Shown: positions 1 to 64,000 of the stretch, in pieces
Layout of the letters: the number at the start of each line of letters is the position of its first letter
How positions within the stretch are numbered: position 1 is the stretch's first letter
Assembly: GCF_015751905.1 (NCBI RefSeq)
Contig: NZ_JADOUF010000001.1
Location: forward strand, 3,472,001 to 3,536,000
Reading direction: 5' to 3'
DNA from: Longispora fulva
Lineage (GTDB): Bacteria; Actinomycetota; Actinomycetes; Mycobacteriales; Micromonosporaceae
Length of the DNA stretch: 64,000 nucleotides
The notes under the pieces: model-generated
What the model saw: the letters and a program-made list of their open reading frames with translations, nothing else
Database searches by the model: none
Told to the model about the DNA's origin: nothing
Made by a program: the position numbers and the translations under genes

Positions 1-40
1 CCGGGTAGTGTTCGACTCCGCCGACCACGCAGGAGTGACC

Positions 41-421
41 ATGAGTGACCCCACCGCCGAGCTGCGCGCCGCCGAGCGCCGGCTCCAGGCCGCCCAGCTC
101 GCCGGGGACGCCGACGCCCTCGACCAGCTCCTCGACGACCGGCTGATCTTCACCCTCGGGGTCCACGGGCGGACGTACACCAAGCGGGACGACCTGGAGC
201 TGCAGCGTTCCGGCGCCCAGTCGCTCACCCGGGTCGACGAGGAGGAGCTGCGGGTCCTCGTGGAGGGCGCCACCGGCGTGACCTGGTTCCTCGGCACCCT
301 CGCCGGCACCTTCGGCGACGACTCCTTCCACGCCCGGATGCGCTACACCCGCACCTGGATCAGGGACGACGCGCGGGGCTGGCGGGTCGTGGCCGCCCAC
401 GCCAGCACGGTGCCCGAGTAG
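41..421 (+). CDS. NTF2/SnoaL-like (DUF4440-type) protein
   Basis: A 126-residue cytoplasmic protein with the alpha-plus-beta cone pattern of the NTF2/SnoaL superfamily, closest in style to DUF4440. The N-terminal helix (AELRAAERRLQAAQ) is followed by LDQLLDDRLIFTL and a C-terminal strand ending RGWRVVAAHAS, as in that family. Members bind small hydrophobic ligands or act as isomerases or cyclases, but nothing here fixes a substrate. The ATG at 41 is preferred over an upstream in-frame start at 8, because AGGAG at 31-35 lies five bases before it. It converges on the next gene with only three bases between the stops. No operon partner is visible. Confidence 0.75.
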   Translation: MSDPTAELRAAERRLQAAQLAGDADALDQLLDDRLIFTLGVHGRTYTKRDDLELQRSGAQSLTRVDEEELRVLVEGATGVTWFLGTLAGTFGDDSFHARMRYTRTWIRDDARGWRVVAAHASTVPE

Positions 422-424
422 CCC

Positions 425-739
425 CTACACGCAGGCCCGGTCGAGGAGACCGGCCCAGGTCCTGGGACCGACGAGGCCGTCGACCTCGCGGCCCCGGTAC
501 CCGCACAGGTACTGGAAGTCCCTCACCGCCCTCGTGGTCCTGGGTCCGAAGACCCCGTCGGCGGTGACGCCCAGCTTCGCCTGCAGGAACGGCACGCAGC
601 CGCCCCGGTCCCCTTCGGACAGGAACGGCCGGGTCTGCGCGCAGGAGGCCGCCGCCCAGGCCGGGGCCGTCACGAACACCGTGCCGACGACCACCGCCCC
701 GACGGTGAGCATCGTCGTCATCATCCGCAGTCTGGTCAT
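425..739 (-). CDS. Secreted peptidoglycan-binding domain protein
   Basis: A 104-residue exported protein. Residues 1-30 are a Sec signal peptide (basic MTRLRMM, hydrophobic core, AWA-A cleavage). The rest is a single PG_binding_1 domain: the PFLSEGDRGGCVPFLQAKLG start, the DGVFGPRTTRAVRDFQ repeat-type motif and the VDGLVGPRTWAGLL end. Two or more Cys pairs probably stabilise it outside the cell. It has no catalytic domain, so it likely binds wall peptidoglycan only. GAGGA seven bases upstream supports the ATG at 739. It is a single gene, convergent with the NTF2-like gene. Confidence 0.85.
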   Translation of the reverse strand: MTRLRMMTTMLTVGAVVVGTVFVTAPAWAAASCAQTRPFLSEGDRGGCVPFLQAKLGVTADGVFGPRTTRAVRDFQYLCGYRGREVDGLVGPRTWAGLLDRACV

Positions 740-896
740 CGTCGGTCCTCGATTCTCGCAGCGACTGGTACGCCAGCAATCTACGGTCGTCGGACCCGCC
801 GGGCATCCGACGACCGATGTAGATCGGCCGCAACCCTGGCGGTAGCCGGCGGCGGCCGTCCACCCGGGGCGGTAGCCACGCGTCGGAGGTCCGGGG

Positions 897-1772
897 CTAT
901 TCGAGGAAGGCGAGTTCCTCGTCGGTGAGGCGGAGCGCCGCGGCGGCCACGTTCTCGGCGAGGTGGTCGGGGTCGCCGGTGCCGGGGATGGCCAGGACGT
1001 GCGGCCCGCGGCTGAGCGTCCAGGCCGTCCTGACCTGCGCCGCGGAGACGCCCCGGTCCCGGGCCACGGTGGCGATCCGGTCGTCGGCCAGCACCCCGCC
1101 CTCCTCGCGCCCGTTGCCGGTGATCGCGAAGAACGGCACGAACGCCACGCCCTGTTCCCCGCAGGCGCGCAGGACGACGTCGCCGTTGCGGGTGTCGTGG
1201 CCGTACCTGTTCTGCACGCACACCACCGGCGCGATCGCCCGGGCCTGCGCGAGGTGCTCCACCCGGACGTTGGACAGGCCCAGGTGCCGGATCAGGCCGG
1301 CGTCGCGGAGTTCGGCCAGCGCGCCGAAGTGCTCGCTGACGGAGTCGAGGCCGTGGGTGCGCAGGTTCACCACGTCCAGGTGGTCGCGGCCGAGCTGGCG
1401 CAGGTTCTCCTCGACCTGGCCGCGCAGCTGGTCGGGGCGGGCCAGCCCGAGCCACTCACCGGCGGCGTCGCGGATCGGCCCGACCTTGGTGGTGATGACC
1501 AGGTCGTCGGCGTAGGGGGCCAGTGCCCGGTTGATGAGCTCGTTGGCCGACCGCAGCGGGGAGAAGTAGAAGCCGGCGGTGTCGATGTGGTTCACGCCGA
1601 GTTCGACGGCGCGGCGCAGTACGCCGATCGACCGGTCGCGGTCGCTCGGGACGCCCAGGTCGAACGCCGCGCTGCCGGTCAGGCGCATCGCGCCGAAACC
1701 GAGCCGGTTGACGGTGAGGTCGCCGAGGGTCCAGGTGCCCGCGGCGGCCGCGGTGATCTCGTGTGTGGGCAT
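897..1772 (-). CDS. Aldo/keto reductase, YdbC-like
   Basis: A 291-residue NADPH-dependent aldo/keto reductase with a TIM-barrel fold. The N-terminal RLGFGAMRLT, the HIDTAGFYF segment carrying the catalytic Asp and Tyr, the TTKVG Lys and the cofactor-binding IPGTGDPDHL near the C-terminus are visible. Where classical members have the catalytic His (LYLIH-type), this one reads DVVNLR, as in Escherichia coli YdbC, so the Arg is a subfamily trait and not decay. YdbC-type enzymes act on pyridoxal-like and other small carbonyls; the substrate here is unknown. A very close paralogue lies at 61997. A TAGATT box six bases before the ATG suggests a leaderless transcript. Confidence 0.88.
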   Translation of the reverse strand: MPTHEITAAAAGTWTLGDLTVNRLGFGAMRLTGSAAFDLGVPSDRDRSIGVLRRAVELGVNHIDTAGFYFSPLRSANELINRALAPYADDLVITTKVGPIRDAAGEWLGLARPDQLRGQVEENLRQLGRDHLDVVNLRTHGLDSVSEHFGALAELRDAGLIRHLGLSNVRVEHLAQARAIAPVVCVQNRYGHDTRNGDVVLRACGEQGVAFVPFFAITGNGREEGGVLADDRIATVARDRGVSAAQVRTAWTLSRGPHVLAIPGTGDPDHLAENVAAAALRLTDEELAFLE

Positions 1773-1778
1773 CGGCAG

Positions 1779-1784
1779 AATCTA
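1779..1784 (-). promoter_or_regulatory. Probable -10 box of a leaderless promoter
   Basis: On the minus strand TAGATT is followed by exactly six bases and then the ATG of the reductase. No Shine-Dalgarno sequence is present, so transcription probably starts at the start codon. Confidence 0.45.
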
Positions 1785-1964
1785 ACCAACCGTCCCTATC
1801 GGGCGCAGTCGGACACCTGGCCGATAGTGCTCCGTCAAGATCCCTGTTACGTTGTTACCGTCGGAGGAGCCGCCCGCCCCGACTCCCCCCGGATCGCCCA
1901 CTTCGGGCAGGTCGCTGCGCTAGTCTCTCGATCAAACCATCACATTTCTGTACAGAGGTGGCGC

Positions 1965-2774
1965 GTGTCCGAGGCGAGCGTGGTGAGCGGACCCATCCCC
2001 CGGCCCCGGCGGCACCCGTGGGAGATCCCCATGGTGGTGCTCGGGGTGCTGTTCTCCGTCGGCGCCGTGGTCACGGTGTTCGTGCTCCTCGTCAGCGGGG
2101 CCTCCGTGGACGAGGAACTGGCGGCCACGGTGTTCGCCCTGCCCATCCTGATCTACCTCGCGCGTGGTCGGCTGTTCGCGACCCAGCGGGTCAACGGGGT
2201 GCGGATCACCCCGACCCAGTTCCCCCAGGCGCACGCCATCATCGTCGACGCCGCCCGCGCGATGGGACTGGCCACGACCCCGGACGCGTACGTGGTCCTC
2301 GGCAACGGCGTGATCAACGCGTTCGCCTCCGGGCACGGCTTCCGCCGGTACCTGGCGTTCCACAGTGACCTGTTCGAGGTCGGCGGACGCCTCGGCGACC
2401 CGGACACGTTCGCGTTCGTCGCCGGCCACGAACTCGGACACATCCGCGCCGGCCACGCCTCGTACTGGCGGCAGATCGGCACCGCCGTGATGAACACCGT
2501 CCCGGCGATCGGCGCGACGCTGTCGCGGGCGCAGGAGTACACGGCCGACAACCACGGCTACGCGGTCTGCCCGCAGGGGCACCGGGGCATGACAGTGCTG
2601 GCCGCGGGAAAGTACCTGTACCCGCAGGTCGACTTCGACGCCATGGCCGACCGGGGCGCCACCGACCGGGGCTTCTTCGTGTTCCTCGTCAACCTGCTGT
2701 CCAGCCACCCGGTCAACATCAAGCGGTTCGCGGCGCTGCGCGACCGTACCCGTCCGGGCCGGATGTTCTTCTGA
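1965..2774 (+). CDS. M48 family membrane zinc metallopeptidase
   Basis: A 269-residue M48 (HtpX/Ste24-like) protease. Two N-terminal hydrophobic segments (about residues 20-65) anchor it in the membrane. The zinc motif HELGH is at residues 155-159 and the third ligand is probably Glu191 in the QEYTAD motif, so the active site is intact. Such proteases degrade damaged membrane or secreted proteins. The GTG at 1965 is chosen because AGAGG at 1954-1958 sits six bases before it; longer readings upstream cross the opposite-strand reductase gene. It is followed 74 bases later by an OmpR-type regulator on the same strand; co-transcription is possible. Confidence 0.88.
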   Translation: MSEASVVSGPIPRPRRHPWEIPMVVLGVLFSVGAVVTVFVLLVSGASVDEELAATVFALPILIYLARGRLFATQRVNGVRITPTQFPQAHAIIVDAARAMGLATTPDAYVVLGNGVINAFASGHGFRRYLAFHSDLFEVGGRLGDPDTFAFVAGHELGHIRAGHASYWRQIGTAVMNTVPAIGATLSRAQEYTADNHGYAVCPQGHRGMTVLAAGKYLYPQVDFDAMADRGATDRGFFVFLVNLLSSHPVNIKRFAALRDRTRPGRMFF

Positions 2775-2848
2775 CGCACCCGCCGGGGGTCGGCGCACGG
2801 TAGCCTCGGGCCCCTGAGTGTCCGCCCCGCAGCGCAGGCAGGTGACCC

Positions 2849-3541
2849 GTGGCCAGGATCCTGATCGCCGAGGACGCCGCCGACGTGCGCGACGCCCTCG
2901 AACGCGCCCTCGTCGCCGCCGGGCACCAGGTCTGCGCCCGCGAGTCGGGCATGGCGATGCTGCGGGAGGTGACCCGCTGGAAGCCCGAACTCGTCGTCCT
3001 CGACCTCGGCCTGCCCGACCTGGACGGCGGCCTCGTCCTGGACATGGTGCGCAGCATGTCCGAGGTGCCGGTCGTCATCGCCAGCGGACGCGGCCACGAC
3101 AAGGACGTGACGCGACTGCTGCTGGCGGGCGCCGACGACTACCTGGTCAAGCCGTACTCCGCGGCCGAGCTCGACGCCCGGATCCGCGCCGTCCTGCGCC
3201 GCACCCAACCGGAACCACCGGCCCTGCTGGTCGTGGGCGGCCTGCGGATCGACCCGGTCGGCCGGCAGGCGACCATCGACGGCCGCGACCTGCGCCTCAC
3301 CCGGCTGGAGTTCGAGCTGCTCAGCCACCTCGCCGAACGCCGCGACCGCACCGTCCCGCGGGCCGAACTCACCCGACGGCTACGGCCGCACGTCCCGGCC
3401 GGCGGGCGCGACACGATCGACACCCACGTGTACGCGGTGCGCCGCAAGCTCGGCGAGTCCGCCGCGCGGCCCGCCTACCTGCACACGGTGCGCGGCGTCG
3501 GCTACCAGCTCGGCGCCCCGCCACAGGTCGACGGGGCCTGA
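2849..3541 (+). CDS. OmpR/PhoB-family response regulator (orphan)
   Basis: A 230-residue two-component regulator. The receiver domain (1-120) has the acidic pair at residues 8-9, phospho-acceptor Asp52 in VVLDLGLPD and Lys101 in YLVKPYS. The winged-helix output domain (about 130-225) ends with the usual DTHVYAVRRKLGE and TVRGVGYQL motifs. No histidine kinase is adjacent, so its partner must lie elsewhere. The regulator at 14116-14802 has the same layout, with Asp and Lys at the same positions, suggesting an older duplication. The start is GTG. A strong hairpin follows the stop. Confidence 0.9.
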   Translation: MARILIAEDAADVRDALERALVAAGHQVCARESGMAMLREVTRWKPELVVLDLGLPDLDGGLVLDMVRSMSEVPVVIASGRGHDKDVTRLLLAGADDYLVKPYSAAELDARIRAVLRRTQPEPPALLVVGGLRIDPVGRQATIDGRDLRLTRLEFELLSHLAERRDRTVPRAELTRRLRPHVPAGGRDTIDTHVYAVRRKLGESAARPAYLHTVRGVGYQLGAPPQVDGA

Positions 3542-3568
3542 CCGGGTTCCGGGTGCCCGGAACCCGGT
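3541..3568. terminator. Bidirectional hairpin terminator
   Basis: A perfect 13-bp inverted repeat (ACCGGGTTCCGGG and its complement) with a 2-base centre lies between the convergent response regulator and collagenase genes. No T-run follows, as is common in high-GC actinobacteria. Confidence 0.7.
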
Positions 3569-3577
3569 CAGCTGGAC

Positions 3578-5818
3578 CTAGTAGTGCACGGTCACGGTCA
3601 CGCCGGTGAAGGTCGAGACCGCGTACAGGCTGATGTAGCGGTAGCCGGCCGTCGTGTTCGACACGGTGAGCGTCTCCGTGGTGCCGGCGTTCGTCGACCG
3701 CGCGGTGTACGCCGACGGGGTCGCCCACCCGGCCGGGTTGTAGTACAGGTCGGGGTTCCCGGTGCCGCCGGAGGTGCTGACGGTCAGGGTCGTGCTGCCG
3801 GCCGGCAGGTAGAGGAACAGGTAGTCCAGGTTGCCGGTGGTGGCCGACCGGTCGGCGCGCGAGCAGTCCCGGCCGAGCGCGCGGATGTCCGGGTCGGTGC
3901 AGGCCGGGGGCGGGACGTCGGCCGAGGCGCACGCCCCGGCGTTGCACGCGGTCAGCCAGCCGTCGAAGTCGGCGTCGTAGCGGGTGCCGATGGTGCTGTT
4001 GTAGTACGCGTACCCGCCTGCGTAGTCGCCGACCCGGAACTTCGCGAGGCTGGCCAGCACGTCGGAGCGGTGTTTCTCCAGCATGTAGCGGACCGCGAGG
4101 TAGCCCCAGTTGTAGGTGCGGGTCTGGTTGGTGTTGGCGTAGGTGGTCTGCCACAGGGTGCTCAGCGCGTACGTGTGGTTGCCGGCCTGGGTGATCGCAG
4201 CGGTGTAGTCCACGTGACGGTAGCTGTAGGAGACGTACTCGGCGAAGCCCTCGACCCACCAGATGTCCGGGACGACCTGGCCGGCGGAGAAGTCCCCGGA
4301 CATGTCGAAGCGGCCGTCGAGGTAGTGGGTGTACTCGTGGTTGAGGTTCCAGATCCCCGGGATCACCGGCAGCGCGCGCGGGTCCTCGAACGCCAGGAAC
4401 CGGGGCTGGTTGCCGGCCGCCGACGGGGTGCCCTCCAGGTACATGCCGCCGTTGTTGATGTCGATGCCGAAGATGGGGTACGCGTACGCCTGGTAGTTCG
4501 CGGAGTTGTCGAAGATGACCAGTTCGATGTTCGTGTTCAGGTCGCCGGCGACCGGGCCGCTGTCGGCGACGACGGTGTGGAAGTACGCGTCCTGGTCCCG
4601 CACGCTGGTGCACGTGCCGGTCAGCTGCGCCGGGGTGAGGTCCTGGGCCCGGACCGTGTGCCCGGCGTCGCAGGCGTGCGTGGTCGGCAGCGCGGTGGCG
4701 GCCAGCCGGGTGGCGTAGTCGCACGTGCCGTAGTAGGCGCAGTTGCCGCCGTCGAACCAGTCGATCGACTTGGCGATCATCCCCCACACCCCGGCGCCGG
4801 CGGCGATGGAGTTCAGCGATGTGGCGTCGACCAGGCCCTTGGCCAGCGGCCGGGTCCTGGACCGCGAGGCGGTCTGGTCGAGGAGCCGGGACAGCTCCCG
4901 CGCGGCGTTGATGACCCGCAGCGCGGACGCGCCGCCCCCGGCGAGCACGGGCCGGTTGTTGTACGCCAGGTTGCGCAGCCCGTCGGCCACGCCCGGGTCC
5001 GCGTTGAACGCCGCGAGGAACGCCGGCTGGGAATGGGCGCGCCACAGGTTGCCGTACAGGTCATCGACGGTCTTCCTCAGCCACGCACCGGCGGCGGCTT
5101 CGGCGTACCCGTTGAGGATCCGCTGGTAGGCGCCCTGGTAGCGGCCCGACTCCTGGGCCCAGTCGACGATGATCAGCCACTCGTCGAGGACCTGCGCGTG
5201 GGCCTCGGCCGCGTCGGAGAAGTGCCCGTTGGCGACGAACGCGTCCAGGCCGGCGTCGAGGGCCGTCCGCAGGGCGGTGCCGTAGGAGCCGACGGAGGCG
5301 TTGCGGGACTGGACCCAGTACCCGCCGTGCAGGAAGTACTGGAGCTGCAGGACGTTGGTCGAGTTGTCGCCCGGGTAGGCCGTCGCGGCGTCCCGGTAGG
5401 CGGTGGCGACGGTGACCATCTGCGCCTCGCGGAAGATGTTGTACGCGTCGGCGCCGGTGACGTCGAACAGCTTGCCGAGGCAGGTGAGGTCGGCGGCCCT
5501 GACGAAGCTGACCAGCGCCGCGTCGGTCTTCGAACCGAAGTCGGCCGGCACGCAGGGAGCCGCGGCCATCCTGGACGCGCCGGCGACACCCCCGAAACCC
5601 GGTCGCGGGGGTACGTCCGCCGGCGTCAACGGCCGGCTCTGGTGCCCCGGCGCGTCGAGGTCCGCGACCGGCGGAGCGGACGGCGGGGCCGACGGGGCCG
5701 GCCGGGCCGGGGCGGGCCTGGCCGGTGCCGCGACGGCCGGGCCGGCGACCAGGCCGACCATGGCCACGGCCGCCACGGCGACGGAGACGAGTTTGGGCAC
5801 AGCGAGGGTTCTGTACAT
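3578..5818 (-). CDS. Secreted M9 collagenase with PPC domain
   Basis: A 746-residue secreted microbial collagenase (peptidase family M9), which cleaves triple-helical collagen or gelatin outside the cell. A Sec signal peptide (about 1-30) is followed by a Pro/Ala-rich propeptide, an M9 N-terminal activator region (about 90-330) and a catalytic domain with HEYTH at 494-498. A downstream EGFAE (523-527) supplies the third zinc ligand. The last 90 residues are a pre-peptidase C-terminal (PPC) beta-sandwich that usually binds substrate. The ATG at 5818 (MYRTLAVPK) is chosen because AGAGGA precedes it; longer readings add residues that are not signal-like. It is a single gene, divergent from a LysR regulator 165 bases away that might control it, though no operator is obvious. 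Confidence 0.92.
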   Translation of the reverse strand: MYRTLAVPKLVSVAVAAVAMVGLVAGPAVAAPARPAPARPAPSAPPSAPPVADLDAPGHQSRPLTPADVPPRPGFGGVAGASRMAAAPCVPADFGSKTDAALVSFVRAADLTCLGKLFDVTGADAYNIFREAQMVTVATAYRDAATAYPGDNSTNVLQLQYFLHGGYWVQSRNASVGSYGTALRTALDAGLDAFVANGHFSDAAEAHAQVLDEWLIIVDWAQESGRYQGAYQRILNGYAEAAAGAWLRKTVDDLYGNLWRAHSQPAFLAAFNADPGVADGLRNLAYNNRPVLAGGGASALRVINAARELSRLLDQTASRSRTRPLAKGLVDATSLNSIAAGAGVWGMIAKSIDWFDGGNCAYYGTCDYATRLAATALPTTHACDAGHTVRAQDLTPAQLTGTCTSVRDQDAYFHTVVADSGPVAGDLNTNIELVIFDNSANYQAYAYPIFGIDINNGGMYLEGTPSAAGNQPRFLAFEDPRALPVIPGIWNLNHEYTHYLDGRFDMSGDFSAGQVVPDIWWVEGFAEYVSYSYRHVDYTAAITQAGNHTYALSTLWQTTYANTNQTRTYNWGYLAVRYMLEKHRSDVLASLAKFRVGDYAGGYAYYNSTIGTRYDADFDGWLTACNAGACASADVPPPACTDPDIRALGRDCSRADRSATTGNLDYLFLYLPAGSTTLTVSTSGGTGNPDLYYNPAGWATPSAYTARSTNAGTTETLTVSNTTAGYRYISLYAVSTFTGVTVTVHY

Positions 5819-5983
5819 CGTGGATCCTCTGAGGGGAGGGGTGAGGTGTGATGCGAAGAATTTCATGCCGTACCGCCGGGAACAACGCGCCGAGGGGATG
5901 CGAAAACCGCAGGCGGGGCATAACATCGGCGTCCCGTGACCACCCGGCGGGTACCGTGGCCCGTCCCGAGAGAGGACCCGCCG

Positions 5984-6931
5984 ATGGAGCTGGAACTACG
6001 GCATCTGCGGATCCTGTGCGCCCTCGCCGACCTGGGCAGCGTCGGCCGGGCCGCCGTCGCGGTGGGAGCCACCCAGCCGGCGATGAGCACCCAGCTGCGG
6101 CGGATCGAGCGGATGTTCGGCGAGCCGCTGTTCCTGCGCAGCGGCACCGGAGTGGAACTGACCCCGCACGGCCTGGAGGTCGTCGCCCAGGCCCGCGAGG
6201 TGCTGGCCCGCGCGGACAACCTGGGCCGCCGGCCCGCCACCCCGCCCGTGCGCACCCTGCGCCTCGGCGCGATCAACACCCCGGCCCTGCCCGGCCTCCT
6301 CGCCCGGCTGCGGGGCGCGATGCCGGACCTGCGCGTGGTGGTGATCAACGAGTACGCCACCGGCGACCTCGTCACCCTGCTCGAGAACGACCAGCTCGAC
6401 GTGGCCCTCGGCGCGGACTACCCCGGCCGGGAACTCGCGCTCTCCCCCGGTCTGGCCCACCGCGCCATCGTCACCGAGCCGACGTTCGTGGCACTGCCCC
6501 CCGACCACCGGCTCGCGCACCACACCGAGGTACCGCTCAGCGAACTGTCCGGCGACGCCTGGTTCGTCACCCCGGACGACGGGGCCGGCTGGCCCGGCGT
6601 CTTCTACGCCGCGTGCCGGGCGGCGGGCTTCACGCCGGACACGGTGCACGAGGTCATGGCACTCGACCAGCTGGAGGCGATGATCTTCCAGGGGATGGGC
6701 GTGACGGCGGTGCAGCCGACCCACCGGGCAAGCGACCGGATGCTGATCAGACCACTGGCCGGCACGCCGATCTGGTTCCGGCACCTGCTGCTGTGGCGCA
6801 CGGACAGCCCGTGCGGGGACGTGGCCGACGCGCTGCACCACTACGTCACCGGCGCGTACCGGGACCTGATCGCGCACGCGCCGCACTACCAGGCATGGGC
6901 CACCCGCCACTACGCGGCACCACGCCCCTAG
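5984..6931 (+). CDS. LysR-family transcriptional regulator
   Basis: A 315-residue LysR-type regulator. The N-terminal winged helix (1-60) carries ELRHLRILCALADLGSVGRAA and the recognition helix around ATQPAMSTQLRRIE. The periplasmic-binding-protein-like effector domain runs from about 90 to 300. The ATG at 5984 is supported by AGAGGA seven bases upstream and by the standard LysR N-terminus. It is transcribed away from the collagenase gene, the usual geometry for a LysR target, but collagenase control is only inference. The next gene, thyA, has its own promoter-like element. Confidence 0.88.
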   Translation: MELELRHLRILCALADLGSVGRAAVAVGATQPAMSTQLRRIERMFGEPLFLRSGTGVELTPHGLEVVAQAREVLARADNLGRRPATPPVRTLRLGAINTPALPGLLARLRGAMPDLRVVVINEYATGDLVTLLENDQLDVALGADYPGRELALSPGLAHRAIVTEPTFVALPPDHRLAHHTEVPLSELSGDAWFVTPDDGAGWPGVFYAACRAAGFTPDTVHEVMALDQLEAMIFQGMGVTAVQPTHRASDRMLIRPLAGTPIWFRHLLLWRTDSPCGDVADALHHYVTGAYRDLIAHAPHYQAWATRHYAAPRP

Positions 6932-6979
6932 CCTCCACCACCGGCGCACCGTCCCCGTGGAGGGCGCCGCCAGCCGTTA

Positions 6980-6985
6980 TACGCT
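6980..6985 (+). promoter_or_regulatory. Probable -10 box of leaderless thyA promoter
   Basis: TACGCT lies six bases before the thyA ATG, and no ribosome-binding site is present. The same hexamer precedes the starts at 23111 and 63460. Confidence 0.5.
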
Positions 6986-6991
6986 GAGCGG

Positions 6992-7789
6992 ATGCCGGAC
7001 ACCCAGTACGAGGACCTCCTGCGGCACGTGTTGTCGACGGGGACCCGCAAGGAAGACCGCACGGGCACGGGGACGCGCTCGGTGTTCGGGTACCAGATGA
7101 GGTTCGCCCTGGATCGCGGATTCCCGCTGGTCACGACCAAGCGGGTGCACTTCCGGTCCGTCGCCTACGAGCTGCTGTGGTTCCTGCGCGGCGACCGCAA
7201 CGTCGGCTGGCTGCGCGAGAACCGGGTCACGATCTGGGACGAGTGGGCGGCCCCCGACGGCGACCTCGGCCCGGTCTACGGGGTCCAGTGGCGCTCCTGG
7301 CCGACCCCGGACGGCGGCCACATCGACCAGATCAGTGAGCTCCTGACGACTCTGCGTGAGAATCCGGACTCCCGGCGCATGATCGTGTCGGCCTGGAACG
7401 TCGGGGAGATCCCCCAGATGGCGCTGCCGCCGTGCCACGCGTTCTTCCAGTTCCACGTGGCCGACGGCAGGCTGTCCTGCCAGCTCTACCAGCGCAGCGC
7501 CGACCTGTTCCTGGGCGTGCCGTTCAACATCGCCAGCTACGCGCTGCTGACCCACATGATCGCCGCGCAGGTCGGCCTGGAGGTCGGCGACTTCATCTGG
7601 ACGGGCGGGGACTGCCACATCTACGACAACCACGTCGACCAGGTGACCGAACAGCTCAGCCGGGAGGCCTACGAGTTCCCCCGCCTGACCCTGCATAAGG
7701 CCGACTCGCTGTTCGACTACGCCTACGAGGACTTCGAGATCGTCGGCTACCGGCACCACCCGGCGATCAAGGCCCCGGTGGCGGTATGA
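6992..7789 (+). CDS. thyA: Thymidylate synthase
   Basis: A 265-residue classical thymidylate synthase that methylates dUMP to dTMP using methylene-tetrahydrofolate. The catalytic Cys148 lies in [12 protein letters not shown], and the [20 protein letters not shown] and GDCHIYDNH signatures are intact. The length is full for the bacterial enzyme. The last four bases overlap the dihydrofolate reductase start (ATGA), so the two are translationally coupled. This fits recycling of the dihydrofolate that thyA produces. A TACGCT box six bases before the ATG suggests a leaderless message. Confidence 0.97.
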
Positions 7790-8262
7790 CCCTCGGGCTG
7801 ATCTGGGCACAGGCCGCCAACGGCGTGATCGGCCTGGACGGCGCCCTGCCGTGGCACCTGCCGGAGGACATGGCGCACTTCCGGACCCTGACCGCCGGCG
7901 CCACGATGATCATGGGTCGCAAGACGTGGGACTCGTTGCCGGCCCGGTTCCGGCCGCTGCCCGGCCGGCGCAACCTGGTGCTGACCCGGCAGACCGGCTG
8001 GCGGGCCGAGGGCGCCGAGGTGTTCGCCTCCCTCGCCGAGGCCCTGGCGGCGGCGGCCGGCGCGGACGTCTGGGTGATGGGCGGTGCCGCGGTCTACGCA
8101 GAGGCGCTGCCGCTCGCCGACCGGGTGGTGGTGACAGAGCTGGCCGAGGCGTTCGACGGCGACGTGTCCGCGCCGGAGGTGCACCGGCCGGTGCTCGCCG
8201 CGACCGACTGGGCCGAGTCGAGCACCGGGCTGCACTATCGGTGGGTCACCTACGGCGGATAG
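7786..8262 (+). CDS. folA: Dihydrofolate reductase
   Basis: A 158-residue NADPH-dependent dihydrofolate reductase. [29 protein letters not shown] at the N-terminus has the substrate-binding Asp/Glu region, [12 protein letters not shown] is the NADPH loop, and [15 protein letters not shown] is the second cofactor motif. It regenerates tetrahydrofolate from the dihydrofolate made by the upstream thyA, with which it overlaps by four bases. The operon ends here; the next gene is on the other strand. Confidence 0.96.
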
Positions 8263-8305
8263 CCGCCGTCAGGCATCGCCATCGCGCGACATGTCGGCGC
8301 CGCCG

Positions 8306-9670
8306 TCAGGCGCCGCTGTGGTGGAGCATGTCCTCACGGTCGACGACCTTCACCCGTTCGCGGCCCTCGGCGGTGCCCAGGTCACGCTCGTGGGCGTCGA
8401 GCTGGTTCCAGCCGGCCCACGTGGTGTACCGGACGCCCTGGTCGCGCAGGTGGGCGACGACGGCGTCGGGCTCCGGGGCCGCCGCGCCGGGCAGGTCGCC
8501 GGCCGCGTGGTCGGCGAGCAGGCAGGCGACCGTCTCGTTGGCGTCGCCCTTGGTGTGGCCGATCAGGCCGACGGGGCCGCGCTTGATCCAGCCGGTGACG
8601 TACGTGCCGGTCTGGTGGGAGCCGTCTGCGGCGAGGACCCGGCCGGACCGGTGCGGGACGGTGCCGGAGATCGGGTCGAAGGGGAGCTTGGGCAGCTCGT
8701 CGGAGTAGTAGCCGACGGCGCGGTAGACGGCTCGCACGTCCCAGTCGGTGAACCGGCCGGTGCCCCGGACATTGCCGGTGCCGTCGAGTTCGGTTCGCTC
8801 GGTGCGCAGGCCGCTCACCCGGCCGTCGGCGCCGAGCACCTCGACCGGGGACTCGAAGAAGTGCAGGTGCACCCGGTGCCGGCGGTCGCCGACATCGCGG
8901 ATGGCCCAGTTCTCGATGGTCGAGGCGACCATGTCGACGTGCTTGCTGGCCCGGCGCTCGGCGGCCGAGCCCTCGTCGTACTCGATGTCCTCCGGGTCGA
9001 CGATGACCTCGATGTTCGGAGAGTGGTCGAGTTCGCGCAGCTCCATGGGGCTGAACTTGGCCTGGGCCGGGCCTCGACGGGCGAAGACGTGCACCTCCCG
9101 GGCCCGGTTGCCGCGCAGGCCGGCGTGCACGTTCGGCGGGATCTCGGTGGGCAGCAGCTCCTCGGCGGTCTTGGCCAGGATCCGGGCCACGTCCAGGGCG
9201 ACGTTGCCGGCGCCGAGGACGGCGACCTTCTCCGCGTCCAGCGGCCACGTGCGCGGCACGTCGGGGTGCCCGTCGTACCAGGAGACGAAGTCCGCCGCGC
9301 CGTAGGAGCCGTCCAGGCCGACGCCGGGGATGTCCAGCGCCCGGTCGGCGGTCGCGCCGGTGGCGAAGACCGTGGCGTCGTAGAACCGGTGCAGGTCGTC
9401 GAGGGTGAGGTCGTTCGGGTAGTCGACGTTGCCGAACAGCCGGATCTGCGGCTTGTCCAGCACCTTGTGCAGGGCGGTCACGATGCCCTTGATCCGCGGG
9501 TGGTCGGGGGCCACGCCGTAGCGGATCAGCCCGAAGGGGGCCGGCATCCGTTCGAACAGGTCGATCGAGACCCCGGGCTCGGCGGCGGCGTCGGACTTCA
9601 GCAGGGCATCGGCGGCGTAGACCCCGGCGGGGCCGGCTCCGACGATCGCGATCCGGATCGGGCGGGACAT
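8306..9670 (-). CDS. fprA: NADPH-ferredoxin reductase, FprA-type
   Basis: A 454-residue FAD-dependent oxidoreductase of the adrenodoxin-reductase/FprA group, which passes electrons from NADPH to ferredoxins. The N-terminal IAIVGAGPAGVYAA is the FAD dinucleotide fold. FGLIRYGVAPDHP is diagnostic of the family. A second fold for NADPH is at VAVLGAGNVALDVARIL, and WIKRGPVGLIGHTKGDA is a conserved C-terminal motif. The ATG at 9670 is preferred because GGAGGA lies about eleven bases upstream and the FAD motif should be close to the N-terminus. It could serve the ferredoxin-P450 pair at 32.7-34.1 kb, but nothing here proves that. Confidence 0.92.
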   Translation of the reverse strand: MSRPIRIAIVGAGPAGVYAADALLKSDAAAEPGVSIDLFERMPAPFGLIRYGVAPDHPRIKGIVTALHKVLDKPQIRLFGNVDYPNDLTLDDLHRFYDATVFATGATADRALDIPGVGLDGSYGAADFVSWYDGHPDVPRTWPLDAEKVAVLGAGNVALDVARILAKTAEELLPTEIPPNVHAGLRGNRAREVHVFARRGPAQAKFSPMELRELDHSPNIEVIVDPEDIEYDEGSAAERRASKHVDMVASTIENWAIRDVGDRRHRVHLHFFESPVEVLGADGRVSGLRTERTELDGTGNVRGTGRFTDWDVRAVYRAVGYYSDELPKLPFDPISGTVPHRSGRVLAADGSHQTGTYVTGWIKRGPVGLIGHTKGDANETVACLLADHAAGDLPGAAAPEPDAVVAHLRDQGVRYTTWAGWNQLDAHERDLGTAEGRERVKVVDREDMLHHSGA

Positions 9671-9882
9671 GACAGGACGCTCCTCCGAGCAGACGGGTCG
9701 GCGGGCGGACCGATGGTTGCTTGCAGTAAACCCGGGCCGCGCGCGGTCGGGTAGGCGGCCAGCGCCGATAGGGTCATAGGTCACACCTATGAGTCCTGGC
9801 GGCGGAGGTACCGCTAGCCGTACCCCGAAGAGGAGTGGCTGCGGGATCGTGCGGGGCCGGCCGGTTGGGGAGGCTCGATGGC

Positions 9883-11157
9883 ATGCAAACGAGGGACCGG
9901 TTCGTTGACGCGCTGCGGGCGCTGGGCACCGTGGCGGTGGTACTGCTGCACTGGCTCATGCCGGTCGTGGCCTGGGACGGCCACCGGCTGGACATCGGCA
10001 ACGCGCTGTCGGGCACCGGCGGTTGGGCGGTGACCTGGGTGGCCCAGATCATGCCGCTGATGTTCTTCGCCGCCGGGTGCGCCACGTACGGCTCGCTGCG
10101 CCGGTCGACCGACGGCTGGTCGTTCCTGCGCCGCCGGCTCGGACGGCTGCTGTGGCCGATCGGCGTGTTCCTCGCGGTGTGGGCCGTGGCCGGGCCGGCG
10201 CTCGTCGCCGCCGGGGTGCCGTGGGCCGCCGTCCGGCGCGCGGCCGGCACCGCCCCGCAACTGCTGTGGTTCATCGCCGTGTACCTGCTGGTGCTCGCCT
10301 GCGCCCCGCTGTTCGGCCGGCTGCACGGCCGGTACCGGTGGAAGGTGCTGGTCGGGCTCGCCGGGTGCGCCGTCGCGGTGGACGTGGCCCGGTTCGCCAC
10401 CGGCGTCACCGAACTCGGCTACCTCAACGCCGTGGTCGTCTGGCTCATCCCGCACCAGCTCGGCTTCTTCCACGCCGACGGCACCCTCGCCGGCTGGTCA
10501 CGCCGCCGACTGGGGGCGGTCGCCGGGGCCGGAGTGGCGGTGCTGGCCGGCCTCGTGGCGCTCGGCCCGTACCCGGCGAGCATGATCGGGATGCCCGGGG
10601 CCGCGATGTCCAACATGAATCCGCCGACGGTGTGCCTGGTGGCGCTCACCGGGTACCAGATAGCGCTCGTCCTGCTCCTGCGACCGCTGATCCTGCGGCT
10701 GCCGGACCGGCCGGTGCGGTGGGTCCAGCGGCACAGCATGACCGTGTACCTGTGGCACCTGACCGCCGCCTTCCTGGTCTTCGGGGTGCTCCTGCTCGGC
10801 CTCGGCGTCACGCCGCCGGCCCCCGGCACCGCGACCTGGTGGTGGACCCGCCCGCTGTGGCTCGCCGGCCTCGGGCTGCTGCTCGCGGTGTTCGTCGGTG
10901 CGTTCCGGTGGGCGGAGCAGCGCGACATGCGGCTGCCCCGGCCGCGGGTCGGACTGCTCGGCTACGTCGGGCTGGCCTGCCTGCTCGGGGCGCTACTGCT
11001 GGTCATCACCGGTGGCACGCTGCCGCCGCTGGACCGGGGCCTGGACGGGGTGCTGCGCAGCGACCAGGCCCTGGCCGTGCTGCTCGGCGCGCTCGGCGTG
11101 GCACTGGGCGTCCTGGCCCGCCGACCGGCGGCGGGCGCGGTCTCCTCGACCACCTGA
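9883..11157 (+). CDS. Acyltransferase-3 family membrane protein
   Basis: A 424-residue integral membrane protein with about ten hydrophobic segments and the Acyl_transf_3 pattern. The family His is in RFVDALRALGTVAVVLLHW, and MPLMFFAAGC follows. Members O-acylate sugars, polysaccharides or lipids at the membrane. The acceptor is unknown. The ATG at 9883 follows GGGGAGG and puts the family motif at the N-terminus. A dyad and a repeat-containing membrane gene follow downstream on the same strand. Confidence 0.85.
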   Translation: MQTRDRFVDALRALGTVAVVLLHWLMPVVAWDGHRLDIGNALSGTGGWAVTWVAQIMPLMFFAAGCATYGSLRRSTDGWSFLRRRLGRLLWPIGVFLAVWAVAGPALVAAGVPWAAVRRAAGTAPQLLWFIAVYLLVLACAPLFGRLHGRYRWKVLVGLAGCAVAVDVARFATGVTELGYLNAVVVWLIPHQLGFFHADGTLAGWSRRRLGAVAGAGVAVLAGLVALGPYPASMIGMPGAAMSNMNPPTVCLVALTGYQIALVLLLRPLILRLPDRPVRWVQRHSMTVYLWHLTAAFLVFGVLLLGLGVTPPAPGTATWWWTRPLWLAGLGLLLAVFVGAFRWAEQRDMRLPRPRVGLLGYVGLACLLGALLLVITGGTLPPLDRGLDGVLRSDQALAVLLGALGVALGVLARRPAAGAVSSTT

Positions 11158-11200
11158 GCGGCGCCGGGCAAGGGCGCGACAAGGGGCCCGGAGTGTTGAC

Positions 11201-11240
11201 TCTCATCCGCATAGCCGCGATTGTCGGATAGAGGATGAGA
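11201..11240. promoter_or_regulatory. Inverted repeat upstream of membrane gene, possible operator
   Basis: TCTCATCC at 11201-11208 is exactly complementary to GGATGAGA at 11233-11240. A nested ATCCG/CGGAT pair lies inside, and TTGACT, a possible -35 box, overlaps the left edge (11196-11201). The dyad lies 42 bases before the start of the next gene. It could be an operator or simply a hairpin ending the acyltransferase transcript. Confidence 0.4.
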
Positions 11241-11282
11241 TCGCCACTCCGTACCCGGGTGTCTCGTTAGGAAGAAGTGCGC

Positions 11283-12071
11283 ATGAAGAAGCTCCCACAG
11301 GTCACCCTGATCTTCTGGATCATGAAGATAGCCGCGACGACACTCGGCGAGACGGCCGGTGACCTCCTCGCGCAGACCATGAAGGTGGGCTACGCGGTCA
11401 GCTCGCTCGTCCTGGTGGGCCTGTTCCTCGTCAGCCTGGTGACCCAACTGCGGGCGAAGCGCTTCCACCCGGCGCTGTACTGGACGGTGATCCTGTCGAC
11501 CAGCACCGCCGGCACCACAATGTCGGACTTCATGAACCGCACCGCCGGCCTCGGCTACGCCACCGGCGCGGTCGTGCTGATCACCCTGTTGGCCGTGGTG
11601 TTCTCGATCTGGTACCTGAGCGGGCACACCTTCGCCGTCGACGACATCAGCACGTTCCGCGGCGAGGTGCTGTACTGGGCGGCGATCCTGATCTCCAACA
11701 CCCTCGGCACGTCCCTGGGCGACTACCTCGCCGACGACACCGGGCTCGGGTTCCTCGGCGGCGCGGTCGTGGTCAGCGGCGCGATCACCCTGACGGTCCT
11801 CGCGCGCTACCTCACTCCGGTCTCCACCACACTGTTGTTCTGGGTCGCCTTCGTTCTCACCCGGCCGCTCGGCGCGACGGCCGGCGACTTCTTCAGCAAG
11901 CCGACGGTCAAGGGCGGGCTCGGCTACGGCACGGTCGGCGCGTCGCTCATCCTCGGGGGCGTCCTCGTCGCGCTGATCGGGTACTCCCTGTACCAGCAGC
12001 GGCGTGCGGCCGTCGCCGACGTACCGCACGACGGGGTACTGCCACCTCTGGAATCCCGGGTCATCACCTGA
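11283..12071 (+). CDS. COG4705-type membrane protein with fourfold repeat
   Basis: A 262-residue membrane protein with about eight hydrophobic segments, matching the uncharacterised COG4705 family. Four copies of a short motif recur about 60 residues apart: TTLGETAGDLL, TSTAGTTMSDFM, NTLGTSLGDYL and RPLGATAGDFF. Each lies near the start of a transmembrane pair, so the protein looks like a fourfold internal duplication with conserved Thr/Asp in the membrane plane. That pattern would suit ion binding, which is inference. The ATG at 11283 has AGGA ten bases upstream; a GTG at 11277 is the alternative. A 15-bp hairpin terminates the gene. Confidence 0.75.
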   Translation: MKKLPQVTLIFWIMKIAATTLGETAGDLLAQTMKVGYAVSSLVLVGLFLVSLVTQLRAKRFHPALYWTVILSTSTAGTTMSDFMNRTAGLGYATGAVVLITLLAVVFSIWYLSGHTFAVDDISTFRGEVLYWAAILISNTLGTSLGDYLADDTGLGFLGGAVVVSGAITLTVLARYLTPVSTTLLFWVAFVLTRPLGATAGDFFSKPTVKGGLGYGTVGASLILGGVLVALIGYSLYQQRRAAVADVPHDGVLPPLESRVIT

Positions 12072-12076
12072 GCGGG

Positions 12077-12118
12077 GTTCGGGCGGTGGTGACCGGCGCC
12101 GGCCACCACCGCCCGAAC
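12077..12118. terminator. Bidirectional hairpin terminator
   Basis: A perfect 15-bp stem (12077-12091 with 12104-12118, starting GTTCGGGCGGTGGT) with a 12-base loop lies between convergent genes. It can serve both. Confidence 0.8.
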
Positions 12119-12130
12119 ACTCTCAGGTCC

Positions 12131-12529
12131 TTACAGGTTCGGGCCGCTGACCGGGGTCACCGCGACGAGCGAGGACGAGCCCTGGTACGTGCCGTCCACC
12201 GTGAAGCCCCAGTTCGGGGTGCTCGGCGCGTAGTACAGCGTGACGGACACGGTGCTGGCGTTGGTCCGGGTGTTGGTGACGTCGAGGAAGTTCCCCGTCT
12301 TCGACGCGTCCCAGCCGTGGACGTTGACCGTGAGCGCGCGGTGGCTGTGCAGGCAGGTGATGGTGCCGGTGTAGGCCACGTACGCGGGGTTGATGCCGCC
12401 GTTCGCGGGCTGGAACGAGGCGACGCACTCCGGAGTGGCGGCCTGCGCGGAACCGGCGGCGGCCAGGGACAGACCGGCGCCGAGGGTAACGGCGGCCACG
12501 GCGGTCACGAGACGCTTGATGTTGCTCAA
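12131..12529 (-). CDS. Small secreted protein of unknown function (TTG start)
   Basis: A 132-residue exported protein I do not recognise. The N-terminus LSNIKRLVTAVAAVTLG, ending in SAQA-A, is a clear Sec signal peptide. The mature part (about 103 residues) has two Cys (PECVASF and TITCLHSH), probably disulphide-bonded, and many beta-prone Thr/Val stretches, suggesting a small beta-sandwich. The start is assigned to TTG at 12529, because AGGAG lies five bases upstream and the signal peptide begins there. A longer reading from 12583 would add a non-signal-like extension. It stands alone, convergent with the COG4705-type gene. Confidence 0.7.
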   Translation of the reverse strand: MSNIKRLVTAVAAVTLGAGLSLAAAGSAQAATPECVASFQPANGGINPAYVAYTGTITCLHSHRALTVNVHGWDASKTGNFLDVTNTRTNASTVSVTLYYAPSTPNWGFTVDGTYQGSSSLVAVTPVSGPNL

Positions 12530-12833
12530 CTCTGCTCCTAAAGCATGTGGATGGACTTCGCCGCCCTCTGACGGGATCACCACGGAAGGCGACGCCGCAG
12601 ACGCTAACAGGAAATCTTGTGCCCACTTGTCGGCTCAACTGCAACCCTTGTTACCCGGAAGCGACCAGAAAGCAAATTCTTCTGACATGCGGGTACGAGG
12701 GGATCGAGCGCTCCGTACAGAGTGGACGGTCTGAGCTGGAGGATCGGCGCACCGGCCAGGTGAACGCATCGACGCCCTTCGGTCACCGTGTGCTCAAGGT
12801 CATGTGCGAAACGTCACATGGTTCGATGGGGGC

Positions 12834-14144
12834 GTGAGACGCAGGTTCATGTGGGTGACGCTGGCCGCCACCGCGCTCGTGATCGTCGTGTTCGCCGTGC
12901 CCATGGCCTGGTTCGCGCACCACACCGCCGGGGAGCGCGCGCTGGGCGACGCGCGCCGCGACGCCGACGCGATCGCGGCGGTCCTGCGGGTCACCACCGA
13001 CCCGAAGGAGGTCTCCGAGGCGCTCGCCGCGATGCCCGCCGGCAGCGAACGGCGGGTCGTGGTGCTGCTGCCCAGCGGCATGTCCATCGGCGCGAGGTCG
13101 AGCCCGATGGTGGACCCGGCGCTGGCGGGGGCCGCCGCGCGCGGCCGGCCCGCGACCGTCGCCGTCGAGGGCGGGTACGTGCTGCTGCGGCCAGTCACCG
13201 TGGCCGACGGCGGGGTCGCGGTCGCCGAGGTCTACGTGCCCGACGCCGACGCGGCGTGGCGCGTGCGGACCGCGTGGCTCGGGCTCCTCGGGCTGGGCAC
13301 GCTGCTGCTGGCCGCCTCGGCGCTGCTGGCCGACCGGCTCGCCCGACAGGTCGTCCGGTCCAGCGTGGACCTGGCGCTGGCCGCCGAGCGGCTCGGGGCC
13401 GGCGACCTGGAGGTGCGGGTGGACCCGGCCGGGCCGCCGGAGATCCACACGGCCGGGGTGGCGTTCAACGCGATGGCCGCGCGGATCACGGCGTTGCTGG
13501 CCATGGAGCGCGAGCTGGTCGCCGACCTGTCGCACCGGCTGCGTACCCCTCTGACGGTGTTGCGGTTGAATGCCGAGTCGCTGCCCGCCGGGTCCGCCCG
13601 CGACCGGGTCGTGGAGGCGACCGCCAGCCTGGGGCGCGAGGTCGACGCGATCGTCGCCCGGGCCCGCCGGCCGCTCGTCGTCGAGGAGTCCGGCTCGTGC
13701 GACCTCGCCGGGGTGGTGGCCGACCGGATCGCGTTCTGGGCGGTGCTCGCCGAGGACCAGGGCCGACGCCGGCACGAGTCCGGACTCGACACCCCCCTGT
13801 ACGTGCCGGTGCCCGCCAGCACCGTGCAGGAGGTCCTCGACGTCGTGCTCGGCAACGTCTTCCACCACACCCCGCCGGGGACCACCTACCACGTCGGCCT
13901 GCGCCGGATCGGCGACGCCGTCGAACTCGCCGTCGAGGACGCCGGCCCCGGCATCCGCGCGCCGGAACTGGCCCTGGTGCGCGGGAACAGCGGGGCGCAC
14001 TCAACCGGACTGGGGCTCGACATCGCGCAGCGGTTGGCCGGTACGTGCGGCGGGCGCCTGACCGTGACGTCCTCCGCCCTGGGCGGGGCGCGGGTGGCCC
14101 TCACCCTGCCGACGGTCAGCCGGCCGGCGGCCGGACCAGCTTGA
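12834..14144 (+). CDS. Sensor histidine kinase
   Basis: A 436-residue HisKA-type membrane kinase. An N-terminal membrane segment (about 5-25) is followed by an extracytoplasmic domain of about 120 residues, a second membrane segment, and a HAMP linker. The DHp helix has the acceptor His in LVADLSHRLRTPLTVL. The ATPase domain has N-box VLGNVFHHTPPGT, G1 VEDAGPGI and G2 STGLGLDIA. The start could be GTG 12834 or GTG 12804; neither has a strong ribosome-binding site. It is arranged tail-to-tail with its probable regulator at 14116-14802, overlapping by 29 bases. Confidence 0.88.
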   Translation: MRRRFMWVTLAATALVIVVFAVPMAWFAHHTAGERALGDARRDADAIAAVLRVTTDPKEVSEALAAMPAGSERRVVVLLPSGMSIGARSSPMVDPALAGAAARGRPATVAVEGGYVLLRPVTVADGGVAVAEVYVPDADAAWRVRTAWLGLLGLGTLLLAASALLADRLARQVVRSSVDLALAAERLGAGDLEVRVDPAGPPEIHTAGVAFNAMAARITALLAMERELVADLSHRLRTPLTVLRLNAESLPAGSARDRVVEATASLGREVDAIVARARRPLVVEESGSCDLAGVVADRIAFWAVLAEDQGRRRHESGLDTPLYVPVPASTVQEVLDVVLGNVFHHTPPGTTYHVGLRRIGDAVELAVEDAGPGIRAPELALVRGNSGAHSTGLGLDIAQRLAGTCGGRLTVTSSALGGARVALTLPTVSRPAAGPA

Positions 14145-14802
14145 TGCCGACCCCGCGCACCGTGTGCAGGTACCGGGGCCGGGCCGCCGTCTCGCCCAGC
14201 TTGCGGCGCAGCCAGGACACGTGCACGTCGACCGTGCGGTCGTCCCCGCCGTACGGCGAACGCCACACGTCGGCCAGGAGCTGCGGACGGGTCACGACCT
14301 GGCCGACGCGGGCCGCGAGATACGCAAGCAGCTCGAACTCCCGCTTGCTCAGGCGCAGCGGCGCGTCGTCCAGCCAGGCCTCACGCGCCGTCAGGTCGAC
14401 CGTGAGCGTGCCCAGCACGATCGGGGCCGGTGGCCCGGCCTGCTTCGTGCGCCGGAGCACGGCGGCCACCCGGGCGGCGATCTGGGCCACCGAGAACGGT
14501 TTGACCACATAGTCGTCGGCGCCCTTGCCGAGCAGCCGGACGATGTCGCGTTCGTCGTCGCGCGCCGTGGCCACGATCACCGGCACCTGGGTCGCGGCCC
14601 GGATCATGGTGAGCAGCACCGCGCCGTCGAGGTCCGGCAGGCCGAGATCGAGCAGCACGACGTCTGGGTCACCCTGCGTGACGGCCCGAAGCCCGTCCAT
14701 CGCCTTGCCCACGGCCTGGACACTGTGGCCATAAGGCGCCAGCTCGCGCACCAGGGTATGGCGGATACCCGGTTCATCCTCGATGACAAGTACGCGGGCC
14801 AT
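14116..14802 (-). CDS. OmpR/PhoB-family response regulator
   Basis: A 228-residue regulator. The receiver has the acidic pair at residues 8-9, Asp52 in VVLLDLGLPD and Lys101 in YVVKPFS. The winged helix (about 130-225) ends DVHVSWLRRKLGE and TVRGVGIKLV. It probably pairs with the kinase at 12834, whose 3' end it overlaps by 29 bases on the opposite strand. That arrangement is uncommon for cognate pairs. The start at 14802 gives a standard N-terminus (MARVLVIEDE). TATGTT seven bases upstream may be a leaderless -10 box. It diverges from the next gene by 55 bases. Confidence 0.9.
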   Translation of the reverse strand: MARVLVIEDEPGIRHTLVRELAPYGHSVQAVGKAMDGLRAVTQGDPDVVLLDLGLPDLDGAVLLTMIRAATQVPVIVATARDDERDIVRLLGKGADDYVVKPFSVAQIAARVAAVLRRTKQAGPPAPIVLGTLTVDLTAREAWLDDAPLRLSKREFELLAYLAARVGQVVTRPQLLADVWRSPYGGDDRTVDVHVSWLRRKLGETAARPRYLHTVRGVGIKLVRPPAG

Positions 14803-14845
14803 GACTGGCAACATACCGGAACCACCGACGGCAGTGGGATTCGTG

Positions 14846-14851
14846 AATAAT
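14846..14851 (+). promoter_or_regulatory. Probable -10 box of a leaderless promoter
   Basis: AATAAT, a five-of-six match to the -10 consensus, lies six bases before the ATG at 14858. No ribosome-binding site is visible. Confidence 0.5.
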
Positions 14852-14857
14852 GCGGGC

Positions 14858-15361
14858 ATGCGTCGTACCACCGTCATGGCCGTCGCCTGGCCCGCCGCCG
14901 CCGCAGTGGTCGGCGGCACGGTCTGGCTGAGCGTGTACCCGGCGTTCGTGGCCGATGCCGGCGGCGACCCCGGCCGGCCGCTCCCCCCCGCCCGCAGCGC
15001 CGCCCCCTCGCCGAGCGCCTACACCCTGGCCCAGGTGCGCCACCGGGAGCCCTCGCCGACCCCGTCGCCCACCCCGAAGCACTCCCCCACCTCGGTGATC
15101 AGGTCGGACGGCGCGGACACGGTCGTGCGGGTCGTGTACACCGACGGCGGCAGCGTCACGCTGTCCTATTCCAAGGACCGGGTCGACATGACCGGGGTGG
15201 AACCCATCGACGAGTACGTCGAGGTGGTGGTCGACCGCAAGAGCCCGACCCGGATCGTCGTCCGGCTGCAGTCGCCGGGGCACGTGAGCACGGTCGAGGC
15301 CTTCTGGGAGAGGCCCGGCGTGTCCAAGGCGAACGTGCACGAGGACGACGAGGAATGGTGA
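14858..15361 (+). CDS. Pro-rich membrane-anchored or secreted protein
   Basis: A 167-residue protein I do not recognise. A basic start (MRRTTV) and hydrophobic stretch (about 6-32) form a signal anchor or signal peptide. A Pro/Ser/Thr-rich linker (about 45-80, with PSPTPSPTPKHSP) crosses the wall, and a C-terminal domain of about 85 residues follows. That domain contains VVRVVYTDGGSVTLSYS and VEVVVDRKSPTRIVVRLQSPG and ends in acidic EDDEEW. The domain looks beta-rich and soluble. It is divergent from the response regulator and lies upstream of the Pgs-like operon, so the regulator may control it. Confidence 0.7.
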   Translation: MRRTTVMAVAWPAAAAVVGGTVWLSVYPAFVADAGGDPGRPLPPARSAAPSPSAYTLAQVRHREPSPTPSPTPKHSPTSVIRSDGADTVVRVVYTDGGSVTLSYSKDRVDMTGVEPIDEYVEVVVDRKSPTRIVVRLQSPGHVSTVEAFWERPGVSKANVHEDDEEW

Positions 15362-15486
15362 CTCCGACCGTCTGGTCCGGATTGTCGTTCTTAGAGGGAT
15401 GTTAGTGAACATTTAGGAACCCCTTAACGCACCGAACTTTACGCTCCGTCATGTCTGGGTTGTGTCAGGCGGGCATCGGAGGCGAC

Positions 15487-17976
15487 ATGGGTTCACAGGA
15501 GTGGCGACGCATCTGTCTGGACCGGCAGCTGCCCCGCCCGCGTCTGCCCGCCGGGGTCGCCGTGCCGTCGCGGGTCTGTGCCCTCGCGCTCGTCCTGGTC
15601 GCGGTGGCCGGCGTGGTGGGCCTCGCCGGGCCGGCGCACCCCTCGGTGCCGGGGGCCGTCGTCGAGGCGCAGACCCGGACGACGGAACTGGTCGCCGGGG
15701 GCATCCGCACCACGGCGATCACCGGCCTGCAAAGCCTCCTCGCCGCCGCGGAGGGCTACGCGCACAACGAGGCCGGACGGGACCCGCGGCACCTCGCGGA
15801 ATCGGTCGTGGGTGGACGATCGACGTGGCGGGGCAGCGTGGTACTCGACCACGGCGGAACCGTCCAGGCCTACGGCGGACCGGTCCCCGTCGGAAGCCTC
15901 GCCGCCGGCTCCACGGCGGCGGGGGTGACGTCGGTGCGCGACGCCGCCGGGGTGCACCTCGTGGGGTTCGTGCCCCTGGCCGACGGCCGGGAGCTGGTCG
16001 CGTCGACGACGCTGCGGCCGCACCTGGCGCGGGTCGACGCCGGGCAGAGTCTCGTGCTCGTGCCGCGGGTCGGCGGATGGGCGGTCGCCCAGGGGGCCGC
16101 CGTCAGCTCCGACGATCCGGTGCTGTCGCCCCTGGTGGCGCGCGCGGCGGCCGACGCGGCGGGGCGCGGCGCGGCGAGCGTGGTCGGGACCGCGGCGCGA
16201 GCCGGTGCCGCTCCCGGGCCTACGGGTACCGCGCCTGGACCGGGTGCCACGGCCGGAGCCGGGCCTGGGCCACATGCCACGGGCGGAGCGGGGCCTGCGG
16301 GGGCCGGGGGCGCGACCGCAGGGGGTGGTTCCGCGGTCGGTACGACGGTGCCGGTCGTCAGTGCCGTGTCCACCGGGGACTCCGGGCTCACCGTCGTCTC
16401 GGTAGCGCACGTCGCCCTCCAGCCGCAGGGCTCGCCCTGGAGCGGCCTTCCCCTCGCACTCAGCCTGTGCGGGGTCGCCGTGGTGTGCCTGGTCCTGGGC
16501 CACATCGGCATCGTCGCCCCGCTCCGCCGGCTGCGTACCCACTGCTCGGCGGCGGCGATCGGCGACGGCGGCACCCACGCACCCCGGTGGCGGACCCGGG
16601 AGGTGGCCCGGATCGCCGACAGCGTCCGACGGCTCCGACGCCCGGGGCAACCACGGCCGACCCGTCCGGCCCTGAGCACCTGGCTGGTCGCCGTGCTGTG
16701 CGCCGCCGCGCCGATCGGGTGGGCCGTGGCCGCGGTCGCCCCCGACCAGGGCCACGAGCCTCCGGTGCCGGCGCAGGTGGCCGTCGACCTGCAGAACCAG
16801 GTCGACATCGTCGGGCGGACAGTGCAGCAGGCCCTCGACAGCGGACTGGCCCAGGTCAGCACCGCGGCCGGGGCCGGTGCGCCCGGGGTCGGGGCAGGCG
16901 CGGCCGGGGCGGCCGGGGCCGGGCCGGCCGGAGCCGGAGCCGCCGGGCCCGGGGCGGCTGGAGCCGGGGCGTCCGGGGCGGGGGCAGGCTCGGCCGGGAT
17001 ACGCGCGCAGCTCGACGCCCTCGCGGCGAACGGCCGTTTCCGCAGCGTCTACGTCGTCGACGCCACCGGCCGGGTGACCGCCGGTCCCGCCGGACGTGAG
17101 CCGCTGCGTCCCGCCGGACCTGTCCCGCCGGGCAGCGGGGTGGTCGTCGACGAGCGGGTCACCCGGGTCCCAGCCCTCTACGCGCACGCCCGGCTGGCCC
17201 CGGGTTCGGACCTCGTCGCCGAGTACGACATCCGCTACCTCTCGGCGCTGCTCGGTCGGGCGGACGGCCGGTTGCGGCTGGTGGACGAGCGGTTCCGCAC
17301 CTGGGTGGACACGGAGGGCTACCAGGCGTTCGGCACGGTCCGCAACCAGCGGCTGCGGGACGCTGGCACCGCGGCGTTCGCCGGGCGGAGTTCCGTCGGC
17401 ACCGTCACCGTCGCGGGTAGCCGGGCCGTGGTCACGGCCGTCGCCCTCGACTCGGAGAGCGCGACCCGGCACCTCGGACTGGCCGTGATCGCCGAGCGGC
17501 GCACCGGTGACCTGGACCTCGTCGAGCGGCGCGAACGCCACCGGCGGCTCCTGGTCGCCCTGGCCGCGGTGACGGTCGGGCTCGGCGGGCTGGGCTGGCA
17601 CCTGTTCCTGGTCGCGCTGCCGCTGCGCCGGCTGGCGGGGGCGGCGGGGCGGCTGGCGGACGGGGACACGCGTACCCCGATATCGCTGGCCCGGCAGGAC
17701 GAGATCGGCGCGATCGCCCTGTGCCTGGACATCTGCCGCCAGGTCGCGCTGTACGGCCCGGAACGGCTCGGTGGCGCCACCCGGCTGCGCGGGGCCGTCG
17801 GGGTGCCCACCATGGTGCTGCCGATCATCCCGGGCCCGCGCGGACCGGACCCGGTCGGGGCCACCGCGCCCGTCCCGAGAGCCAGGGCTGTCGTTCCCGT
17901 GCCGCGGGCCGGGGCCGTCGTTCCCGCGCCGCGCGCCGCGTCCGCCGCGCCCGTGTCGCGGGTCGGGAGGCGCTGA
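15487..17976 (+). CDS. Dual-ectodomain HAMP membrane protein linked to pgsBC
   Basis: An 829-residue membrane protein with two tandem modules of [TM, ectodomain, TM, HAMP-like]. Hydrophobic segments lie at about 30-48, 321-343, 396-418 and 687-711. The ectodomains resemble Cache-type sensors (ITGLQSLLAAAEGYA; GRFRSVYVVDATGRVTA). Each carries an extreme Gly/Ala-rich insertion (about 236-287 and 460-504). A HAMP segment follows TM4 (LRRLAGAAGRLADGD...DEIG). The C-terminus is a cytoplasmic tail with VVPVPRAGA-type repeats. No kinase, cyclase or methyl-accepting output domain is present. GGAGG four bases before 15487 fixes the start. One base separates it from pgsB, so it is very probably part of the polymer machinery or its gate. 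Function is inferred only from position. Confidence 0.75.
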   Translation: MGSQEWRRICLDRQLPRPRLPAGVAVPSRVCALALVLVAVAGVVGLAGPAHPSVPGAVVEAQTRTTELVAGGIRTTAITGLQSLLAAAEGYAHNEAGRDPRHLAESVVGGRSTWRGSVVLDHGGTVQAYGGPVPVGSLAAGSTAAGVTSVRDAAGVHLVGFVPLADGRELVASTTLRPHLARVDAGQSLVLVPRVGGWAVAQGAAVSSDDPVLSPLVARAAADAAGRGAASVVGTAARAGAAPGPTGTAPGPGATAGAGPGPHATGGAGPAGAGGATAGGGSAVGTTVPVVSAVSTGDSGLTVVSVAHVALQPQGSPWSGLPLALSLCGVAVVCLVLGHIGIVAPLRRLRTHCSAAAIGDGGTHAPRWRTREVARIADSVRRLRRPGQPRPTRPALSTWLVAVLCAAAPIGWAVAAVAPDQGHEPPVPAQVAVDLQNQVDIVGRTVQQALDSGLAQVSTAAGAGAPGVGAGAAGAAGAGPAGAGAAGPGAAGAGASGAGAGSAGIRAQLDALAANGRFRSVYVVDATGRVTAGPAGREPLRPAGPVPPGSGVVVDERVTRVPALYAHARLAPGSDLVAEYDIRYLSALLGRADGRLRLVDERFRTWVDTEGYQAFGTVRNQRLRDAGTAAFAGRSSVGTVTVAGSRAVVTAVALDSESATRHLGLAVIAERRTGDLDLVERRERHRRLLVALAAVTVGLGGLGWHLFLVALPLRRLAGAAGRLADGDTRTPISLARQDEIGAIALCLDICRQVALYGPERLGGATRLRGAVGVPTMVLPIIPGPRGPDPVGATAPVPRARAVVPVPRAGAVVPAPRAASAAPVSRVGRR
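16195..16345 (+). repeat. Gly/Ala/Pro-rich low-complexity coding repeat 1
   Basis: An imperfect GGGCCTGCG/GCCGGGGCC-like tract encodes about 50 residues of almost only Gly, Ala, Pro and Thr inside ectodomain 1. It keeps the reading frame and is a candidate for length variation between strains. Confidence 0.7.
16867..16998 (+). repeat. Gly/Ala-rich low-complexity coding repeat 2
   Basis: A GCCGGGGCC-type tract encodes about 45 residues of nearly pure Gly/Ala inside ectodomain 2, at the equivalent place to repeat 1. Confidence 0.7.
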
Positions 17977-17977
17977 C

Positions 17978-19180
17978 ATGTCGGTCCTCGCCCTCGCGTT
18001 CCTGGCCCTGTGCGTCGCGCTGCTGGTCGCCGGCGTCGTCGAACAACGCCACCACCACCGCCACCTGCGCGGCATTCCGACCCGGGTGCTCGTCAACGGC
18101 ATCCGGGGCAAGAGCTCCATCACCCGGCTGTGCGCCGGAGCGCTGCGCGGCGGCGGGCAGGTGGTGGTGGCCAAGACAACGGGTACCGCCGCCCGGTTCA
18201 TCTACCCCGACGCCACCGAGGAGCCGGTGTACCGCAAGTTCGGGATCGCCAACGTCGTCGAGCAGATCGGGATCGTCCGGCGCGCGGCGGCGTTCCACCC
18301 CGACGTACTCGTCATCGAGTGCATGGCCGTGATGCCGGCGTTGCAGGAGATCAACCAGTCCAAGCTCATCGAGTCCACGATCGGCGTGCTGTGCAACGTG
18401 CGGGAGGACCACCTCGCCGAGATGGGGCCCACGCTCGACGACGTGGCCCGGTCCCTGTCGCGGTCGATGCCCGTCGGCGGGATCTGCGTCACGGCGGAGC
18501 GGGACCGGGTGGAGATCCTCCGCGCGGAGGCCCGGCGGCGCGACTGCCGGCTGATCGAGGTCGACCCCGAGGGCGTCACCGACGAGGAGATGCGCGCGTT
18601 CGGCTGGATCACGTTCAAGGACAACGTGGCCATCGCCCTCGCGGTCGCCGAGCTGTGCGGCGTGCGGCGCGAGGACGCCTTCGCCGGCATGTGGGCCGCG
18701 CCGCCCGATCCGGGGGTGCTGACCGTCGAACGGTTCCGCGTCCCCGGCGGCGAACTGGCCGTCGCGAACGTGTTCGCCGCGAACGACCCGGAGTCCACCC
18801 TCCTCAACATCCGCCGCCTGCACGAACAGGACATGATCCGCCGCCCCCTGCACGTGGTGATCAACTGCCGGCCGGACCGGGTGGAGCGCAACGGGCAGAT
18901 GGGCGCCCTGATCGGCGACATCGACCCGGAGCGGGTGATCCTGATCGGCGAGCCCACCCGCAGCGCCCGCGGCACGGTTCCCGCCGGCTGGCAGGACCGG
19001 ATCTTCGACCTCGGTGGCCGGCGCTCCCCGCGCGACCTCCTCGACCAGATCACCGCCGGGGTCGACGGACACGTCTCCCTCGTCACGGTCGGCAACATCC
19101 ACGGCCAGGGCGAGCTCCTCCTGGAGGAGTTGGCGACACTGCCCCGGGTCGACCACGCCACCCCCGGAAGGCCCTCATGA
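17978..19180 (+). CDS. pgsB: PgsB/CapB-like poly-gamma-glutamate synthase subunit
   Basis: A 400-residue amide ligase of the Mur-ligase fold, homologous to PgsB/CapB, the ATP-dependent subunit that joins glutamates through gamma bonds. One N-terminal membrane helix (about 2-20) is followed by the P-loop VNGIRGKSSITRL (residues 40-50). PgsB hallmarks KTTGTAARFIYPD, ECMAVMPALQEINQSKLI and NVREDHLAEMGPT follow. The length matches the family. It starts one base after the HAMP protein stop, and its stop overlaps the pgsC start (ATGA). A pgsA/capA export gene, normally next to pgsBC, is absent here. Confidence 0.9.
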   Translation: MSVLALAFLALCVALLVAGVVEQRHHHRHLRGIPTRVLVNGIRGKSSITRLCAGALRGGGQVVVAKTTGTAARFIYPDATEEPVYRKFGIANVVEQIGIVRRAAAFHPDVLVIECMAVMPALQEINQSKLIESTIGVLCNVREDHLAEMGPTLDDVARSLSRSMPVGGICVTAERDRVEILRAEARRRDCRLIEVDPEGVTDEEMRAFGWITFKDNVAIALAVAELCGVRREDAFAGMWAAPPDPGVLTVERFRVPGGELAVANVFAANDPESTLLNIRRLHEQDMIRRPLHVVINCRPDRVERNGQMGALIGDIDPERVILIGEPTRSARGTVPAGWQDRIFDLGGRRSPRDLLDQITAGVDGHVSLVTVGNIHGQGELLLEELATLPRVDHATPGRPS

Positions 19181-19659
19181 TCACCGTCGAACTCGCCCCG
19201 GAGACCGCCACCCTCGCCCTCGGGGCCGGCCTCGTGTTCTCCCTGCTGTGCTACCTGATGACGAACCTGTCCCCCGGCGGCATGATCACCCCGGGCTGGC
19301 TCGCGCTGTCCCTGCTGCAGGACTACCGGCAGGCCGCCCTCGTGGTGGTGATGACGGCGGTCACCTACGGGGCGACGGTGCTGCTGCAGAAGGTCGTCAT
19401 CCTGTACGGCAAACGCCTCTTCGCCGCGGTGGTGCTGCTCAGCGTTGTCCTGCAACTGTGCCTGTTCGCGCTGATCCAGCACGACTTCCCGCTGCTGTTC
19501 GTGCACGAGACGCTCGGCTTCGTCGCCCCGGGGCTCATCGCCTACCAACTGGTCCGCCAGCCGCCGCTCACGACGATCCTGGCGACAGTCACGGTGTCGG
19601 CGGCCGCGTACGCGGTGATGATCAGCGGTGTGCTCGCCGGGGTCGTGCCGTCCGTGTGA
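19177..19659 (+). CDS. pgsC: PgsC/CapC-like poly-gamma-glutamate synthase subunit
   Basis: A 160-residue membrane protein homologous to PgsC/CapC, with about five hydrophobic helices. The conserved LSPGGMITPGWLAL, HETLGFVAPGLIA and LPLLF-like elements are present. PgsC is the membrane partner of PgsB in the synthase. The start overlaps the pgsB stop by four bases. The length (about 150-160) is normal. It is the last gene of the operon; the next gene has its own promoter 50 bases downstream. Confidence 0.88.
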   Translation: MITVELAPETATLALGAGLVFSLLCYLMTNLSPGGMITPGWLALSLLQDYRQAALVVVMTAVTYGATVLLQKVVILYGKRLFAAVVLLSVVLQLCLFALIQHDFPLLFVHETLGFVAPGLIAYQLVRQPPLTTILATVTVSAAAYAVMISGVLAGVVPSV

Positions 19660-19709
19660 GAGCGGTCGTCCCCGTCCTCCGTCCACCACCGGAACAGGAC
19701 CGGCACGGC

Positions 19710-19759
19710 TTGACAACCTCCGCTCCCATAGCGATTATCGATGCATCGAATATCGATAA
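19710..19759 (+). promoter_or_regulatory. Promoter with TTATCGAT palindromic operator
   Basis: TTGACA at 19710-19715 and GATTAT at 19733-19738 are spaced by 17 bases. TTATCGAT (19735-19742) and its exact complement ATCGATAA (19752-19759) form a dyad with a 9-base centre, and CGATGCATCG is nested inside. The dyad overlaps the -10 box and transcription start and ends just before the GGAGG ribosome-binding site. This is ideal for repression, probably by the XRE protein encoded second in the operon. Confidence 0.7.
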
Positions 19760-19771
19760 GTGGAGGACGCT

Positions 19772-20416
19772 GTGGATACCGCCGCACGGACGCGCACGGG
19801 CTGGTTGGCCCGGACGCACAAGCTGCTCACCGCCATCCTGGTGTTCGACGTCATCGCGGCCCTCCTGGGCCTGACGGACCTGTTCCACTCCGACTGGGTC
19901 AGGGACGTCTCGATCAGGGTGTACCTGTCCGACATCTACCCGGACCTCGGCGACGCGTACGACCGGACCGCGCAGGACCTGCCGCACAGCCCCGCCGTCA
20001 ACGTCCCTGACACCTTTTCCCTCGTCACCGTCCGGGTCACGCACCCCAGCGCGTTCCAGGCGGTCCTGTACGACCTCGGCCTGGGCTGGTTGACGGTCCT
20101 CGCCCTGATCCCGATCCTGCTCTTCGCCCGCCGGCTGGTCCGCGAGGCCTACCACCACGACCCGTTCACCCCGGAGATGATCCGCCGGGTCCGGAAGCTG
20201 GGGCTCCTCGTCCTGGGCTGCGGCGGCGGCGCGGAACTCGTCGCGCTGGCCGCGCGGGTCGCGTTGCAGAAGAGCGTGCTCCGCGACAGCGGCACGATCA
20301 TGGCGGACTCCCCCAGCGTGCCCTGGTGGCTGTTGACCGGCCTGCTCGTGCTGGCGTTCGGCGAGATCCTCAGGCGCGGCGGCCAGCTCCGCGCGGAACT
20401 CGACGGGGTGATCTGA
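19772..20416 (+). CDS. DUF2975-like membrane protein
   Basis: A 214-residue membrane protein of the DUF2975 type with four hydrophobic segments (about 20-40, 110-130, 145-170 and 185-205). A soluble loop between the first two contains LSDIYPDLGDAYDRT. In other bacteria DUF2975 genes are typically paired with a small XRE regulator, as here. The function is unknown. GTG at 19772 is the start, because GGAGG ends five bases before it; an upstream GTG at 19760 would lie inside the ribosome-binding site. The stop overlaps the next start (TGATG). Confidence 0.8.
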   Translation: MDTAARTRTGWLARTHKLLTAILVFDVIAALLGLTDLFHSDWVRDVSIRVYLSDIYPDLGDAYDRTAQDLPHSPAVNVPDTFSLVTVRVTHPSAFQAVLYDLGLGWLTVLALIPILLFARRLVREAYHHDPFTPEMIRRVRKLGLLVLGCGGGAELVALAARVALQKSVLRDSGTIMADSPSVPWWLLTGLLVLAFGEILRRGGQLRAELDGVI

Positions 20417-20643
20417 TGCCCCCGGAGGACGAGCACCGCGTCGACGTCCACATCGACCGCCTCCTCGCCGAGCGCGGCATGACGGTGTCGGAGCTGGCCC
20501 GCCGGATGAACATCTCCCTGCCGAACCTGTCCATCCTGAAGAACGGCCGGGCCCGCGCCATCCGGTTCTCCACCCTCACCGCGCTGTGCGAGGCTCTGGA
20601 CTGCCAGCCGGGCGACCTGTTCACGGTGCGGCGGGAACCGTAG
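20416..20643 (+). CDS. XRE-family (HTH_26) regulator
   Basis: A 75-residue Cro/C1-type helix-turn-helix protein of the YozG/HTH_26 kind. RLLAERGMTVSELARRMNISLPNLSILKNGRARAIRFSTLTALCEALDCQPGDLF covers nearly the whole protein. It overlaps the DUF2975 stop by one base (TGATG), so the pair is translationally coupled. It probably represses its own operon through the TTATCGAT dyad upstream. Its last 23 bases overlap the 3' end of the convergent S9 peptidase gene. Confidence 0.88.
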   Translation: MPPEDEHRVDVHIDRLLAERGMTVSELARRMNISLPNLSILKNGRARAIRFSTLTALCEALDCQPGDLFTVRREP

Positions 20644-22351
20644 GGAGGTGCCGGGCGAGGAAGTCCAACTCGCGCAGCTGGTCGGCGATCCGCTCGGCGA
20701 CGACGACGCTGCCGTGCCCGGCGTCGAACCGGTGCAGCTCGTAGTGCTTGCCGAGCGCGTCGAGCCGGGCCACGTAGGTGTCGACCTGCCGGGCCGGGCA
20801 GCGCGGGTCGTTCTCGCCGACCGTGATCAGCACCGGCACCCGGACGTGCTCGACGTACGTGATCGGCGAGGACCGGGCCCACACCTCGGGGATCTCGTGC
20901 GGGGTGCCGCCGAACAGCGCCTGGTCGTACTCGCGGACCGGCTCCATCTCGTCCTCCCACAGGCCGACGACGTCGCCGATCGGCACGATGGCCAGCCCGG
21001 CGGCCCAGCGGTCCGGCTGGGTGCCGAGCCCGAGCAGGGTCAGGTACCCGCCCCAGGAGGCGCCGCCGATCACGCACCGGGCCGGGTCGACGATGCCCTC
21101 GGCGACCGCCCAGTCGTACACGGCGGCGGTGTCCTCCAGCTCGGGGAGGCCGGGGCGGCCGATCAGCGCGTCGCGCCAGGCGGTGCCGTAGCCGAGGGAG
21201 CCGCGGTAGTTGACGTGGATGACGCAGTACCCGGCGTCGACGTAGGCCGCGCGGCCCGGGTAGAACTGGTCGATGTCCTGGGCGTCGGGCCCACCGTGCA
21301 GCAGGAACACCGTCGGGTACGGTCCGGGCCCCTCCGGCCGGGCGATCAGGGCGTGCACGTCGCCGACCCAGGCGTCGGTCAACGGCACCGAACCGGGCGC
21401 CTCCGAGGCGAGCACGACCGTGCCGTCCAGCCGGCGGATCGCCGGGGCGTGCGCGGCCGAGGACCACCGGTACTCGACCGTCCCGTCCGGGCGGACCGCC
21501 GCGGCCATGATGGTGCCGCGCGGGGTGTCCAGCCGGGTCAGCTCGCCGGTGTCCAGGTCGTGCCGGTAGAGCTCGTCGCGCGCGTGGTGGCGGTGCCGCA
21601 GCAGAAGGGCCCGACCGTCCGGGTACCAGTCGGCGAAGACCTCCCCCGGCAGGTCCACCTCCGGCGCGTGTTCCGCGCCGGTGACCGGGTCCCAGATCAG
21701 CGGCCCCGGCCGGTCGTCGCGGTCCCGGGTGAGCAGCAGCCGGGTGCCGTCCGGCGCGAAGTCCACCACCCGCAGGCCGTGCTCGTCGACCAGCTCGCCG
21801 ACCACCGTCCCGTCGGCGACGCGGAGCACCCGCACGGCCCGGTGCCGGGCGTCGGCGTACTCGGCGTGCTCGACGGCCAGCAGCGTCTCGTCGACGCTGA
21901 GCGCGCCGACCGAGGCGTCGACCCGACTGGAGTGCAGCAGCCGGCCGCCGACGTGGATCGTGACGCCCTCCTCGGTGGACAACCCGACGGCCTGGGTCGA
22001 GCGGCCGAGCACGAGCCCGACCGGCCAGCCGGGACCCAGCTCCGGGGTGGCCGGGACCGCCGGGGTCGCACCGTCGAACGGCTGGCGCATCCAGCGGCCG
22101 CGCTCGTCACCGGCGGTGTCGGCGAACCACCACACCTCCGAGCCGTCCCGGTCGATCACGGCGAGGGTGGTACCCGCCGGCCGGTCGGTGAGCTGGTGGT
22201 GGGTGTCGGTGGCGCGGTCCCAGGTGTGCACCTGCAGGGCGCCGGAGGCGTTGGACACGTAGACGGCGCGGTCCGGCGCGTCGGGGGCCCAGCGCAGGAC
22301 CGGCAGGTTCGGGGCGCGGAACCGTTGTACCCAGCGGGGCTCATCAGACAT
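20621..22351 (-). CDS. S9 prolyl oligopeptidase-family serine peptidase
   Basis: A 576-residue cytoplasmic peptidase. The N-terminal half (about 1-320) is a beta-propeller of WD-like blades. The C-terminal half is an alpha/beta hydrolase with nucleophile Ser432 in GGASWGGY, acid Asp in VGENDPRCP and His in FDAGHGSVV. Family members cleave short peptides, often after Pro or with dipeptidyl or acyl-aminopeptidase activity. There is no signal peptide. The ATG at 22351 gives a normal start; longer readings add a Gly/Cys-rich stretch. It stands alone. Confidence 0.9.
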   Translation of the reverse strand: MSDEPRWVQRFRAPNLPVLRWAPDAPDRAVYVSNASGALQVHTWDRATDTHHQLTDRPAGTTLAVIDRDGSEVWWFADTAGDERGRWMRQPFDGATPAVPATPELGPGWPVGLVLGRSTQAVGLSTEEGVTIHVGGRLLHSSRVDASVGALSVDETLLAVEHAEYADARHRAVRVLRVADGTVVGELVDEHGLRVVDFAPDGTRLLLTRDRDDRPGPLIWDPVTGAEHAPEVDLPGEVFADWYPDGRALLLRHRHHARDELYRHDLDTGELTRLDTPRGTIMAAAVRPDGTVEYRWSSAAHAPAIRRLDGTVVLASEAPGSVPLTDAWVGDVHALIARPEGPGPYPTVFLLHGGPDAQDIDQFYPGRAAYVDAGYCVIHVNYRGSLGYGTAWRDALIGRPGLPELEDTAAVYDWAVAEGIVDPARCVIGGASWGGYLTLLGLGTQPDRWAAGLAIVPIGDVVGLWEDEMEPVREYDQALFGGTPHEIPEVWARSSPITYVEHVRVPVLITVGENDPRCPARQVDTYVARLDALGKHYELHRFDAGHGSVVVAERIADQLRELDFLARHLPTVPAAP

Positions 22352-22400
22352 CCGATCAGACTCGCACCCGCCGGTACCCCCGATCAATGGGTTTGAGTCG

Positions 22401-23111
22401 TTACCCGGGCGGCGCGACCGCGGCGTCGGGCTGACCCGCGCGCAGGAGCGAGTCGGCCACGAACCCGCTGGCCTTCAGCTCCTCGACGAGGTCCCGGAGG
22501 AACGCCACGGTCTCGGGCAGCCGGGTCCTCGTCGTGCCCACGGCCTGCTGGATCTGCATGAACCGTTCCCCGATCAGCCGCACCCCCGGGCGGGCGGCGA
22601 CGAACTCCGTCATCGGCTGCCGGACGCCGGCCACCGCCTCCAGGCCCCCGCCGAGGAACTCCGCGGTCCCGTCCTCGCCGCGCACGAGGGTCGCGTGTTC
22701 CAGGGTGCGCGACAGGTACAGGTCGTAGGCCGACCCGCGGTTCACGCCGATCCGGACGCCCGGCCGGTCGACGTCGGCCGGCGTGGTCAGCGGCGAGTCG
22801 ACGGGCACGGCGAACACGCCCTCGATCACGACGTACGGCGCGGTGAAGGCCACCTCCGCCGCCCGCGCGGGCTCGACGGCGAGAAAACACAGGTCCGCGC
22901 GGCCGGCGGTCATCGCGTCGAAGGACTTGCGCGCGGCGTCGAAACACACGAGTTCGACGGGTACGCCCAGCCGCGCGCCGACCTCGTGCGCGATGTCGAC
23001 CGTGACACCGGTCGGCGCGGTGGCCGTGCCCTGGGCGAGCACCGGATTGCCCAGGTTGATGGAGGCCCGCAGGGTGCCGGTCGGCGCCAGGTCCCGGGAG
23101 ATGATCTTCAT
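22401..23111 (-). CDS. Family-3 solute-binding-like protein without signal peptide
   Basis: A 236-residue protein with the two-lobed fold of amino-acid ABC binding proteins (SBP_bac_3). TLRASINLGNPVLA, VTVDIAHEVGARLGV, KSFDAMTAGRADLCFLAV and GVRIGVNRGSAYDLYLSR are typical. It begins directly at the fold (MKIISRDLAPTG) with no signal peptide or lipobox, and no permease or ATPase gene is nearby. It may therefore be cytoplasmic, as some catalytic or regulatory relatives are. TACGCT six bases upstream supports a leaderless start at 23111, which makes a missed signal peptide unlikely. Confidence 0.8.
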   Translation of the reverse strand: MKIISRDLAPTGTLRASINLGNPVLAQGTATAPTGVTVDIAHEVGARLGVPVELVCFDAARKSFDAMTAGRADLCFLAVEPARAAEVAFTAPYVVIEGVFAVPVDSPLTTPADVDRPGVRIGVNRGSAYDLYLSRTLEHATLVRGEDGTAEFLGGGLEAVAGVRQPMTEFVAARPGVRLIGERFMQIQQAVGTTRTRLPETVAFLRDLVEELKASGFVADSLLRAGQPDAAVAPPG

Positions 23112-23117
23112 GGGCCG

Positions 23118-23123
23118 AGCGTA
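23118..23123 (-). promoter_or_regulatory. Probable -10 box of a leaderless promoter
   Basis: On the minus strand TACGCT lies six bases before the ATG at 23111, identical in sequence and spacing to thyA. Confidence 0.45.
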
Positions 23124-23178
23124 GCGCCCGTAGGGTCGGTCGCTCCCGGGCGGGACACGACCCGACCCACGGCGGCGG

Positions 23179-23982
23179 CTACCCGAGCGTGACCCGGTCG
23201 AGGACCGGGCGGAACCCCAGGGCCCGGTACTTCCCGTCGGCCACGCCGTCGTCGGCGGACCCGAAGACGAGGACGTCACGAGCCGTCTCCGCCGCCGTGG
23301 CGCAGGCCGCCACGAAGGCCGCGTCGGCGTGAGTCTCGTCGTCCGGGGCGTAGACCGCGCTCAGGCGGACCATGCCGGCCACCGTGCGACTGCGGCCGGC
23401 CATCGCCACCGGCACCCCGTCGACCTCCCACAGCGTGATGCCCCCGACGCTGATCGGGTCGTCGACCACGTAGGCCAGGTCGCTGGGGTCGTCGGGGAAC
23501 GCCGCCATCATCCGCTCGAACCACGACACCAACAGGTCGCGGTCCGCTGGCCCGGCCGTCCGGGCGCTTCCCCGGGGCGGGGCCGGTGGTTCCAGACGCT
23601 CCAGCCGGTACAGCGTGATCCGTGACCGCTCGGTGAGCCGCACACCGGTCCGGCGCTCCCAGGCCACCGCGACGGAGTCGGCCAGCCGGCCGTCCACTCC
23701 GATCCCCCGCGCACCGGCCAGGACGTCGGCGAGGTCCGCCATCCCGTCGGCGGGCACCATCGACAGCACAGGCGGGTGCCGTGGCGCCCGGACGAACGCG
23801 CCCGCGACGTCGCCACCGGCGGTCCGCCACCAGCCGTGGAGCTGATCGGTCGCCGCACTCGGCCGAGCGTGCAGGTAGGCGGCCTCCGTGAGCAGGACAG
23901 TGTGCTCGACCGGGCGGGACTCGAGGAACGCGCGCGCCGCGGCGAGGAAGACTCCGATGTCGGACGTGGTCGACCAGGTCAT
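23179..23982 (-). CDS. GNAT N-acetyltransferase
   Basis: A 267-residue acetyl-CoA-dependent acetyltransferase of the GNAT fold. The C-terminal half (about 140-265) has the central strands and the VRLSAVYAPDDETHADAAFVAACA region in the acetyl-CoA-binding position. It ends with KYRALGFRPVLDR, the usual GNAT tail. The canonical Q/RxxGxG/A loop is degenerate (DDETHAD), so CoA binding may be altered. The N-terminal half resembles the lid of eukaryotic-like GNATs. AGGA upstream supports the ATG at 23982. The substrate is unknown. Confidence 0.75.
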   Translation of the reverse strand: MTWSTTSDIGVFLAAARAFLESRPVEHTVLLTEAAYLHARPSAATDQLHGWWRTAGGDVAGAFVRAPRHPPVLSMVPADGMADLADVLAGARGIGVDGRLADSVAVAWERRTGVRLTERSRITLYRLERLEPPAPPRGSARTAGPADRDLLVSWFERMMAAFPDDPSDLAYVVDDPISVGGITLWEVDGVPVAMAGRSRTVAGMVRLSAVYAPDDETHADAAFVAACATAAETARDVLVFGSADDGVADGKYRALGFRPVLDRVTLG

Positions 23983-24075
23983 GGCCCCATCCTGCTACGT
24001 GGGCCGGTGTCTTTCCGCACCGGCCGATCCGGCGATCCCACACCATGTGGCCCGCCGGATCGACGCCGGTCCGGA

Positions 24076-24633
24076 TCAGTCGCCGGTCTCCGCGGCCTTC
24101 CAGGACTCCGCCCTGGCCCGGTGCAGCTGGGACTGCCACAGCAGCGCCGGCCCGGCGCACAGGGCCGCGAAGCCCGCGAAGAAGCTGATCGCGAACCAGT
24201 AGTCGGTCGGAGCGTCCTCCTCCACCGTCTCGCCGGCCTTGGAGAAGAAGTAGAACGCCGCGACGAGGAAGATCAGCACCGTCACACTCCCGGCGACCAG
24301 GAAGACGCGGGCCCGAAGTGTCTCGCGCTCGGCGCGCGCCGCCGGCGGCAGGGCGGCGACGCCGCTGCGGCGTTCCCTGTCGGCCTCGAGAATCGCCCGG
24401 GCCTCGGTGTTGGTCAGCCCGAGCTCTCTGAGCAGACGCCGCTGCGGGATGAGCAGCAGCAGGCCGATGCAGATCCCGATGAATCCGCCGCCCCCCAGCG
24501 GGAAGGACACGTCGGCCGCCACGAGCAGGACGACTCCCGCGATGACCACTGCCAGAGTGGCCAGCAGCGAGATCTTCAGACGTCGGTTCGACTCACGCAG
24601 ACGACGGAGGTCTTCCTCGCTGATTTCGCGCAC
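24076..24633 (-). CDS. Four-helix membrane protein of unknown function
   Basis: A 185-residue protein I do not recognise. It opens with a charged coiled-coil-like helix (EISEEDLRRLRESNRRLKI), then two hydrophobic segments (about 20-40 and 46-66). A cytoplasmic Arg-rich stretch (about 70-105) and two more hydrophobic segments (about 108-128 and 145-165) follow. No motif is catalytic. The start is GTG at 24633. It has no operon partner; a hairpin belonging to the next minus-strand gene lies upstream. Confidence 0.65.
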   Translation of the reverse strand: MREISEEDLRRLRESNRRLKISLLATLAVVIAGVVLLVAADVSFPLGGGGFIGICIGLLLLIPQRRLLRELGLTNTEARAILEADRERRSGVAALPPAARAERETLRARVFLVAGSVTVLIFLVAAFYFFSKAGETVEEDAPTDYWFAISFFAGFAALCAGPALLWQSQLHRARAESWKAAETGD

Positions 24634-24812
24634 CGCTTCCCGCCCTTCGCTCGGAAACCCTGTCGACGCTGGTCACTCGCGCGGCAGAGGAGGCCGGCCC
24701 TGTGGAAGTGGGCCGGAACGTCTATCCATCATAGACAGACAAGGCCTCCCTGCGGGAGTCCGGTTCCCGACCCTTTCAGGTGGAGTGCACCGGTCTCAGC
24801 ACCTCAGCCAAC

Positions 24813-24851
24813 GAGGGGGCGCGGTGCCCGGTCCGGACACCGCGCCCCCTC
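24813..24851 (-). terminator. Hairpin terminator of the SH3-domain gene
   Basis: A perfect 14-bp stem (GAGGGGGCGCGGTG and its complement) with an 11-base loop begins eight bases after the stop at 24859. Confidence 0.8.
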
Positions 24852-24858
24852 GTGACGG

Positions 24859-25626
24859 TCAGTGGTTGTACTGGAACCAGGGCTGGGTCCACCCGAGGTA
24901 CGGCTTGCCCCACTGGCTCTTGATCTCCGCGATCGTCGTCTCGGTCAGGGTGCCGTTGCCGTGGATGTCGTTGGAGATGAACTTCCCGCCACCGATCGAG
25001 ATCATCACGTGGCCGGCCCCGCCGGAGAAGAACGCCAGGCCACCGGCCGGGACGTTGGTGTCACCGGCGTGCCGGTACGCCGAGGGCACCTGGGTCCAGT
25101 GCACGTACGCCGTGGTCGAACCGCTCGCCGGGAAGCCGTAGGCCAGCCCCATGATGTGGTCGCACCGGTTGTAGTAGTCCGCGACGTACGACGTCGTCTT
25201 GTGGTTGATCGCCCACGTCACCGCCTGGGAACAGCTCCTCGGGTCACCCAGCCCGCTGGTCGAGCACGCGGGGCCCGAACCGCACAGCGGCGCGATGAGG
25301 TCGTCGGAGCCGGTGTACACGTACGTGTCGGTGATGTAGCCGGTGGAGATCTTGTCCCAGATGTTGCTGGTGCCGTACTTGCCGGTGACCGTGTCGCCGT
25401 AGGTCTGGCAGGTGATGTTCACCGAGGCGCCGCTGGCCACCGACCCGACAGCGCTGGAACTGACATGCGGCCCCGACCGGACGGTGACCGCCACCCCGCT
25501 GTCGGTGTGGACGGTGCCACTGGCCGCGAAGGCCGTTCCGGCGGTCAGCGTGACCACCGCCGTCAGCACCGCGCCGACGATCCCGAGACGGGCGAAGCCG
25601 CGGCGTGACGAGGCTGTGTGTGACAT
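24859..25626 (-). CDS. Secreted SH3 plus NlpC/P60- or CHAP-like protein
   Basis: A 255-residue exported protein. A signal peptide (about 1-35, ending TAFA-A) is followed by a bacterial SH3 domain (about 40-110, SGVAVTVRSGPHVSSSAVGSV). A papain-like domain follows, with probable catalytic Cys in YNRCDHIMGLAYGF and His in GGAGHVMISIGGGKF. Proteins of this shape cleave or bind wall peptidoglycan cross-bridges. Extra Cys pairs (CGSGPAC, SCSQAV) suggest disulphides. The ATG at 25626 follows GGGAG. It is a single gene with its own terminator. The exact peptidase clan is uncertain. Confidence 0.75.
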   Translation of the reverse strand: MSHTASSRRGFARLGIVGAVLTAVVTLTAGTAFAASGTVHTDSGVAVTVRSGPHVSSSAVGSVASGASVNITCQTYGDTVTGKYGTSNIWDKISTGYITDTYVYTGSDDLIAPLCGSGPACSTSGLGDPRSCSQAVTWAINHKTTSYVADYYNRCDHIMGLAYGFPASGSTTAYVHWTQVPSAYRHAGDTNVPAGGLAFFSGGAGHVMISIGGGKFISNDIHGNGTLTETTIAEIKSQWGKPYLGWTQPWFQYNH

Positions 25627-25883
25627 GTGTTCTCCCAGGGGTTGCGGTGCCGGGGCGAGCGACATGTCGACCCGCCGGGGCCTGTGGCATCGAGAGGTGG
25701 AACTCGTTGAAAGTAGCCACGGGGCATCGACGGTGTCCAGGATCTGACTGTCAGCAAACAGGTTCTGACAAGGCCTTACACCGCCATTGGCGTCGCGTTC
25801 GCGCGTCGGTCACCGTGGCGACGTCCGGGCCTCTCCCCTGTCGGACCAGCGTCGGGAGCCCCGGAACCGGCCGACCGTTGGCA

Positions 25884-25889
25884 CATACT
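25884..25889 (+). promoter_or_regulatory. Probable -10 box of a leaderless promoter
   Basis: CATACT lies six bases before the ATG at 25896 of the NarL-type regulator; no ribosome-binding site is seen. Confidence 0.4.
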
Positions 25890-25895
25890 ATGTGG

Positions 25896-26522
25896 ATGAT
25901 CCGGCTGGCGGTGGTCGACGACTTCCCGATGAACGTGCTCGGCTTCGAGCAGACGTTCGTGGCGGCTCCCGACGTCGTGGTCGTCTCCGGGGTGACCGAC
26001 CCCGGCGAACTGCCGGCCGGGGACGCGTTCGACGTCGTGCTGTGCGATCTGTACCTCGACGGCGGGCAGCGGCCCTCCCTGGACGTGATCGAGGCACTGG
26101 CGGCCCGCGCGCACGTGCTGGTCGTGTCCCGCTCCGGCCGGCCGCTGGACGTCCGCTCCGCGCTCGCCCGGGGCGCGCGCGGCTACCTGACCAAGCGTGC
26201 CCCGCTGGCGGAGTTCCTGCCGGCGGTCCGGACGGTGGCCGCCGGGGACATCTACCTCACCGGGGAACTGGCCGACCTGCTCGCCGCCGCGGAGAACACC
26301 GACCCCCGGCTGTCCCCGCGCGAACGGGAGGTGGTGGAGCTGATCGCCAGCGGCCTGGCCAACAAGCAGATCGCCGCCCGGCTGTCGATCGACATGTCCA
26401 CCGTCGACACGTACATAGACCGGATCAAACGCAAGTTGGGGGTACGCGGGAACCGCGTGGTGCTGGCCATGGAGGCCCTCCGGCTGCACTACCCGGACTT
26501 CCCGGCCGGCGACGTCCGGTGA
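25896..26522 (+). CDS. NarL/LuxR-family response regulator
   Basis: A 208-residue regulator. The receiver domain (1-115) has DD at 8-9, phospho-acceptor Asp51 in VVLCDLYLDG and Lys near residue 96 in YLTKRAPL. The LuxR helix-turn-helix (about 145-200) reads LSPREREVVELIASGLANKQIAARL. It heads a three-gene operon with two kinase-like proteins; each junction is a four-base GTGA overlap. ATG 25896 is preferred over ATG 25890 because of the -10 spacing, but both are possible. Confidence 0.9.
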   Translation: MIRLAVVDDFPMNVLGFEQTFVAAPDVVVVSGVTDPGELPAGDAFDVVLCDLYLDGGQRPSLDVIEALAARAHVLVVSRSGRPLDVRSALARGARGYLTKRAPLAEFLPAVRTVAAGDIYLTGELADLLAAAENTDPRLSPREREVVELIASGLANKQIAARLSIDMSTVDTYIDRIKRKLGVRGNRVVLAMEALRLHYPDFPAGDVR

Positions 26523-27700
26523 GCCGGGCGGACCTCGCGCCGTCCGTCGCCGTGCCGGCAGCGGACAGCGCCGCGGCCGGCGCCGAGCGGACCCTGGCCG
26601 TGGCCGCCTTCGCCGGTCCGGTGGCCGGGCTGCTCCTGGTCGTCGGGCAGGCCGTGACGTTGCCAGCCTCCCCCGCCCGGCTGCCCCTGCTGGCGGTGTG
26701 CGTCACCGCCGCCGTGTCCGCCGGACTGCTGGCCGCCGTCTCCTGGCGGCGCGGCCGACTGCCGCCATCCTGGGTGGCCGTCGACGCCGTGCTCCGGGCG
26801 GCGCTGCTGGCCGCGTCGTTCCTGCTCTGCTGGTACGGCGGCGGTCTGGCGGCCACGACAGGACGGGACAACAGTCCGCTGTACGACTTCCTGGTCGTCA
26901 CCGCGGCCGTCCCCGGCCTGGTCCCGTGGCCGCTGCCGGTGGCCATGGCGTCGGTGACCCTGGTCACGGCCACCTCGGTGGCCGGGGAGCTCCTCCTCGG
27001 CAACCCGATGTGGAACGTCGTGCCCAACTCGACGGCGTTCCACGGCTCGGCGTTGATCGCCGCCCTGGTCGCCCGGCAGGTGCGCGCCGTGGCCCGGCGG
27101 ACCGACGCCTACCATCGCGAGACGGCCGAACGCGCCGCGGCCCTCTCCGCCGCCGACGAGCGCCGACGGCACACCGAACCGCTGCGGCAACGGGTGCTCA
27201 CGACCCTCACGGAGGTACTGGAGTCCGGCGCGATCGCCGACCCCCGGCTCGCCGGCCAGGCCCGCCGGGAGGTGGCCTGGCTGCACGGGCTGCTCAGCCG
27301 CGGTCCACGCGAACCGGACGGCGACCTGCCGGACCTGCTCCGCGCGCTGGCCGGCGACCTCGCCGACACCGGCCTGCGGGTGGAGCTGGACCTGCCGGCC
27401 GGGGACCTGCCACCCGGCGGGCGGGGCGCGGCGGCGCTCGTCCAGGCGGCCCGCGAGGCGCTGACCAACGTCCGCAAGCACTCCGGGGCGGACGTGGCCC
27501 GGCTCAGCCTGCGGCGGACCGCCGACGGCTGGCTGGTCGAGGTGGCCGACGACGGCTGCGGCTTCGACCCGGCCGAGGTGCCGGTCGGGCTCGGCCTGGC
27601 CCGGTCGGTACGGGACCGGATGTCGCGGGCCGGTGGCCATTCCGCCGTCCGGTCGGCCCCGGGCCGGGGCACCGTGGTGCTGTTGTGGGCGCCGCGGTGA
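26519..27700 (+). CDS. Membrane histidine kinase-like protein lacking the acceptor His
   Basis: A 393-residue protein with about five hydrophobic N-terminal segments (25-175), a dimerisation helix and a C-terminal HATPase_c domain. The ATPase part is intact: N-box [13 protein letters not shown]1 VADDGCGFD and G2-like [12 protein letters not shown]. In the DHp helix the HisKA_3 pattern ER-x-R-(x)4-L-H-D is replaced by [11 protein letters not shown], putting Arg223 where the phospho-accepting His should be. It may therefore bind ATP but not phosphorylate itself. It overlaps both neighbours by four bases. The next gene has the reverse defect. Confidence 0.82.
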
Positions 27701-28737
27701 GACGGCCCGACGCCCCGCTGCAGTTGACGGCGGGCCTCATCGTGCGGGCGTGCGCGCTCGTGGTCATGTGGGGGATCCTGACGTGGACCGGGCCCCGGTT
27801 CGACCACCCGTGGCAGCCCGTGGCCCTGCTCGCGGCGGTCACGGCGGTCAGCGCGGTGGTGGCGGCGCGCTGGTGGCGAGCCGGCCGGGCCGGGCGGGTC
27901 GGCCGGGCCGTGGACCTGCCGCTGGGCGTGGCGATGCTCGTCGTGGGCGCGCTGATCCTGCCGCCCGGCGGGACGGGGTGGTTGTACTTCGCCGCGCAGT
28001 ACACCCAGTTGCTCAGTTTCGCCGTGGGACTGACCGCCGGCCGGCTGTGGTGGGCCCTCGGCGTGGGGGTGTCCTGGGCGGCCACGCTGGTGGTTGTCGG
28101 GGTAGGCATCCGCCACCAGCCGTTGGCGGCCCAGTTGGCCGCGACGCCCGGCTTCCTGGTCAATCCGCTGGTCGGGTGGTCGGTCGCCCGGTACCTGCGC
28201 ACGTCCACCACGGCGTTGCGGGCCGCACAGCTTCAGGCCGTCGCCCAGGCCGCGGCCCTGGCCACGGCGACCGAGCGTGAGGCGTACGCCGGCGCGCTGC
28301 ACGACCGGGCCCTGCAGATCATGGAGCTGTTGGCGGCCGACGGGGTGGTCACAGAACCCGGGCAGGCCGCGCGGGTCCGCGAGGTGTCGGCGTGGCTGCG
28401 GGACTTCGTGGACACCGGGCGGACGGAACCGGACCTGCTGGCGGCGTTGCGGACCATCGCGCAGGCTGCCGACCGGCCCGTCCGGTTGCACGACTCAGCG
28501 CTGCGCGCCGAGCCGGTCGCGGCGGTTCCGGTACTGGTGGCGGCGGTGGCGGCGGTGCTGGCCTGCGGGTCAGGGCCGGTGACGGTGCGGGCGGCGCCCC
28601 GCGACGGCGGCGTGCGGATCACCGTGGTCGGCGAGGACGTCGGCGACGGCGGCGGGGCCGGCCCCCTGCTGGCCCGGGCCGGCGGGCGGTTGGTGGCGGA
28701 GCCGTTGTGTCTGGAGCTGTGGGCGCCCGTCCGGTAA
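27697..28737 (+). CDS. Membrane histidine kinase-like protein with decayed ATPase domain
   Basis: A 346-residue protein with about five hydrophobic N-terminal segments (10-165) and a clear HisKA_3 helix, [21 protein letters not shown], with acceptor His202 and Asp203. The C-terminal region keeps the length of an ATPase domain, but its N-box is hydrophobic ([16 protein letters not shown]) and its G-boxes are gone ([11 protein letters not shown]). It probably cannot bind ATP. With the preceding kinase-like protein it could form a heterodimer that phosphorylates His202 in trans and passes phosphate to the regulator. That is inference. GTG 27697 overlaps the previous stop. Confidence 0.75.
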
Positions 28738-28856
28738 ACACCCGACATGCGCGCGAGGTCCCCGACTGACAGCCTCAAGTCATCCTCCGCGCCCGCGAAC
28801 CCGCTGCTCCGACGGGCGCCGGACCGACGTCGCCTGTCAGTTGTGGAGGGTCGCCC

Positions 28857-29696
28857 GTGAGCCTGCGCGGTCTTTTCGAGTACCGGGTCCGCGCCACGCC
28901 GGACGCCCCCGCCGTCCGGTGCGGCGACACGGCGTGGAGCTACGCCGAGTTGGCCGACCGCGCCGACCGGGTCGCCCGGCACCTGCGCGGCCTGGGCCTG
29001 CCCCTCGGCGCCCCGGTCGCCGTCTGCCTGCCCCGGGGCCCGCACCTGGTGGCGGCCCTGCTCGGCGTCCTGCAGGCCGGCGGAGCCTTCGCGCTGGTGG
29101 ACCCGGGTGGCCCCGTCCGGCGACGGCTCCGCGAACTGCGACCCTTCGCGGTACTGGCCCGCGGTTCCCACCACGCGGACCTCCCCGGCGACCACCCGGT
29201 CGTCCGCCTCGACGACATCGACGGCCCGCCGACCGCGCCCACCACGGCCACCGACCACTCGCCGCCGCGCAACGACGGGACCCTCGACGTGCTCGTGGAA
29301 CACGGCGACCCGGCCGGCTCCCGGCCGGACCGGACCGAGACGTACGACCTCGCCGACCCGGATCCGCTCGGCACCCCGGTCACCGACGGACGGTTCACCG
29401 TCGCCTGGGTCCGCGCGCTGTGCACCGGCGGCACGCTGAACCTTCTCACCCCGGAGGCCCCGCCCGGCGTGGGCGCCGACCCGCACCGGCTCGTCGCCGC
29501 CGAGCGGATCACGGTCCTCGGGTGCGATCCGGCGACGGTCCGCCGGCTGCTCCCTCCGGGGCGGCCCGACGTCGGCGTCGTGCGGCTGCTCGTCGTCGGC
29601 GTCGAGCCGTGGGCGTCCGCGGGACAGCGGGCCGCCCGGTACCGCCCCGGACCCCGGGTGCGGGTCATCGTGTCGGGCACCGACGTGCGGCTGTGA
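28857..29696 (+). CDS. Truncated AMP-binding (NRPS adenylation-like) protein
   Basis: A 279-residue protein resembling the N-terminal part of NRPS adenylation domains. Residues 1-85 carry core-A1/A2-like motifs (WSYAELADRADRVARHL; VAVCLPRGPHLVAALLGVLQAGGAFALVDPGG). The A3 phosphate loop (SGTTGxPKG) is absent; the segment at 110-165 is unrelated. Residues 175-260 again look adenylation-like (CTGGTLNLLTPE; RLLVVGVEPW). Everything after that is missing, against about 500 residues in the family. It is probably inactive or a stub. GGAGGG upstream supports the GTG start. No carrier or condensation genes are nearby. Confidence 0.65.
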   Translation: MSLRGLFEYRVRATPDAPAVRCGDTAWSYAELADRADRVARHLRGLGLPLGAPVAVCLPRGPHLVAALLGVLQAGGAFALVDPGGPVRRRLRELRPFAVLARGSHHADLPGDHPVVRLDDIDGPPTAPTTATDHSPPRNDGTLDVLVEHGDPAGSRPDRTETYDLADPDPLGTPVTDGRFTVAWVRALCTGGTLNLLTPEAPPGVGADPHRLVAAERITVLGCDPATVRRLLPPGRPDVGVVRLLVVGVEPWASAGQRAARYRPGPRVRVIVSGTDVRL

Positions 29697-29703
29697 GCCT
29701 CGG

Positions 29704-30852
29704 TCAGCCGGCGCCGGTCGAGTACCGCCAGAAGTCGGACATCCACTCCGGCGGGACCGGGCTGTCGGCTCCGACCTGGGTGAGCAGGATCGCGACGGTG
29801 CCGGTGGCCGGGACGACGTGCGCCGACGTCCCGGTGCCCCCGACCCAGCCGTACCGGCCCGGCACGTTCCACGGGTCGAGGACGGCGACGTCGACCGAGC
29901 CGCCGAAGCCCCAGCCCTGGCCCTGGAGGAACAGCTCGCCGACCGCCCGTTGGACCGCGGTCGTGTGGTCGCTGGTCATCCGCCGCACCGAGTCGGCGGA
30001 CAGCAGCCGCCGACCGTCGGCGGTCACGCCCCCGGCCAGCAGCATCCGCCCGAACGCCAGCCAGTCGTCGACCGTCGAGACCAGCCCACCGTTGCCCAGC
30101 GCGAACGCCGGCGGGGCGCTCCACTGCCCTTCCGGCCCGTCGGCCAGCTCCAACGCGCCCGCCTCGCCGCGGCGGTAGTAGCTCGTGAACCGTCCGAGCC
30201 TGTCCGCCGGCACCTCGAAGCCCGTGTCCACCATGCCGAGCGGCCCGAACACCCGCTCGGCCAGGAACTCCGGCAGCGGGCGGCCCGCGACCCTGGCGAC
30301 CAGCACGCCCTGCAGGGTGGAGCACGTGTCGTACAACCACGCCTCGCCCGGCTGGTAGAGCAGCGGAACCTGGGACAGCTCGGCCATCCACACGTCCGGG
30401 GCCGGGAACGTCGCCGGCCGCCGGCCGTCCTTCTGCACCGGGAACAGCCGCTGGACGGCCGGCAGGGTGAAGTCGGAGGCGAAGCCGTAGCCGGCGGTGG
30501 AGGTGAGCAGGTCGAACACCGTGATCGGACGGACCGCCGGGACCACGTCGTCGACCGGGCTGGCGGGGGTGCGCACGACCATCGGCTCCGCCAGCTCCGG
30601 TAGCCACCGGTCGACCGGTTCGTCGAGCGCGATCCGGCCCTCCTCGACCAGGACCATGACCGCCGCGGCGGTGACGGGCTTGGTGATCGACGCGATCCGG
30701 AAGATCGAGTCCCTGGCCATCGGCGCGCCGCCGACCGCGACCGAGCCCACGGCCGCGACCTCGGTCCGGTCGCCGCGGGCCACCAGGGCCACGGCGCCGG
30801 GCACCGAGCCGTTCCTGACGTGGGTGTCCAACAGCTCGCGCAGGTCGGTCAT
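29704..30852 (-). CDS. Beta-lactamase-family serine hydrolase
   Basis: A 382-residue class C beta-lactamase/esterase-type protein. The nucleophile motif S-x-x-K is Ser55-Ile-Thr-Lys58 in RIASITKPVTAA. The second motif, YxN in lactamases, reads YDT in WLYDTCSTLQGVL, which favours an esterase or D-aminopeptidase over a true lactamase. No signal peptide is present, so it is probably cytoplasmic. TATGGT six bases before the ATG suggests a leaderless message. It converges on the adenylation-like gene with seven bases between the stops. Confidence 0.85.
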   Translation of the reverse strand: MTDLRELLDTHVRNGSVPGAVALVARGDRTEVAAVGSVAVGGAPMARDSIFRIASITKPVTAAAVMVLVEEGRIALDEPVDRWLPELAEPMVVRTPASPVDDVVPAVRPITVFDLLTSTAGYGFASDFTLPAVQRLFPVQKDGRRPATFPAPDVWMAELSQVPLLYQPGEAWLYDTCSTLQGVLVARVAGRPLPEFLAERVFGPLGMVDTGFEVPADRLGRFTSYYRRGEAGALELADGPEGQWSAPPAFALGNGGLVSTVDDWLAFGRMLLAGGVTADGRRLLSADSVRRMTSDHTTAVQRAVGELFLQGQGWGFGGSVDVAVLDPWNVPGRYGWVGGTGTSAHVVPATGTVAILLTQVGADSPVPPEWMSDFWRYSTGAG

Positions 30853-30858
30853 CGCCCC

Positions 30859-30864
30859 ACCATA
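30859..30864 (-). promoter_or_regulatory. Probable -10 box of a leaderless promoter
   Basis: On the minus strand TATGGT lies six bases before the ATG of the serine hydrolase, with no ribosome-binding site. Confidence 0.4.
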
Positions 30865-30989
30865 TGTCGGGTTCGACCCGTGTCACGACTGGGACGAGGT
30901 GGAAACCCGTCGACCCGGCGGTCCGACACACTCGCCGGCGCGCCGCTGACGGGTCCGGCGGGCGGGAGGCTCCCCGCCCGCCGGATCGG

Positions 30990-31892
30990 TCACCGCAGCG
31001 TCCTGCTCCACTCCGTCGACCACGGCTCCGCGGTCATGCCCGCCTTGCGGTACAGCTCCAGCGCCCCGGTCGCGTTGTCGGCGTCCACGTTGAGCACCCC
31101 CGTCGGCAACCCGTCGACCGCGAACGCCGCCAGCGCCGTGGTGAGCAGGGCGAACGCGATCCCCCGGCCGCGCCAGCCCGGCACGACGCCGACGTCGCCG
31201 ACATATCCGACGGTGGTGTCCCGGTCGCCGTGCCGGCCGCCGTGGCAGAAGCCGACGATCCGGTCGCCGTGCCGGGCGACGAACCACAGGGCCGGGTCGA
31301 ACGGCTCTGCCGGGTTGGCCCGCCGGTCCCGCCACCAGGCCGCCTCGTCCGCCGGGTCGGCCGGGAACGCCGCCCGGAACGCCGCGAACAGCTCCCCGGC
31401 GTCGCGCGCCTCGTCGAAGCCGGTGACCGCCACGCCGGGCGGCAGCGAGGCGGCCGGCCGGTCGTACCCGTGCAGGGACCTGCGCATCCGCAGGATCCGG
31501 TGGATCTCGGTGTAGCCGCGCCCCAGCAGAAGCGCGGTGCCGGCGGTGTCGGTGCCGGGCTGCATGACGGTGACGACGTCGCAGCCCAGCGTCGTGCCGG
31601 CCCGGTCCTCCAGCTCGGCCAGCAGGGCGGTGCCGACGCCCCGGCCGGTCGCGTCCGGGTGGACCCGGGCGAAGCAGCGCACGGCGGGTCCGGCGCGCCA
31701 GGCGTGGCCGAAGCCGAGGACGGCCCCGGTGTCGTCGTGCACCAGCGCAGGTACGGAACCGGGCTGGGTCAGTCGGGCCAGTGCCGCGCCGGGCGGCTGC
31801 GGGCGGCCCACGCGCACCAGGGCGTAGGCGTCGAGCAGGGTGTCTACCGCTGCCGCGTCCCCGGGGGTCGCGGCGCGTACGTGCAGAGTCAT
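30990..31892 (-). CDS. Tandem GNAT acetyltransferase (mycothiol-synthase-like)
   Basis: A 300-residue protein with two GNAT domains in tandem. Domain 1 (about 1-145) has the CoA loop as VHPDATGRGVGTALL. Domain 2 (about 155-300) has VGVVPGWRGRGIAFALL and ends NATGALELYRKAGM. Both CoA-binding loops are intact in outline. The layout is that of MshD, the mycothiol synthase of actinobacteria, but the sequence is not clearly MshD and other double GNATs exist. The ATG at 31892 follows AGAGGAA about nine bases upstream. It is a single gene. Confidence 0.8.
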   Translation of the reverse strand: MTLHVRAATPGDAAAVDTLLDAYALVRVGRPQPPGAALARLTQPGSVPALVHDDTGAVLGFGHAWRAGPAVRCFARVHPDATGRGVGTALLAELEDRAGTTLGCDVVTVMQPGTDTAGTALLLGRGYTEIHRILRMRRSLHGYDRPAASLPPGVAVTGFDEARDAGELFAAFRAAFPADPADEAAWWRDRRANPAEPFDPALWFVARHGDRIVGFCHGGRHGDRDTTVGYVGDVGVVPGWRGRGIAFALLTTALAAFAVDGLPTGVLNVDADNATGALELYRKAGMTAEPWSTEWSRTLR

Positions 31893-32110
31893 CGTGGTGG
31901 TTCCTCTCGCGCGATCGGGTACTGGACCCAGGCGCGAGCCGTCAACGGCCGGAGATGACGCCTGGGCGGAGAGTCCTGGCGGCCATGGCGTCACCTCCTC
32001 GTGTCACGTGTCCGAGCGAGCATGCCAGAGCGCCGCGGTCCTGTCATCCGGAAATCCCGGGCGTCCCGCAGTGCGCGAGCGGCTGATCGGGGACAGTAAA
32101 GTCCACCCCC

Positions 32111-32527
32111 GTGGATCACGCGGGGGTGGTGTCAGTCCTGGCCCGACGGGCCGGCGCGTTGTCGCGCCGCAGCGAAGTACGGTACGTCCTGGTCGGCGGG
32201 ATGTGCTTCGCCGTGGACGCCGCGCTGCTGTACACGCTGAGCCGGCCGTGCCACGTCTGGCTGCCGCTGGCCACGGCGCTCGCCTTCGGCAGCTCCGTCC
32301 TGGCGAACTTCACCCTCAACCGGCTCTGGTCCTTCGGCGCGCGACGCACCCCGGGCAGACACTTCCTGCGGTACTCGTGCCTGGTCGCCGCGAACTGGGC
32401 GGTCACAGTGTGCGCGGTGCCGACGATCACCTGGGCCGGCGCTCCGCTGCTGGTGGCCAAGACGACGTGCACCGCGGCCCTGTTCCTGGCGAACTACGTC
32501 GTCTCCCGGCGCTGGATCTACCGCTAG
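32111..32527 (+). CDS. GtrA-family membrane protein
   Basis: A 138-residue GtrA-like protein with four membrane helices. The diagnostic start RRSEVRYVLVGGMCFAVDAALLY and the middle NFTLNRLWSFG are intact, and it ends with FLANYVVSRRWIYR. GtrA proteins are thought to flip or help move polyprenyl-linked sugars across the membrane for wall polysaccharides. No glycosyltransferase neighbour is present. The GTG start lacks a ribosome-binding site; TAAAGT eight bases upstream may be a -10 box of a leaderless promoter. A hairpin follows the stop. Confidence 0.88.
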   Translation: MDHAGVVSVLARRAGALSRRSEVRYVLVGGMCFAVDAALLYTLSRPCHVWLPLATALAFGSSVLANFTLNRLWSFGARRTPGRHFLRYSCLVAANWAVTVCAVPTITWAGAPLLVAKTTCTAALFLANYVVSRRWIYR

Positions 32528-32529
32528 GC

Positions 32530-32554
32530 GAGCCCCGGGCAGCCGCCCGGGCTC
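32530..32554 (+). terminator. Hairpin terminator after gtrA-like gene
   Basis: GAGCCCCGGGC pairs with GCCCGGGCTC through a four-base loop with one bulged C, beginning three bases after the stop. Confidence 0.65.
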
Positions 32555-32630
32555 CCGCCGCCGCACGCGGGGGCAGTGATCACCGTAAAAAAGCGCAATG
32601 GTGTTGATCTGGTGTCGCCGCACCATTAGG

Positions 32631-32648
32631 GACAACGCTAGTGTTGTC
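32631..32648. promoter_or_regulatory. 18-bp near-perfect palindrome, likely repressor operator
   Basis: GACAACGCTAGTGTTGTC is symmetric except for one position and is centred on CTAG, a shape common in TetR-family operators. It lies 46 bases before the ferredoxin start in an unusually AT-rich stretch, so it probably controls the ferredoxin-P450 pair. No adjacent TetR gene is present. Confidence 0.6.
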
Positions 32649-32693
32649 ATGATTTACATGAACCAATTTCGGGACTCTTCGAAGGAGCCGACA

Positions 32694-32891
32694 ATGCGGG
32701 TGACGGTCTCACCGGAGGCATGCTGCGGATCCGGCCAGTGCGCGCTGCGCCTGCCAGAGGTCTTCGACCAGAGCGACGTCGACGGCACGGTCGTCCTGCT
32801 GGTGGAGCGACCTGCCGGACAGTTCCGGGCCGCCCTACGCGAGGCGGTGCTGACCTGCCCTTCCGGAGCCATCGAGGTCTCGGAGGACTGA
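32694..32891 (+). CDS. 3Fe-4S ferredoxin, P450 redox partner
   Basis: A 65-residue ferredoxin. Cluster ligands are Cys10, Cys16 (ACCGSGQC) and Cys55 (TCPSGAI), three cysteines as in the 3Fe-4S ferredoxins that feed actinobacterial P450s. PEVF after the second Cys and CPSGAI at the end are the usual signatures. GAAGGAG six bases upstream fixes the ATG at 32694. It lies 14 bases before the P450 gene and almost certainly supplies it with electrons. Confidence 0.92.
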   Translation: MRVTVSPEACCGSGQCALRLPEVFDQSDVDGTVVLLVERPAGQFRAALREAVLTCPSGAIEVSED

Positions 32892-32905
32892 CCGAAGGAG
32901 CTGCG

Positions 32906-34108
32906 ATGACCGATACCATCAATCTGCTGCCCACCGCCAGGACCAGCCCGCTCGACCCACCGCCCGAGGTGCTCGCGCTGCACGCCGCCGAAGGGCCGGT
33001 CAGCCGGCTGGACTTCCCGAACGGGAAGCGCGGCTGGCTGGTCACCGGCTTCGACGAGGTCCGCGCCGCCCTGATCGACCCCCGGCTCAGTGCCCGCGGC
33101 CGGCTCGAGCTGAACCCGATCCGCAAGCTCGAGGTGCCGCCGGAGGAGCTGGAGAACATCAACCGGCCCAACCTGCTCAACACCGACCCGCCGGACCACA
33201 CCCGGCTGCGGAGAATGCTCACCGGCCTGTTCACGGTGCGCCGGATGCGGGCGTTGTCCCCCCGGATCGAGGAGATCGTCGCCGACCACCTCGACGCGAT
33301 GGCCACCGCCGACGGGCCCGTCGACCTGGTCTCGGCGCTGGCCCTGCCCGTGCCGTCGCTCGTGATCTGCGAGCTGCTCGGCGTGCCCTACGACGACCGG
33401 ACCCACTTCCAGGGCCTGACCGCCACCCTGCTGCGGAACGACTCCACCAGCGAGGAGGTCGTCGCGGCCGGCGCTGGCCTGCGGGAGTACATGATGGGGC
33501 TGGTCAAGGCCAAACGGGCCAACCCCGACGACGGGCTGCTCAGCGAGCTGATCCAGGCCGAGGACACCCTCACCGACATCGAGGCGGCCGGCACCGGCCT
33601 CCTACTCCTGATCGCCGGACACGAGACGACGGCCAACATGATCGGGTTGGGCACGTTCACCCTGCTCAGCCAGCCCGAACGGTGGGCGGAGCTCCGCGAT
33701 CGTCCGGAACTCATCGACCACGCCGTCGAGGAGCTGCTGCGGTACCTGACGATCGTGCACTTCGGGCTGCCCAGAACCGCCGCCGCCCCGCTGACCATCG
33801 GCGACCAGGCCATCGCCGCCGGCGATCCGGTGCTGCTGCACCTGTCGGCGGCCAACCGGGACCCGGCCCAGTTCGACGGGCCGGAGTTCCTCGACTTCCA
33901 CCGCGAGTCCGTCCGGCACATCGCGTTCGGGTACGGGGTGCACCAGTGCCTCGGGCAGCAGTTGGCGCGCAACGAGATGATCGTGGTGTTCCGGCGGCTG
34001 ATCGAGCGGTTCCCGGAGCTGCGGTTGGCGGTGCCGGCGGAGGAGGTGCCGATGCGCAGCGACATGGCGATCTACGGGGTGCACCGGTTGCCGGTGCTGG
34101 TCGGCTAG
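32906..34108 (+). CDS. Cytochrome P450 (CYP)
   Basis: A 400-residue soluble bacterial P450 mono-oxygenase. The I-helix oxygen-binding motif AGHETTAN, the K-helix ExxR (EELLR) and the haem loop FGYGVHQCLGQQLAR with ligand Cys348 are intact, as is NTDPPDHTRLRRML near the N-terminus. AAGGAG five bases upstream fixes the ATG. It follows its ferredoxin by 14 bases. It stands outside any visible biosynthetic cluster, so the substrate is unknown. The MFS exporter gene converges on it and might export its product, which is speculation. Confidence 0.94.
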   Translation: MTDTINLLPTARTSPLDPPPEVLALHAAEGPVSRLDFPNGKRGWLVTGFDEVRAALIDPRLSARGRLELNPIRKLEVPPEELENINRPNLLNTDPPDHTRLRRMLTGLFTVRRMRALSPRIEEIVADHLDAMATADGPVDLVSALALPVPSLVICELLGVPYDDRTHFQGLTATLLRNDSTSEEVVAAGAGLREYMMGLVKAKRANPDDGLLSELIQAEDTLTDIEAAGTGLLLLIAGHETTANMIGLGTFTLLSQPERWAELRDRPELIDHAVEELLRYLTIVHFGLPRTAAAPLTIGDQAIAAGDPVLLHLSAANRDPAQFDGPEFLDFHRESVRHIAFGYGVHQCLGQQLARNEMIVVFRRLIERFPELRLAVPAEEVPMRSDMAIYGVHRLPVLVG

Positions 34109-34156
34109 ACCCGCCGACGGGTACTCCGCCGGCAGTGTGGTCCCGGGCTCGCGCCT

Positions 34157-35437
34157 TCAGTGCGCGGGTCCCGGGGCTTGTCCCCGCTCCGGGGTCGGGA
34201 TCAGGAACGAGCAGCCGGCGGCGGCGAGGACCAGCGCGCCGGCCAGGTCGATCGTCCCGTCCGTACTCCACCCCTGGCCGAGCGCCGCGCCGGCCAAGGA
34301 GCCGAGGAGCGTCGCCGCCGCCTGCAACGTCAGGTACGCCGCCGACACCCGTCCCAGGATGCCATCGGCCGTCTCCCGTTGGATGAACGTGTCGATCGCG
34401 ACCAACGCGCACACCGCCGGCGGCCCGATCAGCGCGAACAACACGGTCGCCGACACCACGTCCGGCGCGTGGAAGGCGAGCAGGAAGACCACGCCCAGCG
34501 CGCCGAACGCACCGGCCAGCGACCGTCGCAACGGGACCCTCGCCGTGACGTACCGGCCCAGGGGCGCCCCGACGACGAAGCCGGCCCCCAGCCCGCCGAG
34601 CAGCAGGCCGAGGGTCCGCGACCCGGCGTGCAGCACCCCGCTGACGAACGGCACCAGCAGAGCCGTCAACGCGCTGTTGCCGACGAAGAACAGCCCGGCG
34701 GCACCGAAGGTCGCGGCGAACCCTGGTGCCGTGCGCACGTGCGCCCAGCCCTGGGTGACCTCGGCCCCGAACCGCCGCAGCGCTCCCCGCCCGCCGGGTA
34801 CGGGCCGCGTCCGACCGCCGGATAGCGGTCCTGTCCGCCCGGACCGTCCGGCACCCCCGGCGCGTCCGGTCCGGTGCCGGACGAGGGCGATCAGCGCCGC
34901 CGACGCCAGATAGGTTCCGGCGTCGACGCCGATGACGGGGCCGAAGCCGACCACCGCGTACAGCGCGCCGCCGAGCGGGGCTCCGACCAGCCGGATCGTG
35001 CCGCTGACGAAAGCGCCCAGCGAGTTCGCCGAGACCAGGGCCGTGCCGCGCCCGACGAGCGCCGGGATCAACGCCTGGCGGGCCGGGAGGAAGAACTGGC
35101 TGAAGGAACTCTCCAGCGCCAGGGCCACGTAGATCACCCAGACCTGGTCGGCGGAGTGCACGCACAGCAGGAGCCCGGTGGCGCCGGCGCGCAGTACGTC
35201 GGCGGCGATCATGACCGCGCGGTGGTCCCACCGGTCGACGAAGACGCCGGCGACCGGGCCCAGCAGCAGGGCCGGGACCATCTCCGCGGCGATCGCCAGG
35301 CCTGTCGCCAGCGCGGAGCCGGTCAGTTGCCACACGTAGAACGGCGCGGCGACGACCAGCAGCCAGTCGCCTAGGCTGGAGAGGAACTGGCCGGTCAGTA
35401 ACAGGCGGAAGTCCCGGTTCCGCAGTGCTTCGCGCAC
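34157..35437 (-). CDS. MFS transporter (probable exporter)
   Basis: A 426-residue MFS permease with about twelve helices. RNRDFRLLLTGQFLSSLGDWLL at the N-terminus and GPVAGVFVDRWDHRAVM are typical of the DHA3/EntS-like drug or siderophore exporters. A Gly/Arg-rich central loop (about 190-220, GRAGGAGRSGRTG) joins the two halves. GAGGAG seven bases upstream supports the GTG start at 35437. A perfect CIRCE element lies 56-82 bases upstream of the start, implying HrcA-linked heat-shock control, which is unusual for a transporter. Confidence 0.88.
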   Translation of the reverse strand: MREALRNRDFRLLLTGQFLSSLGDWLLVVAAPFYVWQLTGSALATGLAIAAEMVPALLLGPVAGVFVDRWDHRAVMIAADVLRAGATGLLLCVHSADQVWVIYVALALESSFSQFFLPARQALIPALVGRGTALVSANSLGAFVSGTIRLVGAPLGGALYAVVGFGPVIGVDAGTYLASAALIALVRHRTGRAGGAGRSGRTGPLSGGRTRPVPGGRGALRRFGAEVTQGWAHVRTAPGFAATFGAAGLFFVGNSALTALLVPFVSGVLHAGSRTLGLLLGGLGAGFVVGAPLGRYVTARVPLRRSLAGAFGALGVVFLLAFHAPDVVSATVLFALIGPPAVCALVAIDTFIQRETADGILGRVSAAYLTLQAAATLLGSLAGAALGQGWSTDGTIDLAGALVLAAAGCSFLIPTPERGQAPGPAH

Positions 35438-35492
35438 GTGCCGCTCCTCAGTCCCCCGTCGCCCGCGGCAGCCGCTCCGCTGGCGAGCGTCG

Positions 35493-35519
35493 TTAGCACT
35501 CTCGGGTGGAGAGTGCTAA
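35493..35519 (-). promoter_or_regulatory. Perfect CIRCE element (HrcA operator)
   Basis: TTAGCACTC, nine bases, GAGTGCTAA: an exact match to the CIRCE consensus bound by HrcA, here within a larger 12-bp inverted repeat. The only downstream gene in reading direction is the MFS exporter starting at 35437. No groEL, groES, dnaK or hrcA gene lies in the window. Confidence 0.9.
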
Positions 35520-35672
35520 CGCATCCTGGCACCGGGCGGCCCTCCCGGCAAGACCCGGCAGTGCGCCGCACCCGGGCTGACAGGGCCGGGGTTTGCCGGC
35601 GGGACCGGAGTTCACCGCACGGGCGGAGCCGTCCGCGCCAGGGCTCCGGGTGTCAGGGAATTCAGGTTGCGG

Positions 35673-36587
35673 TCAGTCGCCGCGCGCCTGGGCCGTCGCC
35701 GACCCCGCGTCCCCGAGCAGCGCCCACGCCGGATCGGCCCCCTGCCCGGCGCGCTGCCGCCGGGTGTACACGTGGGCCACCCCGATCGCCAGGCCCGTCG
35801 CGAGCACCGCCGCGACCACGGCCTCGTTGGGCACCGCGAGCATCTTCAGCCCGCTGGCCAGCAGGACCACCGCGAGGAACGCCCGGATGGTGCCGCCGGC
35901 CGCACGGGAGGAGTACCGCGCGCCGATCCACACGCCGGGGATCGAGCCGACGAGCAGGGACACCGTCAGGTCCAGGTGGAAGTCGCCGAACAGCAGGTGT
36001 CCGCCCGCAGCGGCCGCGACCAGTGGGACGGCCTGCACGAGGTCGGTGCCGACGAGCCGGTGGGCGGCCAGCGTCGGGTACGCCACCAGCAGGGCGACCA
36101 CCACCAGCGAACCGGAGCCGACGGAGGTCATGCCGACGACCAGGCCGCCGAGCACGCCGATCAGCACCGTCAGGGCCGGCCGGACGACGAGCTCCCCGCC
36201 GGGGGCGCGGCGGCGCTGGAGCCACTGCTTCACGCCGATCAGGGTGGCGGCCAGGACCAGGGTCACGCCCAGCGCGGTCTTGACCAGGTTCTGCAGGTCG
36301 CCGCCGAAGGCCCGGGTGAGGAGCACGCCGGCGAAGGCCGCGGGCACGCTGCCGAGGCACAGCCAGCCGACGAGCGGCCAGTGCACGGTCTTACGTCGGA
36401 TGTGCACGAAGCCGCCGACGGGCTTCATCAGCGCGCTGACGACGAGGTCGTTGGACACCGCCGTCAGCGGGGGCACACCGAAGAACAGCACGAGGATCGG
36501 CGTCATCAGGGCGCCGCCGCCCATGCCGGTCAGCCCGACGATGACGCCGACGGCGAGGCCGGCTGCGGCCACGGTCCAGTCCACCAT
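35673..36587 (-). CDS. TauE/SafE-family sulfite/anion exporter
   Basis: A 304-residue membrane protein of the TauE/SafE (DUF81) family with about eight helices. The paired motifs GLTGMGGGALMTPIL and MTSVGSGSLVVVALL, one per half, mark the family's inverted duplication. Members export sulfite, sulfoacetate or related anions. The ATG at 36587 gives the normal N-terminus; longer readings upstream are unrelated. Two palindromes lie just upstream. It has no operon partner; the next minus-strand gene starts beyond a 106-base gap. Confidence 0.85.
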   Translation of the reverse strand: MVDWTVAAAGLAVGVIVGLTGMGGGALMTPILVLFFGVPPLTAVSNDLVVSALMKPVGGFVHIRRKTVHWPLVGWLCLGSVPAAFAGVLLTRAFGGDLQNLVKTALGVTLVLAATLIGVKQWLQRRRAPGGELVVRPALTVLIGVLGGLVVGMTSVGSGSLVVVALLVAYPTLAAHRLVGTDLVQAVPLVAAAAGGHLLFGDFHLDLTVSLLVGSIPGVWIGARYSSRAAGGTIRAFLAVVLLASGLKMLAVPNEAVVAAVLATGLAIGVAHVYTRRQRAGQGADPAWALLGDAGSATAQARGD

Positions 36588-36594
36588 CCCGAGA

Positions 36595-36617
36595 TTGTCT
36601 ACTAAACAGGTAGACAA
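36595..36617. promoter_or_regulatory. Inverted repeat before tauE-like gene, probable operator
   Basis: TTGTCTAC and its exact complement GTAGACAA flank a seven-base centre, eight bases before the start codon. It could block transcription or translation start. Confidence 0.6.
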
Positions 36618-36635
36618 ACTCAAGAGGCCGAGTTC

Positions 36636-36647
36636 GACCGAACGGTC
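36636..36647. promoter_or_regulatory. GACCGAACGGTC palindrome, TetR-like operator
   Basis: A perfect 12-bp palindrome of a shape frequent in TetR-family operators lies about 50 bases before the tauE-like start and upstream of the first dyad. Confidence 0.5.
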
Positions 36648-36693
36648 AATACCAAACCCCCCATTTCGGGTACCGGGAGGGACGCCGGCCCGG

Positions 36694-37107
36694 TCAGGCC
36701 TGCGGCTCGCTGATGTTGACCAGCCAGGCGATGCCGAACTTGTCCGTGCACGCGCCGAACTCGTCGCCCCACATCTGCTTCTCCAACGGGACCGACACCG
36801 TGCCACTGCCGGAGAGCTTCCCCCAGTAGCCCCGGAGCTCGGCGGCGTCGTCGCCACTCAGGCTGACCGTGATGTTGTCCCCCGGGTTGTACGGCATCCC
36901 GGGCGGGGTGTCCGCGCCCATCAGGGTGAAGCCGCTGTCCGTCTCGAGCTGACCGTGCATGATCTGGTCGGCGTTCGGCGCGTCGGGGGCGCCGTACTCG
37001 CCGAACGTGTTCAGCCGCAGCGTGCCGCCGAAGACCTGCTGGTAGAACTCCATGGCGTCGCGCGCGGTGCCGGCGAAGCTGATGTACGGGTTGAGACGAG
37101 TGCTCAC
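36694..37107 (-). CDS. VOC-family protein, PhnB/YjdN-like
   Basis: A 137-residue protein of the vicinal oxygen chelate (glyoxalase/bleomycin resistance) superfamily, PhnB/YjdN branch. LNPYISFAGTARDAMEFYQQVFGG is diagnostic. MHGQLETDSGFTLMGAD, MWGDEFGACTDKFGIAWLVN and the final segment complete the two beta-alpha-beta-beta-beta modules. The role of this branch is unknown; it often lacks glyoxalase activity. AGGAG six bases upstream supports the GTG at 37107. It is a single gene. Confidence 0.88.
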   Translation of the reverse strand: MSTRLNPYISFAGTARDAMEFYQQVFGGTLRLNTFGEYGAPDAPNADQIMHGQLETDSGFTLMGADTPPGMPYNPGDNITVSLSGDDAAELRGYWGKLSGSGTVSVPLEKQMWGDEFGACTDKFGIAWLVNISEPQA

Positions 37108-37217
37108 AACGTGCTCCTAGGTCGTGGCGAGGTCAACCCCTGCACACTATCGAGCCCCACCGACAATAGACGCCAAATCGGCTCCGACCTGCACACGGGC
37201 CGAACGTGGCGTACCCG

Positions 37218-37913
37218 TCAGGAGGTCTGCGGGTTCAGATCCGCGCGCCCGGTCCGCACGCCCCGCACGAGGAGCCAGCCGACCATCGCGATCTCCGCGA
37301 CGGCGGCCGGCGCGACGACGAACGGACCCACGGCCGCGCCCAGGTCCGGGGCCGCGAACCGGGTGAACGTGTCCACCAGGTAGCCGGCGCACCCGGCGAC
37401 GAGCAGCACCCCCAGCGCGCGCGGGAACAGGCGCGACGTGTAGACGAGGTAGCCGAGGGGCAGTAGCCACAGGCCGAAGAAGATCTGCGCGATGAGGAAG
37501 CCGTGGTACTGCAGGTCGAGCATGAGCAGGACGAGCCGGTCGGAGCCCGGCGCCGCCGCATAGCCGGGGTCGGTGGCGATGAGGAGCCCGGCGAACTGGT
37601 GGACCATGTTCAGGCACATCATCGCGACGGCGATCGCCACGAAGGTCACCATCGCGCGGGCGGCGTCGCGGTGGACGTGCCGCAGGAGCACGTACAGCGC
37701 CATGGCCAGGAACACGAAGAACGTGGCCTGCACGAGGTCGGCGACGAAGCCGGCGCGGACCAGGCCGGCGTGCGCGGCGACGTTGCGCGCCGTGGCCGCG
37801 GCGTCGCCCGGGACGTAAACCTCGCCGCGGGTGTAGAAGGCGAAGCCGCCGCAGACCCCGACGACCAGGTAGAGGAGTCCGGCGATTCTGGCGAGGCGTT
37901 GCGGGGATCGCAT
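37218..37913 (-). CDS. DUF4386-type membrane protein
   Basis: A 231-residue membrane protein with six hydrophobic segments and the DUF4386 pattern: the start QRLARIAGLLYLVVGVCGGFA, then REVxxPGDA-like GEVYVPGDAAATARNVAAH, and IFFGLWLLPLGYLVYTSRLFPR. The function is unknown. GGGAG before ATG 37913 fixes the start. It has a well-formed promoter overlapped by a long inverted repeat, so it is probably induced by a specific signal. No regulator is adjacent. Confidence 0.85.
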   Translation of the reverse strand: MRSPQRLARIAGLLYLVVGVCGGFAFYTRGEVYVPGDAAATARNVAAHAGLVRAGFVADLVQATFFVFLAMALYVLLRHVHRDAARAMVTFVAIAVAMMCLNMVHQFAGLLIATDPGYAAAPGSDRLVLLMLDLQYHGFLIAQIFFGLWLLPLGYLVYTSRLFPRALGVLLVAGCAGYLVDTFTRFAAPDLGAAVGPFVVAPAAVAEIAMVGWLLVRGVRTGRADLNPQTS

Positions 37914-37946
37914 GGGTTCTCCCTGGTAGCGGCCATGTAAAAGAAA

Positions 37947-37988
37947 CTTGACACCATGAAGGTAAAACAAACCCAACATGGTGTCAAG
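37947..37988 (-). promoter_or_regulatory. Promoter embedded in a 12-bp inverted repeat
   Basis: On the minus strand TTGACA (37982-37987) and TACCTT (37959-37964) are 17 bases apart. CTTGACACCATG and its exact complement, 18 bases apart, flank the promoter: one arm covers the -35 box and the other the transcription start. This serves the DUF4386 gene. Confidence 0.75.
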
Positions 37989-38011
37989 AATTCTTAACTT
38001 AGCGCGGGAGG

Positions 38012-39388
38012 TCAGCGACCCTGGAGCCCCCTGACGTTGTCGCCGAAGGTCCAGCCCTTCGACCCGTCCCAGTTCAGGGACCAGGTCATCAGGCCCTTGA
38101 GCTGGCCGCCGTACGTGTTCCAGGACTGCGACACCAGGCCCGTCGACATGTAGCCGCCGCCCGCGCCCGGCTGGGCCGGCAGCCCCGGGACCTGCTTGTC
38201 GAAGGGCACCTTGATCGTGGTGCCCTGGATGACCAGGCCCTGGTTGAGGCAGTCGGTCTGCTGGGTGAAGCCCTGGACCGTGCCGGCGGAGTAGGAGTCG
38301 CCGGAGCAGCCGTACATGCTGCCGTTGTAGTACTGCATGTTCAGCCACCACAGCCGGCCGTTGTCGGCGTACTTCTTCACGATCGGCAGGTACGCGCCCC
38401 AGATCGAGCCGTAGGTGACGCTGCCACCGGTGACGTACGCCGTCTCGGGTGCCATCGTCAGGCCGAAGGTGCTCGGCATCGCCGCCAGGACGCCGTCGAT
38501 GATCCGGATCAGGTTCGCCTGCGAGGGGGACAGGCTCGTGATGCTGCCGCTGCCGGCCAGACCGGTCTCGATGTCGATGTCGATGCCGTCGAAGTTGTAC
38601 CGCTTGAGGATCGGCACCACGGTGGCGACGAACCGGTCGGCGACCGTGCTGGAACTCAGGTCGATGCCGGCCGCCGCGCCGCCGATCGACATCAGGATCG
38701 TCAGCCCCGCCGCCTTGGCAGTGCACATCTCGGCCGGGGTCGCGACCTTCACGCCCGCGTCCATCCCGTCCTCCCACAGCACGGTGCCGTCGGAGAGGAT
38801 GACCGGGAACGCCGCGTTGACCACGTTGTAGCCGTGCTGGCGGATCACGGGGTTCGTGATCGGGGTCCAGCCGAACGGCGGGTGCACGCCGTTGGACGCG
38901 CCGTCCCAGTTCTCCCAGTAGCCCTGCAGGACCTTGCCGGCCGGCCTCGACTTCACGGCGCAGGTGTCCGTGCCCGGGGAGGTGGTCGGCGTGGGCGACG
39001 GGGAGGCCGTCGGCGAGGGGCTGGGCGACTTCGTGGGTGACGGGGACGGCTTCGGCGAGGTCGAGGGCGACGGGGACGGGGACGGGGACGGGGTACCCCC
39101 GTCACAGGCTCCGAGGTCCTTCCACAGCGACGCCGCCGCGACCGGGTTCCAGCCGGCGCCCGGCGGGGCGGTGTGCGCGACCCGGGCCTCGTAGGTGTGG
39201 CCGAGATAGGTGACCTTGGCGCCGACGGCGTACGGGACGCCCTCGGCCCAGGCCGGGCCGGTGCACGGGGCCAGGACCGAGGCGCCAGTGAGGACGTCGG
39301 CCCGGCCGTTGGGGGCGATGACGAGTGCGGTCAGGACGGTCATCGCCGCGCTGACGGCCAGGGCGACTGCCCAGCGGGGCGCTCTCAT
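38012..39388 (-). CDS. Secreted GH18 chitinase with CBM5/12
   Basis: A 458-residue secreted endochitinase. The signal peptide (about 1-31) is followed by a chitin-binding CBM5/12 module (about 40-95, with AWAEGVPYAVGAKVTYLGHTYEA). A Pro-Ser/Thr linker follows (about 98-135), then a GH18 catalytic domain. The catalytic motif DGIDIDIE ends in the acid Glu274, so it is intact. SIGG and the C-terminal MTWSLNWD are also present. It hydrolyses chitin to N-acetylglucosamine oligomers outside the cell. The start may be ATG 39388 or GTG 39427; the former gives a normal signal peptide. TTGACA upstream (39454-39459, minus strand) may be a -35 box. Confidence 0.92.
   Translation of the reverse strand: MRAPRWAVALAVSAAMTVLTALVIAPNGRADVLTGASVLAPCTGPAWAEGVPYAVGAKVTYLGHTYEARVAHTAPPGAGWNPVAAASLWKDLGACDGGTPSPSPSPSPSTSPKPSPSPTKSPSPSPTASPSPTPTTSPGTDTCAVKSRPAGKVLQGYWENWDGASNGVHPPFGWTPITNPVIRQHGYNVVNAAFPVILSDGTVLWEDGMDAGVKVATPAEMCTAKAAGLTILMSIGGAAAGIDLSSSTVADRFVATVVPILKRYNFDGIDIDIETGLAGSGSITSLSPSQANLIRIIDGVLAAMPSTFGLTMAPETAYVTGGSVTYGSIWGAYLPIVKKYADNGRLWWLNMQYYNGSMYGCSGDSYSAGTVQGFTQQTDCLNQGLVIQGTTIKVPFDKQVPGLPAQPGAGGGYMSTGLVSQSWNTYGGQLKGLMTWSLNWDGSKGWTFGDNVRGLQGR
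39000..39095 (-). repeat. Pro-Ser/Thr linker repeat in chitinase
   Basis: A low-complexity GGCGAG/GGGGAC-type tract encodes the Ser-Pro-Thr linker between the chitin-binding and catalytic domains. Confidence 0.75.
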
Positions 39389-39492
39389 GGCCGCACCGCC
39401 GTACCGCTTGAGGGGTATGTGTTCCACATCCCGTAATTGTTAAGAACGTTTGCTGTCAATGTCCACAGGTAGGGACGTGCCAAAATTCGGCA

Positions 39493-39912
39493 TCACCTCC
39501 GGGGACAGTCGACCGTGTGCCCGTCGGTGGCGGCGCACCGGGGCCGCACCCCGGAAGTGGGATCGGGGTGGTGCGCAGCCCGATAGAACAGGGCGCCGAT
39601 CCCGGCGAGGAGCGTCACGAGCCCCAGAGCCACGCCGAACGACCACGCCGCCAGACCCCGCCGGAAGATCCGACTGAGGGTGAAGCCCACCAGCAGCAGC
39701 CCACCGGCCAGGCAGAACGCGCCGAATACCGCGTCGGTCGCCCGGGCGGCCTCCGTGGTGGTGGGCTCCTCGTCGACGCCGAACCGGACCGACGGCGCGA
39801 CGCCGACCACGACCAGCACGGGGAGACCCACGAGGACGAGCAGCCAGAGGACGCTGAGGATCCCGGTGAGCGCCGGGCCACCCGGTTGGCGGGTCATGCG
39901 ACTGTCGGTCAT
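39493..39912 (-). CDS. Small three-helix membrane protein
   Basis: A 139-residue protein I do not recognise, with three hydrophobic segments (about 15-38, 60-82 and 88-112). A short acidic loop lies between the first two, and a hydrophilic tail with two Cys (RPRCAATDGHTVDCPRR) ends it. CACAAT six bases before the start may be a leaderless -10 box. It lies between the chitinase and the transglutaminase-like gene, all on the minus strand, with gaps that make an operon uncertain. Confidence 0.55.
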   Translation of the reverse strand: MTDSRMTRQPGGPALTGILSVLWLLVLVGLPVLVVVGVAPSVRFGVDEEPTTTEAARATDAVFGAFCLAGGLLLVGFTLSRIFRRGLAAWSFGVALGLVTLLAGIGALFYRAAHHPDPTSGVRPRCAATDGHTVDCPRR

Positions 39913-39939
39913 CTCCCCATTGTGCCCATACCGTCGGAG

Positions 39940-40794
39940 TCAGCCGCGCAACGTCACCAGCCGCTCGCCGCCATAGGTCGTGTACGAGACCACCTCCGCC
40001 GGCACCCGCAGCCCGGGACTGTCCAGGTAGAGCAGGTGCAGGGCGGCGAACGGCCCACCGGCCGCCCCGAGGTCCGCCGCCCGGTCGAGCAGATCCAGGT
40101 CGGGGTCCTCGTCCTCCGCCGCGCCCCAACTGTCCCAGGGCAGCACCTCGACCTTGTTCAGCGCGGCCAGGTCGCGCACGACGCTGCCGCCGAGCATCTC
40201 CCAGCCGGTCAGGTTCAGGTCCGGCACCCCGAACGTCGCCGGATCGGCGCGCCCGTCCCGGCAGTCCCGCCACGCCCGGCCGCCGACCAGGAACTCCTCC
40301 CGCGGCACGTCCATCGGGTCGAACCGCAGCGCGAAGGCCTCGATCATCTCCGGGGCGAGCATCTCCGCGTCGGCGAGCCGCCAACCGTCCTGCCAGTACT
40401 CGGTCACCCAGTGGTCGGCGTGGAACCCCGCCACGAGGTAGGCGGCGTACCCGCACCGGACCCGCGCGGGTGTGCCGGTGTGCCGCAGGAACGCGCAGAA
40501 CAGGACGGCGAAGTCCCGGCAGGTGCCGGCGAACCGCTCCTCCGGCGCGCGCGGCGCGGTCAGGGGCGCGGGGTTGCGGCCCCGGACGATGGCCAGGATG
40601 TCGGCGGCGTAGCGGGTCTCGGCCTCCTCGCGCCGTTCGGCCGGCAACGCGTACCCGAACGGGGCCGTGCCCTCGCGGTGGATCAACAGGTCGCGGACGA
40701 GCAGCCCGAGGGCGCGCGGATCTCCGGGCAGGTCCTCGAGCGGGCCGGGCTCGGTGACGACGCTCTGGGCGCGGTAGTACGCGAGTTCAGACAT
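39940..40794 (-). CDS. Transglutaminase-like domain protein
   Basis: A 284-residue cytoplasmic protein with a transglutaminase/protease-like fold. The catalytic triad is visible: Cys92 in FAGTCRDFAVLFCAFLR, His128 in GFHADHWVTEYW and Asp142 in WRLADAE. Such bacterial proteins are mostly proteases or deamidases of unknown target. There is no signal peptide. The ATG at 40794 lacks a good ribosome-binding site. It is divergent from the PhoD gene with a 170-base gap between them. Confidence 0.82.
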   Translation of the reverse strand: MSELAYYRAQSVVTEPGPLEDLPGDPRALGLLVRDLLIHREGTAPFGYALPAERREEAETRYAADILAIVRGRNPAPLTAPRAPEERFAGTCRDFAVLFCAFLRHTGTPARVRCGYAAYLVAGFHADHWVTEYWQDGWRLADAEMLAPEMIEAFALRFDPMDVPREEFLVGGRAWRDCRDGRADPATFGVPDLNLTGWEMLGGSVVRDLAALNKVEVLPWDSWGAAEDEDPDLDLLDRAADLGAAGGPFAALHLLYLDSPGLRVPAEVVSYTTYGGERLVTLRG

Positions 40795-40883
40795 GGGGAG
40801 TGACCCTGTTCATCGAAGGATATACCTTGATCACAGTGGCAGGAATTGGCGGGGATTGTCGAGACTGGAATTGACAGGGGTCT

Positions 40884-40912
40884 GTTCACCGCGCGGAACA
40901 CCGGTGGTCACC
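40884..40912 (+). promoter_or_regulatory. Candidate PHO box upstream of phoD
   Basis: Three GTTCACC-like units, GTTCACC at 40884, GAACACC at 40896 and GGTCACC at 40906, recur at 10-12-base spacing, like the 11-base direct repeats bound by PhoP in Streptomyces. A fourth, GTTCATC, lies at 40809. TTGACA at 40871-40876 could be a -35 box. Confidence 0.5.
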
Positions 40913-40964
40913 CGCGCCGGCGAGAGTGAGGGAAATCCACGTTTCCCGGTCAGGAGCCCTCACG

Positions 40965-42539
40965 ATGGTGGACAGACGACAGGTACTCGCCGGCGGTGTC
41001 GCCCTGGGCGCGGCGACCACGCTCGGCCTCGCGACGCCGGCCCTCGCCGCGGACACGGTGCACCCGTTCGGGCTCGGCGTCGCCAGTGGCGACCCGCTGC
41101 CCGACGGGGTCGTGCTGTGGACCCGCCTGGTCGCCGACGCCGGCCAGCTTCCCGCCCGGCCGGTCGAGGTCGGCTGGCAGATCGCCGAGGACGAGCGGTT
41201 CCGGCGCGTCGTGCAGTCCGGGACGGCCACCGCCCGACCCGAGCTGGCGCACTCCGTGCACGTGGAGGCCTGCGGGCTGCGCCCCGGTCGGGAGTACTTC
41301 TACCGGTTCCGCGCCCACGGCCAGCTCAGCCCGGTCGGGCGGACCCGCACCGCCCCCGCCCCGCACGCCGACCCGCGCAGCCTGCGCCTGGGCGTCGTCA
41401 ACTGCCAGGACTTCCAGAACGGGTACTGGCCGGCGTACGACGGGCTCGCCACCGAGGACCTCGACGTGGTGTTCCACCTGGGCGACTACATCTACGAGTA
41501 CGACGCGCACAGCCGGTTCGCCGACCGCAACCACTCCCCCGTGGCCACGCCGGGGCTCGACCAGCTGCGCACCCTGGAGGACTACCGGGGGCGGCACGCG
41601 CAGTACAAGGGCGATCCGGCGTTGCGGGCCGCGCACGCGGCGTTCGCCTGGGTGCCGACGTGGGACGACCACGAGACCGAGAACAATTACGCCGGTACCA
41701 CCGACGAGATCGACGACACGGGCGCGCGCCGGCAGTCCCCCGAGGAGTTCGCCCGGCAGCGCGCGGCGGCCTACCAGGCCTACTACGAGCACATGCCGAT
41801 CCGCGCGCGGCTGCGCCCGGGCAGCTCCGAGCTGAAGATCTACCGGCGGTTCGACTTCGGCCGGCTGGCCAGGTTCCACGTGCTCGACACCCGGCAGTAC
41901 CGCACCGACCAGCCCGGCGGCGTCCCCGGTGACTTCGGGCCGGAGCAGATCGGCCGGGCCAACACCGCCGGCTCGCTCACCGGCGACGAGCAGGAACTGT
42001 GGCTGACCCAGGGCCTGCGGTCGTCGTCCGCGCGGTGGAACGTCATCGCCCAGCAGGTCATGATGAGCCGGACCCGGTTCCCGAACCCGACCGGCGTGCC
42101 GCCGACGATCGTGAACCTCGACCAGTGGGACGGGTACGCCCCGCAGCGCGACCGGCTGCTGAGGTTCCTCGCCGACGCGCGGATCGCCAACCCGGTGGTC
42201 CTCGCCGGGGACATCCACTCGACGTGGTTCAGCGACCTGTTGGCCGACTTCGACGACCCCGCCTCGCCGACCGTGGCGGTGGAGTTCGTGGCCACGTCGG
42301 TCAGCTCGGACTTCCCTGTCGCGTTCGACGGCCCGATCAAGGCGATCAACCCGCTGGTCAACCCGCACGTCCGGTACTTCGACGGGCTCGCGCGCGGGTA
42401 CCTGCGGTGCGAGCTGGACCGGGACTCGTGGCGTACCGATGTCCGGGTGGTGGAGTCGATCGAGACCCGGCGGTCGCCGGTGCGCACCAGCGCGTCGTTC
42501 GCGGTCGAGGCCGGCCGGCCGGGGCTGCACCCGGCGTAA
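40965..42539 (+). CDS. phoD: Secreted PhoD-type alkaline phosphatase/phosphodiesterase
   Basis: A 524-residue PhoD-family metallo-phosphoesterase that releases phosphate from organic esters outside the cell. It starts with a Tat signal (DRRQVLAGGVALGAATTLG; cleavage near ALA-A). A PhoD N-terminal beta domain (about 35-130) and the catalytic domain follow. Metal-binding motifs include NCQDF, HLGDYIYEY, WDDHETENNYAG and AGDIHSTWF. The ATG at 40965 follows CAGGAG at eight bases. A likely PHO box upstream fits phosphate-starvation control. Confidence 0.92.
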   Translation: MVDRRQVLAGGVALGAATTLGLATPALAADTVHPFGLGVASGDPLPDGVVLWTRLVADAGQLPARPVEVGWQIAEDERFRRVVQSGTATARPELAHSVHVEACGLRPGREYFYRFRAHGQLSPVGRTRTAPAPHADPRSLRLGVVNCQDFQNGYWPAYDGLATEDLDVVFHLGDYIYEYDAHSRFADRNHSPVATPGLDQLRTLEDYRGRHAQYKGDPALRAAHAAFAWVPTWDDHETENNYAGTTDEIDDTGARRQSPEEFARQRAAAYQAYYEHMPIRARLRPGSSELKIYRRFDFGRLARFHVLDTRQYRTDQPGGVPGDFGPEQIGRANTAGSLTGDEQELWLTQGLRSSSARWNVIAQQVMMSRTRFPNPTGVPPTIVNLDQWDGYAPQRDRLLRFLADARIANPVVLAGDIHSTWFSDLLADFDDPASPTVAVEFVATSVSSDFPVAFDGPIKAINPLVNPHVRYFDGLARGYLRCELDRDSWRTDVRVVESIETRRSPVRTSASFAVEAGRPGLHPA

Positions 42540-42621
42540 CGGGGCCCGCCGTCAGGCCCGGGCCGGGGCGTCGGGAAAAGGGCGGGCGGGCCGGGTGCCC
42601 GTTCGGGGAGAATCACGGCCC

Positions 42622-43620
42622 ATGAGGGACAGACCCGACGGCGTCACCGAGTCCGCCCTGTTCGAGGCCCTGGCCGCCGGCTGGGGCCTCACTGTCCGGT
42701 CCGCGCGGTACGTGCCGCTCGGCGCCGGCAGCTACCACTGGGCGGTCACCACCGACGACGGCACCCGGTTCGTGACGGTCGACCACCTCGGCGGCGCGGA
42801 CCGGGAGGCCACGTTCGCCCGGCTGGAGCACGCCTTCGACACCGCGGTGGCCCTGCGCCGCGACGCCGGACTCGGATTCGTCGTCGCCCCGGTCCCGACC
42901 AGGACCGGGGCGACCGTGTGCCGCCTGGATCCGCGGTACTCGGTGGCGGTGTTCCCGATGCTCGACGGCCGGTCCGGCCGGTTCGGCCCGCACCCGCCGG
43001 CCGACCGCGCCGAGGTCGTGGCGCTCCTCGCCGCGCTGCACCTGGCCACGCCGGTGGTCGCCGCGCACGCTCCCCCGGTCGACCTGGCCCTGCCCGGTCG
43101 CGCCGGCCTGCACGACGCGCTGCGGCACCTCGACGGGGAATGGGCGGGCGGCCCGTACGCCGAGCCGGCCCGCCGGCTGCTGGCCGACCGGGCCGGGCAC
43201 GTCGTGGCCCTGCTGACCGAGTTCGACCGGCTCGTCGCGCACGTGCGCGGCACGACGACCGACTGGGTGGTGACCCACGGCGAACCGCACCCGGGCAACC
43301 TGATCCGGGACGCGGCCGGCCCGCACCTCGTCGACTGGGACACCGTGCGCCTGGCCCCGCCAGAGCGCGACCTGTGGATGCTCGCCGCCGGGCCCGGCTC
43401 CAGCGACTCCGGGGACTCCGGCGCCTCCGAGGCGGTGTTCGACGACTACGCCCGGACCACCGGCCGCGCCGTGGACCCGGCGGCGTTGGCCCTCTACCGA
43501 CGATGGTGGAACCTCGCCGACATCGCGAACTACGTCGCGGAACTGCGCGGGCCACACCGGATCACGGCCGACTCCTCGGCGTCGTGGGAGTACCTGCAGG
43601 CGGGTCTGGTCAGCCCTTGA
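42622..43620 (+). CDS. APH-family phosphotransferase
   Basis: A 332-residue aminoglycoside-phosphotransferase-fold kinase. The catalytic loop HGEPHPGNL and the metal-binding DWDTV are intact, and an ATP-binding N-lobe precedes them. Relatives include spectinomycin and macrolide kinases and several small-metabolite kinases; in most soil actinobacteria the substrate is not an antibiotic. GGGGAG lies upstream of the ATG. It converges on the ABC permease gene with an 11-base overlap of the 3' ends. Confidence 0.85.
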   Translation: MRDRPDGVTESALFEALAAGWGLTVRSARYVPLGAGSYHWAVTTDDGTRFVTVDHLGGADREATFARLEHAFDTAVALRRDAGLGFVVAPVPTRTGATVCRLDPRYSVAVFPMLDGRSGRFGPHPPADRAEVVALLAALHLATPVVAAHAPPVDLALPGRAGLHDALRHLDGEWAGGPYAEPARRLLADRAGHVVALLTEFDRLVAHVRGTTTDWVVTHGEPHPGNLIRDAAGPHLVDWDTVRLAPPERDLWMLAAGPGSSDSGDSGASEAVFDDYARTTGRAVDPAALALYRRWWNLADIANYVAELRGPHRITADSSASWEYLQAGLVSP

Positions 43621-44461
43621 CCGCCCCCTCCTCCACTCCTCTGAAGAAGAACCGTTGCAGCACCGCGAAGATCACGACGATCGGCAGGAACGCGATCATC
43701 GTGCCGGCCGCGATCAGCCGCGGGTTGGAACTGAAGGTCCCGTTGAGGTACTGCAGCCCGACGGTCAGGGTGTACTTGTCGGGATCGGTGAGCACGATCA
43801 GCGGCCAGAGGAAGTCGTCCCACGCGCCGATGAAGGCGAAGATGACCACGACGCTGAGCATCCCGCGCACATTGGGCAGCGCGATGTGGACCAGGCGCTG
43901 CCAGGCGTTGGCCCCGTCGATCCGGGCCGCGGCGTCAAGGTCCGGCGGGACGGCCCGGAACGCCGTGCGCATCAGCAGGACGTTGAGCATGCCGATCGCC
44001 CCCGGCAGGGCCACGCCGACGAGGGTGTCGGCGAACCCCAGACCGCGCACCGTGACGTACTGCGAGACGATGGTGACCTCGCCGGGCAGGACGAGGGTGG
44101 CGAGGAAGAGCCCGAGGAGCACCCGTGCGCCGCGGAACCGGAGGTTGGCCAGCGCGTACCCGGCCAGGGTGGCGCCGATCGCGTTGCCGGCCACCACGAT
44201 GGCCGCGACGATCAGAGAGTTGATCGCGTAAGACCACACCGGGATGGTGTCGGCGACCTGGCCGTAGTTGTCCAACGTGGGTCGCTGCGGCAACAGGCTC
44301 GGCGTTCGGGTGTAGATGTCCTCGGTGAGGCTCTTCAGCGAGGTGGACAGCTGCCACAGGAACGGCCCGATCGTGCACACGAGCACGACGAGCAGCAACG
44401 CGTACCGGAGCACCTTCTCCCCGCGGGAGACCGAGTGCAGGCCGAGTGCCGGTCGGGTCAT
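43610..44461 (-). CDS. Carbohydrate ABC transporter permease (MalG-type)
   Basis: A 283-residue inner permease with six helices and the EAA loop DLDAAARIDGANAWQRLVHIALPN in the fourth cytoplasmic loop. It pairs with the permease immediately upstream (stop and start one base apart) and the lipoprotein two genes upstream. No ATPase gene is present; actinobacterial sugar importers usually share one MsiK-type ATPase encoded elsewhere. The likely cargo is an N-glycan-derived oligosaccharide, judged from the neighbouring glycosidases. Confidence 0.9.
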   Translation of the reverse strand: MTRPALGLHSVSRGEKVLRYALLLVVLVCTIGPFLWQLSTSLKSLTEDIYTRTPSLLPQRPTLDNYGQVADTIPVWSYAINSLIVAAIVVAGNAIGATLAGYALANLRFRGARVLLGLFLATLVLPGEVTIVSQYVTVRGLGFADTLVGVALPGAIGMLNVLLMRTAFRAVPPDLDAAARIDGANAWQRLVHIALPNVRGMLSVVVIFAFIGAWDDFLWPLIVLTDPDKYTLTVGLQYLNGTFSSNPRLIAAGTMIAFLPIVVIFAVLQRFFFRGVEEGAVKG

Positions 44462-44462
44462 G

Positions 44463-45335
44463 TCAGGCCGCCTTCCGGTTCAGGCGCAGCAGGAACAGCA
44501 TGGGGCCCAGGGTGATCACGAACAGGATCAGGCTGAGCGCGGAGGCGTAGCCGAGATGGCCGGTGAAGCCCCGGCTGTACATCTGGATCAGCATCACCAC
44601 CGACATGTCCCGCCCGCCCGGACCGCCGGTGCCGTTGGACAGGATGAACAGCTCGGAGAAGATCCGCAGGGCAGACACGGAGATCAGCACCGAGACCAGC
44701 AACATGGTAGAGCGCACCCCGGGGATGGTGACGTGCCAGAACCTACGGACCGGGCCGGCGCCGTCGACGGCGGCGGCCTCGTGCAGCTCGCGGCCGACGT
44801 TGCCCAGGGCGGACAGGTAGATGACCATGTAGTAGCCCAGGCCCTTCCAGACCGTCAGGCTGATCGCGCTGAACAGCAGCAGCCACCGGTCGGACAGGAA
44901 CGCCCATGGTTCCGTGATCGCACCCAGTTGCTGGGCCATGCCGTTGATCAGGCCGCGGCCGTCGAGGAGCCAGCCCCACACCAGAGCCACGACGACGGCG
45001 GAGGCGATGACGGGCGTGTAGAAGGCCGTGCGGAAGAAGGTGATGCCGGGCAGCTTCTTCTCCGCCAGTACCGCCATCAGGAGCGGCAGCAACGTCAGCA
45101 GCGGCAGGCACACCAGCATGTAGATGACGCTGTTGACCAGGGCGTCGACGAGTTGGCTGTCGTCGAGCGCGCGGCTGTAGTTGTCCAGGCCGGTGAACTC
45201 GCCGCCGCCGAGCGGCTTGGCGTTGGTGAACGACAGCACGACGGTGTTGACCGACGGCCAGATGTTGAAGACGAACAGCCACACCACCGCCGGGCCGAGC
45301 AGCAGCCACGGGGTGAACCATCGTCGGTGTGTCAC
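44463..45335 (-). CDS. Carbohydrate ABC transporter permease (MalF-type)
   Basis: A 290-residue permease with six helices. It has the EAA loop (ELHEAAAVDGAGPVRRFWHVTIPG) that docks to the ATPase, and the N-terminal WLLLGPAVVWLFVFNIWPSV typical of the UgpA/MalF type. GTG at 45335 is chosen as start, because GGG lies eight bases upstream and the reading begins right before the first helix; the much longer open frame upstream runs antisense-like through the binding-protein gene. It follows the binding-protein gene by 77 bases and precedes the second permease. Confidence 0.9.
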   Translation of the reverse strand: MTHRRWFTPWLLLGPAVVWLFVFNIWPSVNTVVLSFTNAKPLGGGEFTGLDNYSRALDDSQLVDALVNSVIYMLVCLPLLTLLPLLMAVLAEKKLPGITFFRTAFYTPVIASAVVVALVWGWLLDGRGLINGMAQQLGAITEPWAFLSDRWLLLFSAISLTVWKGLGYYMVIYLSALGNVGRELHEAAAVDGAGPVRRFWHVTIPGVRSTMLLVSVLISVSALRIFSELFILSNGTGGPGGRDMSVVMLIQMYSRGFTGHLGYASALSLILFVITLGPMLFLLRLNRKAA

Positions 45336-45412
45336 AGGTATCGCCCTTTCCCCAGGGTGGGGCCGTGGCACACGACCCCACCCGACGTGCTCGTGCCTCG
45401 CGGAGCCTGACG

Positions 45413-46687
45413 TCATCCCTTGAGGAGCTGGTCGCACTTCGCGACGGCGTCGTCGAGAGCCTGCTTCGAGGTGGCGGCACCGCTGATCGCGAGGCCGAAC
45501 TGCTGGTCGACGATGGTGCTCATCGCGCCGCTGACCTCGACCGGGGAGAGCTGCTGGGCCTGTGCGAGGGAGGTGAACGCCAGGACCTTCGCGTCCCCGG
45601 ACGGGGTGCCGTCGCTCTTGGAGAAGAACGGGTCGTTGGCCGAGGCCTTGGTGCTGGGGAAGATGTTCACCAGGTGCGCGAAGGCCGCCTGGTTCTCGGC
45701 GTTGGTCACCCAGCGGGCCAGGGCGATCGCCGTCGACAGGTTCTTGCTCTTCTTGGACACCGACAGGCCCTGCACGTACAGGGGCGGGGTGCCCATCGCC
45801 TTGGAGGGCACCACCTTGGGGGCCAGCGTCGGGTTGTCCGTGGCCAGGCTGGTGATGTAGTTGCCGCCGCCGGTGGTCCACGCCGCGACGCCGGTGCTGA
45901 AGAGCTTCGAGTTTCCCTGGTACTTGTCGCTGAGCACGTCCTGCGGCAGCAGCTTCTCCTTGTACGCGTCGCGGTACTTGTCGAGTAGCGCCGCCGCCTC
46001 GGGGGTGTTGAACGTGAAGCTCTTGCCGTCGGCGGCCATGAGCTTGACCCCGGCGTTGGCCAGGTCGCCCAGCCCCGGCTTGCGGCTCATCAGGTAGACC
46101 TTGCCGCCGGACCTCTCCTTCATCACCGTCGCCTGGGCGATCAGCTCGTCGAGGGTGGTGGGCGGCTTGGCGGCGTCCAGGCCGTTCTGGGCGAGGAGTT
46201 CCTTGTTCCAGTAGTTGACGTCGGTGTTGAGGTACCACGGGTACCCGTAGACGCCCTCGACGCCGGCGTACCTGTAGGCGGCGATCCCGCCCTCGACGTA
46301 GTCGGCGGCGAGCTTCGGGTCCGCCTTGCCGACGTCGAGCAGCATGCCCTGCTTGGCCAGGGGCAGCGCGAAGTCGGGCGGGAGGTTGGTGACGTCGGGC
46401 AGCGACCCGGCCGACGCCTGGCTGAGCACCTTGTCGGAGTAGCCGTCGCCGGGCTGGTCGAGCCACTCGACCTGGGTGCCCGGGTACTTCTTCTGGAACG
46501 CGTCGATGACGCCCTGCACGTAGGTGGTGAACTTCGGCTTCAGCGCCCAGGTCTGCAGGCTGACCTTGCCCTTGATCTCGCCCGAGGTGTCCGTCTTGCC
46601 GTCGCCGGAGTCGCTGCCGCCGAGGCCGCATCCCGCGAGTGCCGCCATTGTCGCCGCCGCGACGAAACCTACAAGAACTCGTCTCAT
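45413..46687 (-). CDS. Sugar ABC transporter substrate-binding lipoprotein
   Basis: A 424-residue family-1 solute-binding lipoprotein. The lipobox LAGC lies at residues 17-20 after a short signal peptide, so it is anchored by a lipid. The rest is a two-lobed fold with KVSLQTWALKPKF, LPDVTNLPPDF and VEGVYGYPWYLNTDVNYWNK motifs. CAGGAG six bases upstream supports the start. It is first gene of the three-gene importer operon. Its promoter carries a LacI-type operator. Confidence 0.93.
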   Translation of the reverse strand: MRRVLVGFVAAATMAALAGCGLGGSDSGDGKTDTSGEIKGKVSLQTWALKPKFTTYVQGVIDAFQKKYPGTQVEWLDQPGDGYSDKVLSQASAGSLPDVTNLPPDFALPLAKQGMLLDVGKADPKLAADYVEGGIAAYRYAGVEGVYGYPWYLNTDVNYWNKELLAQNGLDAAKPPTTLDELIAQATVMKERSGGKVYLMSRKPGLGDLANAGVKLMAADGKSFTFNTPEAAALLDKYRDAYKEKLLPQDVLSDKYQGNSKLFSTGVAAWTTGGGNYITSLATDNPTLAPKVVPSKAMGTPPLYVQGLSVSKKSKNLSTAIALARWVTNAENQAAFAHLVNIFPSTKASANDPFFSKSDGTPSGDAKVLAFTSLAQAQQLSPVEVSGAMSTIVDQQFGLAISGAATSKQALDDAVAKCDQLLKG

Positions 46688-46706
46688 CCAGGTCTCCTGA
46701 CAGTTA

Positions 46707-46758
46707 CTAAACCGCTCTAGTATCGCGGTACTATCCTCCCGCTACACTGAGGTGTCAA
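46707..46758 (-). promoter_or_regulatory. Importer promoter with LacI-type operator 1
   Basis: On the minus strand TTGACA (46753-46758) and TAGTAC (46729-46734) are 18 bases apart. ACTAAACCGCTCTAGT at 46707-46722 covers the expected transcription start, and AGTATCGCGGTACT (46720-46733), a near-palindrome, overlaps the -10 box. The site differs by one base from operator 2. Confidence 0.75.
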
Positions 46759-46794
46759 GGGGTGACGATCGATGCGTACGGAAGGGCTGGAGCC

Positions 46795-47859
46795 ATGGGA
46801 CGTCCCACGATCAGCGACATCGCCGCCAAGGCCGGGGTGTCCAAGGGTGCTGTCTCCTTCGCCCTCAACGGCCGGCCCGGCGTCAGCGACGCGACCCGCG
46901 CGCGGATCCTGCAGGCCGCGGCCGAGATGAACTGGCGGCCGCACAGCGCGGCCCGGGCCCTGGGCGGCGCGCGCGCGGACGCCGCCGGCCTGGTGATCGC
47001 CCGGCCGGCCCGCACACTGGGCCTCGAGCCGTTCTTCGGCCACCTGCTCTCCGGTCTGCAGGCCGGCCTGTCGGCGCGTTCCGTGGCGCTGCACCTGATG
47101 GTCGTCGAGGACACCGCGGCCGAGATCGAGATCTACCGGCGCTGGGCCACCGAGCAGAAGGTGGACGGCTTCGTGCTGGTGGACCTGAAGACGCGCGACC
47201 CGCGGATCGCCGTGCTCGAGGAGCTGGGGATGCCGTCGTTGGTGCTCGGCGGCCCCGGCGGGCACGGGACCCTGTCGAGCGTGTGGGCCGACGACAGCGC
47301 GGCGATGGGGACCATCCTCGAACACCTCGCCGGGCTCGGCCACGGGCGGATCGCCCACGTGGCCGGCCTGCCGGCGTTCCACCACACCCAGCGGCGGATC
47401 CGGGCGGTGAGGAACTCGATCAAGCGACTCGGCTTCGAGACCGCGGAGTCGCTGCCGACCGACTTCAGCGACACGGAGGGGGCCGCGATCACCCGCAAGC
47501 TGCTGGAGCGGCCGATCCGCCCGACGGCGATCGTCTACGACAGCGACGTGATGGCCGTGGCCGGGCTCGCCGTGGCCGCCGAGATGGGGGTCGCCGTGCC
47601 GGCCGAGCTGTCGATCGTCTCGTTCGACGACTCGCTGCTGACCCGGATCGTGCACCCGACGCTGACCTCGCTGTCGCGGGACACGTTCGCCCTCGGGATG
47701 CGCGTCGCGGAGGAGTTGCTGGCCACGATCGCCGAGCCGGCGACCCGCCGGGACACCCAGATGCCGACCCCCCACCTGGAGATCCGGCAGAGTTCGGCCG
47801 CGCCGCCGGGGTCCCTGGGCACAGCGCGGCCTCTTGGCAAAGGCACTAAAGCGGTTTAG
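46795..47859 (+). CDS. LacI-family regulator of the glycan locus
   Basis: A 354-residue LacI repressor. The helix-turn-helix and hinge (1-60: PTISDIAAKAGVSKGAVSFALNG...RILQAAAEMNWRPHSAARAL) are followed by a sugar-binding domain to about 335. The last signature, LSIVSFDDSLLTRIVHPTLTSL, is typical. GGAG and AAGGG upstream favour the ATG at 46795. It is divergent from the importer and directly upstream of the glycosidase operon. The three matching operators in the locus are best explained as its sites. Operator 2 overlaps its own stop codon. Confidence 0.9.
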   Translation: MGRPTISDIAAKAGVSKGAVSFALNGRPGVSDATRARILQAAAEMNWRPHSAARALGGARADAAGLVIARPARTLGLEPFFGHLLSGLQAGLSARSVALHLMVVEDTAAEIEIYRRWATEQKVDGFVLVDLKTRDPRIAVLEELGMPSLVLGGPGGHGTLSSVWADDSAAMGTILEHLAGLGHGRIAHVAGLPAFHHTQRRIRAVRNSIKRLGFETAESLPTDFSDTEGAAITRKLLERPIRPTAIVYDSDVMAVAGLAVAAEMGVAVPAELSIVSFDDSLLTRIVHPTLTSLSRDTFALGMRVAEELLATIAEPATRRDTQMPTPHLEIRQSSAAPPGSLGTARPLGKGTKAV

Positions 47860-47862
47860 GCT
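47834..47862 (+). promoter_or_regulatory. Glycosidase promoter with LacI-type operator 2
   Basis: TTGGCA (47834-47839) and TAGGCT (47857-47862) are 17 bases apart. The operator CTAAAGCGGTTTAG (47846-47859) sits in the spacer and overlaps the -10 box. The end of the LacI gene lies inside it. Confidence 0.75.
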
Positions 47863-47919
47863 CCTGCGTCAAGACGTCGGGTTGTCCTGATCCGACAACA
47901 CGGCGTTTCCGGAGGAAAT

Positions 47920-49155
47920 GTGACATCGCACTTGAGCGGGCCCCCGTTGCGGTTCGGCGCGAACTACGTGCCGTCGGAGGGATGGTTCTACAGCTGGCTG
48001 GACTACTCGCCGGCGGCGGTGCGCCGCGACCTGGCGGACCTCGCCGGGATGGGCCTGGACCACGTGCGGATCTTCCCCGTCTGGCCGTGGATCCAGCCGA
48101 ACCGGGCCCTGATCCGCCAGCGCGCCATCGACGACGTGCTGGACATGATCGACGCCGCGGCGGAGTTCGGCCTCGGGGTGGCCGTCGACCTGTTGCAGGG
48201 CCACCTGTCGAGCTTCGACTTCCTGCCCTCGTGGGTGCTCACCTGGCACCAGCGCAGCGTGTTCACCGACGCTGAGACCCGCGCCGGCATCACCGCGTAC
48301 GCCGACCAGCTCACCCGGGCCGTCGCCAGCCGGCCCAACGTGTTCGCCGTGACCCTCGGCAACGAGGTCAACAACCTGTGGCCGGCCAACGCCGCGACCC
48401 CGGCGGCGACCACGGCCTGGGCCGCCGACCTGATCGAGGTCGTCCGGGCCGCCGCTCCCGACGTGCTGGCCCTGTACTCGCTCTACGACGACGCCTGGTA
48501 CGACCCGAAGCACCCGTTCGCCGTCGCCGACGCCGTCGACCTCGGCGACCTGAGCACCGCGCACTCGTGGGTGTTCAACGGGGTGTCCGCGATCGACGGC
48601 CCCCTCGGCCCGGCGACCGTCACCCACGCCGACTACCTCGTCGAGCTGACCGCCGCGACCGCGACCGACCCGGCGCGCCCCGTGTGGCTGCAGGAGGTGG
48701 GCGCGCCCGGCCCGGACATCAGCCCGGCCGACGCCCCGGATTTCGTCCGCCGGATGCTCGGCGCGGTCACCGGCAACCCGGCGCTGTGGGGCGTCACCTG
48801 GTGGTGCTCGCACGACGTCGACCGCGCGCTGGTCGACTTCCCCGACCGCGAGTACGACCTGGGCCTGTTCACCACCGACCACCGGATCAAGCCCCTCGCG
48901 GCCGAGCTGGCGGCGTTCATCCACGAGCTGGCCCCCGGCGCCCGGAACCTGGAGCGGCGGCCGGCGCTGGTGTGCGACGTGGACCTGCGCACCGAGCCGC
49001 ACCGCCGGGGCGAGGTCGCACCGGGCAGCGCGTTCCACGCCGAGTGGACCCGGCTGCGCCAGGCCGGACCGGTCGCCATCGTGTCCGCGCCCCGCGCCGC
49101 GGACCAGCCCTACCTCGCCGCTCGCGGGATCAGTTCCGTCGTCACCCCTTCCTGA
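47920..49155 (+). CDS. GH5-like glycosidase, probable beta-mannosidase
   Basis: A 411-residue cytoplasmic glycoside hydrolase of clan A, GH5-like. The acid/base is Glu149 in TLGNEVNN and the nucleophile Glu259 in WLQEVGAPG, 110 residues apart as usual for GH5. There is no signal peptide. In bifidobacteria, GH5_18 beta-mannosidases cleaving the Man-beta-1,4-GlcNAc core sit beside GH38 and GH85 genes, and I suggest the same role; subfamily assignment needs a search. GGAGGA before the GTG at 47920 fixes the start. The GH38 gene follows 19 bases later. Confidence 0.8.
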   Translation: MTSHLSGPPLRFGANYVPSEGWFYSWLDYSPAAVRRDLADLAGMGLDHVRIFPVWPWIQPNRALIRQRAIDDVLDMIDAAAEFGLGVAVDLLQGHLSSFDFLPSWVLTWHQRSVFTDAETRAGITAYADQLTRAVASRPNVFAVTLGNEVNNLWPANAATPAATTAWAADLIEVVRAAAPDVLALYSLYDDAWYDPKHPFAVADAVDLGDLSTAHSWVFNGVSAIDGPLGPATVTHADYLVELTAATATDPARPVWLQEVGAPGPDISPADAPDFVRRMLGAVTGNPALWGVTWWCSHDVDRALVDFPDREYDLGLFTTDHRIKPLAAELAAFIHELAPGARNLERRPALVCDVDLRTEPHRRGEVAPGSAFHAEWTRLRQAGPVAIVSAPRAADQPYLAARGISSVVTPS

Positions 49156-49174
49156 GCCTCAAGGAGCACCTGCC

Positions 49175-52100
49175 ATGCATGATGACCGCAGCCTGGTCGA
49201 GGCCCGTCTCAAGCGAGTCCTGGAGGAGCGGATCCGTCCGGCCGTCTATCCGGAGACGGTGCCGCTACGGGTGGAGATCTGGGTGGCCCCGGACGAACCC
49301 GTGCCCGTGGCGGAGGGGCTCGCGGCACCCCGCGTCCCGATCAGCGTCGGCGACCGGTGGGGCGCGCCGTGGGGCACGAGCTGGCTGACGGTGTCCGGCA
49401 CGGTACCGGAGCACTGGGCGGGCCGGACGGTGGAGGCCCTGCTCGACCTGGGCTTCGACGCCAACATGCCCGGATTCCAGTGCGAGGGGCTCGTCTACCT
49501 CTCCGACGGCACACCGGTCAAGGGGCTCAACCCGCGCAACCAGTGGGTGCGGATCGGCGCGCCGGTCAGCGGCGGCGAGGAGGTCCTGCTGCACATCGAG
49601 GCGGCCTCCAACCCCGTGCTGCTGGACTACCACCCCTTCCTGCCGACGGAGCTGGGCGACAAGCACACCGCCGGGGACGAGCCGCAGTACACGCTGGCCC
49701 AGATGGATCTCGCGGTGTTCGACGACACCGTATGGCAGCTGGTCCAGGACCTGGAGGTGCTCGGCGAGCTGATGGTCGAGCTGCCGGTCGAGGGTGCCCG
49801 GCGGTGGGACATCCTGCGCGCCGTCGACCGGGCCCTGGACGCCGTGGATCTCCAGGACGTCAACGGGACCGCCGCGGCGGCCCGCGAGCGGCTCGCCGGG
49901 GTGCTGGCCTCGCCGGCCGAGCCGTCCGCGCACCGGATCAGCGCGGTGGGGCACGCGCACATCGACTCGGCGTGGCTGTGGCCGCTGCGCGAGACTGTCC
50001 GCAAGGTCGCGCGGACCACGGCGAACATGACGGCGCTGCTCGACGACGAGCCGGACTTCATCTACACGATGTCGCAGGCCCAGCAGTACGCGTGGATCAA
50101 GGAACACCGCCCCGAGGTGTACGCCAAGGTGAAGAAGGCCGTGGCGGACGGCAGGTTCGTGCCCGCCGGTGGCATGTGGGTCGAGTCGGACACCAACATG
50201 CCGGGTTCCGAGGCGATGGCGCGGCAGTTCGTGCACGGCAAGCGGTTCTTCCTCGAGGAGTTCGGCGTCGACAACTCCGAGGCGTGGCTGCCCGACACCT
50301 TCGGGTTCGCCGGCGGTCTACCGCAGATCATCAGGGCGGCCGGCTCGAAGTGGCTGCTGACCCAGAAGATCTCCTGGAGCCAGATCAACAAGTTCCCGCA
50401 CCACACGTTCTGGTGGGAGGGCATCGACGGCACCCGGATCTTCACGCACTTCCCGCCGATCGACACGTACAACTGCTCGATGGTGGGCCGGGAGATCGCG
50501 CACGCCGCCCGCAACTTCAGGGACAAGGGCCGGGCGCGGCACTCCATCGCGCCGACCGGCTGGGGCGACGGCGGGGGCGGCACCACCCGGGAGATGATCG
50601 CCAAGGCCGCGCGCATGCGGGACCTGGAAGGCTCGGCGACCGTGCGGTGGGAGACCCCGGAGACGTTCTTCACCCAGGCCCAGGCCGAGTACCCGGATCC
50701 GCCGGTGTGGGTCGGCGAGCTCTACCTGGAGCTGCATCGCGCGACCCTGACCAGCCAGGCCAGGACCAAGCAGGGCAACCGGCGCAGCGAACACCTGCTC
50801 GTGGAGGCCGAGCTGTGGTCGGCCACCGCCGCGGTGCTGGCCGGCGTGCCCTATCCGTACGCGGACCTCGACCGGATCTGGAAGACGGTGCTCCTGCACC
50901 AGTTCCACGACATCCTGCCAGGTTCCTCGATCGCCTGGGTGCACCGTGAGGCGGAGAAGACGTACGCCGCGGTCGCCGACGAGCTGGGCGGTCTCATCAA
51001 CCGGGCGCTGCTGGCGCTGGCCGGTGACCCCGCCAGCGGTACCGAGGTCGTGTTCAACCCGGCCCCGCACAGCCGGGCCGCGGTGCCGGCCGGCGGCGGA
51101 CGGATCGTGGCCCCGGCGGCGGCGGAGGGGTGCGCCGTCACGGCCCACGCGGACGGCGGTTGGACGCTGGGCAACGGGCTGCTCAACGTCACCGTGGACG
51201 CCCGCGGCCTGGTCGTGTCCGCCTACGACGTCGCCGCGCGGCGCGAGGCGGTCCCACCCGGGGCCGCGGCCAACCTGCTGCAGATCCACCCGGACTTCCC
51301 GAACATGTGGGACGCCTGGGACGTCGACGAGTTCTACCGCAACACCGTCACCGACCTGACCGGCATCGACGACGTCACGGTCACCGTCGACACCCCGCAG
51401 CGGGTGTCCGTGCGGGTGACCCGCTCCTTCGGTGACTCGACGGCCGTGCAGACCATCTCGCTGGCCGCCGGCTCCCGGCGACTGGACCTGGACACCGAGG
51501 TCGACTGGCACGAGCGGGAAAAGTTCCTCAAGGTGGCGTTCCCCCTCGACATCCACACCGACCGGTACGCCGCGGAGACCCAGTACGGGCACCTCTACCG
51601 CCCCACGCATACGAACACCAGCTGGGACGCCGCCAAGTTCGAGGCGTGCAACCACCGGTTCGTGCACTTCGACGAGTCGGGCTGGGGCGCGGCGCTGGTC
51701 ACCGGCTCCACCTACGGCCACGACGTCACCCGGACGGTCCGGACGGCCGACCAGGGCACCACGACGACGGTCCGCGCGTCGCTGCTGCGGGCGCCCCGCT
51801 TCCCCGACCCGCACACCGACCAGGGCGTGCACCGGTTCCGGCACGCGCTCGTCGTGGGGTGCGCGATCGCCGACGCGGTCCGCGAGGGCTACGCGGTCAA
51901 CCTGCCCGAACGGGTGCTCGCCGGGGACGCGGCCGTTGCGCCGCTGTTCGCCGTGGACGACGACGCCGTGGTGATCACGGCGGTGAAACTGGCCGACGAC
52001 GCCAGCGGGGACGTCGTCGTCCGGTTCTACGAGTCGCTCGGCGGTCGGGCCAGGGCGCGGCTGACGCCGTCGTTCGCGTTCGCCGACGTCACGGCCTGCG

Positions 52101-52207
52101 ATCTGCTCGAACGGCCCACCGGGGGGTCCGTGGCCGTCGAGGGCGGGGCGGTCGGGCTCCAGTTGCGGCCGTTCGAGCTGGTCACGCTGCGGTTCCGGCG
52201 CGGGTAG
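49175..52207 (+). CDS. GH38 alpha-mannosidase
   Basis: A 1010-residue cytoplasmic alpha-mannosidase. The zinc-binding start of the catalytic domain is HIDSAWLWP (His262, Asp264), and the nucleophile Asp374 is in EAWLPDTFGF. A middle helical domain and two beta domains follow, with NPAPHSRAAVP and RFRHALVVG. It removes alpha-linked mannose from glycans. AAGGAG eight bases upstream fixes the ATG. It follows the GH5-like gene in one operon; a 14-bp hairpin ends the transcript. Confidence 0.95.
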   Translation: MHDDRSLVEARLKRVLEERIRPAVYPETVPLRVEIWVAPDEPVPVAEGLAAPRVPISVGDRWGAPWGTSWLTVSGTVPEHWAGRTVEALLDLGFDANMPGFQCEGLVYLSDGTPVKGLNPRNQWVRIGAPVSGGEEVLLHIEAASNPVLLDYHPFLPTELGDKHTAGDEPQYTLAQMDLAVFDDTVWQLVQDLEVLGELMVELPVEGARRWDILRAVDRALDAVDLQDVNGTAAAARERLAGVLASPAEPSAHRISAVGHAHIDSAWLWPLRETVRKVARTTANMTALLDDEPDFIYTMSQAQQYAWIKEHRPEVYAKVKKAVADGRFVPAGGMWVESDTNMPGSEAMARQFVHGKRFFLEEFGVDNSEAWLPDTFGFAGGLPQIIRAAGSKWLLTQKISWSQINKFPHHTFWWEGIDGTRIFTHFPPIDTYNCSMVGREIAHAARNFRDKGRARHSIAPTGWGDGGGGTTREMIAKAARMRDLEGSATVRWETPETFFTQAQAEYPDPPVWVGELYLELHRATLTSQARTKQGNRRSEHLLVEAELWSATAAVLAGVPYPYADLDRIWKTVLLHQFHDILPGSSIAWVHREAEKTYAAVADELGGLINRALLALAGDPASGTEVVFNPAPHSRAAVPAGGGRIVAPAAAEGCAVTAHADGGWTLGNGLLNVTVDARGLVVSAYDVAARREAVPPGAAANLLQIHPDFPNMWDAWDVDEFYRNTVTDLTGIDDVTVTVDTPQRVSVRVTRSFGDSTAVQTISLAAGSRRLDLDTEVDWHEREKFLKVAFPLDIHTDRYAAETQYGHLYRPTHTNTSWDAAKFEACNHRFVHFDESGWGAALVTGSTYGHDVTRTVRTADQGTTTTVRASLLRAPRFPDPHTDQGVHRFRHALVVGCAIADAVREGYAVNLPERVLAGDAAVAPLFAVDDDAVVITAVKLADDASGDVVVRFYESLGGRARARLTPSFAFADVTACDLLERPTGGSVAVEGGAVGLQLRPFELVTLRFRRG

Positions 52208-52215
52208 CCGCCGGT

Positions 52216-52255
52216 GCGCGTGGGCCGACCTCCTCGCGGGAGTCGGCCCACGCGC
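52216..52255. terminator. Bidirectional hairpin terminator
   Basis: GCGCGTGGGCCGAC and its exact complement form a 14-bp stem with a 12-base loop between the convergent GH38 and GH85 genes. Confidence 0.8.
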
Positions 52256-52259
52256 CCGG

Positions 52260-54875
52260 TCAGGTTCCGTAGACCTCGAGTTCGTAGATTCTGGTCGCCT
52301 TGTCGCTCGTCTGGGTCGGCGTGGTCACGTTCAGCCGCACGTACCGGGCCGGGGTGGCCGTGATCGGGTGGGTGGTGACCGCCGCGGTGTTGTTCGCGAC
52401 CGTCACCGCCGTGGTCCAGGTGCCGCCGTCCGTGGACAGCTCGATGGTGAACGTCCTGGTGTTGTAGCTGGCCGTCTCGCCACCGGCCGAGGCGTGTCTG
52501 ACCACGAACTGGTCCACCTGCCGCACCGATCCGAGGTCCACCCGCAGCCAGCTGGGCGTGGTCAGCGAACAGAACTTGTCGGAGTTGCCGCCGCCGACAC
52601 TGCCGTTGACCGCCTTGGCCGGGGTCTCGGCGGAGTTGGCCGGGGTGGTGCCGGTGGCCGGTGCGTTCAGTGCCAGGTTCACCGACGGGCCCGAGCCCCA
52701 GGTGAGCACGGCTGTCGCCGCCGGGCCCTCGTCGCCGGTGACGGAGACCGGCACGAGCTGGAGGGTGGAGGTGGCCTCGGCGGCGACCCGCTGGAGGTCG
52801 TTGACGTAGAACACCTCGTCGTAGACCCGGCCGATCGCCTCCAGGCTGCCGTCCGGCCGGACCCGGCGCAGGTCGTAGTGCCACACGCCCGGGGCACCGA
52901 ACGTCCACGACAGCAGCAGCTCGGCCGACGTGCCGTAGAAGTGGCTCGCGTCCAGCCGGAAGCCGGTCGGCGCGGCGGGCGTCACGGCGGGACCGTCCAG
53001 CAGGGCCAGTTCACCCACGTTGACGGCGTAGCTGGTCTGCCGCGCGGCGGTGAACCGCAGGCTGACCGCCGCGATGGTCCGGCCGGCGTGGCCGCCCAGC
53101 TGCACCGCCGCGGTGTTCCAGCCGGCCGCGTACGCACCGGCGACGGGCACCCAGGTGGTCTGGGTCGGCGAGTCCTCGAACACGAGCCCCAGGCTCAGGC
53201 CCAGGTCGCTGCCCGCGCCGCCGGCGTTGTAGACGATCCGCGCCGTGGTCGCCGAGCTGGCGGGGAGCCTGGTCTTGAACAGCCGGATGTCGTTGCTGTC
53301 GCCGGCCTGCAGCGTCCCGGACACCTTCAGCGAGGTGCCGCCGTCCCACGCCGTCGTCGCGTCGTAGTCCACGGTGAGCTTCGCGCCCGATCCGGCGGCG
53401 CGCACCCACCACTGCCAGGTGGGCAGGATGTCGGCGACCCCGGCGTGGGCCCAGGGCACGGAACCGACCCGGACCCCGCGCCGGTGGAAGGCCGCGCCCT
53501 TGCCCGTGTTGAACCGGGTCACGAACGGGAATGCGCCGATGGCCGAGCGCTCGACGATGTAGTGCGCGACGCCGTCCCAGACCTGGTACGCGTCGTAGGG
53601 GGCGTTCAGGTCCGCCTGGGTGGGCGCGCGGAGCCGGCCCGTGGCCGTCGGGTCGGAGTTGGGCCCGGACCAGAACCGCCGTTCCATGGCGTAGCGGGTC
53701 TGCTGGGTCGCGGGGTTGGTGAGGTCGACGCCGGGTGGCGCGCTGATCGAGGTGGTGCCGAACAGCGCCCAACTGGTCCGCGCCGGGCCGCCGTCGGGGA
53801 AGTTCTGCCGCGGGTCGTAGTCCAGGGAGTTCACGAATCCGCGCTGCTGGATCTCGCTGCCGGCGAACACGGTCGCGTAGGGATCCAACCCCAGGCTCTG
53901 GGCGTACGAGCGCGACGAGGACAGCCGGGTGGTGTTCCACGCGTAGTTGAGGAACATGCTGTGGCAGACGGGGGTGCCGGCGTTGAGTACCCAGGGAGCG
54001 TTCGCGCTGTTGAACTGGTTCTGGTAGGACACCGAACCGCCGGGCAGCATGGCGTCGTACCACTGCACGTGGAAGCCCGCCGGGGCCTTGGCCCGCAGGT
54101 ACTTGAGCATCGCCATCAGCCTGGTCGCGTCCGCCGCGGCGACATTGCCCTCCTGGTTCACGAAGTAGCCGTCGAAGCCGAAGTAGGCCGCCATGGCCAG
54201 CAGCTTGTCGGCCACCGGGTACGAACCGTCCGGAGCGCTGACCACGAGGTTGGCGAACGTGTCGCCGCGCGGCCAGAACCAGCAGCCCAGACTCCGCACG
54301 CCGTTGCGGTGCGCGGCGTCGGTCCACGCCGGGTTCGGCAGGTTCACCACGCCGTAGGTCGCGCCGGTGGCCGTCAGCGGGGAGTCGGCGGTGATCAGGC
54401 CGTGCCAGGCGGCGTAGATGTCCTGGTACTGCCAGAAGCGGGACGTGCGCAACGACATGTCGTTCTGGTAGCGCAGGCTCCGGTAGCCGAACTTGCCGTA
54501 GTAGTCGTCGGACAGGTCGAGCACCTGTGGACCGTGGGCGAGGGCCGGCTTGGCCTGAGTGGCGACGAACACCGGGATGCGCGGCGCGAGCGGGACGCGG
54601 GAGCGCGAGTACCGCGCGTAGGGGTCGGTGGCCGGGCTCCACGTGGCGAGGTCGCGGGACAGGTAGCCGTGCATGACCGGCTGGCGCGGGGTGACGGTCA
54701 GGCCGGCCGGGTCGGTGGTGGAGTCGGGCGGTGCGGCGCTGGCCAGCGGCGCGGGAGCGGCCGGTGCGGCCGCGCCGGCCGGGGTGCGCGCCAGCAGGCC
54801 CCCGATGCCGATCGCCGCGCCGGCGGCGACGGTGCCGCGGAGCAGTGTCCTTCTGCTGACAGGTGGGATTTCCAT
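52260..54875 (-). CDS. Secreted GH85 endo-beta-N-acetylglucosaminidase
   Basis: An 871-residue exported enzyme that cleaves the chitobiose core of N-glycans. A Tat-type signal (SRRTLLRGTVAAGAAIG, about 7-45) is followed by the GH85 domain (about 60-500). The catalytic pair is Asn240 and Glu242 in DGYFVNQEG, as in Endo-A and Endo-M. A beta-sandwich (about 500-640), a fibronectin-like part and a C-terminal F5/8-type CBM32 (about 740-871) complete it. GGGAGG seven bases upstream supports ATG 54875. It is controlled from operator 3. Confidence 0.93.
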   Translation of the reverse strand: MEIPPVSRRTLLRGTVAAGAAIGIGGLLARTPAGAAAPAAPAPLASAAPPDSTTDPAGLTVTPRQPVMHGYLSRDLATWSPATDPYARYSRSRVPLAPRIPVFVATQAKPALAHGPQVLDLSDDYYGKFGYRSLRYQNDMSLRTSRFWQYQDIYAAWHGLITADSPLTATGATYGVVNLPNPAWTDAAHRNGVRSLGCWFWPRGDTFANLVVSAPDGSYPVADKLLAMAAYFGFDGYFVNQEGNVAAADATRLMAMLKYLRAKAPAGFHVQWYDAMLPGGSVSYQNQFNSANAPWVLNAGTPVCHSMFLNYAWNTTRLSSSRSYAQSLGLDPYATVFAGSEIQQRGFVNSLDYDPRQNFPDGGPARTSWALFGTTSISAPPGVDLTNPATQQTRYAMERRFWSGPNSDPTATGRLRAPTQADLNAPYDAYQVWDGVAHYIVERSAIGAFPFVTRFNTGKGAAFHRRGVRVGSVPWAHAGVADILPTWQWWVRAAGSGAKLTVDYDATTAWDGGTSLKVSGTLQAGDSNDIRLFKTRLPASSATTARIVYNAGGAGSDLGLSLGLVFEDSPTQTTWVPVAGAYAAGWNTAAVQLGGHAGRTIAAVSLRFTAARQTSYAVNVGELALLDGPAVTPAAPTGFRLDASHFYGTSAELLLSWTFGAPGVWHYDLRRVRPDGSLEAIGRVYDEVFYVNDLQRVAAEATSTLQLVPVSVTGDEGPAATAVLTWGSGPSVNLALNAPATGTTPANSAETPAKAVNGSVGGGNSDKFCSLTTPSWLRVDLGSVRQVDQFVVRHASAGGETASYNTRTFTIELSTDGGTWTTAVTVANNTAAVTTHPITATPARYVRLNVTTPTQTSDKATRIYELEVYGT

Positions 54876-54893
54876 GCTGCGCCTCCCAGGATG

Positions 54894-54941
54894 GTAAATC
54901 GGTTTAGTGCTCACCATCGCAGCCCCCGGAGGGAGAGTCAA
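54894..54941 (-). promoter_or_regulatory. Endoglycosidase promoter with LacI-type operator 3
   Basis: On the minus strand TTGACT (54936-54941) and GATGGT (54913-54918) are 17 bases apart. GTAAATCGGTTTAG at 54894-54907 lies at the expected transcription start, the same placement as operator 1, and matches operator 2 at 12 of 14 positions. Confidence 0.7.
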
Positions 54942-55066
54942 TCCATCCTATTCGATGCCGAGTGCGGCGCGGCCCCTTTCGGTGACTCTGGGTGCGCGGA
55001 GACTGCACCAATTTGGTCGTCTGACCGGATTCTCCGGTCGCTCCGAGGGAACCGGCCGGACGGGGC

Positions 55067-55504
55067 CTACAGCAGCCGCAGCGTGAGGAACGGGTACTCG
55101 TCCCCGGGCGGAAGATACCGGTCCACCTCCACGAACCCGTGCGACTCGGCGAACCGCAGCCCGTCCGGGTTCGACGCCAGGACGATGGTCTCGATCACCT
55201 CCGCGCCCAGCTCCCGGGCCCGGGCCACCGCCGCGGCGTGGTACTCCTCCCCGTACCCCCGGCGGCGGTGTTCCGGGAGCACCCGGACGATCACCGTGGC
55301 GGTCGCCGGGTCACCGGTCGGCGGGCGCACCGTCGCACAGCCGACGAGGACGTCGTCGCGGTAAGCCACCGTGAGATGGTTGCGCCCCACGCGTTCGCGC
55401 ACCTCGTCCGGCGACAGCGGGTCGGTGGGGATGATCAGATTGTGGACGGACCGCCAGTCCTCGAGGGTGGCGTCGTCCACCGGTTCGATCCGGAGCACAG
55501 ACAT
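55067..55504 (-). CDS. GNAT N-acetyltransferase
   Basis: A 145-residue single-domain GNAT acetyltransferase. The acetyl-CoA loop VRVLPEHRRRGYGEEYHAAAV (about 79-99) is intact and is preceded by VGCATVRPP. It ends LRFAESHGFVEVDRY. The substrate is unknown. The ATG at 55504 starts exactly at the fold (MSVLRIEPVDD); a longer reading would run antisense through the next gene. It lies 32 bases downstream of the Nudix gene on the same strand and may be co-transcribed. Confidence 0.85.
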   Translation of the reverse strand: MSVLRIEPVDDATLEDWRSVHNLIIPTDPLSPDEVRERVGRNHLTVAYRDDVLVGCATVRPPTGDPATATVIVRVLPEHRRRGYGEEYHAAAVARARELGAEVIETIVLASNPDGLRFAESHGFVEVDRYLPPGDEYPFLTLRLL

Positions 55505-55536
55505 CAGCACACCGAACGCGATCACCCGGGCCGGCG

Positions 55537-56367
55537 TCAACCGGATTGACGCGGACCCGGTCGCGACGGGGCGAGCCGGCCGGAGGACTCCCGGCGGTGG
55601 GAGTCGGCCAGCTCGGCGGCCAGGTCCTCCTGGCCGGCGGCCACTGCGGCGTTGACCTTCGCGACGTAGGCGTCGTGCGTCCGGCGGGCCCACGCGTCCG
55701 GGGCGAACGGCCCGTCCAGCGCCGCCCACTGCAACAGCATGATGGTCTTCGCGTCCGCGATCCGCCCGTCGCGGACCATCGCGAGCGCCTCGCCGAACGG
55801 CAGCTCCACGACGGCGATGTCCTCGCCCTCGGCCGCGACGCCCCCACCCCCGGACCCGGCACCCGACCGGTACGGTGCGGCGAAGAAGTGCAGCCGCTCG
55901 GTGACCGAGCCGGGGCTCATGTACACCTCGAACACCCGGCGGATGTCGCCGATGACGTGCCCGGTCTCCTCGGCGGCCTCCCTGCGCACCGCCTCGCCCG
56001 GCTGGTCGCCGTCGAGCAGGCCGGCCGCCGTCTCGATCAGCATCCCGTCGGGGTGGCCGTTGACGTACGCCGGGAAGCGGAACTGCCGGGTCAGCAGCAC
56101 CGTGCCGCGGTCGGGTTCGTAGAGCAGCACCGTGGCCCCGTCGCCCCGGTCGTACGTCTCGCGCTGCTGGCGGCTCCAGTGCCCGTCGCTGTGCTGGAAG
56201 TCGAAGGTGGTCCGGCGCAGCACGTACCAGTCGCAGGACAGCACCTCCACGTCGCGCACCCGGACCCGCGGGTTGCCGGTCAGGCCGCGGCCGTGGCGGT
56301 CCAGCCCGGTCCGACCGCGCCGGTCGGGGGTGTCGACGCCGGGACGGTACCCGTCGATGGGGGTCAC
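55537..56367 (-). CDS. Nudix hydrolase, NudK (GDP-mannose pyrophosphatase)-like
   Basis: A 276-residue Nudix hydrolase of the NudK type. The Nudix box runs GLLDGDQPGEAVRREAAEETGH, with its REAAEE core, and MSPGSVTERLHFFAAPY is the segment seen in NudK, which hydrolyses GDP-mannose. Here the first Glu of the box reads Gln in part (DGDQPGE), so activity may vary. AAGGAG five bases before GTG 56367 decides the start over an ATG at 56385 that overlaps the DeoR stop. It is in an operon after the DeoR gene. Confidence 0.8.
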   Translation of the reverse strand: MTPIDGYRPGVDTPDRRGRTGLDRHGRGLTGNPRVRVRDVEVLSCDWYVLRRTTFDFQHSDGHWSRQQRETYDRGDGATVLLYEPDRGTVLLTRQFRFPAYVNGHPDGMLIETAAGLLDGDQPGEAVRREAAEETGHVIGDIRRVFEVYMSPGSVTERLHFFAAPYRSGAGSGGGGVAAEGEDIAVVELPFGEALAMVRDGRIADAKTIMLLQWAALDGPFAPDAWARRTHDAYVAKVNAAVAAGQEDLAAELADSHRRESSGRLAPSRPGPRQSG

Positions 56368-56381
56368 GCGTGCTCCTTCCG

Positions 56382-57167
56382 TCATGCCAGGACGATCTCG
56401 ACGCCCGCGTCGCGCAGCGCCGTCAGCGTCTCGGGGCCCATCGGGTGGGTGTCGGGGTCGTCGGCCGCGGCGTCGGTGACGAACGTGTCCACCGCGCCGA
56501 GCGGTGCGACCTGGCTGAAGGCGCGCACGCCGAGCTTGGTCGCGTCGGCCACCGCGACGGTGCGGGCGGCCTGGGTGAGCCCGACCTGTTTGACGGCGGC
56601 GTCGTCGAGGGAGAACTCCGACCAGCCGTGTCGGGCGTGCACGCCGCCGATCGACATCACGAACAGGTCGAACGCCATCGCCTCCATCGTCCGCACCGCG
56701 AGCGGGCCGACCAGCGACCGCTCCCCCGGCCGGGACTGGCCGCCGACCACGAGCAGCCGGATCCCCGGCAGGTCGGCGAGCCGCACGGCAGCCTGCAGAC
56801 TCAGCACCGCCACGGTCAGCGGGCCGCGGGCCGCCAGGTGCCCGGCGACGTGCACGGTCGTCGTGCCTGCGTCGAGGAGCACCGTCGAGCCGGGCTCGAC
56901 GAGATCGGCGACAGCCCGGCCGAGCCGGTCCTTCGTGGCGGCCTGCCAGCCCTCGCGGGCCGTGAACCCGGCCTCCTCCTCGCGGGACCGGGTGGCCACC
57001 GCGCCGCCGTGCACCCGCCGGACGAGGCCCTGGCGCTCCAGCTCGTCGAGGTCGCGGCGCACCGTCATCTCGGACACCCCGAGGCGCCCGGCCAGCTCCG
57101 CCACGGACACCCGGCCGGCGCCCTGCACCAGCCGCAACGTCAGATCCCACCGGTTCGCCACCTTCAC
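56382..57167 (-). CDS. DeoR-family regulator
   Basis: A 261-residue sugar-responsive regulator. The N-terminal helix-turn-helix has VAELAGRLGVSEMTVRRDLDELERQGLVRRVHGGA. The C-terminal domain, related to isomerases, binds a phosphorylated sugar and has AGTTTVHVAGHL and GVHARHGWSEFSLDDAAVKQ. GTG at 57167 starts it. It is divergent from the carotenoid oxygenase gene with GTTCGAAC between them. Its likely targets are the Nudix gene and itself. Confidence 0.9.
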   Translation of the reverse strand: MKVANRWDLTLRLVQGAGRVSVAELAGRLGVSEMTVRRDLDELERQGLVRRVHGGAVATRSREEEAGFTAREGWQAATKDRLGRAVADLVEPGSTVLLDAGTTTVHVAGHLAARGPLTVAVLSLQAAVRLADLPGIRLLVVGGQSRPGERSLVGPLAVRTMEAMAFDLFVMSIGGVHARHGWSEFSLDDAAVKQVGLTQAARTVAVADATKLGVRAFSQVAPLGAVDTFVTDAAADDPDTHPMGPETLTALRDAGVEIVLA

Positions 57168-57190
57168 ACCCCCAGTTCTACCATGAAAAT

Positions 57191-57198
57191 GTTCGAAC
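57191..57198. promoter_or_regulatory. GTTCGAAC palindrome in DeoR intergenic region
   Basis: An 8-bp palindrome, followed on the minus strand by ATTTTC, lies between the divergent DeoR and carotenoid oxygenase genes. It could be the DeoR operator, but no second copy was found. Confidence 0.35.
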
Positions 57199-57242
57199 TA
57201 ACAACGCGATGTGACGGACCTGAAAGGTCTAGAGTCGCGGCC

Positions 57243-58643
57243 ATGGCGATCACCGAGGGATTCGACAGCCTCCGATCCGAGCTCACCGACGCGCCACTCC
57301 CCGTGCGCGGCGCCCTGCCCGGGTGGCTGTCCGGCACCCTGATCCGCAACGGGCCGGCGTTGTTCGACGCCGGCGGCACCTCGTTCCGGCACTGGTTCGA
57401 CGGGCAGGCGATGCTGCACCGGTTCGGGTTCGCCGACGGGGCCGTCACCTACACCAACCGGTTCCTGGACACCCCGGGCCTGCGGTCGGCCCGCGACGAC
57501 GGGCGGATCGGGTACACGGAGTTCGCCACCGATCCTTGCGCGTCGCTGTTCGGCCGGTTCTTCAGCCGGTTCCGGCGCGGGTCCGGGGTCAACCCCAACG
57601 TCAACATCTCCCGGTACGGCGAGCACGACGTGGCCCTCACCGAGGTCCCGATGGCCGTGGAGTTCGACCACGCGACCCTGGCGACCATCGGGGTGCTCGC
57701 GCCCGACAGCGGCCCGACCGGCAACGTGACCACGGCGCACCCGCACGAGGCGCCTGGCACCGGTGACCTGGTCAACTTCGTGCTCCGATTCGGACCGAAG
57801 AGCAGCTACCAGGTGTACCGGCAGCCGGCCGGCGGCACCACCCGCCACCTCCTCGGCACGGTCACCGCCGCCCGCCCCGGCTACGTGCACAGCTTCGCCG
57901 TCACCGAACACCACGCGGTGCTCGCTATCTTCCCGCTGGTCGTGAACCCGCTGTCGTTCTTCCTGCGCGGTCGCCCCTTCATCGAGAACTACCGGTGGCG
58001 GCCGGAGCTGGGCACCCGGATCGTCGTCATGGACCTGCGCGACGGGTCGGTCCGCGCCGACCACACCGCGCCGCCGTTCTTCGCCTTCCACCACATCAAC
58101 GCCTTCGAGGACGGCGGCCGGCTCGTCCTGGACGTGTGCGCGTACGAGGACGCGCGGATCATCGACGCCCTGTACCTCGACCGGCTGCGCGCCGGGGACG
58201 AGGCGCCGGTGTCGCACCCCACCCGGTACACCGTGGACCTCGACACCGGTGGCGTGGACGTCCGGCGGCTGTCCGACGAGCCGATGGAACTGCCGCGGAT
58301 CGCGTACCGCACCCACAACGGCCGGCCCTACCGGTACGCGTACGGGGTCGGCACCACCACCCGGAGGGACCTCTTCGACCAGCTCGTGAAGCTCGACACG
58401 CACACCGGGGAGACCCGGCTGTGGCACGTACCGGGCAGCTACCCGGGCGAGCCGGTGTTCGTGCCGGCCCCCGGGTCGACCGGCGAGGACGACGGGGTGG
58501 TGCTGTCCGTGGTCCTCGACGGGGACGCCGGCCGCTCGGCGCTCGTGGTGCTGGACGCGGCGTCGTGGGCGGAGGTGGCCCGCGCCGAGGTGCCGCACGT
58601 CGTGCCGTTCGGCTTCCACGGCCAGTTCTCGCACCGCGCCTGA
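57243..58643 (+). CDS. Carotenoid cleavage oxygenase (RPE65 family)
   Basis: A 466-residue non-haem iron oxygenase of the carotenoid/stilbene cleavage family, a seven-bladed beta-propeller. The four iron-binding His are seen in TTAHPHEAPG, GYVHSFAVTEHH, FFAFHHINAFED and FGFHGQFSH at the C-terminus. The N-terminal IRNGPALFD, DGQAMLHRF and TGNVTTAHPHEAP are family motifs. It cleaves polyene double bonds to aldehydes; the substrate is unknown and no carotenoid synthesis genes are nearby. It starts at ATG 57243, divergent from DeoR. Confidence 0.92.
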   Translation: MAITEGFDSLRSELTDAPLPVRGALPGWLSGTLIRNGPALFDAGGTSFRHWFDGQAMLHRFGFADGAVTYTNRFLDTPGLRSARDDGRIGYTEFATDPCASLFGRFFSRFRRGSGVNPNVNISRYGEHDVALTEVPMAVEFDHATLATIGVLAPDSGPTGNVTTAHPHEAPGTGDLVNFVLRFGPKSSYQVYRQPAGGTTRHLLGTVTAARPGYVHSFAVTEHHAVLAIFPLVVNPLSFFLRGRPFIENYRWRPELGTRIVVMDLRDGSVRADHTAPPFFAFHHINAFEDGGRLVLDVCAYEDARIIDALYLDRLRAGDEAPVSHPTRYTVDLDTGGVDVRRLSDEPMELPRIAYRTHNGRPYRYAYGVGTTTRRDLFDQLVKLDTHTGETRLWHVPGSYPGEPVFVPAPGSTGEDDGVVLSVVLDGDAGRSALVVLDAASWAEVARAEVPHVVPFGFHGQFSHRA

Positions 58644-58682
58644 TCAGGCGGATGCCGCCTGACCATGCCCACCTGGCAATGA

Positions 58683-58712
58683 TTGACGGAAACTCTAAGA
58701 TCTGCGTAATCT
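58683..58712 (+). promoter_or_regulatory. Leaderless promoter of the RpiR-type gene
   Basis: TTGACG (58683-58688) and TAATCT (58707-58712) are 18 bases apart, and the -10 box is six bases before the ATG at 58719. No ribosome-binding site is present. Confidence 0.65.
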
Positions 58713-58718
58713 GTTGCC

Positions 58719-59600
58719 ATGATCTCGCATGGCACGCCCCTCGGAGTCCGGATCAGGGCACTGATGCCGGAACTCACCGGCACGGAGCAGCGCGTCGCCG
58801 GGCTGGTGCTCGCCGATCCCTCGGCGGTCGCCGGCCTGACGATCGGCGAACTCGCGGCGGCCAGCGACACCTCGACGTCGACCGTGCTGCGGTTCTGCAA
58901 GGCGCTCGCGTTCCCGGGGTACCGGGCGCTGCAGACCGCGCTCACCGCCGAGGTCGCCCGGGCTGCCGAACCGCGGCTGTCGACCGGCACCGACGGCGGG
59001 ATCGACCCGAACGACCGGCTCGCGGAGATCGTGGCCGCCGTGGCCGGGGCCGACGTGCGGGCCATCACCGAGACCGCGGCCCAGCTCGACCTCGACGCCC
59101 TGACGGCGTGCGTGGAGGCGATGGCTGGCGCGTACCGGGTCGACGTGTTCGCCGTGGGCGGCAGCGCCCAACCGGCGGCCGGCTTCCAGGCCAGGATGCA
59201 CTACACCGGCATCGCCTGCTGGGCCTGGACGGACGTGCACCTGGCCCTGATCAGCGCCGCGCAGCTCAAGCCAGGCGCCGTGGCCCTCGGCGTCTCGCAC
59301 AGCGGCCAGACCATCGAGGTCATCGAGGCGCTGGAGACCGCGCGCGCGGCGGGCGCGACGACCGTGGCCCTGACCAACTTCCCCCGCTCGCCCCTCGCCT
59401 CGGTCGCCGACATCGTGCTGACGACCGCGGTGCGGGAGGGCACGTTCCGGCCCGGCGACATGTCCGGCACCCACCCGCAGACGACCGTCCTGGACTGCGT
59501 GTACGCGGCCCTGGCCCAGCGGGACCGGCCCCGCACCGAGGCCGCGCTGTCCGCCGCCACCCGCGCCATCGCCGGCCACCGCACGACCAGGCAGCGTTAG
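58719..59600 (+). CDS. MurR/RpiR-family regulator with SIS domain
   Basis: A 293-residue regulator. The N-terminal HTH_6 domain (about 1-75: LTIGELAAASDTSTSTVLRFCKALAFPGYRAL) is followed by a SIS domain (about 115-265) that binds phospho-sugars, with GVSHSGQTIEVIEAL. This family senses amino-sugar or pentose phosphates. It lies 19 bases before a SIS-domain enzyme gene and probably regulates it. The message looks leaderless. Confidence 0.9.
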   Translation: MISHGTPLGVRIRALMPELTGTEQRVAGLVLADPSAVAGLTIGELAAASDTSTSTVLRFCKALAFPGYRALQTALTAEVARAAEPRLSTGTDGGIDPNDRLAEIVAAVAGADVRAITETAAQLDLDALTACVEAMAGAYRVDVFAVGGSAQPAAGFQARMHYTGIACWAWTDVHLALISAAQLKPGAVALGVSHSGQTIEVIEALETARAAGATTVALTNFPRSPLASVADIVLTTAVREGTFRPGDMSGTHPQTTVLDCVYAALAQRDRPRTEAALSAATRAIAGHRTTRQR

Positions 59601-59619
59601 TACCCGTCGAAGGAGTCCC

Positions 59620-60375
59620 ATGTCCCTCAGTTCCGCCAGCTACGTCGCCGCCGTCCAGGCCACGATCGCGCACATCGTCGACACCCAGGCCCCGTCCGTC
59701 GCCGAGGCCGCCGACCTGATCGCCGCGTCCCTCGCCGACGGCGGGGTGCTGCAGGCCTTCGGGTCCGGGCACTCCGAGGCCGCCTCGATGGAGCTGGCCG
59801 GTCGGGCCGGCGGCCTGGTCGCCTCCAACAAGCTCGCCCTGCGCGACGTCATCCTGTACGGCGGCGAGCCGGCCGACACGCTCGCCGACCCGAAGGCCGA
59901 GCGCGACCCGGCCCTGGCCCGCCGGGTGTACGACCTGGCCAACGCCGAGCCGAAGGACGTCTTCGTGATCACGTCGCAGTCCGGCGGCAACGGGTCGATC
60001 GTCGAGATGGCCCGGATCGCACGGGAGCACGGCCACCCGCTGGTCGCGATCACGTCCCTCGCGCACTCGCGGGGCATCACCTCGCGGCACCCGAGCGGCC
60101 AGCGGCTGTTCGAACTCGCCGACGTGGTGATCGACAACGGCGCCCCGCACGGCGACGCCGTCCTGCCGCTGCCCGACGGCGGCACGGTCTGCGCAGTGTC
60201 CTCGATCGCCAACGCGCTCATCGCCCAGCTGATCACGGCGGAGGTCGTGATCCGGCTGCTCGCGAAGGGCATCGAACCCGACGTGTACCTGTCGATGAAC
60301 GTCGCCGGCGGGGACGCGAAGAACGTGGCCGCCGAGGAGCGCTACGCCGGGCGGATCCGCCGCATCGCCGGCTGA
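59620..60375 (+). CDS. SIS-domain sugar-phosphate protein (UPF0309/SCO4393-like)
   Basis: A 251-residue protein made of one SIS domain, UPF0309 type. GSGHSEAASMELAGRAGG and FVITSQSGGNGSIVEMA form the phospho-sugar site. I recall Streptomyces homologue SCO4393 being linked to GlcNAc-6-phosphate dehydration and amino-sugar toxicity; that identity was not checked. It is coupled to the RpiR gene (19-base gap). It would fit handling of GlcNAc-6-phosphate from chitin or N-glycans degraded by neighbouring enzymes. Confidence 0.82.
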   Translation: MSLSSASYVAAVQATIAHIVDTQAPSVAEAADLIAASLADGGVLQAFGSGHSEAASMELAGRAGGLVASNKLALRDVILYGGEPADTLADPKAERDPALARRVYDLANAEPKDVFVITSQSGGNGSIVEMARIAREHGHPLVAITSLAHSRGITSRHPSGQRLFELADVVIDNGAPHGDAVLPLPDGGTVCAVSSIANALIAQLITAEVVIRLLAKGIEPDVYLSMNVAGGDAKNVAAEERYAGRIRRIAG

Positions 60376-60444
60376 CCGCCGGGTCGCCGCGCCCCGGCCG
60401 CACAGGGCCGGCCGACCTCTACCGCAACCGCGGAAGCCGGGGTA

Positions 60445-60460
60445 CCCCCAGAACTGGGGG
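60445..60460. promoter_or_regulatory. 16-bp perfect palindrome upstream of secreted protein
   Basis: CCCCCAGAACTGGGGG is perfectly symmetric apart from its AA centre and lies 68 bases before the start of the small secreted protein. Its shape suits a NarL/LuxR- or OmpR-type operator. No matching second copy was seen in the window. Confidence 0.55.
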
Positions 60461-60527
60461 CATGTCCGTGCGGTGCCGCCCACCTACCGTGAGCAGGCAC
60501 AGCACAGTCCTTAGAGGAGGAACACCC

Positions 60528-60887
60528 ATGGCGAACGCACGGATGACCCGTCGACTCTCCGTCCTCGGCGCGGTGGCGCTGGGGGCCGGGGCCGTCGTCG
60601 GCGTGGCCGCACCGGCCCAGGCGATGCCGACCTGCCGGGCGGTCTACTCGATCGGCTACAGCGCCGCCGGCAACGCGATCCACGCGAGCGGCAACCGCGC
60701 GTGCTTCGACACGGGCACGGTCACGCCGCTGCCGGTGACCATCCTGCGCCTCGACCCGGCCACGGGGACGTGGAGCGCGGTGGCCGCCGGCACCGGGTCC
60801 GTGCAGTACCCGTGCGTGACCGCCGTGACGAACACCTACCGCCTGCAGCAGGACGCGCTCAGGACGGTCACGGCCAACTGCGGCTGA
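60528..60887 (+). CDS. Small secreted protein of unknown function
   Basis: A 119-residue exported protein I do not recognise. A Sec signal peptide (about 1-32, ending AQA-M) precedes a mature domain of about 86 residues with four Cys (PTCRAVYS, RACFD, YPCVTAV and final NCG), probably two disulphides. It has a Thr/Val-rich, beta-like composition. GGAGG seven bases upstream fixes the ATG at 60528. It is a single gene behind a strong palindrome, so it is probably regulated. Confidence 0.75.
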   Translation: MANARMTRRLSVLGAVALGAGAVVGVAAPAQAMPTCRAVYSIGYSAAGNAIHASGNRACFDTGTVTPLPVTILRLDPATGTWSAVAAGTGSVQYPCVTAVTNTYRLQQDALRTVTANCG

Positions 60888-60940
60888 CCCGGGCGGTCGC
60901 GGACCGGGGCGCGGGATCCGGCGGCCACCTGCGGCCCCGC

Positions 60941-61933
60941 TCACAGGGCGGCGGCCAGCAGGGACTCGGCGACGGCCGTACGGGCGTAGAGCACCGAGCG
61001 GCCGGCCCGGTGCGCGCTGACCAAGCCGGCGTCGCGCAACGCCGTCAGGTGCTGGGACACCCCGGACGGGGAGATCCCAGTGCGCCGGGCCAGCTCCGTG
61101 GTGGAGGCCGGGGCGTCCAGTTCGGTCAGCAGCAGGGTCCGGGACCGGCCGAGGACCGCGGCGACCGCGTCGGTCCGCGGCAGGGGACGCGACTCCCACA
61201 GCGTGCCGGTGCCGCGCGCCGGGTACGCCAACTGCGGCGGCTCCGGGGGCCGGACCCGGGTGTGCACGCCCGGTCCGGCGAACGCCGAGGGCAGCAGGAG
61301 GAGCCCGGCCCCGGCCGTCGGGCGGTAGAGGGTGCGCTGGCGGCGTACCAGTCGAAGGGCGTTGTCGTCCCAGCTCAGGGACGGGTGCAGGTCGTTGAAG
61401 AGGCGGGCCGCGCCGTGCTCGGCGAGCTGTCGGGCCCGGTGGAAGACGTCGGCGTCGAGCAGGGCCCGGATCCGCGCCCAGTAGGGGGCGAGCGCCAGCT
61501 CCCAGTAGGTCGCGATCTCCTCGGCCACCCGGACCAGGCGGGCCGGCGGCTCGGCGTACAGGGTCCGCAGCCGGGGGCCCCGGCCGCCCTGGTGGTACTC
61601 GAGATGGTCCAGGTCCCGGCGCACCTGGTCCGCCGGGGTGGCCCGGATCGCGGCCAGCTCCTCGGCGAGCGTGGGGGCGGGGCCCACGGGGGCCGGATTG
61701 AGGAAGTCCGGCCGGTACGGCCCCGGCGGGATCAGCTCGGCGAGCACGCCCCGGTCCAGCCCCGCGGCCACCACCCGTCGCCGGACCTGCCCGATCCACG
61801 GCTGGTGCACGGGATGCGGGCCGGCGGCGCCCAGCAGCCGGAAACTGGTCAGGACCTCCCACATCGGCGAGACGGTGAACCGGGTCTGCGCCAGGTCACT
61901 CGCCGAGAACGCGAACTCCGCCAGAACGACCAC
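60941..61933 (-). CDS. DUF5937/ArsR-type HTH regulator
   Basis: A 330-residue protein with an N-terminal DUF5937-like region (LAEFAFSASDLAQTRFTVSPMWEVLTSFRLL, about 1-240) and a C-terminal ArsR-like winged helix (about 255-330: ELDAPASTTELARRTGISPSGVSQHLTALRDAGLVSAHRAGRSVLYA). It has no Cys metal site. The architecture is common in actinobacteria, and its effector is unknown. The start is GTG. It is divergent from the aldo/keto reductase gene 63 bases away, which it may control. Confidence 0.85.
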   Translation of the reverse strand: MVVLAEFAFSASDLAQTRFTVSPMWEVLTSFRLLGAAGPHPVHQPWIGQVRRRVVAAGLDRGVLAELIPPGPYRPDFLNPAPVGPAPTLAEELAAIRATPADQVRRDLDHLEYHQGGRGPRLRTLYAEPPARLVRVAEEIATYWELALAPYWARIRALLDADVFHRARQLAEHGAARLFNDLHPSLSWDDNALRLVRRQRTLYRPTAGAGLLLLPSAFAGPGVHTRVRPPEPPQLAYPARGTGTLWESRPLPRTDAVAAVLGRSRTLLLTELDAPASTTELARRTGISPSGVSQHLTALRDAGLVSAHRAGRSVLYARTAVAESLLAAAL

Positions 61934-61996
61934 CCCATGGATTCAGGCACACCTTAATCAATGGTGGCCAGGCTACCCCGCGCGGATCATTCCGGC

Positions 61997-62884
61997 ATGA
62001 CCACAGAGACGAACACAGCCACGGCCGCAGGTACCTGGAAGCTCGGCGACCTGGTGGTCAACCGGATCGGGTTCGGCGCCATGCGCCTGACGCAGAACGG
62101 CCCGGCGTTCCAGCCCGGCGTCGCCCCGAGCGACCGCCGCCGGGCGATCGGCGTCCTGCGCCGCGCCGTCGACCTCGGCGTGAACCACATCGACACCGCG
62201 GCGTTCTATTTCTCCCCGCTGCGCTCCGCCAACGAGCTGATCAACCAGGCGCTGGCCCCGTACCCGGACGACCTGGTCATCACCACCAAGGTCGGTCCGG
62301 GCCGGGACCCGTCGGGCGCGTGGCTGCCACACGCCACCCCCGCCCAACTGCGCGGCCAGGTCGAGGAGAACCTCCGCCAACTCGGCCGCGACCACCTCGA
62401 CGTGGTGAACCTGCGCATCGTGGGCACCGACCCGATCGCCGAACGCTTCGGCGCACTCGCAGAGCTGCGCAACGCCGGGCTCATCCGGCACCTGGGCCTG
62501 TCCAACGTCCAGCCGCACCACCTCGCCGAGGCGCGGGCGATCGCGCCGGTGGTGTGCGTGCAGAACAGGTACGGCATCGGGGAGGACGACACCTTCCTGC
62601 GGTCGTGCGGGGAACTCGGGGTGGCGTTCGTGCCGTTCTACGCGATCGCCGGGGCCGGCCGCGAACGGGGCGCGACCGGTGCCGACAGCGCGGAGGTGCT
62701 GGCCGTCGCGCGGGCGCACGGGGCGAGCGCCGCGCAGGTCCGGCTGGCGTGGACGCTGCACCAGGGGGCGCACGTGCTGGCCATTCCGGGGACCGGTGAT
62801 CCGGAGCATCTGGTCGCCAATGTGGCGGCCGGGGTGCTGCGGCTGTCCGCGGCGGATCTGTCGGTTCTGGACTCCGCAGTCTGA
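61997..62884 (+). CDS. Aldo/keto reductase, YdbC-like (paralogue of 897-1772)
   Basis: A 295-residue reductase nearly collinear with the protein at 897-1772: FGAMRLT, IGVLRRAVDLGVNHIDTAAFYFSPLRSANELIN, TTKVG, DVVNLR and IPGTGDPEHL recur. As there, the His of the classical tetrad is replaced by Arg. The ATG at 61997 matches the paralogue's start, and GATCAT six bases upstream hints at a leaderless promoter. It is divergent from the DUF5937 regulator. Confidence 0.88.
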   Translation: MTTETNTATAAGTWKLGDLVVNRIGFGAMRLTQNGPAFQPGVAPSDRRRAIGVLRRAVDLGVNHIDTAAFYFSPLRSANELINQALAPYPDDLVITTKVGPGRDPSGAWLPHATPAQLRGQVEENLRQLGRDHLDVVNLRIVGTDPIAERFGALAELRNAGLIRHLGLSNVQPHHLAEARAIAPVVCVQNRYGIGEDDTFLRSCGELGVAFVPFYAIAGAGRERGATGADSAEVLAVARAHGASAAQVRLAWTLHQGAHVLAIPGTGDPEHLVANVAAGVLRLSAADLSVLDSAV

Positions 62885-62917
62885 AACCAACCACGATAGC
62901 CGGAGAATCCGGGGCGG

Positions 62918-63460
62918 TCAGGCGTCGGCGAGTGCCAGGAGTTTCGTCACGGTGGACCAGTTGCGGGTCGTGCAGTCCGTCCCCCGGAGGCGCTTCTGCC
63001 AGAAGTCCGGCCCTAGCCGGGTCTCCAGGATCCCGGTGGGAAGCCAGATGTAGAGCTCCCGGCCGACCGCCCGGACCTCGTCGGGCGCGTAGGACTCCGG
63101 GTCGAGGCCGTCGAGGCGCGCCGGGTCGAACTCCTCGTTGAGGAACCCCACCAGGAACTGCTTCGGCAGCGTCGGCCCCGCCGGAAGCGGGTTCCCGGCG
63201 ATCACCGCCGAGAGCTCCTGACGGGTACGGATGTGCACGGCGATCGTCAGCCCCAGCTCCTCGGTGATCCGGCCGGCCAGTTCCAGCCCCACTGCGGCCG
63301 GGTCGGCGTTGTCGCTGGTGAACACCGCGTTGCCACTCTGCAGCAGGGTCGCGACGTCGGTGTGGCCGAGTCCGGTCAGCAGGTCACGGAGCCGGGCCAT
63401 CGGGATCTTGTTGTGGCCGCTGACGTTGATGCCGCGCAACAGGGCGACGTACCTGATCAT
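62918..63460 (-). CDS. DUF1697 protein
   Basis: A 180-residue protein of the DUF1697 family, recognised from the start YVALLRGINVSGHNKIPMARLRDLLTGLG, then LLQSGNAVFTS, and the C-terminal TRNWSTVTKLLAL. It is soluble, of unknown function and widespread in bacteria. TACGCT seven bases upstream of the ATG suggests a leaderless message. It is a single gene. Confidence 0.92.
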   Translation of the reverse strand: MIRYVALLRGINVSGHNKIPMARLRDLLTGLGHTDVATLLQSGNAVFTSDNADPAAVGLELAGRITEELGLTIAVHIRTRQELSAVIAGNPLPAGPTLPKQFLVGFLNEEFDPARLDGLDPESYAPDEVRAVGRELYIWLPTGILETRLGPDFWQKRLRGTDCTTRNWSTVTKLLALADA

Positions 63461-63467
63461 GCGGCGC

Positions 63468-63473
63468 AGCGTA
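63468..63473 (-). promoter_or_regulatory. Probable -10 box of a leaderless promoter
   Basis: On the minus strand TACGCT lies seven bases before the DUF1697 ATG; the same hexamer precedes thyA and the solute-binding-like gene. Confidence 0.4.
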
Positions 63474-63492
63474 GCTCAGGCACGGGGGCTGC

Positions 63493-64000
63493 TCAGGTCG
63501 CGGGCCGGGATGCGGGGTCGGCCTGTTGGCGGCGGAAGGCCGGAATCGCGAGTCCGACCAGCACCGCGCCGAGGACCGTGGCCAGTCCGCCGCCGACGGC
63601 GCTGATCGCCGGCGTGGTCAGTGAACCGACGGCCCCGGCCCGGAAGTTGCCGAGCTGTGGGCAGCCGACGCCCACGACGTACTCGGCGGCGCTGACCCTG
63701 CCCCGGTACCGGTCGGGGGTCGCCGCCTGCACGACGGCCGTGCGGAACACGACGGAGATGACGTCGGCCGTGCCGGCGAGCACCAGCAGCGCCAGGGCCA
63801 GCCACAGGCTCCTGGACAGGCCGAATCCGGCGAGGCCGACGCCCCACACGGCACCGGCGACGAGGATGGCCCGGCCCTGGCGGGTGACGTGCGAGACCGG
63901 TCCGGACAGCGCGGAGCCGAGGACGCCGCCGACGGCCGGGGCCGCGGTGAGCAGGCCGAGGGTGACGGCGCGGCCGCCGAAGTGCTCGGCGTTGATGGCC
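63493..64000 (-). CDS. MFS transporter, 5' end beyond window
   Basis: The C-terminal 168 residues of an MFS permease; the frame stays open to the window edge, so the start lies beyond 64000. Four or five helices are visible. DRYRGRVSAAEYVVGVGCPQLGNF matches the EntS/DHA3 group, in which the R-G-R-V motif between helices is conserved. An exporter is likely. It is 32 bases from the DUF1697 stop, on the same strand. A GTG at 63849 is internal and not a real start. Confidence 0.85.
   Translation of the reverse strand, partial: AINAEHFGGRAVTLGLLTAAPAVGGVLGSALSGPVSHVTRQGRAILVAGAVWGVGLAGFGLSRSLWLALALLVLAGTADVISVVFRTAVVQAATPDRYRGRVSAAEYVVGVGCPQLGNFRAGAVGSLTTPAISAVGGGLATVLGAVLVGLAIPAFRRQQADPASRPAT

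Follow-up and report, generated by a model that had tools for sequence, protein, structure and literature searches.

How is a response regulator phosphorylated when the two kinase-like proteins encoded beside it have each lost what the other has kept? The accepted picture of a histidine kinase is a homodimer, and to our knowledge few heterodimers of these enzymes have been reported. The question is raised by three genes of Longispora fulva (GCF_015751905.1, NZ_JADOUF010000001.1, positions 3,472,001-3,536,000, forward strand), found in a stretch of 64,000 nt that is called the window here. A NarL-type response regulator, RR (25896-26522), is followed by two membrane kinase-like proteins, namely HK1 (26519-27700), the proposed ATPase/kinase subunit, and HK2 (27697-28737), the proposed phosphotransfer/phosphatase subunit. 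The first-pass annotation had described a gene row joined by GTGA, and this was confirmed: all three genes lie on the plus strand, and a four-base GTGA overlap is formed both by the RR stop and HK1 start (26519-26522) and by the HK1 stop and HK2 start (27697-27700). The overlap between the kinase genes is likely to reflect translational coupling. In a Pfam scan, RR matched GerE with 60.3 bits and Response_reg with 27.4 bits, slightly below the cut-off of 30.2; the DD, D, S and K positions of its receiver are present and are common to the two available orthologues (44-45% identical). With a putative phospho-acceptor, Asp51, in the receiver and a GerE helix-turn-helix, RR belongs to the NarL/FixJ regulators.

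HK1 resembles the ATP-binding half of a histidine kinase. Its HATPase_c domain (PF02518) matched with 42.4 bits against a cut-off of 26.4, with N and G boxes present, and those of its three orthologues with 32.9, 45.6 and 33.7 bits. Pfam and alignment place the ATP-binding (CA) domain at 27416-27694 on the plus strand, where it comprises the N-box and the boxes DDGCG, GLGL and PGRGT. The catalytic residues E313, N317, H321, D344, G346, G348, G357, G359, G382, G384 and T385 are in place, and all eleven columns, six of them Gly, are retained in the four HK1 orthologues. The HK1 profile matched the solved CA domains of DevS, DosT, VraS and DesK; the best NCBIfam match was the MacS sensor kinase NF047322, with 46.2 bits against a curated cut-off of 300. 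At the acceptor site, which aligns with the His of 14/14 control kinases, HK1 has Arg223 (codon 27185-27187, plus strand). The four orthologues carry R, G, P and S at this site, and His in no case. Translation, domain match and alignment hence bear out the earlier observation that HK1 kept its ATP boxes while Arg223 replaced the acceptor His.

HK2 shows the opposite losses. The heptapeptide LHDRALQ (Leu201-Gln207; 28297-28317, plus strand) contains His202 (codon 28300-28302), Asp203 and Gln207, and the H, D and Q of this HDxxxQ motif are found in 4/4 HK2 and 0/4 HK1 orthologues; more distant relatives share the Gln in 29 of 42 cases. The ATP domain is degenerate. Only one of the eleven catalytic columns of the window HK2 holds the expected residue (G348); among the four orthologues, Gly occurs at 346 in three and at 348 in two, the other nine columns are matched in none, and the N-box Asn is accordingly seen in 0/4. 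A Pfam scan of HK2 detected no histidine-kinase domain at E values up to 1, and no NCBIfam match was obtained for the protein. In the Pfam scan, the HK2 proteins of the window, of Phytohabitans and of a metagenome-assembled genome (MAG) did not reach the HATPase_c cut-off, and in the fused protein of Micromonospora globbae (see below) the HATPase_c match falls within the HK1 half. The previous description of His202 in a textbook helix next to lost ATP boxes agrees with these counts.

The HisKA_3 label given to the two proteins in the first-pass annotation stood in part. The PF07730 cut-off was reached by neither HK1 nor HK2 nor the five orthologous proteins scanned (one being the fusion), and both proteins are absent among the 40 HisKA_3 matches of the genome; the modelled fold of HK2, however, is closest to the HisKA_3 kinase DesK. 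Since two ordinary relatives, L022 and L002 (the two scanned), likewise fail PF07730, the subfamily as a whole may share this failure. For the AlphaFold model of the Phytohabitans HK2, the best PDB matches were DesK chains (E 6.8e-5). Superposition of the whole chain with DesK was poor (rmsd about 17, TMt about 0.46); for the C-terminal part of the model, the DesK ATP-binding domain 3ehg was matched over 128 columns (E 4.8e-3, rmsd 3.3, TMt 0.71).

To follow the pair beyond L. fulva, we searched 354 Micromonosporaceae genomes, scoring the best four to five candidates per genome; the species-wide scan was pattern-based. HK1 and HK2 were both found in the same four genomes, i.e. that of the window, M. 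globbae, Phytohabitans and the MAG. Among these best candidates, the window HK1 as sole query retrieved its three orthologues with 138-149 bits and the next family match with 94 bits; the HK1 profile, which was built from these four proteins, gave 557-594 bits for the orthologues and 169 for the next match. The complementary loss was kept in all three further genomes with the pair, and thus in 4/4 pairs from four genera. Looking in the three other pairs for the states that would contradict a joint kinase, we found His in the first protein in 0/3 and the N-box Asn in the second in 0/3. The regulator adjoins the kinase genes in 3/3 genomes in which the contig reaches far enough. By sequence, ATP binding and phospho-acceptor reside on two co-encoded proteins, as expected of a split kinase, in 4/4 pairs, those of M. 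globbae being two halves of one frame. Beyond HK2, a PF00144 serine hydrolase pointing towards HK2 was observed in the window and in M. globbae, with an adenylation-domain fragment lying between the two in the window. In the MAG this place is taken by a D-alanyl-D-alanine carboxypeptidase, also directed towards HK2, and in Phytohabitans by a different gene. The neighbours were dropped as a clue to function, the two PF00144 proteins being 30% identical over 220 columns.

Domains with just one of the two residues were absent from the related kinases examined. Of 82 distinct related domains of the family, 57 possess both the His and the N-box Asn, 25 possess neither, and none is mixed. Among HK2-profile matches in the order and phylum, both residues were present in 42/42 loci examined (six of these 42 rows recur within the 82-domain set), and the acceptor His was present in 30/30 inspected HisKA_3 loci, out of the 40 matches, in the window's genome. 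These numbers bear on the idea that both genes are degenerating remnants whose complementarity arose by chance. Drift in the HK2 ATP domain and in the HK1 His helix would fit such decay, but in all four genera the frames are open and the key residues retained, at identities of 33-36% to the window copy for HK1 and 35-50% to the Phytohabitans copy for HK2. Given 4/4 conservation and 0/82 mixed states, we judged a chance or pseudogene origin extremely improbable.

The distribution of constraint along the proteins was also shifted. Mean pairwise identities of the transmembrane (TM) region, DHp helix 1 and CA domain were 31, 35 and 50% for HK1, 35, 61 and 39% for HK2, and 31, 72 and 54% for control kinases (30 of 91 pairs, matched for TM divergence). 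In HK1, this clearly points to the His helix as the relaxed part and to an ATPase domain conserved like that of the controls, although one of the six HK1 pairs (Phytohabitans-MAG, -9) resembles the controls in its CA-minus-DHp difference. The indication that the ATPase remnant is the relaxed part of HK2 is weaker than that for HK1: with CA-minus-DHp differences of -6 to -33 (mean -22), HK2 does not leave the range of the controls (-4 to -33, mean -18), so that relaxation is visible only in the level of CA identity (39 vs 54) and in the lost residues. Most of the controls had been retrieved through their resemblance to HK1, which selects in part for the N-box but not for the His. Among complete relatives, a dead kinase-like partner accompanied 11/42 at loci not chosen for this feature and 14/15 in stretches that were chosen for long frames; this architecture recurs in the bacterial family. 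Two loci, L056 and L064, were rejected as further doublets because the neighbouring kinase-like frame has its own N-box; we take this neighbour to be LiaS-like.

In M. globbae, HK1 and HK2 are contained in a single frame of 806 aa on one draft contig. At the junction, an alternative frame stays open and ends in a TGA sharing bases with the HK2 ATG; the fused and the two-gene state hence differ by one indel, which may be real or erroneous. In the 3/3 unfused pairs, the HK1 stop overlaps the HK2 start, with GTGA again in Phytohabitans and ATGA in the MAG. The fusion was modelled as a single chain with a pTM of 0.43, at which the inter-domain arrangement is not trustworthy. One copy of each half per chain suits a bundle of the two DHp helices; it argues against a tetramer in which an HK1 homodimer meets an HK2 homodimer and phosphorylation takes place between dimers, although a fused dimer could also pair homotypically. 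DHp helices normally homodimerise and that of HK1 is still present, though drifting; nothing specific favours the tetramer, and we regard it as very unlikely.

Phylogenetic analysis placed all HK1 proteins in one clade (100/99) and all HK2 proteins in another (100/100). Both trees share the branching order (window,(M. globbae,(Phytohabitans, MAG))), the last HK2 branch having the weaker support of 98/77. Within its own genome, the best other match of HK2 is HK1, with 73.7 bits vs 38.3 for the next among the best four of 119 candidates, which favours kinship of the two proteins, short of proof. In a tree of 46 rows, HK1 and HK2 fell in the unresolved part, and a single clade of HK1 and HK2 was neither supported nor rejected (AU test, p = 0.375). 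An origin of the pair by duplication is compatible with these results; as a proven origin it was rejected on the same grounds.

Collectively, we consider it probable that RR, HK1 and HK2 represent one histidine kinase divided between two membrane proteins, probably heterodimeric, and feeding a NarL regulator. The halves are complementary and three further members of the family retain the pair; therefore, neither protein is likely to function without the other, and together they most likely make up a single kinase that switches on a gene regulator. HK1 and HK2 would pair via their DHp helices; HK1 would bind ATP, and its CA domain would phosphorylate His202 of HK2 across the dimer. HK2 would then phosphorylate the regulator at Asp51 and, as the Asp-x-x-x-Gln phosphatase motif is on HK2 only, probably also remove the phosphate when not driven by HK1. 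The proposal of a joint kinase had been made before, and at the level of sequence it is favoured by the shifted constraint, the concordant trees, the overlapping genes and the M. globbae fusion. Whether natural evolution has here produced a membrane histidine kinase that is an obligate heterodimer, its ATPase and acceptor/phosphatase segregated by reciprocal loss, we see as evenly balanced.

It is unlikely, in our assessment, that HK2 is phosphorylated by a different cellular kinase while HK1 binds ATP as a modulator or has some other protein as its substrate, the two sharing a regulator rather than forming one enzyme. The 40 HisKA_3 matches of the genome could cross-talk, relatives retain doubly degenerate partners beside kinases, and the ChrS pseudokinase acts via another kinase in Corynebacterium glutamicum (PMC9491836, available text). 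Yet the genes occur together in 4/4 genomes, where they overlap or are fused, their losses are opposite and their trees agree, and an HK1 ATPase identity of 50 vs 54% in complete controls is hard to explain without a nearby substrate. The pair might also act mainly as a phosphatase or repressor, HK2 dephosphorylating a regulator that receives its phosphate from small phosphodonors or from another kinase, and ATP use by HK1 being just a switch for HK2. The D-x-x-x-Q motif, which is needed for phosphatase activity in NarX and corresponds to Asp189/Gln193 of DesK (PMC3510030, PMC5231405), is present in 4/4 HK2 proteins, and the acceptor His is dispensable for NarX phosphatase activity (PMC5231405). 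What makes this quite improbable is that His202 was kept in 4/4 although a phosphatase does not need it, whereas the same site of HK1 holds four different residues.

If one kinase is indeed divided between HK1 and HK2, nature would have set up a complementation experiment in four genera, each partner having lost the half of the chemistry that the other retains. Any phosphate that the pair delivers to the regulator would have had to pass from HK1 to HK2, and single mutants would therefore suffice to test trans-phosphorylation, the specificity of heterodimer formation and how far kinase and phosphatase are separated. Should the M. globbae fusion be real, it would hold the HK1:HK2 ratio constant and should behave differently. 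Amin et al. found ultrasensitive or bistable output for a split-kinase arrangement (PMC3591291), to which the pair would correspond by sequence because the phosphatase motif is on the His half only; natural fused and unfused versions would allow a direct test of whether splitting a bifunctional kinase gives switch-like responses.

Several known systems share features with the pair, as far as the available text of the cited papers goes. Among open-licence papers, searched by titles and abstract starts, none described two full-length membrane kinases that had inactivated reciprocally. The His-Asp-xxx-Gln arrangement of HK2 recurs in DesK-DesR of Bacillus subtilis (DesK His188, Asp189, Gln193), a pair of the HisKA_3 and NarL families, although DesK is a single complete kinase (PMC5231405). 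AbrC1/AbrC2/AbrC3 of Streptomyces coelicolor likewise joins two kinases to one regulator in an actinobacterium; there, both kinases can phosphorylate AbrC3, and complementary loss is not reported in the available text (PMC9739842). Like the pair, the pseudokinases ChrS_CA-fs and DivL illustrate a non-catalytic kinase-like protein acting through a partner, and intact ChrS and HrrS, which are paralogues, form heterodimers; however, ChrS_CA-fs is a product of laboratory evolution, its His is dispensable and its own interaction was absent in a two-hybrid test, and DivL requires neither the ATPase domain nor the acceptor residue (PMC9491836). In Synechocystis, the kinase of Hik36/Hik43-Rre6 is also spread over two genes with one regulator, but it is a CheA homologue cut in two, with genes distant in the genome (PMC7656254). 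In CheA3/CheA4-CheY6 of Rhodobacter sphaeroides, ATP-binding/catalytic and phosphotransfer parts are similarly carried by two separate proteins that do not autophosphorylate individually, and the phosphotransfer partner is also a phosphatase (PMC3591291). These chemotaxis proteins lack whole domains (CheA4 lacks P1, CheA3 lacks P3 and P4; PMC3591291), whereas HK1 and HK2 are full-length membrane proteins that each lost one function at the residue level, and the Pfam scan detected neither an HPt P1 nor a CheW-binding P5 domain, as in CheA, in them. FasB/FasC-FasA of Streptococcus pyogenes also combines two six-TM kinases and one regulator, which is ComE-like rather than NarL-like; the DHp and HATPase domains of FasB and His246 of FasC are needed, the kinase domain of FasC is dispensable, and two-hybrid data indicate a heterodimer (PMC12675982). 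Since FasB keeps H284 and FasC a recognisable HATPase domain, their loss is not reciprocal in sequence (PMC12675982). As to heteropairing of the FasB/FasC type in our pair, the M. globbae fusion and the overlapping genes are circumstantial. Split and heterodimeric kinases are already known from CheA3/CheA4 and FasB/FasC, and the reciprocal-loss membrane pair is a variant of these.

The regulator gene (25896-26522, + strand) encodes a NarL-type response regulator with receiver residues present and a GerE domain, and is followed by two kinase-like proteins, HK1 (26519-27700, +) and HK2 (27697-28737, +); both junctions overlap by GTGA. HK1 comprises a hydrophobic N-terminal part, a DHp-like helix (DHp, the His helix domain) and a full HATPase_c domain (Pfam, 42.4 bits at a cut-off of 26.4), and its Arg223 occupies the acceptor-His site, within [13 protein letters not shown]. 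HK2 has a similar plan and a DHp helix, ALHDRALQ, that carries His202, Asp203 and Gln207; Pfam reported no kinase domain for it at E up to 1, and only one of 11 catalytic columns of the ATP-binding (CA) domain, numbered as in HK1, holds the expected residue (G348).

The pair is rare. The HK2 query matched in 4 of 354 Micromonosporaceae genomes (E ≤ 1e-6), and the four best HK1 matches fell in the same four: the window genome, Phytohabitans suffuscus NBRC 105367, Micromonospora globbae WPS1-2 and one Micromonosporaceae MAG. Searched as a single sequence, HK1 found three orthologues at 138-149 bits, the next match reaching 94; a four-member profile gave 557-594 bits versus 169, though such a profile necessarily favours its own members. 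Across 84,980 species genomes, a pattern-based scan yielded 370 stretches fitting a pattern, of which three were confirmed as pair holders. At order level the HK2 profile matched in 36 of 397 genomes, and at phylum level in 13 of 396 (the window's own genome included in each count), all matches outside the window's pair being weak (≤ 60.3 bits); as the family, order and phylum searches scored the best 4-5 candidates per genome, absence of the pair elsewhere is not proven.

The first-pass annotation had described HK1 as retaining the ATP boxes without an acceptor His and HK2 as the converse, and both descriptions were borne out in all holders. All four HK1 proteins retain E313, N317, H321, D344, G346, G348, G357, G359, G382, G384 and T385, with Arg, Gly, Pro or Ser at the acceptor site. 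All four HK2 proteins have His, Asp and Gln at positions H, H+1 and H+5; the expected Gly occurs at 346 in three and at 348 in two, and the other nine columns are lost throughout. The three other holders thus repeat the pattern, HK1 lacking His and HK2 lacking the N-box Asn in each, and 14 of 14 complete control kinases have both His and N317.

To place these losses, 82 distinct HK1-like domains from Micromonosporaceae (loci L002, L021-L046 and L128-L168; frames of at least 200 codons) were classified: 57 had both His and N-box Asn, 25 had neither and none had just one. This set combines the best 30 HK1-profile matches by locus with 15 stretches chosen for long frames, a choice without effect on the absence of mixed states. 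Complete kinases with both residues were likewise present in 42 of 42 order and phylum HK2-profile loci examined, six of which (L056, L058, L060, L064, L072 and L093) hold kinases of the 82-domain set. In the window genome (8.68 Mb), His was found in all 30 HisKA_3 loci inspected, of 40 matches, and the N-box, by motif, in 29. Within the examined set, the mixed state (ATP site without His, or His without ATP site) occurs only in this pair, in opposite senses. The same genome encodes a complete single HK1 paralogue (L002:1378-2562) with the helix ALHDTVLSTL and the N-box kept, followed by its own NarL-type regulator.

Mean pairwise identities of the TM region, DHp helix 1 and CA domain were 31, 35 and 50 for HK1, 35, 61 and 39 for HK2, and 31, 72 and 54 for controls matched for TM divergence (30 of 91 control pairs). 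Judged by these identities, the HK1 His helix is as free to drift as the membrane part, whereas the HK1 ATPase domain stays close to the complete-kinase level, although in one of six HK1 pairs (Phytohabitans-MAG) the DHp helix lies 9 points above the CA domain. In HK2, on the same measure and with a CA alignment that contains gaps, the ATPase remnant is scarcely more alike than the membrane part, and the His helix is the most conserved region. The HK2 CA-minus-DHp difference (-6 to -33, mean -22) falls inside that of the controls (-4 to -33, mean -18), which leaves the level of CA identity and the missing residues as the argument for HK2. HK1 and HK2 each formed one clade with matching internal branching order (one inner HK2 branch, 98/77, just misses the star mark for support), as expected for partners inherited together. 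A clade of HK1 plus HK2 gave p-AU 0.375, so that the sister relation is neither supported nor rejected.

The HK1 profile matched solved CA domains of DevS, DosT, VraS and DesK; the HK2 profile matched no kinase among solved structures, only one ribosomal protein at chance level. In the model of Phytohabitans HK2, based on 4 sequences (mean pLDDT 72, pTM 0.47), about six N-terminal helices continue into a DHp hairpin, followed by a small alpha/beta domain. Its best PDB matches were DesK chains (E 6.8e-5, whole-chain rmsd ~17), and over 128 columns its C-terminal part aligned with the ATP-binding domain of DesK (3ehg; rmsd 3.3, TMt 0.71, E 4.8e-3); HK2 therefore appears, in this model, to retain a CA-domain shell without ATP boxes.

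Gene order is also shared. Phytohabitans keeps the order regulator-HK1-HK2, its two kinase-like genes overlapping by GTGA; in the MAG these two overlap by ATGA, and the contig ends at HK1. Such overlap suggests coupled, near-equal synthesis. In M. globbae a single 806-codon frame (L017:2428-4845, contig NZ_RAQQ01000057.1) comes after the regulator and joins HK1 and HK2 through a ~39-residue linker, which would impose equal synthesis. A second frame is open from nucleotide 1022 of this ORF to a TGA at 1274, overlapping the HK2 ATG at 1269, so one linker indel separates the fused from the overlapping state; be it natural or a sequencing error, HK1 and HK2 would be coupled in both cases. The fusion model (mean pLDDT 68, pTM 0.43, first membrane part largely < 50) predicts both cytoplasmic halves alike and again matches histidine kinases, but is uninformative on their docking.

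Among the neighbours, a serine hydrolase of beta-lactamase or DD-peptidase type (PF00144 or Peptidase_S11) sits past HK2 and faces it at three of four pair loci (window 29704-30852, -; L017:262-2292, +; L016:3059-4636, -), with none seen in the Phytohabitans locus; it may point to an output connected with the cell envelope, or may be coincidence. Adjoining HK2 in the window is a truncated-looking AMP-binding/adenylation-domain protein (28857-29696, 279 aa) that matches its family profiles in part. Divergent from the regulator gene, 24859-25665 (-) encodes a protein with a signal-like start and weak, sub-cut-off SH3_3 and NlpC/P60 matches, a candidate neighbour of the regulator promoter region.

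As HK1 has no His and HK2 no ATP site, HK1 would be the sole entry point for phosphate and HK2 its sole exit. From the residues, conservation, gene order and trees, which are directly supported, we infer that the simplest working unit would be an HK1:HK2 dimer, the heterodimer proposed earlier, with phosphoryl transfer across it. HK2 Asp203 and Gln207 correspond to DesK Asp189 and Gln193, whose equivalents belong to the phosphatase reaction in DesK and NarX (PMC5231405, PMC3510030); kinase activity would thus need HK1, and HK2 alone could dephosphorylate. Ultrasensitivity or bistability has been found for such a kinase/phosphatase split (PMC3591291), and by analogy the HK1/HK2 arrangement might allow switch behaviour under a putative signal.

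As to origin, a second kinase-like domain accompanies 25 of the 57 complete kinases, in the same frame at 16 loci and in a separate same-strand frame at nine (L031, L032, L036, L037, L038, L039, L044, L167 and L168). Doublets make up 11 of 42 without the stretches picked for long frames and 14 of 15 in those stretches, a choice that inflates their share. The 16 one-frame proteins, of ~740-960 codons (L026, L034, L040, L042 and L154-L165, from other Micromonosporaceae), join a complete MacS-like kinase to a second half without His (Ala, Asp or Ser instead) or N-box Asn, and are a fused kinase/pseudokinase class of their own. The partner lacks both residues in 25 of 25 doublets, whereas the window partner keeps its His. 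The complementary pair may thus have developed from an asymmetric kinase/dead-partner doublet.

Divided kinases are known from CheA3/CheA4 (PMC3591291) and Hik36/Hik43 (PMC7656254). Nor are incomplete kinases unusual: of 42417 HisKA proteins in a survey quoted in PMC3591291, 1556 have no HATPase domain. FasB/FasC is described as a heterodimeric pair that needs the CA domain of one member and the His of the other, but FasB keeps its DHp His and FasC its HATPase domain, unlike HK1/HK2 (PMC12675982). Among the titles and abstract openings of the open-licence papers searched, no pair of full-length membrane kinases with reciprocal inactivation came up. The newness of HK1/HK2 within the known divided and heterodimeric kinases therefore lies in this reciprocal loss between two full-length membrane kinases.
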